A stretch of 48,190 bases of DNA. It comes from Atribacterota bacterium. GTDB lineage: Bacteria; Atribacterota; Phoenicimicrobiia; Phoenicimicrobiales; Stramentimicrobiaceae. Below, piece after piece: positions 1 through 48,190 of the stretch (positions within the stretch are counted from its first letter, which is position 1; each line of letters begins with the position of its first letter). The DNA is taken from positions 1 to 48,190 of the forward strand of contig JAQUNC010000014.1 in the NCBI GenBank assembly GCA_028717805.1. The letters are read 5' to 3'. Position numbers and translations under genes: made by a program. The notes under the pieces were generated by a model. That model saw nothing but the letters and a program-made list of their open reading frames with translations, ran no database searches and was not told where the DNA came from.

Positions 1-143
1 CGAAAATAGGAAAGAACCCTCCGTAAATCCTTATCCAATAAGAGTTTTAAAGCTGGAGGTGAAATGTAAAAGCGTATGCTCTGGAAAGCCTTGTAAAGTA
101 TGGGTTTCAGAGTTTTCTGAAAGCATGTAGAAATCATAAGTAT

Positions 144-152
144 AGGAGGTGA
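144..152 (+). promoter_or_regulatory. Distal Shine-Dalgarno-like element (leader of binding-protein gene)
   Basis: AGGAGGTGA is a full-strength match to the anti-Shine-Dalgarno sequence, but it lies about 72 bases upstream of the real start at 224, which has its own AAGGAG at 210-215. The only frame after it is GTG-ATA-GTA-AAA-ATG-stop (155-172). A second copy, GGAGGTGAA, precedes ATG-TAA at 55-69. The same arrangement occurs before the genes at 6219 and 29577. A role as a 5' mRNA stabiliser is inference. Confidence 0.4.
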
Positions 153-223
153 AAGTGATAGTAAAAATGTAGATAAATTGCTTTTAAAAGAAAAATAAAT
201 AATAGATAGAAGGAGAGAAAAAA

Positions 224-1519
224 ATGAAACGTTTTTTGATATTGGCAACAGTTATAATTTTCTTGGTTTGTTTGGCAAGCAGTGGAGTTTTTTGCCAGAG
301 CGGAGAAGTGACAACATTAACATTCTGGACATTCCAGGAGAGTCATAAAAGGTTTTTAGAAGATGCTGTTGAAACCTGGAACAAAGACAATCCGGATAGA
401 CAGCTCAAGCTGGAAGGCACTGTATATCCATATGAAGATATGCATAACAATCTCCTGATTGCCTTACAATCAGGAATAGGAGCTCCCGATCTCGCAGATA
501 TTGAAATAAGTATGTATGCTAATTATCTAAAAGGAACCAAACCTGCCCTAGTATCTTTAAATGATATCATCGAACCCCTGGAAGACAAATTGATTATGGG
601 CAGATTTGAAAGTTATGCCAAAGATGGAATATATTATGGCATTGATTATCATGTTGGAGCAACAGTTATGTATTATAATACCGAAATACTTGATAAGGCA
701 GGGGTCAATGTTGAAGATATTAAAACAATTGCAGATTATGAAGAAGCCGGGAAAAAAGTGGTAGAAGAAACAGGTATACCTTTTACTGTAGTAGAGGTTA
801 CCGAACACTGGACCCTTTATCAGGAAATAATTAAAGCTGGTTCTGATATATTTGGTTCAGACGGAGAGGTTATTCTTGATAGTAAAACAAATATTGATAT
901 CTTACAAACCCTGTCAGATTGGGTAAATGTAGATAAAATTGCAGTTTCCTGTCCGGGTGGATATACACACTCTGAAGAATTCTGGGCTTTTATGAATAAT
1001 GGTGGAGCTGCATCAGTTCAAATGCCATTTTGGTATTTAAACAGATTTACTGATTATATGCCTGATTTGAAAGGGAAAATACTGGTTGCACCTGCACCTG
1101 CCTGGACAGAAGGAGGAACAAGGTCTGCAGGTATGGGCGGAACCGGTACTTCTATTACTAATCAATGCAAACACCAGGAATTAGCAAAAGAATTTTTAGC
1201 TGCTGCAAAATTATCTGAAGAAGGCACTATTAAGACCTATACAGTACTTGGATTTGATCCATTGAGATGGGATGTTTGGGATGCTCCAGAAATGTCCGAG
1301 CCAAATGTATTTACAGATTACTTTGTAAATGGGATTGATCTTTTCGATGTGCTTTTAGAGGTTAAGGATGAAATTAATCCAACTGTAATTACTGATATTT
1401 ATCCAGCCGCAATTAATTTACTTAAATCAGAGGCTTCCTATAGAACAATTGCCCAACAGACTGCAACTCCTGAAGAAGTATTAAAGCAAATTGCGGATGA
1501 ACTACGTGCAATGCAATAA
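224..1519 (+). CDS. ABC transporter sugar-binding protein, family 1
   Basis: Periplasmic solute-binding protein of an oligosaccharide ABC importer (maltose-binding-protein type, family 1). The 431-residue product opens with a signal peptide: Lys/Arg at 2-3, a hydrophobic core to about residue 20, and a cleavage region around SSGVFCQ without a convincing lipobox. The mature part starts with the family's typical beta strand (TTLTFWTF). Length is normal for the family. The ATG has AAGGAG eight bases upstream. Two MalF/MalG-type permeases, a GH43 enzyme and a GH51 arabinofuranosidase follow, so the ligand is probably an arabinose-containing oligosaccharide; this comes from context only. No ATPase gene lies in the operon, so a shared MsmX-like ATPase elsewhere is likely. 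A strong hairpin follows the gene. Confidence 0.88.
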   Translation: MKRFLILATVIIFLVCLASSGVFCQSGEVTTLTFWTFQESHKRFLEDAVETWNKDNPDRQLKLEGTVYPYEDMHNNLLIALQSGIGAPDLADIEISMYANYLKGTKPALVSLNDIIEPLEDKLIMGRFESYAKDGIYYGIDYHVGATVMYYNTEILDKAGVNVEDIKTIADYEEAGKKVVEETGIPFTVVEVTEHWTLYQEIIKAGSDIFGSDGEVILDSKTNIDILQTLSDWVNVDKIAVSCPGGYTHSEEFWAFMNNGGAASVQMPFWYLNRFTDYMPDLKGKILVAPAPAWTEGGTRSAGMGGTGTSITNQCKHQELAKEFLAAAKLSEEGTIKTYTVLGFDPLRWDVWDAPEMSEPNVFTDYFVNGIDLFDVLLEVKDEINPTVITDIYPAAINLLKSEASYRTIAQQTATPEEVLKQIADELRAMQ

Positions 1520-1558
1520 AAAAAGAACAGCTAAATCTCTAATAATTTTGGCTGTTGA

Positions 1559-1598
1559 CTTTTATGTGCAGGGATGTTTACAACCCTGCACATAAAAG
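1559..1598 (+). other. Perfect 15-bp hairpin between binding protein and permease genes
   Basis: Positions 1559-1573 and 1584-1598 are perfect reverse complements around a ten-base loop. No T-run follows (the next bases are GAATTC), so it does not look like an intrinsic terminator. Placed 39 bases after the binding-protein stop and 41 before the permease start, it resembles the stem-loops that protect 3' ends of binding-protein mRNAs and lower downstream expression (as at malE-malF). Equivalent hairpins follow the other three binding-protein genes of this window. Confidence 0.75.
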
Positions 1599-1639
1599 GA
1601 ATTCATGATTTTTCATTCTATGAACGTCTGGTGGTTTAA

Positions 1640-2539
1640 ATGCATATGATTAATAAAACCCATAATACCATAAATTCTTTAACAGTAATTCCTTATATTT
1701 TTGTTTTACCTTTTATAATTACCTTTTTATTATTTTTTTTATATCCAATTATTTCTGCCATAATCATGAGTTTTCAGGATATAGCAGGATTTAGAGATGT
1801 AACCTTCGTCGGATTTAAAAATTACAGGAATTTATTGAATCCTCATTATTACAATGCTTTAAGAGTAAGTTTCACCTATACATTTCTTACAATAGCTATA
1901 TTAATTCCTCTTCCATTAGTTTTGGCAGTATTATTAAATAATAAAAATTTACCGGGACGTAATATCTTCAGGTCAGCATTGTTCATGCCTGCTCTAACTT
2001 CAGTAATAGTAGGTGGTATGTTTTTCAGGTTTGCTTTTGGTACCCAGCCCACTGCATTATTTAATCATATTATTGGCTGGTTTGGATTGGAGCCAGCAGT
2101 TTGGTTGCAGGGAAAATGGACTGGTATGCTGGCAATGGTTGTCTTATGTGTGTGGAGATGGACTGGCGTCAATATAGTATACTTTCTAGCTGGTCTTCAG
2201 GGGATTCCTAACGAATTGTATGAATCAGCAGATATTGATGGAGCAAATGGTTTACAGAAATTTTTTCATATAACTGTACCGTCATTGAAACCAGTTATTA
2301 TTTTTGTCACCACAATCAGTGTATTCGGCGGATTTTCTATGTTTGCAGAAAGTTTTGCTTACTGGACTTCCAGGTCTCCGGGAGATATTGGTTTAACCCT
2401 GGTAGCCTATATCTATCAAACCGGATTTAATTATAATAATTTTGGTTTTGCCTCAGCTATTGGCATTACCTTGCTCGCAATCATTATGACAGTTAATCTT
2501 ATACAGTTAAAGATATTTGGATTTTTTAAAGAGGGCTAG
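1640..2539 (+). CDS. Sugar ABC transporter permease (MalF/UgpA type)
   Basis: Inner-membrane permease of the importer begun by the gene at 224. The 299 residues hold about six hydrophobic segments, the first at about 15-40. The cytoplasmic EAA loop that contacts the ATPase is visible as NELYESADIDGANGLQKFF near residues 192-210, followed by ITVPSLKP. Length fits the one-domain MalF/UgpA/AraP group. The start lacks a strong ribosome-binding site (only GGTGG upstream), which fits lower expression than the binding protein. The next permease starts five bases after its stop. Confidence 0.88.
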   Translation: MHMINKTHNTINSLTVIPYIFVLPFIITFLLFFLYPIISAIIMSFQDIAGFRDVTFVGFKNYRNLLNPHYYNALRVSFTYTFLTIAILIPLPLVLAVLLNNKNLPGRNIFRSALFMPALTSVIVGGMFFRFAFGTQPTALFNHIIGWFGLEPAVWLQGKWTGMLAMVVLCVWRWTGVNIVYFLAGLQGIPNELYESADIDGANGLQKFFHITVPSLKPVIIFVTTISVFGGFSMFAESFAYWTSRSPGDIGLTLVAYIYQTGFNYNNFGFASAIGITLLAIIMTVNLIQLKIFGFFKEG

Positions 2540-2543
2540 AATA

Positions 2544-3401
2544 ATGGAATATAAATATAAGAATAGGACAAAACAAAATAAAACTGGATTTTACCTATCA
2601 TTGGCCGTATTAATTGTTATTTGCTTACTTTATCTGGCTCCGTTTTTTTTCATGTTAATTACTTCATTTAAGCCAGGTCAGGAAATGCTCCGAAAAGGGC
2701 TTACCTTAAAAATAGATTTTGATATCATGACTTTTAATAATTACAGGATATTATTTTTTGAAGATAATAGATATCTAAGCTGGTTTAAAAACAGCCTGAT
2801 TATTGCTGCGATTTACACCTCATTTTCAGTATTTTTTTCATCCTTGGTTGGTTACGGACTTGCTGTTTATAAGTTTCGAGGGAGAAGATTTCTTTTTTTG
2901 CTGGTATTGCTGGTAATGATGATTCCGTTAGAAATATTATTACTTCCGTTATATAGATTGATGATTGAATTGAAACTAATGAATACCTATCTGGGTGTTG
3001 TTTTACCATTTGCAGTTTCACCATTTGCAGTTTTCTTTTTCAGGCAGTATGCCATGGGAATTCCAAGAGATTTAATAGAGGCTGCTCGGGTTGACGGCTG
3101 TGGTGAATTCAGGATATTTTTTAAAATTGTTGTTCCATTAATGAAACCAGCTTTCGGTGCAATGACTATACTAATGGCTTTAACAAGCTGGAATACTTTT
3201 GTATGGCCTTTGGTTGTATTAAGATCATCTGATAAACTGACTTTACCGATTGGTCTTATGTCGCTTCTTACTCCCTATGGAAATTCTTATGATATGATTA
3301 TGCCCGGGGCAGTTATTTCGGTAATCCCAGTTGCTGCGCTCTTTTTTATGAATCAAAAGGCATTTATTGAAGGTTTAACAGCCGGGGGAGTTAAACAGTA
3401 A
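2544..3401 (+). CDS. Sugar ABC transporter permease (MalG/UgpE type)
   Basis: Second permease of the oligosaccharide importer. I use ATG 2544 (MEYKYKN), five bases after the upstream stop and behind GAGGG. An in-frame ATG at 2517 lies inside the previous gene and has no ribosome-binding site. About six membrane segments are seen. The EAA loop reads DLIEAARVDGCGEFRIFF followed by KIVVPLMKP, and the C-terminus FIEGLTAGGVKQ is the classic MalG-family ending. It should heterodimerise with the product of 1640-2539. No ATPase gene follows; the operon continues into glycosidases after about 60 bases. Confidence 0.88.
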   Translation: MEYKYKNRTKQNKTGFYLSLAVLIVICLLYLAPFFFMLITSFKPGQEMLRKGLTLKIDFDIMTFNNYRILFFEDNRYLSWFKNSLIIAAIYTSFSVFFSSLVGYGLAVYKFRGRRFLFLLVLLVMMIPLEILLLPLYRLMIELKLMNTYLGVVLPFAVSPFAVFFFRQYAMGIPRDLIEAARVDGCGEFRIFFKIVVPLMKPAFGAMTILMALTSWNTFVWPLVVLRSSDKLTLPIGLMSLLTPYGNSYDMIMPGAVISVIPVAALFFMNQKAFIEGLTAGGVKQ

Positions 3402-3463
3402 TTATATGGTATGTTCTCTCTCAAGATAGGTATAATTATAATGATTATAATAATTTATCTAAT

Positions 3464-6077
<2,614 letters not shown>

Positions 6078-6123
6078 TTTAATCAGAAAATATCTGTTCA
6101 AGATGTGGGTAATTTTACTGGGA

Positions 6124-6133
6124 AAGGAGGTGA
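6124..6133 (+). promoter_or_regulatory. Distal Shine-Dalgarno-like element (leader of pentose-binding protein)
   Basis: AAGGAGGTGA lies about 86 bases upstream of ATG 6219, which has its own AAGGAG at 6207-6212. The element is preceded by GG, so the stretch reads GGAAAGGAGGTGA, close to the SD-like 5' stabilisers (STAB-SD) known from Firmicutes. No convincing gene starts at the right distance behind it. Confidence 0.4.
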
Positions 6134-6218
6134 AAAGCATATTTAATAGAGTACTTGTCAAAGTAAGATACAAAATTGTTTTATTGCAAAAAATATTTTA
6201 TATAAGAAGGAGAGAAAA

Positions 6219-7214
6219 ATGTTAAGGAAAATTTACTTTTTAGTATTATTGGTGTTGGTTAGTGTAGTTTTTTTAAACTTGCCTGTAATAGCACAGCAAA
6301 ATGAGGGACCTATTGTAATTTACTTCTTTCCGGGTGGTTCCCCAGGATGCACCTTTGGCACTGTTGTTTACAACGGGGCGGTAGCAGCTGCTGAAATATT
6401 AGGGGATAAGGTGGAAATAAGATATGTGTGGTCTGACTGGAGTCCAGAAAAGATGGTAGACCAATTTCAGCAGGCTGTTGCAGCTAATCCTGATGGGATT
6501 GCTATTATGGGACATCCTGGAGATGAAGCCTATCGACCATTTGTGGAAGAAGCACGGAAGCAGGGAATTATTGTTACCAGCCAGAATACTACCTTACCTG
6601 AACTAGAAAAAGCCTATGCTGCAAATGGATTTGGATATGTAGGTCAGGAACTTTATGAATCTGGATATACTCTCGGTACAGGCACCATTCCAAGGGCTGG
6701 CTTAAAAGAAGGGGATAGGGCACTTGTTTGGGGGTTATTATCACAACCAACCAGAGGGTTGAGGACCAAAGGTGTTATTGATGCTTTCGAAGAGATTGGA
6801 GTGAAGGTTGATTATATAGAAATCTCAGCTGAGGTGGATAAAGATGCTGCTACTGGTATACCAGTAATTGCCGGTTATTTACAGGCTAATCCCGATTGTA
6901 AAGTAGTGGTAACTGACCATGGCAATTTAACCTCTTCACAACGGGTTTATTTTGAGACAGCCGGCTTAAGCCCTGATGATATTTTTGGAGCTGGCTTCGA
7001 CTTATCTGCGCCAGTGGTAGAAAGCATAAAAACCGGTTATACTGATTTAGTATTAGATCAACAACCATTCTTACAGGGTTTTCTACCAGTTATGCAAATC
7101 TATTTAACTAAGATGTATGGCTTCTCAGGACTACATATTGATACTGGTGGTGGCCTAATCAGTAAGGACAACATTGATATAGTAGCTCCATTAGCTGAAA
7201 AGGGAATAAGATAA
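6219..7214 (+). CDS. ABC transporter pentose-binding protein (Peripla_BP_4 type)
   Basis: Periplasmic binding protein of a ribose/xylose/AI-2-type sugar importer. The 331-residue product has a signal peptide (hydrophobic 5-22, cleavage near VIAQQ) and then the two-lobed periplasmic-binding/LacI-like fold: PIVIYFFPGGSPGCTFGTVV at the first strand, DGIAIMGHPGD in the first lobe and VTDHGNLTSSQRV in the second. ATG 6219 has AAGGAG six bases upstream. The ATPase and permease of the same family follow, after a strong hairpin. Because the downstream genes encode AraR, AraD and sugar isomerase and kinase, L-arabinose or a related pentose is the likely ligand (inference). Confidence 0.85.
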   Translation: MLRKIYFLVLLVLVSVVFLNLPVIAQQNEGPIVIYFFPGGSPGCTFGTVVYNGAVAAAEILGDKVEIRYVWSDWSPEKMVDQFQQAVAANPDGIAIMGHPGDEAYRPFVEEARKQGIIVTSQNTTLPELEKAYAANGFGYVGQELYESGYTLGTGTIPRAGLKEGDRALVWGLLSQPTRGLRTKGVIDAFEEIGVKVDYIEISAEVDKDAATGIPVIAGYLQANPDCKVVVTDHGNLTSSQRVYFETAGLSPDDIFGAGFDLSAPVVESIKTGYTDLVLDQQPFLQGFLPVMQIYLTKMYGFSGLHIDTGGGLISKDNIDIVAPLAEKGIR

Positions 7215-7227
7215 CTAATTTAGATAA

Positions 7228-7264
7228 TATCTTGCAGGAAGATCTTCCATCTTCCTGCAAGATA
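7228..7264 (+). other. Perfect 16-bp hairpin between binding protein and ATPase genes
   Basis: Arms 7228-7243 and 7249-7264 are perfect complements around the five-base loop CTTCC. No T-run follows (ACAAATAGG), so termination is unlikely. It shares placement but no sequence with the hairpins at 1559, 26691 and 30722. Confidence 0.75.
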
Positions 7265-7310
7265 ACAAATAGGATAACTCTATCTGGTCAAAGGAAGGAG
7301 TGGCAAGCAA

Positions 7311-8093
7311 ATGGAAAAATTACTTGAAATGAAAAATATTTATAAATCTTTTGATGGAGTTGTTGCTCTAAAAGGTATTGATTTTGAGGTTGGCTATAAT
7401 GAAGTAGTAGGTCTTTTGGGGGACAATGGTGCAGGAAAATCAACCTTAATTAAAATTATTTCTGGAGTACACTCTTTTGATAAAGGTGAGATGTATATTA
7501 AAGGAGTAAAAATTAATTCCAGAAGGTATTCTGTGAAAATTGCTCATAGTCTGGGTGTGGAGACTGTATATCAGGAAAAAGCGTTAGCTGAAAAACAGAC
7601 CTTATGGAGAAATATTTTTATTGGCAGGCAAATTACCAATAAATTAGGCTTTATTGATATAAGAAAAGAAAAGGAAGAGACAAATAAAATAATGCGTGTT
7701 TTTATGGGTTTTAGAGGTATAGGAGCTGATGCTGATTCAGCTATAAGAACTTTATCTGGTGGTGAAAGAGAAGGAGTTGCAATCTCCAGAGCAATGTACT
7801 TTGAGGCAGATCTTGTTATTCTTGATGAACCAACTATGGCTTTATCATTGCAAGAAGTAAACAAAGTCCTGAAGTTTATTCAGGATATAAAGAATAAAGG
7901 AAAATCCTGTATTTATATATCTCATAATATTGCCAATATTTATCCTGTTTCAGACCGCTTTGTGTTAATTGATAGGGGGAAAATTGTTGGTACTTATCAA
8001 CGTAAAGAAATATCTTTACACGAATTGAGTGAGGAAATGATTAGACATACTGAACAGGGTAAACCAGTCAGCCAGAGTGGAAGGAAATTGTAA
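7311..8093 (+). CDS. Sugar ABC transporter ATPase, single cassette (FrcA-like)
   Basis: Nucleotide-binding subunit of the pentose importer. All ABC motifs are present: Walker A GDNGAGKST at 37-45, signature LSGGE at 149-153, Walker B LVILDE at 169-174 and the switch His206 in YISHN. With 260 residues it carries one cassette, whereas RbsA, AraG, XylG and MglA carry two in tandem; it resembles the single-cassette FrcA group and must act as a homodimer. The stretch after Walker B reads PTMALSLQEV, a slightly unusual D-loop region. GGAAGGAG precedes the ATG. The permease starts two bases after its stop. Confidence 0.88.
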   Translation: MEKLLEMKNIYKSFDGVVALKGIDFEVGYNEVVGLLGDNGAGKSTLIKIISGVHSFDKGEMYIKGVKINSRRYSVKIAHSLGVETVYQEKALAEKQTLWRNIFIGRQITNKLGFIDIRKEKEETNKIMRVFMGFRGIGADADSAIRTLSGGEREGVAISRAMYFEADLVILDEPTMALSLQEVNKVLKFIQDIKNKGKSCIYISHNIANIYPVSDRFVLIDRGKIVGTYQRKEISLHELSEEMIRHTEQGKPVSQSGRKL

Positions 8094-8094
8094 G

Positions 8095-9072
8095 ATGAAC
8101 AATTTAGATAATAATTCCGAAACAAAAGGTACTACCAGGTATAAGTCACAGATAGCTTTAATAATAATGGCTATCAGTATTTTTGGTTTATTTATGATTA
8201 CCAGTCCCGAGGTTTTCTTAAAAGGTAGGATATATCAGGCTTTCTTATCTACAGTTCCCATAATGGGTTTTATGGCTCTTGGCTTAACATTTGTTCTGGC
8301 TATGGGTGAGATTGACCTCTCCTTTCCTTCTGTCATGGCTCTTTCCGGATATATTTTTGCTGTCACATTTGAGGCTACTAATAGTGTTATTTTAGGCTTT
8401 CTAGTTGGTCTTTTATCAGGAGCAATAGTAGGATTTATTAATGGTTCATTAGTTACCTTGATAGGCATTCCTTCTATTGTAGCTACCCTGGGAATGCAGT
8501 TTTTAATTAGAGGTTTTAGTAATATCATCTCTAGTGGTTTAGCTAAAAGAGTTTCTCTGGATACTACTTTTTCCTATAAAATATTTGCAGAGAGGTTATG
8601 GGTTATACCAGTCCAGGCAATCTGGTTTTTGGGATTAGCAGTGTTTTTCTATTTTTTGCTTTTAAGGCATAAATTTGGTGAACAGGCATTATTTATAGGA
8701 GATAACCAGGAAGCTGCCAGGATGATGGGAGTAAATGTTAACAGAATGAAGACCATGGTATTTATCTTAATGTCAGTTGTGGCCTCATTTGCCGGAATAG
8801 TCAGCTGTTATCGGATGAGAACCTGGTGGCCTACCCTCGGAGAAGGATACTTAATGATGGTAATGGCTGCTGTTTTTGTTGGCGGTACTTCTATGTTTGG
8901 CGGTGAAGCAAGTATTGAGGGTACTTTTATTGGGGCTTTTATTATTGGTTCACTGGAAGCAGGAATTGTTGCGGCAGGACTGTCTGGTTTCTGGACACAA
9001 TTTGTTTGCGGTATTTTAATTATAGTATCAATTATTATTCATACCCTGTCAAAGAGGAGAAAAGGGAGTTAA
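8095..9072 (+). CDS. Sugar ABC transporter permease (RbsC/AraH family)
   Basis: Membrane subunit of the pentose importer, BPD_transp_2 family, about 325 residues with eight to ten hydrophobic segments. The signature PFAM block FVLAMGEIDLSFPSVMALSG is seen near residues 65-85, and the cytoplasmic loop GDNQEAARMMGVNVNRMK near 200-217 is typical of RbsC/XylH-type permeases. I use ATG 8095, one base after the ATPase stop; an in-frame GTG at 8077 would overlap the ATPase gene. The C-terminus ends in basic residues KRRKGS on the cytoplasmic side. It is co-transcribed with the two genes upstream. Confidence 0.88.
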   Translation: MNNLDNNSETKGTTRYKSQIALIIMAISIFGLFMITSPEVFLKGRIYQAFLSTVPIMGFMALGLTFVLAMGEIDLSFPSVMALSGYIFAVTFEATNSVILGFLVGLLSGAIVGFINGSLVTLIGIPSIVATLGMQFLIRGFSNIISSGLAKRVSLDTTFSYKIFAERLWVIPVQAIWFLGLAVFFYFLLLRHKFGEQALFIGDNQEAARMMGVNVNRMKTMVFILMSVVASFAGIVSCYRMRTWWPTLGEGYLMMVMAAVFVGGTSMFGGEASIEGTFIGAFIIGSLEAGIVAAGLSGFWTQFVCGILIIVSIIIHTLSKRRKGS

Positions 9073-9130
9073 AGGGTATTGTGGTTTTGATAATTTATTT
9101 TTTCAGATGAATTTACTCTAAAGTGTAAAC

Positions 9131-9146
9131 AGTATTCGAAAATACT
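9131..9146. promoter_or_regulatory. Inverted repeat upstream of the isomerase gene (candidate operator)
   Basis: AGTATT and AATACT flank a four-base centre, giving a symmetric 16-base site 30 bases before the isomerase start. It may be a repressor site for the AraR encoded downstream, but it does not match the Bacillus AraR consensus, so this is weak. Confidence 0.25.
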
Positions 9147-9175
9147 ATAAATAAAATATATTAAGGAGGACGATA

Positions 9176-10657
9176 ATGGTTAATTTTTCGGAAGTAAAAT
9201 TAGCGATAGTTGCAGTAAGTCGTGATTGTTTCCCCGTTGAACTCAGTCGTAATAGAAAAAATATGCTCCTAAAAGCATGCCAAAATAAAAATATAAGTAT
9301 TACCGGTATTGAAAAAGTGGTAGAGAATGAAAGGGATGTACTGGCTGTTTTAACTGAATTAAAAGAGAAAAATATTAATGCATTGGTAATTTATCTTGGC
9401 AATTTCGGACCTGAGGGGACAGAAACAATTCTGGCTCAGAAATTTGCAGAGCCTGTTATGTATGTTGCAGCAGCAGAAGAGACTGGAGAAAATTTGATCG
9501 GAGGTCGTGGTGATGCCTTTTGTGGTATGTTAAGCGCCTCTTACAATATGGGACTCAGGGAAATATATCCATATGTTCCTGAGTATCCTGTTGGTATAGC
9601 CAGTGATGTTGCTGATATGATTTTAGACTTTGAAAATATTGCTCGAATAATCCTTAGCCTGAAAAAACTAAAAATAATTAGCTTTGGTCCCAGGCCTTAT
9701 GACTTTTTAGCTTGTAATGCACCCATAAAACCTCTCTATAAGTTAGGAATAGAGGTAATGGAAAATTCGGAATTAGATCTTTTTGAGGCTTTTAATAAAC
9801 ACAAAGATGATTCCAGGATACCTGCAATTGTTCAGGAAATGGAAGAGGAATTAAATAAAGGGAGTAAATATCCCGAATTGCTTTTTAAATTAGCACAGTA
9901 TGAACTTACTTTAAAAGATTGGCTGGAGCATAATATTGGTGCATCTAAATTTGTGGCATTTGCCAATAAGTGCTGGCCAGCTTTCCAGACCCAATTTGGA
10001 TTCGTGCCCTGTTTTGTTAATTCTCGGTTTGCTTACAGAGGAATACCAATAGCTTGTGAGACTGATATATATGGTGCCTTAAGTGAATATATCATTACCG
10101 TTGCTACTAAGTTACCACCAGCTTTATTAGATATAAATAATACTGTACCTAAAGATATTTATGAAGAAAATAAGGATCAAGTAAAAGACTACAGATTAAA
10201 TGATTTATTTATGGGATTTCACTGTGGCAACACTCCTTCTTGTTTTTTAAAGGATGCTGAATTAAAATATCAATTAATAATGCACAGGTTACTGGAGAAG
10301 GATAAAGAGCCTGATATAACCAGGGGGACTCTGGAAGGAACAATAAGACCGGGAGAAATTACTCTCTTTAGATTACAGGGGACTGCCAGTTGTGAACTAA
10401 AAAGTTACCTAGCTGAAGGAGAAGTTTTGGACATAAATCCAAAATCTTTTGGCAGCATTGCTGTATTTGCGGTAAAAGAGATGGCTAGATTTTATCGGCA
10501 TGTACTTATTGAAAAAAGATTTCCTCATCATACTGCAGTAGCGTTCAAGCACACTGGTAAAATTTTATTTGAAGCTATGAAGATATTGCAAATCGAGGAT
10601 ATTTCTTATAATCAGCCCGAATCTCTACTTTATAAAAAAGAAAATCCATTTAGATAA
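9176..10657 (+). CDS. L-fucose/L-arabinose isomerase family protein
   Basis: Predicted aldose-ketose isomerase of the L-fucose isomerase superfamily, 493 residues, cytoplasmic. The N-terminal Rossmann-like part begins VKLAIVAVSRDCFPVELS. The central GIPIACETDIYGALSEYI (near 287-304) contains Glu and Asp candidates for the divalent metal site. The C-terminal part, with FHCGNTPSCFL and GTASCELKSYLAEGEVLD, matches the barrel-like C-terminal domain. AAGGAGG precedes the ATG. It lies between a pentose importer and araR-araD-kinase, with no classical AraA in the window, so it probably converts L-arabinose to L-ribulose. A fucose or D-arabinose isomerase role remains possible. Confidence 0.7.
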   Translation: MVNFSEVKLAIVAVSRDCFPVELSRNRKNMLLKACQNKNISITGIEKVVENERDVLAVLTELKEKNINALVIYLGNFGPEGTETILAQKFAEPVMYVAAAEETGENLIGGRGDAFCGMLSASYNMGLREIYPYVPEYPVGIASDVADMILDFENIARIILSLKKLKIISFGPRPYDFLACNAPIKPLYKLGIEVMENSELDLFEAFNKHKDDSRIPAIVQEMEEELNKGSKYPELLFKLAQYELTLKDWLEHNIGASKFVAFANKCWPAFQTQFGFVPCFVNSRFAYRGIPIACETDIYGALSEYIITVATKLPPALLDINNTVPKDIYEENKDQVKDYRLNDLFMGFHCGNTPSCFLKDAELKYQLIMHRLLEKDKEPDITRGTLEGTIRPGEITLFRLQGTASCELKSYLAEGEVLDINPKSFGSIAVFAVKEMARFYRHVLIEKRFPHHTAVAFKHTGKILFEAMKILQIEDISYNQPESLLYKKENPFR

Positions 10658-10721
10658 ATATGCTATGAAGGTACTGTTTAGGCCAACCTTAATCCGTATT
10701 GAGTAGTGGAGTAGTACACTT

Positions 10722-11825
10722 ATGGAGAAAAATGATCAATTTATACCAAAATATTATCAACTAAAAGAATATCTAAAGGATATGATTCAAAGTGGAGGTG
10801 TTTTACCCAAACAAAAATTACCTTCCGAAAGTGAACTTATCCGGCAATTTAAGATAAGCAGGCACACTGTACGCCATGCTTTTAGTGAACTGGAGAATGA
10901 AGGATTGATATATAAAGAACAGGGTAAAGGTACTTTTTGTGCTTATCGGGGGAGCAAGAAAGAGAGAAGAATAGCGGTGTTAACCACCTATATTTCCAAT
11001 TATATTTTTCCATATATCATCAGGGGTATTGAAGAAATCCTATGTGAATCAGGGTTTTCCTTCAGTATAGCCAGTACAGGTAATGATAAACAAAGAGAAG
11101 AAGAATGCATGAAGAGATTATTGGAACAGGATATCTCAGGATTGATTGTGGAACCAACGAAAAGTGCTAGACCTAATTTAAATTTGAAGTACTTCCAGGA
11201 GCTGGAGCGACGTGGTGTACCATACATCTTTCTGCATGCAACTTACCCTGACCTTGATTCTGCTTATATAATAATGGATGATGAAAAAGGCGGTTATCTT
11301 GCTACTAAATATTTATTAGAATTAGGCCATAGGAATATTGCCGGTATATTTCTCTCTGATGATTTACAGGGAGTAAGAAGACAGACGGGATTTCTATCTG
11401 CCCTAAAGGAATATAGTATTTCTATTAATAATGAGTATTTAGGTAACTATAATACTGAACAATTGTTTTCTTATCCCTTCCACTTTTCCATGGACTTATT
11501 GCGAAAAAAGAACTGTCCTACCGCTATCGTATGCTATAATGATCAGATAACTATTCAGGTTATTGAAGCTATACGCCGTAGTAACCTGAAAATACCTGTC
11601 GATATTTCGGTAGTGGGATATGACAATTCAAATTTGGCGATAGCAACTGAAGTTAAATTAACCACCATAAACCACCCAAAAGATGAGATGGGTAAACGAG
11701 TTGCACGTATGATTGTAGATATGATTGAAGGCAAAGAGGATAAACCAGCATTTATCTATCAGCCTGAACTTATTATCAGAAGTTCATGTGCGTCGGTTTC
11801 ACAAGAGCTAAGCAGAACTAAATAA
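10722..11825 (+). CDS. araR: Arabinose-responsive transcriptional repressor AraR
   Basis: DNA-binding regulator with the hybrid architecture of Bacillus AraR: an N-terminal GntR-type winged helix (residues 1-75, with KLPSESELIRQFKISRHTVR as the recognition region and GTFCAY as the wing end), then a LacI/GalR-type sugar-binding domain (about 80-360). The start of the second domain, RRIAVLTTYISNYIFPYIIR, and GLIVEPTKSA are very close to what I recall of B. subtilis AraR; SVVGYDNSNLA and a C-terminal PELIIRSS also match. L-arabinose should be the inducer. It sits inside the arabinose gene set, on the same strand, and probably controls it and the glycosidase operon. Confidence 0.9.
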   Translation: MEKNDQFIPKYYQLKEYLKDMIQSGGVLPKQKLPSESELIRQFKISRHTVRHAFSELENEGLIYKEQGKGTFCAYRGSKKERRIAVLTTYISNYIFPYIIRGIEEILCESGFSFSIASTGNDKQREEECMKRLLEQDISGLIVEPTKSARPNLNLKYFQELERRGVPYIFLHATYPDLDSAYIIMDDEKGGYLATKYLLELGHRNIAGIFLSDDLQGVRRQTGFLSALKEYSISINNEYLGNYNTEQLFSYPFHFSMDLLRKKNCPTAIVCYNDQITIQVIEAIRRSNLKIPVDISVVGYDNSNLAIATEVKLTTINHPKDEMGKRVARMIVDMIEGKEDKPAFIYQPELIIRSSCASVSQELSRTK

Positions 11826-11937
11826 ATTAAATTGAAGAGAATTGCACATATGTAATTTCTAATCCGGAGTAATTCAAAATAGAAATTTTATTGGAAAAAA
11901 GAATAATTTATATGCTGGGGAGGGAGATGAATAAAAC

Positions 11938-12588
11938 ATGCTGGAAAGTTTAAAAAAAGCAGTATATGAAGCTCATATCAATCTATGGGATAATAAATTG
12001 GTGATGTGGACTTCCGGAAATGTAAGTGCACGAGATTCAGAAACCAATTTTGTTGTTATTAAACCCAGTGGAGTATCTTATAAAGACTTATCACCTTCCA
12101 ATTTAGTAGTAGTTGATTTAAACGGTAATACCATTGAAGGATCCTTAAAACCTTCAGTAGATATGGCTACCCATCTTTATGTATATAAACATATGCCTGA
12201 GGTAAATTCAGTAATCCATACTCATTCTACTTATGCCAGTGCCTTTGCAGCTGTTGGTATGGAAATCCCTGTTTGTCTTACTGCTATGGCCGATTTTTTT
12301 GGAGACAAGATACCACTCGGTGAACTGGTATTAATTGGAGAAGAAGAGATTGGTAAAGAAATTGTAAACAAAATAGGAAATTCTAAAGCTATAATTATGA
12401 AAAATCACGGTCCATTTACTATCGGGAAAGATATTAAAGAATCTTTGCAGGCAGCTATCTTTTTAGAAGAAGCGGCTAAAGTCATAATTATAGCTAAAAT
12501 TCTGGGAGAACCACAAATTATTCCAGGAGATATAGTGAAAATACTTCATAAAAATTATACAGAAAAATATGGACAGAAAAGGAGATAA
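11938..12588 (+). CDS. araD: L-ribulose-5-phosphate 4-epimerase
   Basis: Class II aldolase/AraD-family enzyme converting L-ribulose 5-phosphate to D-xylulose 5-phosphate. The 216 residues carry TSGNVSARD (26-34) and IKPSGVSY for phosphate binding. Zinc ligands His94 and His96 are in VIHTHS and His157 in KNHGPF; Asp75 and Asp119 sit where E. coli AraD has Asp76 and Asp120. The C-terminal LHKNYTEKYGQ matches AraD rather than the fuculose aldolase FucA. GGGAGG lies upstream of the ATG. The kinase gene begins four bases after its stop, so the two are co-translated neighbours. The linked AraR supports the arabinose assignment. Confidence 0.87.
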   Translation: MLESLKKAVYEAHINLWDNKLVMWTSGNVSARDSETNFVVIKPSGVSYKDLSPSNLVVVDLNGNTIEGSLKPSVDMATHLYVYKHMPEVNSVIHTHSTYASAFAAVGMEIPVCLTAMADFFGDKIPLGELVLIGEEEIGKEIVNKIGNSKAIIMKNHGPFTIGKDIKESLQAAIFLEEAAKVIIIAKILGEPQIIPGDIVKILHKNYTEKYGQKRR

Positions 12589-12591
12589 AAG

Positions 12592-14130
12592 ATGTCAAGC
12601 CAGTTTCTGTTAGGAACTGATATTGGTACACAGGGTACTAAAACAGTAATGGTGAATCCTGATGGTCAGATAATTTCATCAGCATTTTCAGAGTATGATG
12701 TCCTTAAGCCGAAACCGACCTGGGCTGAGCAATGGCCTGATGTATGGGTAAAGGCAACCTTTGAGACAATAAGTAAGACTTTAGAGAAGTCCAGAGCAAA
12801 ACCAGGTGAGATTGCCGGAATTGCCTTGAGTGGATTATACGGTGGTTCTGGTATACCGGTTAATAAGGCGATAGAGCCGATAAGACCCTGCCTTATCTGG
12901 ATGGATCGACGTGCAACTGAGGAAGTTCAGTGGGTAAAGGATAATGTAGATAAAAACAAAATTTTTGGTATCACCGGAAATTATGTCGATTCCTATTATG
13001 GATTTACCAAGATGATGTGGATTAGGAATAATGAGCCAGATAACTGGAAAAAAATCTTTCAATTTATAACTCCCAAAGATTATGTAATATATAAATTGAC
13101 TGGAGAGAATATTATAGATTTTTCTTCAGCAGGAAATATTGGTGGAATATTTGATATAAAAAAGAGAATCTGGTCTGAGGAAATGTGTAATATACTTGGT
13201 ATTCCCAAGTCAATGTTACCCCAACAGATCGTAAAATCTGCTAATATTATAGGTAAAGTTTCCCGAGGAGCTTCGCAGTTATGTGGTTTACTGGAAGGAA
13301 CACCGGTAGTTGCTGGTGGAATAGATGCGCCAGTAGCTTCTTTAAGTGCTGGAGTTCTTGAAGAAAAGAGCCATGTAGCTATGGCCGGTACTTCCATATG
13401 CTGGGGAGTGGTGCATAAAGGACAGCACCTATCTCCAAAATTAGTTAGTTTTCCCTATGTAGCTTATGACGATGAGATGATTTATACTTTTGGGGGAGCT
13501 GCAACTGCCGGAGGTATTGTCAGATGGTTTCGGGATCAATTCGGAGAAAAGGAGATGTCTGCCGAAAAAGAATTGAATGTCTCAGCATATCAGCTTATGG
13601 ATAAAGAAGCTGAGAAAATTACTCCCGGTTCAGAAGGGCTCTTATTATTACCATATTTTATGGGCGAGCGTTCACCCATCTGGGACCCTGATGCCAAAGG
13701 AACTATAATTGGTTTAACCTTATATCATACCAGGAATCATATCTACCGTGCGATTCTGGAAGGAGTTGCCCTTTCTTTAAGACATAACATTGAAGCTGGT
13801 TTAGAAAGTGGATTAGAGCTGGCAGAGGATTGCATAATGGTCGGCGGAGCCACTAAATCACCTCTTTGGCTTAAGATGTTTTCAGATGTAACCGGATTTC
13901 CTATTAAAACTCTCAAGCAAGATGTAGAGGCACCCTATGGAGATGCCTTGCTAGCTGGAGTTGGTACAGGGATTTTAAATTCTTATCAGAAGATAAAAGA
14001 TTGGGTACAGTTCAATAATCCCATATATCCTGATGAGAAGGTGAAAAAAATTTATGACCAGTATTTTGTAGAATATAAAAAAGCATACGAAGTTCTCAAG
14101 GATACTATGAAAAGATTAAGCCGAATATGA
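12592..14130 (+). CDS. FGGY-family pentulose kinase (ribulokinase/xylulokinase type)
   Basis: ATP-dependent sugar kinase, 512 residues, with the two actin-like FGGY domains. The N-terminal LLGTDIGTQGTKTVMV (6-21) has Asp10; the central GGIDAPVASLSAG has the catalytic Asp245; MAGTSICWG follows; the C-terminal MVGGATKSPLWLKMFSDVTG is the family signature. The sequence looks nearer to xylulokinases than to AraB, but the position directly after araD and araR suggests it phosphorylates L-ribulose. Xylulose as substrate is the main alternative, and both would fit a pathway ending at xylulose 5-phosphate. AAAGGAGAT precedes the start. Confidence 0.85.
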   Translation: MSSQFLLGTDIGTQGTKTVMVNPDGQIISSAFSEYDVLKPKPTWAEQWPDVWVKATFETISKTLEKSRAKPGEIAGIALSGLYGGSGIPVNKAIEPIRPCLIWMDRRATEEVQWVKDNVDKNKIFGITGNYVDSYYGFTKMMWIRNNEPDNWKKIFQFITPKDYVIYKLTGENIIDFSSAGNIGGIFDIKKRIWSEEMCNILGIPKSMLPQQIVKSANIIGKVSRGASQLCGLLEGTPVVAGGIDAPVASLSAGVLEEKSHVAMAGTSICWGVVHKGQHLSPKLVSFPYVAYDDEMIYTFGGAATAGGIVRWFRDQFGEKEMSAEKELNVSAYQLMDKEAEKITPGSEGLLLLPYFMGERSPIWDPDAKGTIIGLTLYHTRNHIYRAILEGVALSLRHNIEAGLESGLELAEDCIMVGGATKSPLWLKMFSDVTGFPIKTLKQDVEAPYGDALLAGVGTGILNSYQKIKDWVQFNNPIYPDEKVKKIYDQYFVEYKKAYEVLKDTMKRLSRI

Positions 14131-14364
14131 TCATATTTATTTAACCATTTAAAAGATGATTAAGGTTATTCCTGATCAGAGTATAAGGATAAGTGTTTTC
14201 AAACTAAAATCATTATGATCATGATAACGTTTATTATTTAAACTGAAAAAATAAGACTAACTACTGAAAACCTATAAAATTTATCATTTTCAGTTATACT
14301 TGAAAATATATACTAATAGTAAATTTATGATAGGGGTAAGTTTATTTATAGAAGGGATGCTGGC

Positions 14365-14910
14365 ATGGAAAAAACATTGGTTTTAATCAAACCTGAGGCC
14401 ATAAAAAGAGCTCAGGTGGGTGAGATTATATCTCGATTTGAAGGAGTAGGTTTAAATTTAGAGGAAATGAAAATAATACGGCCTACCAGGGAAATAATAG
14501 AAAAGCATTATCCAGATAAGCAAGACTGGATTAGGAATGTGGGAAGCAAAACAATAGATACTTATAAGAAATATAATTTAGATTTAAGGAAAGATCTGGG
14601 TACCGAAGATGCCCTGGAAATTGGTCAAATAATTAGAAAATGGTTAATTCAGCATTTAACTGCTAGTCCTGTGGTAGCTCTTATCTTAAGCGGTAACCAT
14701 GCAGTTGAGGTAACCAGAAAAATTGTAGGTAGCACAGTTCCTCTTTTTGCGGAATTGGGGTCTATCAGAGGTGATTTTTCTGCAGATTCTCCCGATTGCT
14801 CTACCCCGGAAAAAAGGGTCTTATACAATTTAGTCCATACTTCTGAATCAGTAGAAGAAGCAAGACGGGAAATTACTCTCTGGTTTGGAGATGATTTTAA
14901 CAGAAGTTAG
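14365..14910 (+). CDS. ndk: Nucleoside diphosphate kinase, long form
   Basis: Transfers the gamma phosphate of ATP to nucleoside diphosphates through a phospho-histidine. The N-terminus EKTLVLIKPEAIKRAQVGEI, the NHAVEVTRKIVGST segment and the active-site His158 in NLVHTSES (canonical NLIHGSDS) identify NDK. At 181 residues it is about 35-40 longer than usual; the extra residues lie at about 48-92, between the first helix region and the TASPVVALIL strand. The essential histidine is intact. It is preceded by 234 bases without a gene and followed by a PLP enzyme after 29 bases. No recognised bacterial operon partner. Confidence 0.85.
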   Translation: MEKTLVLIKPEAIKRAQVGEIISRFEGVGLNLEEMKIIRPTREIIEKHYPDKQDWIRNVGSKTIDTYKKYNLDLRKDLGTEDALEIGQIIRKWLIQHLTASPVVALILSGNHAVEVTRKIVGSTVPLFAELGSIRGDFSADSPDCSTPEKRVLYNLVHTSESVEEARREITLWFGDDFNRS

Positions 14911-14939
14911 CCTTCTATTATTGATAAAGGAATTTGAAC

Positions 14940-16403
14940 ATGATTGATTTAACTATAAATGAAGAACAACTGAGAAGAACAATTAAAAGAGCTAAGGAAA
15001 AGAATATTATTATTCCCACTTTTAAGCAAATGAAAAATCCAGAGCTTATTCCAAAAGGAATCAAAGAAAAACTAAAAAAGATTGGTTTATGGGATATTGA
15101 CTCTTACAATTTATTTCGCATTACCTGGAAGAATCAACCGGTAAAAGTTGGTGGACTTTTTGGTGGCGTTAATGTTCTAGAATTACCCTCACAATTAACC
15201 GGTGTTCCAGCGCGGATAATTGGATTGGTAGGCAAGTGGTTCCCAACTGGATCGCATAAAGTAGGAGCTACCTTCGGATGTCTGGTTCCACGATTGATAA
15301 CCGGACAGTTTGATCCGACTAAAGATAAAGCAGTTTGGCCTTCTACCGGTAACTATTGTCGGGGAGGAGCCTATAATGCGGACTTGCTTTCCTGTGCATC
15401 AATTGCCATTCTACCAGAAGGCATGAGCAAAGAACGTTTTGAATGGCTATCACAGGTAGCAGGAGAGGTGATTGGTACACCAGGTTCAGAAAGTAATGTG
15501 AAAGAGATCTTTGACAAGTCCTGGGAATTAAAAAAGACCAGAGATAATGTGGTGGTATTTAACCAGTTTGAAGAATTTGGTAACTACCTCTGGCATTATG
15601 AAGTTACCGGACAAGCGATTAAAGAGGTATTGGACCAGGTTATGAATTCCAGTGAAAAATTTAGAGGCATAGTATTAACTACAGGTTCTGCAGGTACCAT
15701 AGGCTGCGGAGATTATTTAAAAGAGATATTTCCCAATAGCAAAATTGCTGCAGGGGAGGCTTTACAATGCCCGACTCTCTTAGCAAATGGATTTGGTGCT
15801 CACCGTCTGGAAGGTATTGGCGATAAGCATGTACCCTGGATTCATAATGTAAAGAATACCGACTTGGTCATTGCCGTTGATGACAACAATGCTATGGGGA
15901 TCATCCGGTTGTTTAATGAACCTGCTGGAAAGGATTATTTAAAGGAGTTGAAGATAGAAGATGACATAATTGACCAATTGCCATTACTGGGAATTTCCAG
16001 TGTTGCTAATTTAATTATGGCTATTAAGTTTGCTAAATACTACGAACTTACTGAAAAAGACATTGTATTTACCGTATTTACCGATTCTATGGAGCTCTAT
16101 GGTTCCAGATTAAAGGAGTTGCAAGAACAGTTTGGTCTCTATGATAACCAGGATGCTGCCATTGACTACCATCGTAATCTAATGGCTTTAACTACTGATT
16201 ACTTGCAGGAGTTAACCTATTATGATCGAAAAAGGATTCATAATTTAAAATATTTTACCTGGATAGAACAGCAGGGTAAGGATTTAGAAGAATTAAATTC
16301 TCAGTGGTATGATTATGATAATTACTGGTATGATATTCGTAATCAGGTTGATAGAATTGATGAACTTATTGCTGAATTCAATAAAAAAACCGGATTATTA
16401 TAA
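14940..16403 (+). CDS. PLP-dependent enzyme, fold type II, unknown substrate
   Basis: Member of the tryptophan-synthase-beta/cysteine-synthase superfamily, 487 residues. The Schiff-base lysine should be Lys107 in WFPTGSHKVGA, resembling the GAHK of TrpB. STGNYCRGG (about 136-144) is the substrate-carboxylate loop and TTGSAGTIGCGD a candidate PLP-phosphate loop. The roughly 100 C-terminal residues are rich in Tyr, Trp and acidic residues and are not part of the core fold. Homologues are usually annotated only as PLP-dependent protein. ATG 14940 is used, with AAAGGAA eight bases upstream; an in-frame TTG at 14934 is less likely. Reaction unknown; amino-acid beta-elimination or replacement is plausible. 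Confidence 0.75.
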   Translation: MIDLTINEEQLRRTIKRAKEKNIIIPTFKQMKNPELIPKGIKEKLKKIGLWDIDSYNLFRITWKNQPVKVGGLFGGVNVLELPSQLTGVPARIIGLVGKWFPTGSHKVGATFGCLVPRLITGQFDPTKDKAVWPSTGNYCRGGAYNADLLSCASIAILPEGMSKERFEWLSQVAGEVIGTPGSESNVKEIFDKSWELKKTRDNVVVFNQFEEFGNYLWHYEVTGQAIKEVLDQVMNSSEKFRGIVLTTGSAGTIGCGDYLKEIFPNSKIAAGEALQCPTLLANGFGAHRLEGIGDKHVPWIHNVKNTDLVIAVDDNNAMGIIRLFNEPAGKDYLKELKIEDDIIDQLPLLGISSVANLIMAIKFAKYYELTEKDIVFTVFTDSMELYGSRLKELQEQFGLYDNQDAAIDYHRNLMALTTDYLQELTYYDRKRIHNLKYFTWIEQQGKDLEELNSQWYDYDNYWYDIRNQVDRIDELIAEFNKKTGLL

Positions 16404-16871
16404 TATTAAATCTCGAATTGCACAGTAAAAGCTTTTAAATACATCTCGACGACCGATTACTCCCACCAGTTTATTCTGGGTGGTTACCGGTAGAGTGTGA
16501 ATGTTTCTATATTTCATTAAGGCGATAATTTCATCAAGATTTCCTTCAGGACTCACGGTAATAATTTCTGTAGACATGGCAAAGCTTACCTTTGGTTGGG
16601 AATAATCAGCGCTATTGTTTTTTAATACTTCTCCGGTCTTTATCATATCCATTACTAGAAAAAGGTCATTTGCTGTTATTATACCAATGATTTCATCATT
16701 TTCTAAAACCGGAAAACCGCTGATCCTTTTATCAATCATCAATTCAGCAACATCAGCGAGGGTATCATCTTTTTTTACGATAACAACATCTTCGGTCATA
16801 ATATCTTTTGCTTTTATCTGTTTTAATCGCTCTGCTAACTTTTGCAGGTTAAAAGAATGAATTCTGGTCAT
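16398..16871 (-). CDS. CBS-domain pair protein
   Basis: Small protein of 157 residues composed of two tandem CBS domains (about 20-75 and 95-150). Each has the usual pattern: KAKDIMTEDVVIVKKDDTLA and ISGFPVLENDEIIGIITAND for the first, FAMSTEIITVSPEGNLDEII and IHTLPVTTQNKLVGVIGRRD for the second. CBS pairs bind adenosine nucleotides and act as energy sensors. No catalytic domain is attached. Its 3' end overlaps that of the convergent PLP-enzyme gene by six bases. GAGGT lies upstream of the start. It is the last gene of the minus-strand trehalose cluster, about 50 bases after the receiver gene. Confidence 0.85.
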   Translation of the reverse strand: MTRIHSFNLQKLAERLKQIKAKDIMTEDVVIVKKDDTLADVAELMIDKRISGFPVLENDEIIGIITANDLFLVMDMIKTGEVLKNNSADYSQPKVSFAMSTEIITVSPEGNLDEIIALMKYRNIHTLPVTTQNKLVGVIGRRDVFKSFYCAIRDLIL

Positions 16872-16920
16872 TTCTGTACCTCAAAAACATTGTTCTTAAA
16901 TATTTATCTCAATATCATTA

Positions 16921-17289
16921 TTATTCAGGGAAGATATATTTGATTTTTTTAACTAATTCAAAAATATCATATGGTTTTTCTATAAATAGAGTTGCTCCAA
17001 TATCATAGATAGTTTTTTCCAGATTAATTTTACTGCTTGTAATAATAACAGGAATCTTGCTAAATTCCTTATGTTTTTTTATCTCCTGTAATAATTGAAT
17101 ACCATTCATAGTTCCCTGCAATGTTATGGAAGAGATAATCAAATCAACCCATTTTCTTTTCAAAGTCACTATTGCTTCAGTACCATGATACATCACATCA
17201 ACAATATAATTTTCTAATTCCAGATTCCTTTTCAGTCTCTCTGCTTGCATAACATCTCCGTCCACAATAAGAATTTGTTTTTTGGTCAT
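16921..17289 (-). CDS. Stand-alone receiver-domain protein lacking the phospho-acceptor Asp
   Basis: A 122-residue CheY-like receiver domain with no output domain. The opening QILIVDGD keeps one acidic pair (Asp10, Asp12), Thr84 in VIITSS and Lys105 in IEKPYD are conserved, and GIQLLQEIKK is typical. The phospho-acceptor is absent: where LLDIxMPGxDG is expected the sequence reads VDLIISSITLQGTMNG, placing Ser54 at the Asp position. I checked this on the reverse-complement codons. The protein is probably not phosphorylated in the normal way and may work by protein contact. It lies 12 bases after the GH65 gene on the same strand. Confidence 0.82.
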   Translation of the reverse strand: MTKKQILIVDGDVMQAERLKRNLELENYIVDVMYHGTEAIVTLKRKWVDLIISSITLQGTMNGIQLLQEIKKHKEFSKIPVIITSSKINLEKTIYDIGATLFIEKPYDIFELVKKIKYIFPE

Positions 17290-17301
17290 TTATCTCTCCA
17301 T

Positions 17302-19767
17302 TTATTTAAGATAAAAGGTATATGTTTTATTCAAATTCAACAGGTATTCTTGGTGGCGTATATTAATTTTTTCCTGATAATTATCCGGTACTGCTTTAGT
17401 AGCGGAAAGGGTAACATTAATTTTATGTTTTTCTATTTCCAGGGAATACCAGATACATTTGTATTTTATCTTAAATTTTATATGTTTCCATTTTTTAGGA
17501 AGGTCAGGATCTATATTTATTATACCATTAATTACATCTACACCGGCATATCTTTTCAGAGCAATATTTATGGAACCACCCATTACTCCGGTATGTATTC
17601 CTTCCGGTGTAGTTCCGCCTTGAATATCATTGATATCGGAGTTTAGCACCTCACAATACCATTTCCAGGATTGTTTGGACTGCCCTAAAATATCTGCTAA
17701 ATAGCAATGCACCACTTTACTAAGGGTAGAGCCATGAGAGGTTCTCTGAACATAATAGTTATAATTTTTTCTTGAAATCTCTTCATCAAATCTGTATCCC
17801 AATTGATGAAAAATGTCTTCTAGTTCTGATAGAGAAAATAAATAGGGCAGCATAAGAGTGTCAGCCTGCTTTGCTACCTTATAATCATTGGGAGATTTAC
17901 CCTCTGCTTTTAAGATACGATCCATTCTCTGAATGTTACCATATTTTTTTTTATAAGCCTTCCAGTTCAGTTCTGGCAGAGAAAAATAGCCATCAAACTG
18001 GCTAATAATTCCTTCTTCATTTATTATCAAATTCATCTTTCTGGTAATTTCGGTCCAAACTATTAGTTCTTCTTGATTTATTTTTAATTTTCTAAGCAAC
18101 CCTTCTTTTCGTTTTAGAGGAAGTATAGATGACAGCATCTCCAGTGCTCTTTGCAAGGTCCAAACAATCATTATATTGGTATAAGCATTATCTTTAAAAC
18201 CAGCTTCAATTGACCCAGGAAGCTTTTCATGAAACTCATCTGGTCCCATTAATCCTCTGGTATGGTATTTTTGATCTTTTGGATCAAAATAGGACAAACT
18301 AGCCCCAAATTGGGCAATTGATAGGAATAGCTCAGCTCCATATTTACACAGAAAATCAAAATCATGTGCTATTTTCCAATGTTCCCATATACTATAAGCA
18401 ATAGCAAAAGAAATATGTCTCTGATTTCGGCTATAATCAGGTCCCCATTTACCGGATTTGGGATTAAGGTGAATAATTTGTGTCTCTTCTTCTCCGCTGG
18501 AGCCGCTTTGCCACGGGAACATTGCTCCCCGGTAACCATTTTCTCTGGCATATTTTCTAGCCTGTTCTAATCTGCGATAACGATAGAGCAGGGTAGATTG
18601 TGTTACCTCCGGCAAACGATAATCATAAAATGGTAAAATATATACCTCGTCCCAAAAGATATGACCGCGATAAGCTTCACCGGATAGACCTCTGGCAGGT
18701 ATGCCCACATCTAATTTAGAATTATGGGGAGAGGCAGTTTGCAGGAGATGAAAAATATGTAACCTTAAGGTTTTTTGTGAGAAGATAGGTCCTTCTGTTT
18801 CTAAATCAAACATATTCCAGAGATTAGACCAAACTTCTTTTTGTGATGCTAATAGTAATGAAAAATCAGAAACTTTTTGCACTGATTCAATAGCACTTTT
18901 TAAGGGATTTTTGCTATCCTTATCCAGAGATGTATAAATAGAAACTATTTTTTCTACAGTATATCTCTCTTGTTTTCTTACCTGGATTTTAAATTCCTGA
19001 AAGATAGCTTTCTCTTCCTTTTTGGTATTGGTGGAAGTTAATTTCACTTCCTTACCGTTATTGTTGATAGATACATGAGAAGCCATAGCGATTTGTATAT
19101 TTGATTGGTTGGTATTAACAGCTAAATAGATACCATCATCAGAAAATTCCCCGCTTGGTTCTGCTATCAGATGCAAGGAATTCAGTTCACCATATCTTTC
19201 TACTCCCCTATTTTCAACATTACCATCTAAACCGGAGCGAATAATAACTTCACCGTCGTAATTTTCAGAAATAATAGAATATTCTTGTGCTACCAGATGT
19301 ATATTGCCCATGTGGACTATTCGACGGGTTTCTACATTGGTTATCTTCCCGGAATCTTCTTTAATTTTATAATTTCTAATTAATAGTGCTTCTTTCAGGT
19401 CTAATTTTTGATAATAGGAAACAATATGATGAAGAGAGGGCATTATCCATTCCTGGTCTTGACCGGTTTTAAAAGTCAGAGATAACCAGTTGGGGCAATT
19501 AACCAGGTCTTCGTTAGCAATGGTTTTTCCGGCAACGTTACTGTCTAATTTATTATATACTCCTGCCAGGTAGGTTCCGGGGTAATGGATTCGGGAGGCA
19601 GTAGATTCGTTAAAAGCCCCCCTGGTACCCAGATAGCCATTGCCTAAAGTGCATAAAGCCTCTCTAAGTTTTTCTTGACCTGGTTCAAATTTAAAGTATT
19701 CTAAGGACCAGGGAGAAGAACCGTAATTATTATTGTTGTTTTTTATAAATTGCCATAACCTGTTCAA
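17302..19767 (-). CDS. GH65 disaccharide phosphorylase (kojibiose/trehalose/maltose type)
   Basis: Inverting phosphorylase that would split an alpha-glucosyl disaccharide with phosphate into beta-glucose 1-phosphate and glucose. Family GH65 marks: the opening LREALCTLGNGYLGTRGAF, the catalytic Glu511 in MGPDEFHEK, KQADTL (633-638), and HGSTLS (678-683), the phosphate-site motif of phosphorylases rather than hydrolases. About 821 residues if translation starts at TTG 19767, which has AGAGGT about 11 bases upstream and lies 20 residues before the first conserved Trp. The frame is open to an ATG at 19833, but that has no ribosome-binding site and lies deeper in the upstream gene. It overlaps that HAD-TPP gene in a shifted frame, perhaps a split fusion. 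Confidence 0.83.
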   Translation of the reverse strand: MNRLWQFIKNNNNNYGSSPWSLEYFKFEPGQEKLREALCTLGNGYLGTRGAFNESTASRIHYPGTYLAGVYNKLDSNVAGKTIANEDLVNCPNWLSLTFKTGQDQEWIMPSLHHIVSYYQKLDLKEALLIRNYKIKEDSGKITNVETRRIVHMGNIHLVAQEYSIISENYDGEVIIRSGLDGNVENRGVERYGELNSLHLIAEPSGEFSDDGIYLAVNTNQSNIQIAMASHVSINNNGKEVKLTSTNTKKEEKAIFQEFKIQVRKQERYTVEKIVSIYTSLDKDSKNPLKSAIESVQKVSDFSLLLASQKEVWSNLWNMFDLETEGPIFSQKTLRLHIFHLLQTASPHNSKLDVGIPARGLSGEAYRGHIFWDEVYILPFYDYRLPEVTQSTLLYRYRRLEQARKYARENGYRGAMFPWQSGSSGEEETQIIHLNPKSGKWGPDYSRNQRHISFAIAYSIWEHWKIAHDFDFLCKYGAELFLSIAQFGASLSYFDPKDQKYHTRGLMGPDEFHEKLPGSIEAGFKDNAYTNIMIVWTLQRALEMLSSILPLKRKEGLLRKLKINQEELIVWTEITRKMNLIINEEGIISQFDGYFSLPELNWKAYKKKYGNIQRMDRILKAEGKSPNDYKVAKQADTLMLPYLFSLSELEDIFHQLGYRFDEEISRKNYNYYVQRTSHGSTLSKVVHCYLADILGQSKQSWKWYCEVLNSDINDIQGGTTPEGIHTGVMGGSINIALKRYAGVDVINGIINIDPDLPKKWKHIKFKIKYKCIWYSLEIEKHKINVTLSATKAVPDNYQEKINIRHQEYLLNLNKTYTFYLK

Positions 19768-21370
19768 AGAATCTTTGTACCTCTTTTGGTGATTGTAACT
19801 GAAAATCAGCAGTGGAAGCTTTTTCTGGATCATCTGAGACTAAAATGGCAGTACCTCTAGTTATTATGGTACGGAAGGCATATTCATCAGTGGTATCATC
19901 TCCAATGTAGAATGCTGCTGTTGATTCCCAGGTTATATCAAGAGCATCCATAATCCATTTAACTGCTTTACCCTTATCCCAGTCTATATTGGGAAGAATT
20001 TCAAAAACTTTTTTACCTTTTAATATTCTCAACTCATCATATTTTTGTACCATATCATTTACTACCTTTTTAATGCATTGTAAATCTATTGAACTTTTTA
20101 CCTTACGATAATGAACTGCTACACTAAATTTTTTCTCTTCAATCAAGACCCCATTTATATTATTCAGTTTTTCTTTTAGTAGCTTTATAATTCTAGAAAT
20201 CAAAGGGATAGTTTTTTTTGCATCCGGGTGAATCATACTGAAACCACCTGGTCCTTCTATATCAAAACCATGGCTACCGGCATAAAAAATACCCTTTATT
20301 CCAACCAGATTTTGGACATCTTCTCTTAATCTACCACTGACGATTGCCACAGTATGAATGCTGGCTAAAGTCTCTACTGTTTTTTTCATATCAGGAGAAA
20401 TAATAGCCAGTTCAGGACTTTCTACAATGGGAGTCAAAGTTCCGTCATAATCTAAGAATAAGGTCATTTTTTGCCTGGTATTGATAACAGATTTGCCGGT
20501 ACGCTGATAGTAAGGATTAATAAAAATATTTTTTCCATTAAGATGTTCCCGGGGGAATATCTGGGGTGCTTTTTTCAGGTTTTCAAAACATAAGAAAAAA
20601 GATTTTGGTTTTCTTAAAAACCAGTTATTTATTAAATCAACACTTATTTCTGATAAATCAGGTACGACCAGATCTGCTCCATGTTTTGCTAATTCCTTTT
20701 CATTGTTTTCTCTGGCTACACCCAGTACCAAACCAAATCCCCCATTTCTACCAGCTTCAACTCCAGATGAGGCATCTTCCACTACCACAGAAGTTTCGGG
20801 AAGACTATCCAGGTTTTTAGCAGCGGTCACAAAAATATCTCCTTCCGGTTTTCCTTTTAGATTTAACTTTTGAGATACAATTCCGTCTACCCTTGTTTCA
20901 AATAAATACTCCAGGTGAACAGATTTTAAAACCGAGAGACAATTTTTAGAAGAAGAGGCTACTCCAACTCTGATCCCGTTATTTTTTAAATTTTTAATAA
21001 GGATGATGGTTGATTCAAAAACCTCAGCTCCTTCTTTCTGCAGCAGTTTATCAAATAATTGATTTTTTTTATTGCCTATTCCACAAATTGTTTCTTTATC
21101 CGGAGAATCAGAGGGATCTCCGAAGGGAAGGCGAATATTGCGTGATGACAGGAAGTTTTCTACTCCCGTATAGCGAGGTTTTCCATCAACATAAGTAAGA
21201 TAGTCATTCTGGTAAGTAAATTCTTGAAATGGTTCCCCATTTCTTTTTGCTCTTAATTTAAGATATTCATCAAAGACTTTTTTCCAGGCATGAGCATGTA
21301 CTGTAGCAGTTTTAGTTATCACTCCATCAAGGTCAAATATTACTGAATGAAAAGCAAGCCTATTTTTCAT
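19730..21370 (-). CDS. otsB: Fusion of beta-phosphoglucomutase-like HAD and trehalose-6-phosphate phosphatase
   Basis: Two HAD phosphatases in one 546-residue chain. The N-terminal domain (about 5-250) resembles beta-phosphoglucomutase: FDLDGV with Asp13/Asp15, VASSS near 138-142, GKPEGD and VVEDASSGVEAG. The C-terminal domain (about 300-540) is OtsB-type: FLDYDGTLTP with Asp307/Asp309, IVSGR, WDKGKAV and GDDTTDE. A GH65 phosphorylase frame follows with overlap; the first domain could turn its glucose-1-phosphate into glucose 6-phosphate, and the second would dephosphorylate trehalose 6-phosphate. The start has AAAGGGGG upstream. A good promoter lies at 21501-21529. No trehalose-phosphate synthase gene is seen in the window. 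Confidence 0.87.
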   Translation of the reverse strand: MKNRLAFHSVIFDLDGVITKTATVHAHAWKKVFDEYLKLRAKRNGEPFQEFTYQNDYLTYVDGKPRYTGVENFLSSRNIRLPFGDPSDSPDKETICGIGNKKNQLFDKLLQKEGAEVFESTIILIKNLKNNGIRVGVASSSKNCLSVLKSVHLEYLFETRVDGIVSQKLNLKGKPEGDIFVTAAKNLDSLPETSVVVEDASSGVEAGRNGGFGLVLGVARENNEKELAKHGADLVVPDLSEISVDLINNWFLRKPKSFFLCFENLKKAPQIFPREHLNGKNIFINPYYQRTGKSVINTRQKMTLFLDYDGTLTPIVESPELAIISPDMKKTVETLASIHTVAIVSGRLREDVQNLVGIKGIFYAGSHGFDIEGPGGFSMIHPDAKKTIPLISRIIKLLKEKLNNINGVLIEEKKFSVAVHYRKVKSSIDLQCIKKVVNDMVQKYDELRILKGKKVFEILPNIDWDKGKAVKWIMDALDITWESTAAFYIGDDTTDEYAFRTIITRGTAILVSDDPEKASTADFQLQSPKEVQRFFEQVMAIYKKQQ

Positions 21371-21463
21371 TTATTACCCCCTTTCTTTCTATTTTTTCCA
21401 TTATTGCCTTAAGGGAAGTAAAAGATATATAAGCTGATGAATGATACACTACTCTAAGCAGGT

Positions 21464-21492
21464 TAGGTTTAGAAAACAGATTTCTAAACCTA
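21464..21492 (-). other. 12-bp hairpin at the predicted 5' end of the trehalose-cluster mRNA
   Basis: Positions 21464-21475 and 21481-21492 are perfect complements with a five-base loop. The stem begins directly at the transcription start expected from the promoter at 21501-21529, so it is either a 5'-terminal stabilising hairpin or a palindromic operator overlapping +1. Confidence 0.5.
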
Positions 21493-21500
21493 CTTTTCAA

Positions 21501-21529
21501 ATAATACTGGATTAATTATAAATTGTCAA
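21501..21529 (-). promoter_or_regulatory. Sigma-70-type promoter for the HAD-TPP/GH65 cluster
   Basis: On the minus strand TTGACA (21529-21524) and TATTAT (21506-21501) are separated by exactly 17 bases. This gives a predicted start near 21494, about 125 bases upstream of the HAD-TPP start codon. Confidence 0.65.
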
Positions 21530-22092
21530 TTTAATATCTTATATAGTAGTAATTACTATTATGATATTATATGACACTATTATTTTATAGCATCGGAATT
21601 CCATAAAAACTCCTATGCTCTAAAATATTCTTTTTTAAATTCAGGAAATATATGCTAAATTAGATATTAATATGATATAGTATACCTATAATTTTATACC
21701 TAATAGTTCTCCAGGGGAAGAATTCCCCTGGAATATCCTGAGGACAGTGAAAGGTTTATAGTTTTTGTTTAAATTTTTTGAGTATTACTGTTGCATTTGA
21801 TTCATGCAATACGCATGACTAATAACAAAATGGTCATTATAAGGAGCACTTTTTTGTTCCTTGCCAATAGCAAAGCGACAAAGCAATCTCATCCATTTAT
21901 GCCAGATGAGATTTTAACTGAAAACCAAAAACTGAAAACTTTAAACCATTTTACTCTAAGAACCAAATACTTGATACCAATACTAGCTACCAACGACTTA
22001 TACTATATACTGGTATACTATATACTAATTAAGGGATTCTAAAGTGGGAAGGATTCCCCTTTAAATAATTAAAACAACAAAAGGGAAGGTCA
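21530..22092. repeat. Gene-free, repeat-rich intergenic region
   Basis: No convincing gene in 563 bases. It contains a 10-bp hairpin with a three-base loop at 21710-21732, followed by GGAATATCCTGAGGACA (21730-21746), repeated imperfectly near 26930. From about 21744 to 21950 there is an element whose outer ends are imperfect inverted copies built on GGTTTAtAGTTTTTG (left end AAAGGTTTATAGTTTTTG; right end, reverse complement, GGTTTAAAGTTTTCAG). Inside is a hairpin with nine-base arms 21885-21893 and 21905-21913, carrying the reverse complement of GATGAGATTGC. Related pieces recur near 24306 and 47960-48050. It looks like a non-coding, possibly miniature mobile, repeat cluster. Confidence 0.5.
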
Positions 22093-23361
22093 ATGTCTAA
22101 AACAACAAAAAATAAATATATTGATTTATTGAGCTATCAGCAAAAACAAAAAATCATTTATATTGTCTTTACTTTATCAATTATATTAACTTTTTTAACT
22201 ACCTTATTTTTAGTTTCTGCCTATGCTGATGTGCCGTTAGTAAAACTTGGAAATGAAGTTCTGTTGGAAGATTATTTTTATCTTATTGAAGGTAAAAAGG
22301 TAGGATTAATAACCAATCAAACCGGCGTAGATAGTAGAGGAGTAAGCTTCATTGATAATCTCCTTGCTACACACAGAGTAAAGCTGATAGCTCTTTTTGC
22401 TCCCGAACATGGATTGGATGGCAAAACCAAAGCCGGTGCCCAGATAAATTCTTATATTCACCCACTTTATGATATACCTGTTTACAGTCTCTATGGTAAC
22501 ACCAGAATGCCTACTGAGGAAATGTTATTTTCGCTGGAAGTCCTTATTTTTGATATTCAGGATATTGGAGCTCGTACTTACACTTATATGTCTACACTTC
22601 AATACTGTATAATAGCAGCGGAAAAATACAATAAACCAATTATTGTTTTGGATAGACCCAATCCGTTGGGTGGAATAATTGTGGAAGGTCCAGTTTTAGA
22701 GGATAATTTTAAATCCTTTGTGGGGGTAGATAATCTGCCTATGTCCCATGGTATGACTGTAGGAGAATTGGCTCAATTCTATAATCGTAATATTGGTGCT
22801 GACTTAGTTGTAATCCCTATGGAGAGATATCATCGAGCCATGACCTTCTCTGAAACAGGGCTTCCTTTTGTCCAGACTTCACCAAATGTTCCGGATCTTC
22901 AATCTGTATATGGCTATATGGCTACTGGATTAGGAGAGGGAACTGGCGTTTTTCAAAGAGACCAATTCCGATGGATAGGTGGTAAAGGACTTGATTCATA
23001 TCAGTATGCTGAAGTTCTCAATAAGGCAGGACTCCCTGGAGTATGGTATATTCCTGAAGATCGGGACACAGCAGGTGGAGTACGTCTGGATATCTATGAT
23101 CCTTCTGTTTTCAACCCTGCAAAAAGCGGTATTTATGCTCTGGCTTATGCCTTTATACAGGGAGATTTCCAGGTCCCAAAGAGTGTACCGGGTAATCTTG
23201 TTATGTTCGATAAAATCATGGGTACCGATAAAATTGGTCTTTTACTGGAAGACAAGATACCTCCTCAGTTGATAGTAGCCTATTATACTCCAGAGCTGGA
23301 AAAGTTCAAAGAAGAACGGGAGCAATACCTTATTTCTTTCTATAAGCAACCAGATTCTTAA
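22093..23361 (+). CDS. namZ: Exo-beta-N-acetylmuramidase, NamZ/DUF1343 family
   Basis: Predicted enzyme releasing terminal N-acetylmuramic acid from peptidoglycan fragments. The DUF1343 family marks are plain: KKVGLITNQTGVD (68-80), LFAPEHGLDG with the candidate catalytic Glu105-His106, FDIQDIGARTYTYMSTL, VLDRPNPLGG, EGPVL, and YGYMATGLGEGTG. The 422 residues include one N-terminal hydrophobic segment (about 21-43) followed by SAYAD, so it is exported or membrane-anchored. AAGGGAAGG precedes the ATG. It would serve cell-wall recycling or scavenging. The next gene on the strand is a broken CPBP protease, and no muropeptide transporter or MurQ is adjacent. Confidence 0.85.
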   Translation: MSKTTKNKYIDLLSYQQKQKIIYIVFTLSIILTFLTTLFLVSAYADVPLVKLGNEVLLEDYFYLIEGKKVGLITNQTGVDSRGVSFIDNLLATHRVKLIALFAPEHGLDGKTKAGAQINSYIHPLYDIPVYSLYGNTRMPTEEMLFSLEVLIFDIQDIGARTYTYMSTLQYCIIAAEKYNKPIIVLDRPNPLGGIIVEGPVLEDNFKSFVGVDNLPMSHGMTVGELAQFYNRNIGADLVVIPMERYHRAMTFSETGLPFVQTSPNVPDLQSVYGYMATGLGEGTGVFQRDQFRWIGGKGLDSYQYAEVLNKAGLPGVWYIPEDRDTAGGVRLDIYDPSVFNPAKSGIYALAYAFIQGDFQVPKSVPGNLVMFDKIMGTDKIGLLLEDKIPPQLIVAYYTPELEKFKEEREQYLISFYKQPDS

Positions 23362-23386
23362 AAAAACATTAATAAAATAGTATTTT

Positions 23387-24225
23387 ATGAATAAAAAAGT
23401 GGATAAAAAGATAAATAAAAATTTAAAACAGATAATCTATTTCTTTTTCATTTCACACGGATTACCTTTTTTCGTAACTGGAATAATAATTATACTTTGT
23501 AAATCAGGGTCCATTACCAATATCTTTTTTGCTCAGATAATATATTTAAGTATGTTAAGCTCGGCTCTTGCTGCTTTCTTTATTTTATTCAATTTTTATG
23601 GCCGAGAAGAGAGGTAAAACTATTGGTTAACGGTTACTTGATTATAAAAGGATTACTCCAAAATTGTTGTTCCTGGTACTTATTTTTCCTTTTCTGGTGA
23701 AGTATTTTGCGGCAATAATGGCGCTGACTTTAATTGGGCAAGGTTACAATTCAGTATAGCCCCAGAAATGACTTTATCTTATGCTTTTTTCTTGCTTTTT
23801 TTGGTCCCATAACTGAAGAATTAGGGTAGAGAGGTGTAGCATTACCAGAGCTGGTAAAAAGATATGATTTTACCATTGCCGCTATTTTTCTGGGATTGAT
23901 GTGGGCAATATGGCATCTACCTTTATTTTTTATTAAAGGAAGCTATCATTACCAATTGGGGTTGGGAGGCCTTGCCTTCTGGAATTATATGCTGAGCATT
24001 ATTTCCATTTCTATCCTGTATGGAGCAGTCTATTATAAAGCTGGTAAAAGTATTTTAATAGTCATCTTATTTCATTATCTTGATAATTTGGCTGGGGAGA
24101 CATTTCAAATTAGTTTAAGTGCTAAAATCCGGGAAAGTATCTTAAGAACTGTGTTAGCATTATTAGTACTATTATATCAAAAGAGATTATTCCCGAGTGA
24201 TTCTTTTCCCAAAAAACTCCTTTAG
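23387..24225 (+). pseudogene. Decayed CPBP-family intramembrane protease
   Basis: Remnant of a CAAX-protease/bacteriocin-processing (CPBP) membrane protein. An intact 76-residue piece (23387-23617) holds two membrane segments. Next comes ITPKLLFLVLIFPFLVKYF in the same general position, then DFNWARLQFSIAPEMTLSYA in another frame. A third frame has FFGPITEEL-G-stop-RGVALPEL, where the family EELGWRG motif has TGG changed to TAG at 23827-23829. The stretch FLGLMWAIWHLPLFF with the second catalytic motif, and the C-terminal part to 24225, are intact. At least two frameshifts (one at the T-run near 23797-23802), an early stop at 23617 and the nonsense codon rule out simple sequencing error. Confidence 0.8.
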
Positions 24226-24305
24226 TAGTATCTGCTATCTAGTATTTTGTAATTAGATATTTGTATAGTACAGTTTTTTATCTCAATCCTATGCTGGTAT
24301 AAGAG

Positions 24306-24317
24306 GATGAGATTGCC
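24306..24317 (+). repeat. Copy of the GATGAGATTGC dispersed repeat
   Basis: GATGAGATTGCC appears in the 230-base gap between the decayed protease and the LOG gene. The same core occurs as reverse complement at about 21883-21894 and as TATGAGATTGCC near 47960. Confidence 0.45.
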
Positions 24318-24430
24318 TGAGATTGCTACACTTCCTGAATTTACTTGCCTCGAAAACACACACAAACTGCAAATCTTATAGATCTTATAGTAGTATCTTT
24401 ATACCCTACCATTGTTTTCTTAAAATAGTA

Positions 24431-24455
24431 ACACAAAAGAACTGTCCCCTTGTGT
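24431..24455. repeat. REP-like palindromic unit downstream of the LOG gene
   Basis: ACACAA and TTGTGT flank AAGAACTGTCCCC, two bases past the stop codon of the minus-strand LOG gene. The GGGGACAGTTCTTTTGTGT wording is typical of REP units mobilised by TnpA-REP (RAYT) transposases in other genomes; none is seen in this window. Seen once only. Confidence 0.4.
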
Positions 24456-24457
24456 AC

Positions 24458-25285
24458 TTAAAGGTAAAGCCTGGTAAGTTCGGTAGTTAAATAGGAAAAA
24501 GCCTCATCAACTGTATCACATAATTGAAATAATTTTAGATCCGATTTGCTGATAGTACCATATTTTATCATAGCATCGAAGTTAATGACTTGTTTCCAAT
24601 ATTCTGAGCCATAGATAACAATAGGTAGCTGTTTTTCTAATTTTTTAGTTTGGAGTAGAGTCAGTACTTCAAATAATTCATCCATTGTACCAAAACCACC
24701 TGGGAAAATAACCAATCCCTTTGCTAAATAAACAAACCAGAATTTGCGCATAAAGAAATAATGAAATTCAAAATTAAGTTCAGGAGTAATATATTGATTT
24801 GGGACTTGTTCCATAGGGATACTGATATTCAGACCAATTGATTTACCACCAGCCTCCTTGGCACCTTTATTAGCTGCTTCCATCATTCCCAATCCTCCTC
24901 CTGAACAAACTACAAAGCGAGAATTTGAATTCAGTGATTTAGACCAGGCAGTCAAGCGTTTGGCTAATTCTACAGCATCCTGATAATATCTGGCAATAAA
25001 AACCTGATTTTTGGCATTTTCTAATTTTTCCAATAAATGTTTTTTATTTTGTCTACCTATAGCGTTAATCTTTTCTCCTATTTCTTTAAGATGCCTTATC
25101 GCTACAATAGGAGGCTTGGTTCGTGCGGAACCAAAAAAAACAATTGTATCATTAATTTTATATTTGCGAAAACGTTGCATGGGCTCCAGTAATTCTGCTA
25201 AGATTCGAATAACCCTGGCATCACCGCTATTGATAAAATCTATATTTTTATAGGCTTTTTCTGCTTTTCTTAATTTTTTATTCAT
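24458..25285 (-). CDS. LOG-family Rossmann protein (nucleotide phosphoribohydrolase-like)
   Basis: Member of the LOG/TIGR00730 family, which hydrolyses nucleoside 5'-monophosphates (AMP or N6-modified forms) to base and ribose 5-phosphate. The two signature loops are intact: SGGGLGMMEAANKGA (128-142) and PGGFGTMDELFE (195-206) with the catalytic Glu203 and an Arg in FMRKFW. At 275 residues it is longer than the usual 180-200 because of about 45 N-terminal residues before VFFGSAR and an insert of about 50 between that strand and VVCSGGG, as in the larger bacterial paralogues. The start lacks a strong ribosome-binding site. Monocistronic. Confidence 0.82.
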   Translation of the reverse strand: MNKKLRKAEKAYKNIDFINSGDARVIRILAELLEPMQRFRKYKINDTIVFFGSARTKPPIVAIRHLKEIGEKINAIGRQNKKHLLEKLENAKNQVFIARYYQDAVELAKRLTAWSKSLNSNSRFVVCSGGGLGMMEAANKGAKEAGGKSIGLNISIPMEQVPNQYITPELNFEFHYFFMRKFWFVYLAKGLVIFPGGFGTMDELFEVLTLLQTKKLEKQLPIVIYGSEYWKQVINFDAMIKYGTISKSDLKLFQLCDTVDEAFSYLTTELTRLYL

Positions 25286-25576
25286 AGCAATTAATTGTAC
25301 TTTCTATAAGATATTCAAGGGGAATCTTTCTATTTAGAACTATATAGTATAACGTATATCATCTTCTTTGAAGGATTTCAAGGGATAACTTCCCTGATTA
25401 CCTGGTTTTTGTATCTTTATAATAAATATCTTTTGGAATAAAGTATAAATAATTATAGCAATTATATACTATATTTTAAATCTAAAAAATATTTTATATG
25501 TTCCATCTGCTTCTACAAAAAAATTCAGGGAATTATATCTGGAGATGTATTAAAACAAAATATAACACTATTTTGC

Positions 25577-25605
25577 TTGATTAAGTCTAAGGCAAATATT
25601 ATAAT
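25577..25605 (+). promoter_or_regulatory. Sigma-70-type promoter of the tup operon
   Basis: TTGATT (25577-25582) and a perfect TATAAT (25600-25605) are separated by 17 bases. Transcription would begin near 25612, some 30 bases before the riboswitch and 226 before tupA. Confidence 0.65.
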
Positions 25606-25643
25606 AAATTAAGTAAAAGCTGATTATTGATTAAAAATACATA

Positions 25644-25740
25644 ACTCCGAGCTATTACACCTAATACTGAGGTAATGGTGAATAGCCAAAAGGGAATAAG
25701 CGGAAACGCCTATTCCTCCCGTGTTTGGAAAGGAGGTGGA
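25644..25740 (+). ncRNA. Moco/tungsten-cofactor-type riboswitch upstream of tupABC
   Basis: The leader reads as a Moco RNA motif. ACTCCGAG opens it. GCTATT (25651-25656) pairs with AATAGC (25681-25686) and continues as CACC/GGTG (25658-25661 with 25677-25680). GCCAAAAGGGAA leads into a stem GGAATA (25693-25698) with TATTCC (25711-25716), an A-C mismatch and GCG/CGC capped by a GAAA tetraloop (25703-25706). CCTCC (25715-25719) can pair with GGAGG (25732-25736). GGTGAATAGCC, GGAAACG, TTCCTCCCG and GGAGGTGG are the conserved words of the class as I remember it. An intrinsic terminator and tungstate importer genes follow, so tungsten or molybdenum cofactor is the probable ligand. Confidence 0.82.
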
Positions 25741-25760
25741 TATCAGGTGGAATTAATTAG

Positions 25761-25790
25761 CCAACACCAGACACAGTGTTGGTTTTTTAT
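25761..25790 (+). terminator. Intrinsic terminator in the tup leader (riboswitch expression platform)
   Basis: CCAACAC (25761-25767) pairs perfectly with GTGTTGG (25776-25782), followed by TTTTTTAT. It sits after the riboswitch and 48 bases before tupA. CCAACAC could instead pair with GTGTTTGG at 25721-25728 within the riboswitch, giving an exclusive alternative, as expected for termination control. Confidence 0.8.
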
Positions 25791-25837
25791 TATCTACGTG
25801 TCGCTTATACAATAATTTTGAAAGGAAATAGATTTTT

Positions 25838-26662
25838 ATGAAGAGATATTTTTCTATAATGGTAAGTATAATTATGGTAATTATGATAACTTTAACTTTT
25901 GTAGTTTCTGCTACACCGATAAACATAAAATTAGCGACAACAACCAGTACGGAAAATTCAGGATTACTTGGAGTTTTACTACCTCCTTTTGAAGAGAAAT
26001 ACAATATAAAAGTAGAAGTAATTGCAGTTGGAACTGGTGCTGCAATTAAGTTGGGAGAAAATGGAGATGTGGATGTTGTCCTGGTACATGCCAGAGCGGC
26101 GGAAGATAAGATGGTGGAAGATGGTTATGGAGTAAATCGCAGGGATGTTATGCATAATGACTTTATTATTGTAGGACCGGAAGATGATCCTGTAGGTATA
26201 AAAGATGAAAAAGACGCAGCTTTAGCTCTTACCAGAATTGCTAATTCAGAAAAAGAAACATTTTTTGTTTCCCGTGGTGACAATTCCGGAACTCATATAA
26301 AAGAATTAGAGTTATGGCAAAGTGCAGGTATGGAACCAAAGGGTGAGTGGTATCTGGAAATTGGACAGGGTATGGAAGCTGCCTTATTAGTAGCAAATGA
26401 AAGACAAGGATATGTACTTTCTGACCGGGGGACTTATTTAGCAACTAGAGACAAGATAAAGCTGGTTATTCTTTCAGAAGGCGATCCCCGCCTCTTTAAT
26501 CCCTATGGAATTATCGCTGTTAATCCAGCAGTACATCCCCATGTTAAATATATGGAAGCCATGCAGCTTATTGCTTGGATGACCTCTATTGAAGGACAAA
26601 AAATAGTCGGGGAATTCAAAAAACACGGTGAGGTGTTATTTTTCCCGGATGCTATCAAATAA
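25838..26662 (+). CDS. tupA: Tungstate-binding protein TupA
   Basis: Periplasmic oxyanion-binding protein of a high-affinity tungstate importer, 274 residues. Signal peptide: hydrophobic 6-24, cleavage around VSATP. The oxyanion-site motif TTTSTENSGLL is at 34-44, and FFVSRGDNSGTHIKELELW is a second TupA hallmark that separates it from molybdate-binding ModA. AAAGGAA lies upstream of the ATG. It is the first gene of tupABC, under a Moco-type riboswitch with terminator. Tungsten would serve enzymes such as aldehyde:ferredoxin oxidoreductases or formate dehydrogenase, none of which is in this window. Confidence 0.92.
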   Translation: MKRYFSIMVSIIMVIMITLTFVVSATPINIKLATTTSTENSGLLGVLLPPFEEKYNIKVEVIAVGTGAAIKLGENGDVDVVLVHARAAEDKMVEDGYGVNRRDVMHNDFIIVGPEDDPVGIKDEKDAALALTRIANSEKETFFVSRGDNSGTHIKELELWQSAGMEPKGEWYLEIGQGMEAALLVANERQGYVLSDRGTYLATRDKIKLVILSEGDPRLFNPYGIIAVNPAVHPHVKYMEAMQLIAWMTSIEGQKIVGEFKKHGEVLFFPDAIK

Positions 26663-26690
26663 GAAAAAATTATAGTTTTCAGTGAATTAC

Positions 26691-26740
26691 ATTATTTAAT
26701 AGTATTGGAATTTTTCTAAATTCCGATACTATTAAATAAT
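26691..26740 (+). other. 23-bp hairpin between tupA and tupB
   Basis: Arms 26691-26713 and 26718-26740 pair over 23 positions with a single G-T wobble and a four-base loop; ATTAC/GTAAT extends it after a bulge. It begins 28 bases after the tupA stop. No T-run follows (TTGTAATAAGG). Placement matches the other three binding-protein hairpins. Confidence 0.7.
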
Positions 26741-27060
26741 TTGTAATAAGGAACATGTGGAACATATATACCTGAGTTAAATTTTAATTATGGAGTGAAT
26801 AATTTATATAATTTATGCCTTAATCCAAATAGCATTTATTACCCAAAATAATGTAGAGAAGATATCCAAGTGAATATTAAATGTTAAGATAGATATTAAA
26901 CCAGATGTTCTAAAAGGAGAGGATTTCCTCGGAATATCCTGAAAACAATATATTCTAACAAGATTGTCAGAAGAAATTTATAGAATCGAAATGAGAAAAA
27001 ATGTAGAGTGGTTTTAGGGAAGTTCGCTTCTATGATAAATTTGTAAAGAGAGGTAGTTTT
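26741..27060. other. tupA-tupB spacer with a dispersed repeat
   Basis: This 320-base part of the unusually long 398-base tupA-tupB spacer holds no gene. The only recognisable item is GGAATATCCTGAAAACA (26931-26947), preceded by a partly palindromic GAGGATTTCCTC; it matches the repeat at 21730-21746. Insertion of such a repeat could explain the spacer length. Confidence 0.45.
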
Positions 27061-27753
27061 TTGAGCTTTATTTTTGAGGGATTACAGAAAGCTTTTCAAT
27101 TAATTTTCTCTTTGAATAAGGAAGTTTTCATCATTGTATTATTTTCTTTAAAAGTATCAGGTATTGCTATTCTCTTAGCTTCTTTAACCGGTGTACCACT
27201 TGGTTTTTTAATTGGAGTAAAAAAATTTCGCTGGAAGAAATTTACAGTTATACTGCTGAATAATGCCCTGGCAATACCTACGGTGGTAGTTGGCTTAATT
27301 ATATATTCCTTTATTTCTCGGGTAGGTCCGTTAGGTTATTTTGGGCTGTTGTATACCCCGACTGCCGTAATTATCGGACAATTTTTTTTAGCAACGCCAA
27401 TTATTATTGCTTTAACCCATTCTGCTATACAGGGAATTGACACTAAAGTAAGAAATACTGCTTTAACTCTGGGTTCAACTGAAATACAAGCAGCCTGGGC
27501 AGTGGTAAAAGAAGGTCGTTATACCATTATGTCAGCAATTATTACTGGGTTTGGCAGAATTATAGCTGAAGTAGGAGCAGCTATGATGTTAGGAGGCAAC
27601 ATTAAAGGATCTACTAGAACCATGACTACAGCCATTTCCCTGGAAACTTCTAAAGGTGAGTTTGGTTTTGGTATAGCTCTAGGAATCATATTGTTATTAA
27701 TTTCTTTGAGTATAAATGTATTTCTTAGTTATATACAAAGTAAAAAGTTATAA
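27061..27753 (+). CDS. tupB: Tungstate ABC transporter permease TupB
   Basis: Membrane subunit of the tungstate importer, 230 residues with about five hydrophobic segments. The conserved TupB stretch GFGRIIAEVGAAMMLGGNIKG and the following TRTMTTAISLETSKGEF are present; the EAA-type coupling loop is around NTALTLGSTEIQAAW. It uses a TTG start at 27061 with AGAGAGGT seven bases upstream; no ATG gives a full-length protein. TupC starts 14 bases after its stop. The gene is 398 bases from tupA, further than usual. Confidence 0.9.
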   Translation: MSFIFEGLQKAFQLIFSLNKEVFIIVLFSLKVSGIAILLASLTGVPLGFLIGVKKFRWKKFTVILLNNALAIPTVVVGLIIYSFISRVGPLGYFGLLYTPTAVIIGQFFLATPIIIALTHSAIQGIDTKVRNTALTLGSTEIQAAWAVVKEGRYTIMSAIITGFGRIIAEVGAAMMLGGNIKGSTRTMTTAISLETSKGEFGFGIALGIILLLISLSINVFLSYIQSKKL

Positions 27754-27767
27754 TAAGGTTAATTGGA

Positions 27768-28787
27768 ATGAATAACTACGTTTTACTTAGAATTGAAAAT
27801 CTGAAAAAAATCTATGATAAGCGCCTTGTATTGAATATTTCATCTTTTGCATTTGAACAGGGGAAAATTTATGCCATTGTTGGTCCCAATGGTTCTGGTA
27901 AAACTACCCTGATTAATATTTTAAGTTTGCTTGATATCCCGGATAACGGGAAAATATTTTTTAAGGAAAAAGAAATAAAAAATATTTCTAAAAATGACCT
28001 ATTGAAAATCAGGAGACAGATTACTCTAGTTCATCAAAAGCCATTTTTATTTCAAACCACAGTCTATAATAATATAGCTTATGGCTTAAAGATAAGAGGG
28101 ATTTCTTATTTAGAACAGGAAAAAAGAATTAAAGAAGTTCTTAAAATTGTAGGACTATCCGGTTTTGAGCGAAGAGGATCGAATCAACTTTCAGGAGGAG
28201 AAGCACAGCGGGTGGTTATTGCCCGGGCTTTAGCAATAGAGCCAGATATACTTTTTTTAGATGAGCCAACTGCAAATATAGACAAGAGATATATTGAAGC
28301 AGTAGAAAGAATCATAAAAAAAATTAATCGTGAACTGAATACTACTGTTATCTTTACTACTCATGACCTTTCTCAAGCATATCGGTTGGCTGATACAATA
28401 ATATCATTACTGGAAGGTAGGATTATTCAACATATTCCGGAAAATATCTTTAGAGGCAAAATAATACAGGAAAATGGATTGCAATGGTGTAAAATAACAG
28501 AGGAAATAAAATTTGCCCTGGTGAGTAAAAGAAGAGGTTATGTTTATATTTACATTGCTCCCAGTGATATAATTTTATCCTATAATCAATTTGCCTCCAG
28601 TGCTCAAAATTCGTTTATAGGAAAAGTAATTAAAATTTCTGAACATAACCATCTTATCAGATTAGTAATAGATATAGGCGTAGAATTAGTTAGCGTTATC
28701 ACCCGTGATTCATTTCTAAAAATGAACATAAATATAAGCAGCAATATTTGCCTCACCTTTAAAGCCTCTGCTGTAAAATGTTTTTGA
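27768..28787 (+). CDS. tupC: Tungstate ABC transporter ATPase TupC with C-terminal TOBE/Mop domain
   Basis: ATP-binding subunit, 339 residues. Walker A GPNGSGKTT at 39-47, Q-loop VHQKPF near 88-93, signature LSGGE at 141-145, Walker B ILFLDE at 161-166, and the switch His in TTHDLS. The ABC core ends near residue 215. The last 70 residues (NSFIGKVIKISEHNHLIRLV onward, ending in TFKASAVKCF) look like a TOBE/Mop oxyanion-binding domain as in ModC, which can mediate feedback inhibition of transport by the imported oxyanion. Several TupC proteins lack this domain. It follows tupB by 14 bases. Confidence 0.88.
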   Translation: MNNYVLLRIENLKKIYDKRLVLNISSFAFEQGKIYAIVGPNGSGKTTLINILSLLDIPDNGKIFFKEKEIKNISKNDLLKIRRQITLVHQKPFLFQTTVYNNIAYGLKIRGISYLEQEKRIKEVLKIVGLSGFERRGSNQLSGGEAQRVVIARALAIEPDILFLDEPTANIDKRYIEAVERIIKKINRELNTTVIFTTHDLSQAYRLADTIISLLEGRIIQHIPENIFRGKIIQENGLQWCKITEEIKFALVSKRRGYVYIYIAPSDIILSYNQFASSAQNSFIGKVIKISEHNHLIRLVIDIGVELVSVITRDSFLKMNINISSNICLTFKASAVKCF

Positions 28788-29576
28788 TTGTTTCTTGTAC
28801 TGCCCAAAAGCTTTTTTTCGATGGGATATGACCGGTAAAATATTTCTTTTAAAAGATATACAAAAAAAGAAAAAAGAATTGAAAACAGTAACTAATAAAA
28901 AGTCCCTTCTCTCCTTAGGTTTCTTGAGGCTATCAGTTATAGTGCGTGCTGTTTATAAGAAGAATTACCAGGGAGTGTTTTTTGTTCTGTTATATGATAT
29001 ACTTATTCTGGAATTAAATATTTTTAATATAAATAGACCAAGATTTTTTTACTAATTAATTTAGCTTATAATAAAAAGTGTTAATCAAGATACTGGCTCC
29101 ATTAAATTTATTCTAAAGTAAATCATGATTTAATCCTGAATAAATCATTTGGATAATTGAGTTCCAATTCATATTTATTTATTCATAAAAACGACTTACT
29201 TGGAAGATGGTGATGATTAAATAGGATATTCTTGCCATACAAATAAATATAAACCAGCTGATCATTTTTTACCCGAAGTCCAAAGCAGGGAGTTGTATTT
29301 CCGGGCAATATTAAGTTAAAATATAGGTAAAAAGCTAAAAGTGGAAAAGTAGAATAAAAAATGATAAGAAAACGGTATATTTTGCTCAGAGGTTCTTCAA
29401 GCTAAATGTATGAAGGTTGCCTCTTTAACCATTATACAGATGATTTTGAAAAGAAAAAAGTTTCAGGAGGTGATAATAAAGAAAATATAAAAACTTGAGA
29501 ATTTAGTTCTTAGTAAATTCTTAGTAAATTAGGCGTTTGTCAAAATATCTTAATAGAAAAGAAAGGAAGAAAATAA
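28788..29576 (+). other. Long intergenic region before livK
   Basis: No confident gene in 789 bases. A weak frame (TTG 28795, or ATG 28828, to 29055) would encode a Lys- and Phe-rich peptide without recognised motifs or a good ribosome-binding site; I do not call it. Near 29274-29307 CCCG and CCGGG could pair across a long loop. At 29508-29530 TTCTTAGTAAA is tandemly duplicated. A distal Shine-Dalgarno-like element occurs at 29465. The livKHMGF promoter must lie here, but no convincing -35/-10 pair was found. Confidence 0.4.
29465..29473 (+). promoter_or_regulatory. Distal Shine-Dalgarno-like element (leader of livK)
   Basis: AGGAGGTGA lies about 104 bases before ATG 29577, which has its own AAAGGAAG. 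The frame from its GTG stops after six codons. It is the third such element ahead of a binding-protein gene in this window. Confidence 0.4.
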
Positions 29577-30698
29577 ATGAAAAAAAATTTAATTGTTTTT
29601 GCTTTAGCTGGATTGATGCTTTTAATAGGTAGCGTAGCATTAGCTCAGGATGTGGTAAAATTCGGTGTCGCCGAACCAATGACTGGCGCTATGGCAGTTG
29701 GAGGAGAGCTATGCTGGCGGGGTTATGAGTTAGCTCATGAGCAAATCCCAACAGTATTAGGCAAAAAAATTGAATTAGTTCTGGTTGATAATAAGAGTGA
29801 TAAAGTTGAAGCTGCCAATGCGGTTTCCAGGCTTATTGAAAGAGAAGGGGCTGTAGCAGTTTTTGTTAGTTATGGTAGCGGTATGGCTATTCCGGGCGGT
29901 GAAGTTGCCAATAAAGCGGGAATACCGCTGCTTTCTGGCACTGCCACCAATCCCTTAGTCACTCAGGGAAAAGAATATGTATTTCGTGCTTGCTTCATTG
30001 ATCCCTTCCAGGGTCAGGTTATGGCTCAGTATGCTTATGAAACTCTAGGAGTTAGAAAATCTGCTCTGTTAGTTGACATTGCTCAGGATTATTCGGTTGG
30101 ACTGGCTAATTTCTATAAAAGAACCTTTGAGGCACTGGGGGGAGAGATTGTAAGTGATACTAAATATAATACCGGTGACCAAGATTTTAGTGCCCAATTA
30201 AGCCAGATTATTGCTTCTGGAGCAGAAGCTCTCTTCTTCCCTGGATATTTTGGAGACGTTGCCCTGATAGCTATTCAAGGCAGAGAATTAGGGTATATAG
30301 GTCAATATTTAGGTGGTGATACTTTACACAATCCGGTTTTGATAGATCTAGCAAAAGATGCTTCTGAAGGTCTAATTGCCAGTACTTTCTTTGCTGAAGA
30401 CCAACCTGCTACACCTGAATCTGAAAAATTTGCTAAACTTTTCAGAGAAAAATATAATTTAGCTCCTGATGCTGTATCAATTCTTTGCTATGATTCCTAT
30501 AACCTAATGGTTGATGCCATTGAAAGAGCAGGTTCATTTGATCCAGTTGCAATCAAGGATGCCTTAGCTTCTACCAAAGGTTTTCAGGGTGCTGGTGGGT
30601 CTATCACCATTGACGAAAATGGTGATGCTATTAAACCGGCTGTTTTAGTGAAGATTGTAAACGGAGAATATAAATATGAAGCTACTGTCTATCCTTAA
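29577..30698 (+). CDS. livK: Branched-chain amino-acid-binding protein LivK
   Basis: Periplasmic binding protein of the hydrophobic amino-acid (HAAT) importer family, 373 residues. Signal peptide residues 1-24 (MKKNLIVFALAG start, VALAQ cleavage). The mature N-terminus VVKFGVAEPMTGAMAVGG, VDNKSDKVEAANAVSRLIE and ALFFPGYFGDVALIA are typical of Peripla_BP_6. Start ATG has AAAGGAAG upstream. The complete set of permeases and ATPases follows. Leucine, isoleucine and valine are the default ligands; other amino acids are possible, since this family varies widely. Confidence 0.88.
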   Translation: MKKNLIVFALAGLMLLIGSVALAQDVVKFGVAEPMTGAMAVGGELCWRGYELAHEQIPTVLGKKIELVLVDNKSDKVEAANAVSRLIEREGAVAVFVSYGSGMAIPGGEVANKAGIPLLSGTATNPLVTQGKEYVFRACFIDPFQGQVMAQYAYETLGVRKSALLVDIAQDYSVGLANFYKRTFEALGGEIVSDTKYNTGDQDFSAQLSQIIASGAEALFFPGYFGDVALIAIQGRELGYIGQYLGGDTLHNPVLIDLAKDASEGLIASTFFAEDQPATPESEKFAKLFREKYNLAPDAVSILCYDSYNLMVDAIERAGSFDPVAIKDALASTKGFQGAGGSITIDENGDAIKPAVLVKIVNGEYKYEATVYP

Positions 30699-30721
30699 TT
30701 TGAGATAGATAAGTAATTGAT

Positions 30722-30770
30722 ATTATAGGCAAAAGAGATAGGATTAAGTCCTATCTCTTTTGCCTATAAT
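30722..30770 (+). other. Perfect 22-bp hairpin between livK and livH
   Basis: Arms 30722-30743 and 30749-30770 are perfect complements around TTAAG. The following bases (GATTATGAAG) give no T-run. It is the longest uninterrupted stem in the window, 23 bases after the livK stop and 41 before livH. It probably protects livK mRNA and limits read-through. Confidence 0.8.
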
Positions 30771-30811
30771 GATTATGAAGTTTTCATTCCAATAATGACA
30801 AGGAGAAGTCC

Positions 30812-31705
30812 ATGACAATAAATCTATTCTTGCAGAATATTGCGAATGGCCTATCACTGGGTACTTTATATGCTTTAATTGCCATAGGATATACCATGGT
30901 TTATGGAATTTTAAGATTAATAAACTTTGCCCATGGAGAAATATTTATGTTGGCACCATATTTCCTTTATTTTGGATTCTTGATTTTTCATCTGCCCTGG
31001 TGGGCTTCAGCAATGGTTGCCATTGGGTTAACTGCTTTGACTGGTGTATTGACTGAAAGGATTGCCTATAAACCTTTGCGAGATGCACCTAGAATTTCAG
31101 CTTTAATATCGGCAATTGGAGTATCTTTCTTTCTGCAAAATTTAGCTATTGTAGTTTTTTCTGGTATTCCCAAATCTGTTCATCGACCAGCATTTTTTAC
31201 CAGACTTTTTCAATTTGGAGAGATTCGTATTCAATCAACTCTGTTTGCTTCCATTGGGATATCTATTATATTTCTATCCCTATTAATCTATATTATCTAT
31301 CAAACAAAAACCGGTTTAGCAATGAGGGCAATATCGAGAGATATTGAAACATCCAGATTAATGGGAATTGATGTAAACAGAGCAATTTCGGTAACTTTTG
31401 TTATTGGTTCATCGCTGGCAGCAGTAGGAGGTATTCTCTGGAGTCTTAGATTCCCACAGCTATTTCCCACCATGGGTATGATACCTGGTTTAAAAGCCTT
31501 CATTGCTGCTGTAGTTGGAGGTATCGGTAGTATTCCGGGTGCTATGCTGGGTGGGTTTGTTTTAGGTATGTCTGAGATTTTATTTGTAACATTTTTCCCT
31601 GCCCTGTCAGGTTATAGAGATGCCTTTGTCTTTATAATTCTAATTTTAATATTATTGTTTAAGCCCGATGGTATTTTAGGCATAAAGGTACAAGAGAAGG
31701 TGTAA
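30812..31705 (+). CDS. livH: Branched-chain amino-acid permease LivH
   Basis: First membrane subunit, 297 residues, about eight hydrophobic segments. The family opening NGLSLGTLYALIAIGYTMVYG and INFAHGEIFML are present, and the coupling region MRAISRDIETSRLMGIDVNR (residues about 171-190) matches LivH. The C-terminus LILLFKPDGILG is standard. AAGGAG lies eight bases before the ATG. livM starts four bases after its stop. Confidence 0.92.
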   Translation: MTINLFLQNIANGLSLGTLYALIAIGYTMVYGILRLINFAHGEIFMLAPYFLYFGFLIFHLPWWASAMVAIGLTALTGVLTERIAYKPLRDAPRISALISAIGVSFFLQNLAIVVFSGIPKSVHRPAFFTRLFQFGEIRIQSTLFASIGISIIFLSLLIYIIYQTKTGLAMRAISRDIETSRLMGIDVNRAISVTFVIGSSLAAVGGILWSLRFPQLFPTMGMIPGLKAFIAAVVGGIGSIPGAMLGGFVLGMSEILFVTFFPALSGYRDAFVFIILILILLFKPDGILGIKVQEKV

Positions 31706-31709
31706 CACA

Positions 31710-32777
31710 ATGAAAAAACAAAGTGATAAAATATATACCCTGATAGCTTTAATAATACTTTTTTTATTTGTGTACTTTGCGCAGAATAAATTGGACGCTT
31801 ATAAGATAAGAATTCTTAATCTCGGTGCGATATATGTTACTCTTGGAGTAAGTTTAAATTTAATATATGGATTTACCGGACAATTCTCTCTGGGTCATGC
31901 CGGTTTTATGGCAATTGGTGCCTATGTAACGGCCTTATTAGTTCTCCCTCCTTATTATAAGGAAATAATTTTTATATTGGAACCTTTAGCCTGGCCCTTT
32001 ACGGTAATCCACGCTCCATTTATAGTAGCCTTATTCTTAAGCGGATTAGTTGCTGCTTTGGCTGCCTTTGTAATCGGTTTACCTGTACTAAGATTGAAAG
32101 GGGATTATCTGGGAATTGCTACCCTGGGATTTGCCGAGATAATCAGAATCGTTGCCAATAATATTCCTCACATTACTAATGGTGCTTTGGGCATTAAGGG
32201 TATTCCAGAATATACCAATCTCTGGTGGACGGTAGGGGTAGCAGTGGTAACCATTTATATTATTAAAGGATTAATTAATAGTAGTTTTGGAAGAGCGTTA
32301 ATGGCAATTAGAGAAAATGAGATTGCAGCTGAAGTTATCGGAATAAATCTCACTTATCATAAAGTAATGTCCTTTACTATTAGTGCCTTCTTTGCCGGAG
32401 TAGGGGGTGGCTTATTTGCCTGTTTATTGACTACTATAGATCCAAAGGCGTTTATGTTCGTGATGACCTTTAATATTTTGGCTGTAGTAGTGCTCGGTGG
32501 ATTAGGAAGTATAACCGGAACAGTTATTGCTGCTTTTCTCTTTAATTTCTTTCTAGAATATCTTCGTCCTATTGAAGCTGGCTTTAATTTAGGACCACTT
32601 AATTTTCCACCTATACCAGGATTAAGGATGGTTTCTTTCTCAGTCCTGCTTTTAATTCTTATTCTGTATAAACAAAGGGGTTTGATGGGGGGAATTGAAT
32701 TCTCCTGGAGAGGATTCTTTCAACTGATTAATAGAATATTTACTAATAAAAAACCCACTGAAGGGAGTGCCTCTTAA
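31710..32777 (+). CDS. livM: Branched-chain amino-acid permease LivM
   Basis: Second membrane subunit, 355 residues. Typical blocks are LGVSLNLIYGFTGQFSLGHA, LRLKGDYLGIATLGFAEIIR and the coupling loop RALMAIRENEIAAEVIGIN, followed by GGLGSITGTVIAAFL. The C-terminal 30 residues are polar and cytoplasmic. Its stop codon overlaps the livG start (TAATG), implying translational coupling. Confidence 0.92.
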   Translation: MKKQSDKIYTLIALIILFLFVYFAQNKLDAYKIRILNLGAIYVTLGVSLNLIYGFTGQFSLGHAGFMAIGAYVTALLVLPPYYKEIIFILEPLAWPFTVIHAPFIVALFLSGLVAALAAFVIGLPVLRLKGDYLGIATLGFAEIIRIVANNIPHITNGALGIKGIPEYTNLWWTVGVAVVTIYIIKGLINSSFGRALMAIRENEIAAEVIGINLTYHKVMSFTISAFFAGVGGGLFACLLTTIDPKAFMFVMTFNILAVVVLGGLGSITGTVIAAFLFNFFLEYLRPIEAGFNLGPLNFPPIPGLRMVSFSVLLLILILYKQRGLMGGIEFSWRGFFQLINRIFTNKKPTEGSAS

Positions 32778-33550
32778 TGGAAATATTAAATATAGATAAT
32801 ATCACCATAAAATTCGGTGGCTTAACAGCAGTGAAGCATTTCAAATTGGAACTAATAACCGGAGAGCTGGTAGGATTAATCGGTCCTAACGGTGCTGGCA
32901 AAACTACGGTCTTTAATATGATTACTGGTATATATACTCCTACCGAAAACAGGATATATTTTCAAAATATGGATATCACTAGAATGAAGCCAGATAAAAT
33001 AGCCAAGTTAGGTATTGCCAGAACCTTCCAAAATGTGAGGCTTATGGAAAATTTAACAGTCATTGATAATGTAATGATTGGATTTCACCTCCATTTACAA
33101 TCAGGTCTCGCCTCTGCCATCTTTAAATTTCCAGGCTATGTCAAGGAAGAAGAAAACATCTACCAGAAATCTATAGAATTACTGGAGAAAGTTGATTTAG
33201 AAAAATGCAAATTGGAAAAGGCAGGGAGTCTTCCCTACGGTCAGCAGAGAAAATTGGAAATTATCAGAGCCTTAGCAACAGAGCCTAAGATTTTACTTCT
33301 GGATGAACCAGCTGCAGGCATGAATCCTCAGGAAACTAAGGAGCTTATGCGTTTTATTCAGAAAATAAGGGAAGATTTTGATTTGACCATTTTATTGATA
33401 GAACATGATATGAAGGTAGTAATGGGAATATGCGAGAGAATAGTAGTTCTAAATTATGGTGTAACGATTGCTGAGGGGAATCCCGAAGAGATACAACATA
33501 ATCCAGAAGTTATCAAAGCTTATTTGGGGGTGGAAGCTCAATATGCTTAA
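32777..33550 (+). CDS. livG: Branched-chain amino-acid ATPase LivG
   Basis: ABC ATPase of 257 residues. Walker A GPNGAGKTT near 36-44, the LivG-type signature LPYGQQRKLEIIRAL (in place of LSGGQ), Walker B ILLLDEP and the trailing AAGMNPQET are all characteristic. The C-terminal VVLNYGVTIAEGNPEEIQ and ending AYLG are usual. AGGGAG lies about ten bases upstream of the ATG, within the end of livM. It overlaps livF by eight bases. Confidence 0.92.
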   Translation: MEILNIDNITIKFGGLTAVKHFKLELITGELVGLIGPNGAGKTTVFNMITGIYTPTENRIYFQNMDITRMKPDKIAKLGIARTFQNVRLMENLTVIDNVMIGFHLHLQSGLASAIFKFPGYVKEEENIYQKSIELLEKVDLEKCKLEKAGSLPYGQQRKLEIIRALATEPKILLLDEPAAGMNPQETKELMRFIQKIREDFDLTILLIEHDMKVVMGICERIVVLNYGVTIAEGNPEEIQHNPEVIKAYLGVEAQYA

Positions 33551-34247
33551 AATAGAAGATTTGAACGTTTTTTATGGTGGAATACACGCTTTAAAAGGTA
33601 TCACTTTTGAAGTACCGCAAGGTAAAATTACTACACTTATTGGTGCTAACGGTGCCGGAAAAAGCACTACCTTGAGAGCCATATGTTCATTGGTTAAAAC
33701 AAAGACTGGGAAAATAATATTTCAAGATAAAAATATTAATAATTTTTCAACTGACCATATTGTCAAGATGGGTGTAGCAATGGTCCCTGAAGGGAGAAAA
33801 ATATTTCCTAATTTAACAGTAAAGGAAAATTTAGAGTTAGGTGCCTTTACCCGGCAAGATAATGAAGGAATTGCTAAAGATTTAGAGTGGGTTTATGAGC
33901 TATTTCCCAGGTTAAAGGAGAGACTCTGGCAAAAAGGGGGCACTTTATCCGGTGGAGAGCAGCAGATGCTATCAGTAGCTAGAGGATTAATGTCTCGTCC
34001 CAAACTTTTAATGTTAGACGAGCCTTCTTTGGGTTTGGCACCATTATTGGTACAGGAAATAATAGAGACCATTCATAAAATCAGTCAGGAAGGAATAACG
34101 ATTCTTTTAGTGGAACAGAACGCCTTTGCTGCTTTAAAAATATCTGATTATGCCTATGTACTGGAAACAGGCTGTCTTGTTTTAAAGGGTAGCGGGGAAG
34201 ACCTACTGAATGATGAGAAGGTTAAAAAAGCCTATCTGGGAGAGTAG
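33543..34247 (+). CDS. livF: Branched-chain amino-acid ATPase LivF
   Basis: Second ABC ATPase, 234 residues, normal for LivF. Walker A GANGAGKST, Q-loop region VPEGRKIFPNLTV, signature LSGGEQQML, Walker B LLMLDEP and SLGLAPLLVQEI are present. ATG 33543 (MLKIEDLNVFYGG) overlaps the livG stop by eight bases and is preceded by GGGGGTGG. An in-frame start at 33468 would overlap livG by 83 bases without need. The SDR gene follows after three bases. Confidence 0.92.
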   Translation: MLKIEDLNVFYGGIHALKGITFEVPQGKITTLIGANGAGKSTTLRAICSLVKTKTGKIIFQDKNINNFSTDHIVKMGVAMVPEGRKIFPNLTVKENLELGAFTRQDNEGIAKDLEWVYELFPRLKERLWQKGGTLSGGEQQMLSVARGLMSRPKLLMLDEPSLGLAPLLVQEIIETIHKISQEGITILLVEQNAFAALKISDYAYVLETGCLVLKGSGEDLLNDEKVKKAYLGE

Positions 34248-34250
34248 AAG

Positions 34251-35015
34251 ATGTTAGATATTTTCAATTTGAAGGGCAAAGTTGCACTTATTACTGGTTC
34301 CAGTCGTGGTTTGGGTTTAGTCTTGGCTCGAGGACTGGGAGAGGCGGGAGCCCGAATAGTGCTCAATGGCAAAGACAAGAATAGGCTAAAACAGGCTGTG
34401 GAAAGGTTAAAAGGAGAAGGATTGGAGGTAGTTGGATACCCTTTCGACATTACCGACAAAGAAGAGATTAAAGAACAAATTGTTAATATGGAGAGAGAGA
34501 TTGGCTTCCTTGATATATTGGTAAATAATGCCGGGATACAGATAAGGAAGCCCCTTGAGGTATTTGAAGAATCAGCCTGGAGAAAAGTGATTGATACCAA
34601 CCTTACCGGAGCCTTCTTGGTTAGTCAGCAAGTGGCAAGAGGTATGATTAAGCGGAAATCAGGGAAAATTATAAATATTTGCTCTTTACAAAGCGAGATT
34701 GGCAGAGAAACCATAGCTCCCTATGCGGCAGCCAAGGGTGGTCTAAAGATGTTAACTAAAGCTATGAGTGTAGAATGGGCTAAATATAATATACAGGTTA
34801 ATGGCATTGGTCCCGGCTATTTTATTACCGAGATGACCCTTCCTCTAAGTCAGGATAAGTCATTTGATTCCTGGCTTAAAAATCGTACTCCAGCTCATCG
34901 TTGGGGGAATCCTGATGAATTGATTGGTACCATTATATTCCTGTCTTCTTCTGCCTCCGATTTTATTAATGGACAGATTATTTATGTAGATGGCGGACTG
35001 TTAGCTTCAATTTAG
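34251..35015 (+). CDS. Short-chain dehydrogenase (gluconate 5-dehydrogenase-like SDR)
   Basis: NAD(P)-dependent classical SDR oxidoreductase, 254 residues. Cofactor motif TGSSRGLG at 15-22, NNAG at 92-95, and catalytic Ser145, Tyr158 and Lys162. The opening FNLKGKVALITGSSRGLG and the proline-glycine turn GIGPGYFITEM resemble gluconate 5-dehydrogenase (IdnO/Gno) and related polyol dehydrogenases. It starts three bases after livF with GGGAG upstream, so it is almost certainly in the liv transcript. It could act on the imported compound or a keto/hydroxy derivative, but substrate cannot be predicted. Confidence 0.85.
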   Translation: MLDIFNLKGKVALITGSSRGLGLVLARGLGEAGARIVLNGKDKNRLKQAVERLKGEGLEVVGYPFDITDKEEIKEQIVNMEREIGFLDILVNNAGIQIRKPLEVFEESAWRKVIDTNLTGAFLVSQQVARGMIKRKSGKIINICSLQSEIGRETIAPYAAAKGGLKMLTKAMSVEWAKYNIQVNGIGPGYFITEMTLPLSQDKSFDSWLKNRTPAHRWGNPDELIGTIIFLSSSASDFINGQIIYVDGGLLASI

Positions 35016-35109
35016 ATATTTGCATGGGACACTAGTAATAGCTTATAGTAAAGTACTATTATTACTGACATTGTAAAAAATAAGAAAATTGAGAGAATGG
35101 TATATCAAA

Positions 35110-35331
35110 ATGAAATTTTCAGCGTGGTTATATGGATTTATAGGTTTTATCGGTTTCTTAGGATTCCAGGGGTTTGCTCATAATAATCCCTATGAATTGT
35201 TATTTTTTACTTTCTTTGCCTTTTTTGCCTATTTTAAATTTTTACGAAAGGAATTGGAATATCTTGGTTTATTAGGATTTGTAGGATTATTTGTTGCTAT
35301 TTTGGGCTTAGTAGGAATTATCAAGGTTTAA
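35110..35331 (+). CDS. Small FGF-repeat membrane protein
   Basis: Hydrophobic 73-residue protein with two or three membrane segments. The first is built of a Gly-Phe repeat (YGFIGFIGFLGFQGF), the middle is Phe-rich (FFTFFAFFAYFKF), a basic-acidic linker KELEYLG follows, and a second Gly/Phe/Leu segment (LLGFVGLFVAIL) ends it. It resembles small DUF3796-like proteins, function unknown. I use ATG 35110; an in-frame TTG at 35089 adds seven residues. Only a weak GAGAG precedes it. It lies 94 bases after the SDR gene. Confidence 0.5.
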   Translation: MKFSAWLYGFIGFIGFLGFQGFAHNNPYELLFFTFFAFFAYFKFLRKELEYLGLLGFVGLFVAILGLVGIIKV

Positions 35332-35575
35332 TTATCATAATTTTCGTAAAAATCCTTTCTTATTTAATTAATATAATACCCTTAAGAATAATAATTTTGC
35401 TTAACAATCAAAATATAGTCTTTTTATGGTTTAAAGTTTAAATAAAAATATTTAACCATAAGGATTAAAATATACCAGCTATATTGTTTGTTTGACTGAG
35501 GTTCGAAATAAAAATTATGCTAGAAAAAATCGATTCCAAATTGTTTTATCTTTTATGAATAACCATTTAGATATA

Positions 35576-36352
35576 ATGAAAAGATATTTATTAATTATTT
35601 TATTTATCTCTTCAATTGCCATTCTGGCAAATGCCAAAACTTATTTTATTAGTCAGGTAATAGATGGAGATACATTCCTTCTGAAGACTAACGAAATAGT
35701 TCGTTTATTAGGCATTGATGCCCCAGAGATTGGACAACCGGGGTATGATCTAGCCAAATGGTTTTTATTTTACATAACCGAAGGAGAAGAGATTATCCTG
35801 GAGAAAGATTTTCAGGATAAGGATGAACATGGACGGCTATTGCGTTATGTTTTTTTAAAAAAGAACAGCCAAATGATAAATGAATTAATGCTTAGATATG
35901 GTCTGGCTGATTTTCGCTATCTTTCGTTAGATGCCAAATATTATCAAAGATTAGAGGAAGTGACATTAAGGGCAGAAAAAAATAAACATGGTTTATGGGC
36001 TTTCTCAGTTTTTCCACCAGGTCAAATTAAAGGTGAAGATTATTCTGTCAAGGTAATTAGCTGGCAGGAAGCCCCCGTCTATATTAATCAAATAGTTACT
36101 CTGGAGGGTTCTATCTTAAGGACTTATGATTCTGGTAAGGCCTGCTTTTTAAATTTCCAGCGTAATTGGCAGGGGACCATAGATTTAGTAATCTTCGCTG
36201 AACATTATCATTTATACCCTGCTAATCCAGCTGTGTATTTTTTAAATAAAAAAATAAAGGTTACCGGTTTAATTCAATTACATAATGGGAATCCTCAAAT
36301 GATAATTAAATCTCCACAACAAATTAGCATAATTGATATAATAGATAAATAA
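35576..36352 (+). CDS. Secreted thermonuclease-like protein (SNase domain plus OB-fold)
   Basis: Exported nuclease of about 258 residues. ATG 35576 gives a good signal peptide (MKRYLLIILF, cleavage near LANAK); the frame is open further upstream to 35492 but without a ribosome-binding site. The SNase domain (about 22-150) retains the active-site set: VIDGDTF with Asp30/Asp32, RLLGIDAPE with Arg43 and Glu51, and Arg87 in DEHGRLLRYV. The remaining residues (about 160-255: VTLEGSILRTYDSGKACFLN and KKIKVTGLIQLHNGNPQMII) look like a bacterial OB-fold, a recurring partner of SNase domains. It probably degrades external DNA or RNA for nutrients. Confidence 0.82.
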   Translation: MKRYLLIILFISSIAILANAKTYFISQVIDGDTFLLKTNEIVRLLGIDAPEIGQPGYDLAKWFLFYITEGEEIILEKDFQDKDEHGRLLRYVFLKKNSQMINELMLRYGLADFRYLSLDAKYYQRLEEVTLRAEKNKHGLWAFSVFPPGQIKGEDYSVKVISWQEAPVYINQIVTLEGSILRTYDSGKACFLNFQRNWQGTIDLVIFAEHYHLYPANPAVYFLNKKIKVTGLIQLHNGNPQMIIKSPQQISIIDIIDK

Positions 36353-36390
36353 TAGTTGTTATGGAATTCAAAATACATTAAGGAAGATTA

Positions 36391-37509
36391 ATGTTAGAAT
36401 ATCCACCACATTCTCAAAAAAATAAAATCATCACAATAAAAAAGAAACCATTGATAGCCTTCTTTTGTTCCTATACTCCTCAGGAAATAATTTTAGCATC
36501 CGGTTTTCAACCCCAGAGAGTAATTCCACTTGGTTTTGATCCTTCTTTGGCTAATACCTTTCTTGATAGTAATTTTTGTCCTTTTGTACGCAGTATTTTA
36601 AGCTGGGCAATAAAGCAGGGTCAGGATAATGTTATGGCACCTTTTATTTTATTGAATTCCTGTGATGGTATGCGCCGTTTATACGATGTAATGAGCTATT
36701 ATTTCAGAGATTCCTTTATTTATTTTCTGGACTTACCCAGAAAGAGAGATAAGGCAAGCGAAGAACTTTTTAAATCATATTTGTATGACTTGAAGCACAG
36801 TTTGGAAGATTTTACCGGCAGAGAAATAACAGATGAAGCATTACAAGAGGCCATCAGGGAGAGCAATGAATTCCGTACTATTTTTATGAGATTGGATGAA
36901 ATGAGAAAAAAACAGAATCCCAATCTTTCTTATTATGATTTTTTTAAACTGATTCAAGATAGGATGCAGGTAATAAAAAAAATTTACGGTCTATACTCTA
37001 ATGATTCTATAATGTATGATTCCCATTTGATTACAAAGCAGAATCAGCCGGGGGAAAAGAAAAAAACTCCTAGAATATTATTGACCGGCTCAGTCCTGGA
37101 CAATGCAGTGATAATTAAGGTAATTGAAGAATATGGAGGAATTATTGAGTTAGCTGACCATTGTAATGGCTGGCGTTATTATATGAATAAAATAGATGAA
37201 ACTAATCCAGATAAGATTGATGCTATTGCCAGCTTTTATTTACATAAGATTTCTTGCCCAAGAATGATGGAAAGCGTAGCAAGAGAAGAAAAATTGTTGG
37301 AAATTATCACAGACAGAAAGATAGATGGAGTGATATTTTATACTCAGAAATTTTGCGATATCTCTCTGTTTCAAATACCTTTATTAAGAGAAAAAATAAA
37401 ATCTCTGGGAGTACCCTCATTATGTTTAGAAGGAGAATTTAGCGACAATATTAGTGGACAGGTTAGAACGAGAATACAGGCTTTTATGGAGGCTATAGAA
37501 TTTGGGTAA
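36391..37509 (+). CDS. 2-hydroxyacyl-CoA dehydratase / benzoyl-CoA reductase family subunit
   Basis: 372-residue HGD-D family subunit. The family pattern FFCSYTPQEIILASGFQPQR and the cysteines in FCPFVRS and SCDGMRR are seen, with further Cys in DHCNGW, KISCPRM and KFCD, likely ligands of a [4Fe-4S] cluster. The C-terminal VPSLCLEGEFSDNISGQVRTR contains the family's typical ending. It overlaps the second subunit gene by eight bases, and the activator gene follows. Together they form a complete radical dehydratase system. Substrate is unknown. AAGGAAG precedes the ATG. Confidence 0.85.
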   Translation: MLEYPPHSQKNKIITIKKKPLIAFFCSYTPQEIILASGFQPQRVIPLGFDPSLANTFLDSNFCPFVRSILSWAIKQGQDNVMAPFILLNSCDGMRRLYDVMSYYFRDSFIYFLDLPRKRDKASEELFKSYLYDLKHSLEDFTGREITDEALQEAIRESNEFRTIFMRLDEMRKKQNPNLSYYDFFKLIQDRMQVIKKIYGLYSNDSIMYDSHLITKQNQPGEKKKTPRILLTGSVLDNAVIIKVIEEYGGIIELADHCNGWRYYMNKIDETNPDKIDAIASFYLHKISCPRMMESVAREEKLLEIITDRKIDGVIFYTQKFCDISLFQIPLLREKIKSLGVPSLCLEGEFSDNISGQVRTRIQAFMEAIEFG

Positions 37510-38770
37510 TATAATAAATAGTGATTTAAAAGATAGAATCATCATATCCTTAGCTCAGAGCTCCTTCACCTATAAACTTATTAGGAAAGTAGGAAGTTAT
37601 TATTTTAGAAAATCCGATAGTAGTTTCTTGTTCTGGTTAAATTTTTATACCAGGCAATTGGAAATAGCTTATCAGCAAAAGAAACCGGTAGTGTGGGCTA
37701 GTATATTTACTCCTTCCGAATTACTTTATGCTCTGGATCTTATTCCCCTATACCCGGAAATGATTTCTGCTTCAGTAGCTTCTCTTAATCTGGCAGATTA
37801 TTTTATAGAGACAGCTGAATCTAATTTTTATTCGCCGGATTTATGTTCTTTTTACCGGGTTGCCAGTGGGATGTCTTTGAAAAATTGTCTTCCCAGACCA
37901 GATATGGTAATTTCTACTTCATTGTTATGCGATGGTTCAGTAAAATTCTTTCAAAATGTTAGCAGATATTATGGTTGTGATTACTATTTGATTGACCCAC
38001 CATATGAAAGGAATCAAGGTTCTCGAAAATATTTAGTCAATGAATTAAAAAAATTAGTTCAATGGGTAAGCAAAAGAACTAATGAACAGTTTTCTTCGAT
38101 TAAACTTAGAAAAGCTCTCGAATTAGCTAATCAAAGCACATTGCTGATTAAAAAAATTAACCAGATAAGGGAAAAGGTTCCTGCTCCATTATCTGGTTGG
38201 AATGCGCTTGCTTATCAGTTATATATGTATTTTGCTTCTTTGGGTTCAAGGGATGGATTGAATTTTTATGAATTACTAGCCCGGGAAGTAAAAAACAATG
38301 CAATCCAGGATAAAGGTGTTGTTGAGAGGGAGTGTATTCGAATTTTATGGTTACACCAGTTAAGACCCTACTATCCAAATATTATCTGGCAGATTATGTT
38401 AGATTATAAGGCTGTGATTGCTTTTGAAGAAATAAACCAGGTATTTTGGTTAGAATATGACCTTACTCAACCCTTTTCAGGTTTAGCAGACAAGATATTA
38501 GCCAATCCAGGCGCAGGATCTTTAAGTCGTCGCATTTCATCTATTGAAAATCTGATTAAGAAATATAAAATTGATGGAGTAATTCATTTTAATCAAAGGG
38601 GATGTCGCCAGAGTTGTGGGGGAGCTTCCATGATAAAAGATTATTTGAAGGCAAAGGGAATTCCTATGTTTATTCTGGACGGGGATGGCATAGATAAGCG
38701 CAATTACTCAGAAGGACAAACCAGAACAAGATTAGAAGCCTTTTTTGAAATTCTCAGTCAAAATAGATAA
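37502..38770 (+). CDS. 2-hydroxyacyl-CoA dehydratase / benzoyl-CoA reductase family subunit
   Basis: Partner subunit, 422 residues. VVWASIFTPSELLYALDLIPLYPE is the family N-terminal block; SPDLCSFYR, STSLLCDGSVK and NQRGCRQSCGGASM supply candidate cluster ligands, and FILDGDGIDKRNYSEGQTRTR is the conserved C-terminal block. Translation starts at TTG 37502 with GGAGG nine bases upstream, overlapping the end of the first subunit, so the two are translationally coupled. The extra 50 N-terminal residues relative to the first subunit carry no recognised domain. Confidence 0.85.
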   Translation: MGNIINSDLKDRIIISLAQSSFTYKLIRKVGSYYFRKSDSSFLFWLNFYTRQLEIAYQQKKPVVWASIFTPSELLYALDLIPLYPEMISASVASLNLADYFIETAESNFYSPDLCSFYRVASGMSLKNCLPRPDMVISTSLLCDGSVKFFQNVSRYYGCDYYLIDPPYERNQGSRKYLVNELKKLVQWVSKRTNEQFSSIKLRKALELANQSTLLIKKINQIREKVPAPLSGWNALAYQLYMYFASLGSRDGLNFYELLAREVKNNAIQDKGVVERECIRILWLHQLRPYYPNIIWQIMLDYKAVIAFEEINQVFWLEYDLTQPFSGLADKILANPGAGSLSRRISSIENLIKKYKIDGVIHFNQRGCRQSCGGASMIKDYLKAKGIPMFILDGDGIDKRNYSEGQTRTRLEAFFEILSQNR

Positions 38771-38823
38771 AGTCTTGAGAATTAAGATTCTTAATTATAC
38801 AATTATAGAAAAAAGGAGATACC

Positions 38824-39597
38824 ATGGTCGTAGCTGGTATAGACATCGGTGCTATAACTACTAAAGTAGTATTGATGAATGAGCAGAAAATTGAAAGCTA
38901 TGTTGTTATAAAAAGTAGAGTGGGAATAAATCAGAATGCCAGAGAATGCTTTGAACAGGTATTACAGAATTCCGGTTATCAAAGAAAAGAGGTAACTTCT
39001 ATTGTGGCAACTGGTTATGGCAGAATAAATGTACCATTCGCCCATAAGTGTATAACAGAAATTACCTGCCACGCCAAAGGAGCTTACTGGCTCAATCCAG
39101 CTGTACGCACTATAATTGATATAGGTGGTCAAGATAGCAAAGTTATCTCTATTTCTGAGAGTGGACAGGTTATTGACTTTATGATGAATGATAAATGTGC
39201 CGCAGGGACTGGTAGATTTCTGGAAGTAATGGCTCAAGCTTTAGAAGTAGCGCTGGAAGATTTAGGAGACCTTTCTTTGCAATCAAAAAAGAAAGTACAT
39301 ATTAGTTCTATGTGTACCGTATTTGCAGAATCTGAGGTTATATCACTGATTGCGGATGGTTATCGAAAAGAAGATATTATTCGCGGATTGCATGAAGCAA
39401 TTACCAATCGCATATATTCTATGGTAGTTCGCTTACCTATTACAGATGTTATAGCCTTAACCGGTGGGGTAGCTAAAAACAGGGGAATAATACTAAGCTT
39501 TAAAAAGAAAATAAAGAAAAAATTGTATCTACCTCCTGAACCTCAAATAGTAGGAGCTATAGGCGCTGCTCTGCTTGCTCATGATTTAGCAAAATAA
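38824..39597 (+). CDS. 2-hydroxyacyl-CoA dehydratase activator (HgdC/BcrA/BadF ATPase)
   Basis: ATP-driven electron-injecting activator of the ASKHA fold, 257 residues. GIDIGAITTKVVLM and DIGGQDSKVI are the nucleotide-binding loops. Cys125 in NDKCAAGTGRF and Cys164 in SSMCTVFAESE match the two cysteines per monomer that hold the dimer-bridging [4Fe-4S] cluster (127 and 166 in Acidaminococcus HgdC). ALTGGVAKN is the C-terminal adenosine motif. AAAAGGAG precedes the ATG. It should activate the two dehydratase subunits encoded directly upstream. The system is extremely oxygen-sensitive, supporting a strict anaerobe. Confidence 0.92.
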   Translation: MVVAGIDIGAITTKVVLMNEQKIESYVVIKSRVGINQNARECFEQVLQNSGYQRKEVTSIVATGYGRINVPFAHKCITEITCHAKGAYWLNPAVRTIIDIGGQDSKVISISESGQVIDFMMNDKCAAGTGRFLEVMAQALEVALEDLGDLSLQSKKKVHISSMCTVFAESEVISLIADGYRKEDIIRGLHEAITNRIYSMVVRLPITDVIALTGGVAKNRGIILSFKKKIKKKLYLPPEPQIVGAIGAALLAHDLAK

Positions 39598-39751
39598 ATT
39601 AATTTTATCATGGTGATAGTTGAAACTGAAATCCCCTCCTAAGAGGACCTACCGTATTACAAGTAGCCAGAGCAATGAAGGCAAAGGATTTTCAGTTTTA
39701 GAGGCCTTTCAGAAGTCATAAAAAGAGTACCCTATCAGAATTGGTCTTAAA

Positions 39752-39783
39752 TTGGTCTTTTTTAATATGCTAAAATAGACCAA
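39752..39783 (+). other. AT-rich hairpin upstream of the poly-gamma-glutamate-system gene
   Basis: TTGGTCT (39752-39758) pairs with AGACCAA (39777-39783), extendable inward by TTTT/AAAA. TTGGTCTTAA also occurs ten bases earlier as a direct repeat. It could be a leader hairpin, a repressor site or a weak terminator for the activator gene. An AGGAGGG at 39811 follows, 46 bases before the next start codon. Confidence 0.35.
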
Positions 39784-39862
39784 AATAATTATGAACACAA
39801 TCTTTAATATAGGAGGGTATTTATAAAATCTTAAGAATAATTATTTCAGAAGTTAATATAAA

Positions 39863-40951
39863 ATGAGAAATTGGATTAAATGTAAGGTATCTATAAAATA
39901 TTTGACATTGATTTTTATTATTGTTGTTACAGGATTGGTTTTAACTGAAAGTTCTAAAGTAAAGACAGTGACTCCTTATTATCAATTACAATATCAGGCA
40001 GCAAAAATTATGTCAGAATCTTTAGAGGCTATCCGAGAAGAAAGAGAAGCGAGAGGAATACTTATCAATAATCAATTAGATCCCAACAGAACCGGATTAA
40101 TTGGTGAAGAATATACCCAATTGACCACCACTCTGGGTAATCTTAGTGCCAAAAGGACTTCTACCAATCCTGATTTTGCTGCCTTAATGGTGAAATATTT
40201 TCAGCAGGCTGACTTAAAATCCGGTGATATCATAGCTGTTGGTTCCAGTGGCTCATTTCCTGCCTTAATCCTGGCTACTTTTACGGCATGCAAGGTTATG
40301 GAGATTACTCCCATCTCCATCTATGCTATAGGAGCTTCTGAGTATGGAGCCACTATTCCTGATTTTACTTTTATTGATATGCTGGAGATTTTAAATCAGA
40401 GAAACATTATCAATTATAAACTGGCAGCAGTTTCTATGGGAGGTAATCAAGATCAGGCAGAAGGGATGTTTTTCCAGGATTCTAAGAAAACTATTGAGGA
40501 CATTGCTGAGCAATCACATATTACATTTATTAATACCGGTAGTTTAATAGGCAATATTCAAGAAAGGTTAAAAATTTATCGGGAAGAAGCAGAAGGGAAT
40601 GTGATTGAATTATTTGTCAATATTGGAGGAGCCTCTGCCAATTTTGGAGATAGCCTTGCCTCTATTACTTTTCCTAATGGTCTAGTGCAGGGAGGTCTGG
40701 AAATTCCTGCTCTTGCAGAAAGAGGATTAATATTTGAATTTTTAGCTGCAGGGATTCCCGTAGTTCATCTCTTAAATATTCGAGATTTAGCTATAAAAAA
40801 TCGCCTTCCCCTGGATCCCATCCCCTTACCGGAAATTGGTCAATCCGAAATATACTTCGAACATAAATATCAAAAAGAGATTATTATATTAACAATTTTT
40901 ATAGTCATCAGCTTTATAATATACTTAAAAAAAGCAAAAATAATTATGTAA
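39863..40951 (+). CDS. Poly-gamma-glutamate system protein (TIGR04332-like), orphan
   Basis: 362-residue protein with one N-terminal membrane segment (about 13-30), a large extracytoplasmic domain and a second C-terminal membrane segment (about 338-356). The domain contains SGDIIAVGSSGSFPALILAT, YAIGASEYGATIPDFTFIDM, AAVSMGGNQDQAEG, NIGGASANFGDS and GIPVVHLLNIRDLA. I recognise this as the poly-gamma-glutamate system protein family known from PgsBCA operons of some bacteria. No PgsB, PgsC or PgsA homologue is in this window, so the role here is unclear. No ribosome-binding site lies directly before the ATG. Confidence 0.6.
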   Translation: MRNWIKCKVSIKYLTLIFIIVVTGLVLTESSKVKTVTPYYQLQYQAAKIMSESLEAIREEREARGILINNQLDPNRTGLIGEEYTQLTTTLGNLSAKRTSTNPDFAALMVKYFQQADLKSGDIIAVGSSGSFPALILATFTACKVMEITPISIYAIGASEYGATIPDFTFIDMLEILNQRNIINYKLAAVSMGGNQDQAEGMFFQDSKKTIEDIAEQSHITFINTGSLIGNIQERLKIYREEAEGNVIELFVNIGGASANFGDSLASITFPNGLVQGGLEIPALAERGLIFEFLAAGIPVVHLLNIRDLAIKNRLPLDPIPLPEIGQSEIYFEHKYQKEIIILTIFIVISFIIYLKKAKIIM

Positions 40952-41046
40952 ATACATAAGAAATGGGAAAAAGATAATTGCTTTTAGTGGAAAATAGATT
41001 TACAATAATGCTAATTAATTTATAAATCAAGAAGGTTTTTAATCAG

Positions 41047-41697
41047 GTGAGTAAGAATCATAGAGATAGAACAAAGATCATTCTGGTTCGCCATGGAGAA
41101 TGTCAGGGTAACAGAGAAGGCCTATTTCGCGGAAGAAGTGATTTTCCCTTAAATGAGCTTGGATTTCTTCAAGCAAAAGAATTAGCTGCTGAGATGAGCT
41201 TATATCAACCAATTAAGATATTTACCAGCCCCCTCTTACGTGCCAAACAAACTGCACAGGTTATTGGTCAACAATGCCACGCTGAAATTGAAGTAAATGA
41301 GGGAATAAATAATATTGAATTGGGTCCCTGGGAAGGACAGGCTAAACAATTTATTGCACAGCAATACTCCGAAGAATGGAAAATATGGTTACGCGAGCCA
41401 GAAAAACTAACCGTCCCCGGTATTGAAACTTTAGATCAGGTTCAGCAAAGAGCTAGAAAAGAACTGGATAAAATTAGAAAGGATTTTGATGGCAAGACAG
41501 TGCTTATCGTTTCCCATCGTGCTGTCTTAAAGCCCTTAATAGCATCCTGTCTGGAAATGAGCAAACCTTATTTCTGGCGTATTCATATGGACACTGCGGC
41601 TTATACCATTTTACACTATGCAAGGTGGAGTGGCTATACCCTGGTCCAATTAAATCAAAACAGGCATCTCAGTGAATTTATTTCTGAGTGGGAATAA
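41047..41697 (+). CDS. Histidine phosphatase family protein (phosphoglycerate mutase-like)
   Basis: 216-residue member of the histidine phosphatase superfamily. The phospho-acceptor is His16 in ILVRHGECQGN; TSPLLRAKQTA is the second arginine motif; Glu91 in NIELGPWEG and His157 in VSHRAVLK complete the site. It uses a GTG start with AAGAAGG upstream. Family members include cobalamin-pathway CobC, phosphoserine and sugar phosphatases; the substrate cannot be assigned. No cobalamin genes are nearby. The symporter small-subunit gene follows after 43 bases. Confidence 0.85.
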   Translation: MSKNHRDRTKIILVRHGECQGNREGLFRGRSDFPLNELGFLQAKELAAEMSLYQPIKIFTSPLLRAKQTAQVIGQQCHAEIEVNEGINNIELGPWEGQAKQFIAQQYSEEWKIWLREPEKLTVPGIETLDQVQQRARKELDKIRKDFDGKTVLIVSHRAVLKPLIASCLEMSKPYFWRIHMDTAAYTILHYARWSGYTLVQLNQNRHLSEFISEWE

Positions 41698-41740
41698 GTG
41701 GGAAGCAAATGTTTTTAACCTTAGTAAAAAGGAGAATAAA

Positions 41741-41923
41741 ATGGATAAAATAAATTTGAGTCCTATTAAAAAGCCCTTAATAGTTTTTCTTATTCTTATT
41801 TTATTCAGTTTAACTGTTCCTTTTTTATTACCTGCCACATTTTTTGGTGCCTATCTATTCTGGATAATTTTATCACTGGTAGTTATTTTATATGGACTCC
41901 TGATCATAGGTGGTGGAAAATAA
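41741..41923 (+). CDS. Small two-helix membrane protein, symporter accessory subunit
   Basis: Sixty-residue protein with two membrane segments (about 13-31 and 36-56), polar N-terminus MDKINLSPIKK and ending GGGK. AAAAAGGAG lies upstream of ATG 41741. It is directly followed, one base after the stop, by a sodium:solute symporter; small DUF997/DUF3311-like proteins commonly sit in this position (as YhdT beside PanF). It probably associates with the symporter. Too short for a firm family call. Confidence 0.6.
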   Translation: MDKINLSPIKKPLIVFLILILFSLTVPFLLPATFFGAYLFWIILSLVVILYGLLIIGGGK

Positions 41924-41924
41924 A

Positions 41925-43331
41925 ATGAGTAGGCCATCTATTATGCTCTGGGGTTTACTAATATGGTTTCTTCTGGGTTGTTTAGTTTCTTATTTAGCCA
42001 GGAAAAGAACAGGACCGGGCATTGTCGAATACTTTATTGCTAATCGAACTATTGGCGGCTTTGTTTCGGCAATGACTTACAGTGCTACAACCTATAGTGC
42101 CTTTATGATGGTAGGTTTGGTGGGCATGACTTATTCCATGGGCATAAGCGTAATGGGTTTTGAACTATCTTATTTAATGGGAACCATATTATTATTAGTA
42201 TTGTTTGCCCCTTATTTCTGGTCAATAGCAAAAAAGTATGATTGTATTTCACCGGTGGAATTACTGAGCAAGGTGTATCAGAGTCGCTTGCTGGGCGGTA
42301 TTGCTACTATATTCTCTATGCTTATGTTAATACCCTATATGTCGGTTCAGTTTACTGGTATTGGCTATCTTCTGGAAACCTTAACCGGAATTCCCTATCA
42401 GGTGGGCGTTTTCTTAACTCTGATTATAATCTTAGTCTTTACTCTCTGGGCTGGTATGCGTTCTGTTGCCTGGACTGATTGTATGCAATCTGTTATTATG
42501 TTGGTTTCTTCCTTATTACTTTTATATTATGTTATGAACTACTTTATGGGAGGTGTGGGTTCCTTTTTTCAAATTATTCAAAATGACCATACTGAGCTCT
42601 TGGCAGCTAATAAAATGCCCTATCATAGATTTCTGGGACTTACTGTTCCCTGGCTTTTCTTTGCTTTAACCAATCCTCAGGTTGCCCAAAGGATGTTTAT
42701 ACCAAAAGATCAAAAAAGTCTCAAGATAATGATTATAGGCTTTTCTATATTTGGCCTGATTTATACCCTCATTGTAGTTCACCTGGGACTGGCAGCTCGA
42801 CATATCTTTCCGGAGGTTACCAATACAGATATGATTACTCCCTTAATATTAGAAAAAACGCCTGTTCTGTTAGCTCTTATAGTCTTTCTGGGCATTGTAG
42901 CAGCTTCTGTATCTACCATAAATTCTATTATTCTGACTCTCAGTTCTATGTGTACAGTGGACATATATGGTCAGTTATTTGAAGTAGAGGAAAAGACTAA
43001 ATTAATATTTGGTAAAATTATGGTGCCTGTTATTGCGATATTGGCCTTTCTCTTTTCATTAGGAAAGTTTGGCATTATAGTTGAATTATCGGTAATGTCT
43101 TCTGCCGGTCTCTTGGCTCTGGCACCCAGTTATTTTGGTATTTTCTGGCCAAAGAGAGATTTAATAGCTGCGCTTAGTAGCATTATTATTGGGGGATTAA
43201 GTGTTATTACCATGTACTTTACAGGCTACTATCCCTTAGGAATCTGGCCAGGAGTATGGTGTATCATTATCTCCACTATTATTTTTATTGTGATAGCTGA
43301 AATAAGATTTCCTAAACATAAGGCTATTTGA
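41925..43331 (+). CDS. Sodium:solute symporter (SSS family)
   Basis: Secondary transporter of 468 residues with about 13 membrane segments. IVEYFIANRTIGGFVSAMTYSATTYSAFMMVG at the N-terminus is the SSS hallmark for the first helices, and TLWAGMRSVAWTDCMQSVIM the second signature; VAASVSTINSIILTLSSMCTVDIYG near residue 330 contains the conserved Ser/Thr of the Na2 sodium site. It is PanF/PutP-like, so pantothenate, proline or another organic acid are candidates. I use ATG 41925; an in-frame GTG at 41910 lies within the small gene. It ends 22 bases from the convergent aminotransferase gene. Confidence 0.87.
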   Translation: MSRPSIMLWGLLIWFLLGCLVSYLARKRTGPGIVEYFIANRTIGGFVSAMTYSATTYSAFMMVGLVGMTYSMGISVMGFELSYLMGTILLLVLFAPYFWSIAKKYDCISPVELLSKVYQSRLLGGIATIFSMLMLIPYMSVQFTGIGYLLETLTGIPYQVGVFLTLIIILVFTLWAGMRSVAWTDCMQSVIMLVSSLLLLYYVMNYFMGGVGSFFQIIQNDHTELLAANKMPYHRFLGLTVPWLFFALTNPQVAQRMFIPKDQKSLKIMIIGFSIFGLIYTLIVVHLGLAARHIFPEVTNTDMITPLILEKTPVLLALIVFLGIVAASVSTINSIILTLSSMCTVDIYGQLFEVEEKTKLIFGKIMVPVIAILAFLFSLGKFGIIVELSVMSSAGLLALAPSYFGIFWPKRDLIAALSSIIIGGLSVITMYFTGYYPLGIWPGVWCIIISTIIFIVIAEIRFPKHKAI

Positions 43332-43353
43332 AAAAGAAGTACAATCTAGATAA

Positions 43354-44520
43354 TCAGGCTTGATAATTCTGAAAATATCTTTCTAACCGATTCATCCCTT
43401 CCTTTATATTTTCTAAAGAGGTGGCATAAGAAATTCTTAAATAACCTTCTGTGTTCTTTCCAAAGTCAATGCCGGGAGTTACAGCTACTCTGGCTTTTGC
43501 TAAAATATCAAAAGCCATCTGAAAGGAATTGTTAGTATATTTTTTGACATTAGCCAGAGCATAAAAAGCCCCGGCTGGTTCTACCTGACAGGCGATACCA
43601 GTTTCCTGAAGTCGTTTGAGAAGATAGATACGCCTCTGATTGTATATTTCAGCCATATTTTTAACTTCATCATCGCATTCTTTCAAAGCTGTAATTCCGG
43701 CAGTTTGAATAAAAGCATTGGCACAGATAAAAAAGTTTTGCTGAATTTTTTGCAAAGGTCTAATATATTCCGGAGGAGCAATTAAATAGCCCAGACGCCA
43801 TCCGGTCATAGCATATCGTTTGGAGAAGCCATCCAGAATAAAGGTGCGGTCAGTAAATTCAAGCATAGAATGCTCTTTTCCTTTATACACTAAGCCGTGA
43901 TATATTTCATCGGAAAGAGTATAATAACCTAAATTGGCAATAGCCTCAAGATTCTCTTTACTATAAATCATTCCGGTAGGATTAGCAGGAGAATTTACCA
44001 TAATTAACTTAGTTCTGGGAGTGATATATTTTTTAATCAGTTTAAGATTATATTTAAAATCCTCTTCTTCATACACGGGAACAAAAACCGGGTTTCCGCC
44101 TAAAAAATTTATCATTTTTGGATAACAGGCATAATGTGGATCAGAAAGAATGACCTCATCGCCATGTTCTAATGTTGCGGCAAATATAAGATACATTGCC
44201 GGAGAAGTACCGGAAGTAACAATAATCTGTTCCGGAGAAATCTTCAGATGATATTTTCTATGATAATAATTAACTATTTCTTCTCTTAGTTCGAGTTTAC
44301 CCATACTGTTAGTATAATGAGTATCACCATCCCGGATTGCCTCAATAGCTGTCTTTTTAATAATGGGGGGTGTGTCAAAATCAGGTTCTCCCACCTCCAG
44401 ATGGATAATATGCAAACCTGATTTTTCTTGTTGCTGGGCTTTTTCCATTACATCCATTGCTATGAAAGGTTTAATTGAGTTTGCATTTTCTGTGATTTGA
44501 AAATCGTGTTTTTGTGTCAT
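43354..44520 (-). CDS. Class I/II PLP-dependent aminotransferase
   Basis: Fold-type-I aminotransferase of 388 residues. Lys234 in DGFSKRYAMTGWRLGY forms the PLP aldimine; Asn180 in SPANPTG, Asp204 and Tyr207 in LSDEIYHG are the other cofactor contacts, and YLRISYATS near the C-terminus holds the carboxylate-binding Arg. It resembles the aspartate aminotransferase subgroup I-gamma; substrate could be aspartate, aromatic or branched-chain amino acids. AAGGTAGGGA lies upstream of the ATG. Transcribed divergently from the flavodoxin-like gene across 262 bases. Confidence 0.87.
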   Translation of the reverse strand: MTQKHDFQITENANSIKPFIAMDVMEKAQQQEKSGLHIIHLEVGEPDFDTPPIIKKTAIEAIRDGDTHYTNSMGKLELREEIVNYYHRKYHLKISPEQIIVTSGTSPAMYLIFAATLEHGDEVILSDPHYACYPKMINFLGGNPVFVPVYEEEDFKYNLKLIKKYITPRTKLIMVNSPANPTGMIYSKENLEAIANLGYYTLSDEIYHGLVYKGKEHSMLEFTDRTFILDGFSKRYAMTGWRLGYLIAPPEYIRPLQKIQQNFFICANAFIQTAGITALKECDDEVKNMAEIYNQRRIYLLKRLQETGIACQVEPAGAFYALANVKKYTNNSFQMAFDILAKARVAVTPGIDFGKNTEGYLRISYATSLENIKEGMNRLERYFQNYQA

Positions 44521-44671
44521 ATTAATAATCCCTACCTTTACTTCATATATTTATATCTGGTCTCTGGAATGAATAAATGAAGAATATTTTAATTTTATAT
44601 TCTAATATATTTTTGGGGAAATAAAAAGTAATAAACTTAAAAATATATTCTTTTTCTTAGAAAATAATCAG

Positions 44672-44680
44672 AAGGAGGTA
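44672..44680 (+). promoter_or_regulatory. Distal Shine-Dalgarno-like element before the flavodoxin-like gene
   Basis: AAGGAGGTA lies about 100 bases upstream of ATG 44783. A TTG six nucleotide positions on (44683) would make a seven-codon peptide ending at 44706. It could be a leader peptide or a 5' stabiliser as proposed for the binding-protein leaders. Confidence 0.3.
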
Positions 44681-44782
44681 TTTTGAAATTAATATTAATA
44701 AAATAGTGGAAAGTAGAATGATTTTATGTTAAATTAGTATAAAATTTTAATATTGAAATCAAATTACTGGTTGTAATAAGGG

Positions 44783-45256
44783 ATGTCAAAACCACGAATT
44801 ATTATCATATATGAGTCATATCACCACCAGAACACTGAGAAAGTTGCTCAGGTAATTACTCAAAGACTCCAGGCTGATTTATACAAACCAGATCAGATTA
44901 AGCCTGCTAAGTTGTTAGACTATGAAGCAATTGGAATTGGCACTGGTATCTATTTTGGTAAACCACACCAAAAAATTCAATCATTCTTGGATAATTTACC
45001 AGCTTTATCCGGTCAAAAAACCTTTCTTTTTACCACCAGCGGAAATATTGAAAAAAAATATATAAAGCGTATTCTTAATAATATTATTTATAAAGCCGAA
45101 CAAAAGGGATTGAAAGTACTTGATTGTCTTTCTATCAAAGGATGGGATACCTTTGGTCCTCTGGTATTGTTAGGCGGAATAAATAAAGGGCATCCTGATT
45201 TAACAGATTTACATAAAGCAGAATTATTTGCCAATAAAGTACTAAATGAGTTATAA
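44783..45256 (+). CDS. Flavodoxin-like protein
   Basis: Flavodoxin-fold protein of 157 residues. The N-terminal strand and FMN-phosphate loop read RIIIIYESYHHQNTEKVAQVI, with Ser12 to Thr18 in the loop. DYEAIGIGTGIYFGKPHQKIQSF matches the second flavin-contact region, and TFLFTTSGN the third. It could be an electron carrier or a flavodoxin-domain protein of the HemG-like type; partner unknown. Only a short AAGG precedes the start. Located between the aminotransferase and the beta-CASP hydrolase. Confidence 0.78.
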   Translation: MSKPRIIIIYESYHHQNTEKVAQVITQRLQADLYKPDQIKPAKLLDYEAIGIGTGIYFGKPHQKIQSFLDNLPALSGQKTFLFTTSGNIEKKYIKRILNNIIYKAEQKGLKVLDCLSIKGWDTFGPLVLLGGINKGHPDLTDLHKAELFANKVLNEL

Positions 45257-45333
45257 TTTGTACTTCTGTGTTAAAATAGAAAAATGATAGCTAAAAATAG
45301 AACTAGTGATGAGTGTAAGAAAGGAGATTTGAT

Positions 45334-46998
45334 ATGAAGATCAGTTTTTTAGGAGCTAATCGTCTGGTATCTGGTTCCTGTTATCTTATCCAGACTAAAT
45401 ATAAGAAATTTTTAATAGATTGTGGCCTTTTTCGAGGAGATGAAGCTATTACTCGCTTAAATTATCTACCATTTTCTTTTCGGCCTGAAGAAATAGATTT
45501 TATTATTCTTAGTCATGCCCACATTGACCATTGTGGAAGAATTCCCCAACTTTATAAAGGAGGCTTTCATGGGCAGATCTATTGTACAAAATCTACCATG
45601 GAGCTTTGTTCTATCATGATTCCTGATAGTGGACAGATTCAGGAAGAAGAAGCAGAAGAGGAGAATCAAAGGAGACTTAGAACTGGTGAACCATTTGTAG
45701 AACCACTTTATAGTATTGAAGATGCCTTAGACTGTCTTTTATTATTTCGAGCTGCACCATATCAATATAAAATCAGTATTGATGAAAATATTAGTTTCAG
45801 ATTTCAGGATGCCGGACATGTTTTAGGTTCAGCTGCTATTGAATTATGGGTAAACGAGGATGGTAGAACCTGTAAGTGGTTATTTTCAGGTGATATTGGA
45901 CGAAAGAATAAACCATTTTTAAAAAATCCACAACATGTTAAAGAAGCAGACTATGTAGTAATTGAATCCACTTATGGAGCAAGAAAACATCGTCCTTATC
46001 GACAGGAAGTGAAAAGGTTTTTTTCCATTATTGATAAAACCATAAAAAGGGGAGGGAATGTTATTATCCCAGCTTTTGCCTTGCAGAGGGCACAGGATAT
46101 TATTTATGAATTAAGTCACTATTATAATTTACAACTGAGACAATTAACAAAACAAGACAAAAAGCTAAAGAAATTGAGGTTTTATCTTGATAGCCCCTTG
46201 GCCATCGCTGCAACTAAGATATATCGAAATAATCTCCAGGATTTTGCTCAAAAAGATTTAAGGATTATGGAAAAGAGAAATCAGTTACTTGATTTTCAAT
46301 CTTTGAGAATGACCAGTACGGCAAAATCTTCCAAACAGATAAATAGTTCTAAAAGAAGTAAAATAATCATTTCTGCTAGCGGTATGTGTGATGGAGGTAG
46401 AATCCAGTACCACCTGAAAGAACACCTCTGGAAGAAAGAATCATCAATTATTTTTGTAGGTTATCAAGCTGAAGGAACTTTGGGTAGAAGGATAGTCAGT
46501 GGTGAAAAAAGCTTAGATATTTTGGATGAAATGGTTGATGTAAGAGCAGAAATCTATCATCTTGATGGTTTTTCATCTCATGCAGATCAAGATGAATTAT
46601 TATGGTGGATGAAAGGATTGCGAAACAAGCCTAAAAAGGTTTTTGTAGTACACGGGGAAAAAGAAGAATCAGAATCTTTTGCTGAATTACTCCAGCAACA
46701 ATTAGGCTTTGATGCTTATACACCTGCTCTTGGTGAGACCTTTCTCATTAGGGATAAGAAGATTATCACTCAGGGAATGATAAAAGATAGCAATAAGGAA
46801 TTACAGCTGGACGAAATTTTGACTGATTTAAATAAAATTAAACATAAATTTTATCTCTTGTTAAATGAAATGGAACTTTCCGGCATAGAGAATGAACAGG
46901 AAAGCATTTGGTATAAAATAAAACAGCAAGTGGAAGAATTGCAAAAAGATATTCGTAAAGTGAAATATTTAATTAAGGAAAATGAGTTAGAAGTTTAG
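45334..46998 (+). CDS. Beta-CASP metallo-beta-lactamase-fold hydrolase (RNA-processing type)
   Basis: 554-residue MBL-fold protein with an inserted beta-CASP domain and RNA-specificity C-terminal motif, as in CPSF73-like nucleases. The zinc motif HAHIDH is at 61-66; DAGHVLGSAAIEL and FSGDIGRKNKPF supply further ligands; FYLDSPLAI, ISASGMCDGGRIQYHL and LDGFSSHADQDEL are the beta-CASP motifs. The last 75 residues are predicted helical and charged, longer than the core family. It has no signal peptide and should be a cytoplasmic ribonuclease or related phosphoesterase. AAGAAAGGAG precedes the ATG. Confidence 0.87.
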   Translation: MKISFLGANRLVSGSCYLIQTKYKKFLIDCGLFRGDEAITRLNYLPFSFRPEEIDFIILSHAHIDHCGRIPQLYKGGFHGQIYCTKSTMELCSIMIPDSGQIQEEEAEEENQRRLRTGEPFVEPLYSIEDALDCLLLFRAAPYQYKISIDENISFRFQDAGHVLGSAAIELWVNEDGRTCKWLFSGDIGRKNKPFLKNPQHVKEADYVVIESTYGARKHRPYRQEVKRFFSIIDKTIKRGGNVIIPAFALQRAQDIIYELSHYYNLQLRQLTKQDKKLKKLRFYLDSPLAIAATKIYRNNLQDFAQKDLRIMEKRNQLLDFQSLRMTSTAKSSKQINSSKRSKIIISASGMCDGGRIQYHLKEHLWKKESSIIFVGYQAEGTLGRRIVSGEKSLDILDEMVDVRAEIYHLDGFSSHADQDELLWWMKGLRNKPKKVFVVHGEKEESESFAELLQQQLGFDAYTPALGETFLIRDKKIITQGMIKDSNKELQLDEILTDLNKIKHKFYLLLNEMELSGIENEQESIWYKIKQQVEELQKDIRKVKYLIKENELEV

Positions 46999-47075
46999 TC
47001 CGAACAATCTTAATAATACCTTATTTAAGCTATTAGTATATTTTTAAATTGGTCTCATATCTGGAGTGTGGCAGC

Positions 47076-47855
47076 ATGAAATATGATATACTGGAAAGCA
47101 TTATTAGTGTGTCACTAAAAGCTGGTAACTTTATTCGACATTATTATGAAAGTAGAGAATTCAGAGTATCAGAGAAAAAGGATTGTCATGATCTGGTAAC
47201 CAACGTTGATCGTGAATCACAAGAAATAATTACCACTGAGCTCTCCAACAGATTCCCTGATATTCCTGTTATTGGAGAAGAAGATAAAGATATACTAAAA
47301 AAAGAGCATGCCTTTTTTATTGACCCTTTAGATGGCACTTTAAACTTTGTAAAACAGGTCCCCTTTTTTACAGTATCTGTTGGTTACTGGAGGGAAAATA
47401 AACCGGTTTGTGGTGTTGTTTTTGATCCGCTTCGGCAGGATCTTTTTTATGCCCGAAAGGGGGCTGGTTCTTATCGTAATGGTAGGCAGATAAAAACAAC
47501 TGATAGTAATAACGGTAAATATCAATTATTTGCCTCAGATTGGGGTCATGAACCATATTATTATAATAAAAATATTCTGATGACACAAAGATTACTCAAG
47601 GAGAATTCATATTTATTTCGATTCATGGGCTGTGCCAGTCTGGCAATTTGTTATGTAGGCGCAGGGGTACTGGATGGTTACTGGCACTATAAACTTGCTC
47701 CCTGGGATATGGCAGCCGGAGTATTAATAGCCGAGGAAGCCGGAGCCAGCGTTACTTTAATTAATGGGAAACCATTTGACCTCTGGCAGAAGGATATACT
47801 GGTAGTAGTTCCCAATTTAAAGAATAAGGTTATACCAATATTTAATAGTATTTGA
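47076..47855 (+). CDS. Inositol monophosphatase family phosphatase
   Basis: Mg2+-dependent, Li+-sensitive-type phosphatase of 259 residues. Metal ligands: Glu68-Glu69 in IGEEDK, Asp83 and Asp86 in DPLDGTLNF (motif A) and Asp211 in PWDMAAGVLIAEEAG (motif B). Substrate may be inositol 1-phosphate, fructose 1,6-bisphosphate, PAP or others. ATG 47076 is preceded by GGAG nine bases upstream; an in-frame TTG at 47049 is less likely. It is the last complete gene before the repeat and insertion-sequence region at the right edge. Confidence 0.87.
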   Translation: MKYDILESIISVSLKAGNFIRHYYESREFRVSEKKDCHDLVTNVDRESQEIITTELSNRFPDIPVIGEEDKDILKKEHAFFIDPLDGTLNFVKQVPFFTVSVGYWRENKPVCGVVFDPLRQDLFYARKGAGSYRNGRQIKTTDSNNGKYQLFASDWGHEPYYYNKNILMTQRLLKENSYLFRFMGCASLAICYVGAGVLDGYWHYKLAPWDMAAGVLIAEEAGASVTLINGKPFDLWQKDILVVVPNLKNKVIPIFNSI

Positions 47856-47959
47856 ATGTAAAATCGATTACCAAATATTGGATGAATACTAATGATAAAT
47901 AAGCATACCGTATGGCATATTAGAGCATAGATAGCATAAAGTTTATAGGGGAATAACTG

Positions 47960-48060
47960 TATGAGATTGCCACGCACTGCCAAAGCAGTGCTCGCAATGA
48001 CCTTGAAGTTGATAGTTTTTATAGTTAAAGGTTTATAGTTTTTGGTTAAACTTCTTTTGG
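47960..48060. repeat. Dispersed intergenic repeats
   Basis: A copy of the GAGATTGC repeat with a long stem: GCACTGC (47974-47980) pairs with GCAGTGC (47985-47991), and ATTGC with GCAAT outside it. The unit ends GCAATGACC. Directly after, AGTTTTTATAGTTAAA and TATAGTTTTTGGTTAAA form a diverged tandem repeat (about 48013-48050). This matches the AAAGGTTTATAGTTTTTG seen at 21750, so the two repeat types co-occur at both sites. Confidence 0.5.
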
Positions 48061-48069
48061 GTGGGTACG

Positions 48070-48113
48070 ACTTCAGGACATGAGTAACAAAAAACTTCAA
48101 GACATAGGTAACA
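48070..48113. mobile_element. Left-end direct repeats of an IS481-like element
   Basis: ACTTCAGGACATGAGTAACA (48070-48089) and ACTTCAAGACATAGGTAACA (48094-48113) are 17/20 identical with a 24-base period, 50 bases upstream of a transposase-like start. GACATAGGTAACA is typical of IS481-family ends. The element continues beyond the window, so the other end cannot be seen. Confidence 0.55.
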
Positions 48114-48163
48114 CTTTCTAATAAAATAACAGATGAAAACTTAGTAAAAGGAGTGTTCATCTG

Positions 48164-48190
48164 ATGCCTTGGAGGGAACAAAAAATAATG
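48164..48190 (+). CDS. IS481-like transposase, N-terminus only (cut by window edge)
   Basis: Nine codons, MPWREQKIM, are visible before the window ends. This resembles the first residues common in IS481/integrase-core transposases (MPW-x-E-x-x-x-M). AAAGGAG lies ten bases upstream, and transposon-end-like direct repeats precede it at 48070-48113. The call rests on a short stretch plus context. Confidence 0.5.

Follow-up and report, generated by a model that had tools for sequence, protein, structure and literature searches.

Moco RNAs (RF01055) are built from P1, P2, a P4 hairpin with a GAAA tetraloop and P5, and are found as leaders before operons for transport of the cofactor metal (PMC2408646). 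Owing to the instability of the cofactor, its direct binding was undemonstrated in 2008 (PMC2408646). In the 2008 survey, 58 of all 176 Moco RNAs lacked P3, and Regulski et al. proposed that these RNAs sense the tungsten cofactor, Tuco (PMC2408646). In that study most links of the P3-lacking RNAs were to enzymes that use Tuco or to the synthesis of MPT, and tupA and tupB served as host markers; a terminator-type platform was noted for some Moco RNAs, and terminators were described with no anti-terminator (PMC2408646). The Moco RNA of E. coli moaA contains P3 and was proposed to act translationally via P1, but a 2025 re-analysis of RNA-seq data suggested termination for it too (PMC12121620).

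The locus studied here lies in a window (the whole stretch of DNA analysed) of 48,190 nucleotides from an Atribacterota bacterium. The earlier note had read it as a promoter, a Moco leader, an intrinsic terminator and tupABC, in this order, and the covariance search, the hairpin and the gene products all bear out that arrangement (Table 1). A cmscan search against Rfam returned RF01055 at 76.5 bits (E 7.4e-17; gathering cut-off 36 bits) over the full length of the model, 1–135, and this was the sole above-cut-off Rfam match within the whole window. In the Rfam alignment the core of the class is present: CUCCGAG, the CCUAA...AUGG receptor, AGGG...GAAA...CCUCCC and UUUGGAAAGGAG. The P3 columns of the model are deleted, and 5 nt stand in their place. 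The downstream genes, which resemble tupABC, belong to the metal transport functions expected of the class alongside synthesis or use of Moco or Tuco. Judged by sequence and context, the element is a true Moco riboswitch of the P3-lacking subtype, and the operon behind it is of the tungstate type. It shares the aptamer class, and the expectation of repression by cofactor, with the E. coli moaA RNA; unlike that RNA, it carries an intrinsic terminator, and no gene begins at its P1. Like the P3-lacking subtype of 2008 it occurs in a tungsten-using host with a tup operon, but it differs from the main links of that study in directly preceding tupABC.

Table 1. Features of the tupABC leader and operon (window coordinates)
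Feature	Position	Strand	Evidence
Promoter-like -35/-10, TTGATT-17-TATAAT	25577..25605	+	Consensus match, relatives' leaders
Moco RNA aptamer (RF01055), P3-lacking subtype	25633..25751	+	cmscan
P1 5' strand CUCC, partner GGAG 25732-25735	25645..25648	+	Rfam alignment
CAAAA linker, P2 to P4, at the place of P3	25687..25691	+	Alignment, P3 comparison
P4 hairpin, GAAA tetraloop 25703-25706	25692..25717	+	Rfam alignment
GUGUUUGG, P5/junction region; putative strand common to aptamer and anti-terminator	25721..25728	+	Alignment, lineage comparison, energies
P1 3' strand GGAG, also Shine-Dalgarno-like word	25732..25735	+	Rfam alignment
Intrinsic terminator hairpin AGCCAACAC-CAGACACA-GTGTTGGTT, U tract from 25783	25759..25784	+	Terminator scan
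Terminator 5' arm CCAACAC, weaker anti-terminator partner	25761..25767	+	Energies, clade comparison
CCAGACAC, last arm base and loop; best predicted partner of 25721-25728	25767..25774	+	Energies, lineage comparison
tupA-like tungstate-binding protein	25838..26662	+	NF041772 233 bits, 3lr1 structure
tupB-like permease	27061..27753	+	NF041773 229 bits
tupC/wtpC-like ATPase with TOBE domain	27768..28787	+	Profile matches

The promoter is weak when taken alone: it scores 10/12, and consensus matches in this AT-rich stretch are not above chance (4 found, 3.6 expected). However, TTG(A/C)TT or a close variant, followed by a 17–18-nt spacer and TATAAT, stands 4–36 nt upstream of the aptamer in 15 of the 15 tup-linked Atribacterota leaders checked. 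The terminator consists of a 9-bp stem and a loop of 8, followed by the U tract. Two terminator-like sites were found where 0.2 was expected, the second being the reverse strand of P4, and the core stem pairs of the terminator are kept in full (100%) across 16 tup leaders.

None of the three proteins reaches its NCBIfam Tup equivalog cut-off. TupA, which has no other NCBIfam match, and TupB score below their cut-offs of 400 and 320, respectively, and the ATPase scores higher with the WtpC model (249, cut-off 440) than with TupC (147, cut-off 400). The solved structures nearest to the tupA product include the tungstate-binding TupA proteins 3lr1 (nearest) and 5my5. In D. alaskensis TupA, the residues TTTS, His59, Arg118, Thr124 and Asp170 have been placed at the oxyanion site (PMC5517513); equivalents, paired by motif and order rather than by residue-level alignment to 5my5, are kept in the window protein as TTTS (T34–S37), H84, R146 (in FVSRGDNSG), T152 and D196, and are invariant in six homologues. 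These genes agree with the earlier claim of tungstate rather than molybdate transport. The closest tupA relatives in named genomes come from Candidatus Atribacteria metagenome-assembled genomes. The gap between tupA and tupB is unusually long (398 bp) and holds a near-perfect 23-bp inverted repeat with a 4-nt loop (26691–26740), possibly an inserted element.

We compared the presence of P3 across tup loci. In a first genome survey P3 was absent from 19 of 19 tup-linked RNAs, and RNAs linked to wtpABC, or above cut-off and linked to AOR, also lacked it. Among named genomes, which share a few Atribacterota species with the first survey, 80 tup loci included 33 with a Moco RNA in or near them; for two of these (L115 and L131) the RNA lies 1.5–1.9 kb upstream of tupA and its target gene is uncertain. 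P3 was absent from 29 of the 33 RNAs and present in four, all from Spirochaetes (L106, L135, L140 and L143). The TupA of L106 reads TTSS in place of TTTS. Set against the 58 of 176 of the 2008 survey, these counts show a strong association between P3 absence and tup, which is not absolute; P3 is no strict metal label, because the four Spirochaete tup loci and a WtpA-like operon in the genome that carries the window RNA have it. The Moco RNA class and the proposal linking P3-lacking RNAs to Tuco are already published; new here are the putative switching strand (P5) and a count of how often the RNA accompanies tup.

Of the RF01055 matches in the host genome, five in all, one falls below cut-off. 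Two RNAs lack P3: the window RNA and one (L004) before an operon with moeA, moeA-PBP, moaA, moaC-MOSC and a mogA-like gene. The three with P3 precede a group A6 [FeFe] hydrogenase (L001); a wtpB-like gene, an Oxidored_molyb protein and wtpA (L002); and, in the case of a weak match (L005), WtpA-like, FecCD-type ABC and MOT1 molybdate transporter genes. PF01314, the aldehyde ferredoxin oxidoreductase family, has nine matches in the genome, of which one is a fragment, and PF00384 (Molybdopterin family) has two. Characterised members of the aldehyde ferredoxin oxidoreductase family typically carry tungsten, and the nine matches together with tupABC indicate, at the level of gene content, that the host has a tungsten-cofactor metabolism. 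At L006 (5158–5292, minus strand), a P3-containing Moco RNA precedes the gene for an NADH-dependent [FeFe] hydrogenase of group A6, with homologues in five genomes (G001, G002, G003, G004 and G006; the G003 contig stops short of the hydrogenase gene). In G001–G003 this RNA is divergent from a P3-lacking RNA that precedes a wtp-type operon. Such a hydrogenase is not known to use Moco.

The earlier note had proposed that CCAACAC, in the upstream arm of the terminator, pairs with GUGUUUGG inside the aptamer, so that aptamer folding and termination compete. That pairing exists, with a bulged U, but GUGUUUGG pairs better with CCAGACAC, the last base of the arm and the loop, in eight contiguous pairs of which one is G-U. 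The predicted energies of the full leader are −44.8 kcal/mol with the loop pairing, −36.4 kcal/mol with the CCAACAC pairing and −49.8 kcal/mol in the terminator form. CCAACAC, which is also nearly invariant within the clade, was rejected as the main anti-terminator partner. The complementarity of the window RNA alone barely beats chance (p about 0.02–0.045 against dinucleotide shuffles), so a comparative test was needed.

We therefore compared P5 and terminators across lineages. The discovery set comprised the terminators of 50 RNAs from 18 lineages; they were trimmed by hand, an effect that the swap design mitigates and does not remove. Pairing of each P5 with its own terminator averaged 15.0 kcal/mol, against 12.7 kcal/mol for swapped terminators, and none of 20,000 permutations was as high as the own pairing. 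When a 16-nt segment was slid along the aptamer, the signal was confined to CCUCCCGUGUUUGGAAAGG (z up to 5.4); over the rest of the aptamer z stayed close to 0 for the most part and did not exceed about 2. A fresh set of 73 further RNAs from other phyla, with automatic terminator calls and three or four genomes apiece for several phyla, gave 12 new lineages. Against dinucleotide-shuffled P5, Fisher p was 2e-5 in the discovery set and 6.6e-5 in the fresh set, whereas a control segment gave 0.96 and 0.14, respectively. The swap test was not significant in the 12 fresh lineages alone (p 0.16–0.35), probably because P5 is nearly identical among them; about half of their terminators lack complementarity. 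Pooled over all 30 terminator-bearing lineages it gave p 1e-4 (control segment 0.38), an effect that stems mainly from the 18 discovery lineages.

P5 and terminator vary in step between lineages, as in the pairs CCCAUUA:UAAUGGG and CCCAUC:GAUGGG (wtp), and the pairs CCCAUCCUC:GAGGAUGGG and CCCAUGA:UCAUGGG (L090). L090, from a Poribacteria metagenome-assembled genome, has tandem Moco RNAs before tupA (2280–2405 and 2559–2683), each with its own terminator matching its own P5 variant. Pairing between terminator loop and aptamer is 97% preserved across the 16 tup leaders, versus about 40% when the loop is slid, and the two most variable loop positions alternate between A and G opposite U; two-sided compensatory pair changes were not found inside this clade. 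The proposed competition between aptamer and terminator thus draws support from the 30-lineage comparison, with its partner corrected to the terminator loop and arm end. Overall there is good comparative support for P5 as the putative anti-terminator strand of many terminator-type Moco RNAs, though not of every one.

Taken together, the window RNA, a P3-lacking Moco-class riboswitch, probably senses Tuco, its most likely ligand, and switches tupABC off by competition between P5 and the terminator. Binding of this ligand, the molybdopterin cofactor in its tungsten form, would stabilise the aptamer; the folded aptamer would occupy GUGUUUGG and leave CCAACACCAGACACA available for the terminator, and transcription would be halted before tupABC, so that an ample supply of cofactor would shut import down. 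In the ligand-free RNA, GUGUUUGG would pair with CCAGACAC/CCAACAC while polymerase passes, blocking the terminator and allowing tupABC to be transcribed. Because the terminator is predicted to be the more stable form by 5 kcal/mol even in the ligand-free RNA, such a switch would need kinetic control.

The same switch might instead respond to Moco, or to Moco and Tuco alike, with P3 absence as a lineage feature and no metal filter. The P3-containing Spirochaete tup RNAs fit that reading, as do the general moeA/moaA/moaC operon that a P3-lacking RNA governs in the host genome and the observation that a P3 deletion in the E. coli RNA did no more than break regulation (PMC2408646). We nevertheless find this ligand assignment possible but on the unlikely side: P3 is missing from most RNA-bearing tup loci and from all over-cut-off AOR-linked RNAs of the first survey, and where the same genomes have RNAs with P3, these stand before other operons, one with MOT1.

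The other alternatives concern the switching step. With a hidden Shine-Dalgarno word in P1, a ribosome on a short leader ORF could block the terminator in the ligand-free RNA; an AUG does stand 4–9 nt past the P1 GGAG in 10 of 30 lineages (1–6 of 30 for shifted windows), and the related f2 tup leaders show AUG-NNN-stop after GGAGG. The window RNA, however, offers only a GTG ORF (25747–25815), its nearest relatives (G008, G009 and G006) have no start codon there, and tup leaders have P5 complementarity instead. A leader ORF was rejected as the mechanism of this RNA, and ribosome-assisted attenuation is quite improbable for it. It is more improbable still that the terminator acts constitutively or serves transcription from upstream, with P5 complementarity arising by chance. 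The modest single-sequence p value would permit that, but it sits poorly with the lineage-level matching of P5 and terminator, with the order of elements in the Atribacterota tup leaders examined, where the terminator follows a conserved unit of promoter and aptamer and precedes tupA, and with the upstream context, where no co-directional gene ends nearby and the neighbouring ORF (24458–25285) lies on the other strand.

Beyond the window RNA, an AUG 4–9 nt past the P1 Shine-Dalgarno word opens a short ORF in several leaders that show no P5 complementarity, and in several cases this ORF ends at or inside the terminator arm. Five P3-containing RNAs before wtpB-Oxidored_molyb-wtpA (L007 in G000:C15 and its homologues L044, L071, L023 and L018) are followed, directly after the P1 Shine-Dalgarno word, by short ORFs (at about 4562–4594 in L007) such as MKLKIYSSTF, MKPVIYSSVF, MKLITEAVLF and MKLITKAVLF, of 10 codons in four leaders and 13 in the fifth, ending inside the terminator 5' arm; MKLKIYSSTF-stop belongs to the wtpB operon of the host genome. 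No pairing of these five terminators with P5 was found, and ribosome-coupled attenuation is possible there. In leaders of one small phylum (L169, L036/L073 and L058), the stop of each five-codon ORF (MFLLN, MFSPS and MDISI) falls precisely on base one or two of the terminator hairpin. Riboswitch-controlled uORFs have a precedent in the B12 switches of M. tuberculosis (PMC11260477). A clean lineage split between P5-type and leader-ORF-type RNAs seemed convincing by eye, but with a fixed rule the inverse link to P5 complementarity was not significant (7/16 versus 3/14, p 0.26), and the split is no more than a lead. We offer only as a rather doubtful suggestion that terminator-type Moco/Tuco RNAs use two interchangeable platforms. 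In one, the type of the window RNA, the conserved P5 strand of the aptamer would double as anti-terminator, and each lineage's terminator would evolve to fit it. In the other, the aptamer would hide the Shine-Dalgarno word of a short ORF whose stop lies at or inside the terminator arm, and a ribosome would block termination.

The host genome supplies matched reporters for the question, posed since 2008, whether P3-lacking Moco RNAs sense Tuco: its RNAs without P3 precede tup and moeA/moaA, and those with P3 stand before other operons, one of which includes MOT1. The comparison across lineages further yields a concrete switching model, in which the P5 strand would compete for the terminator loop, that single mutations can address.
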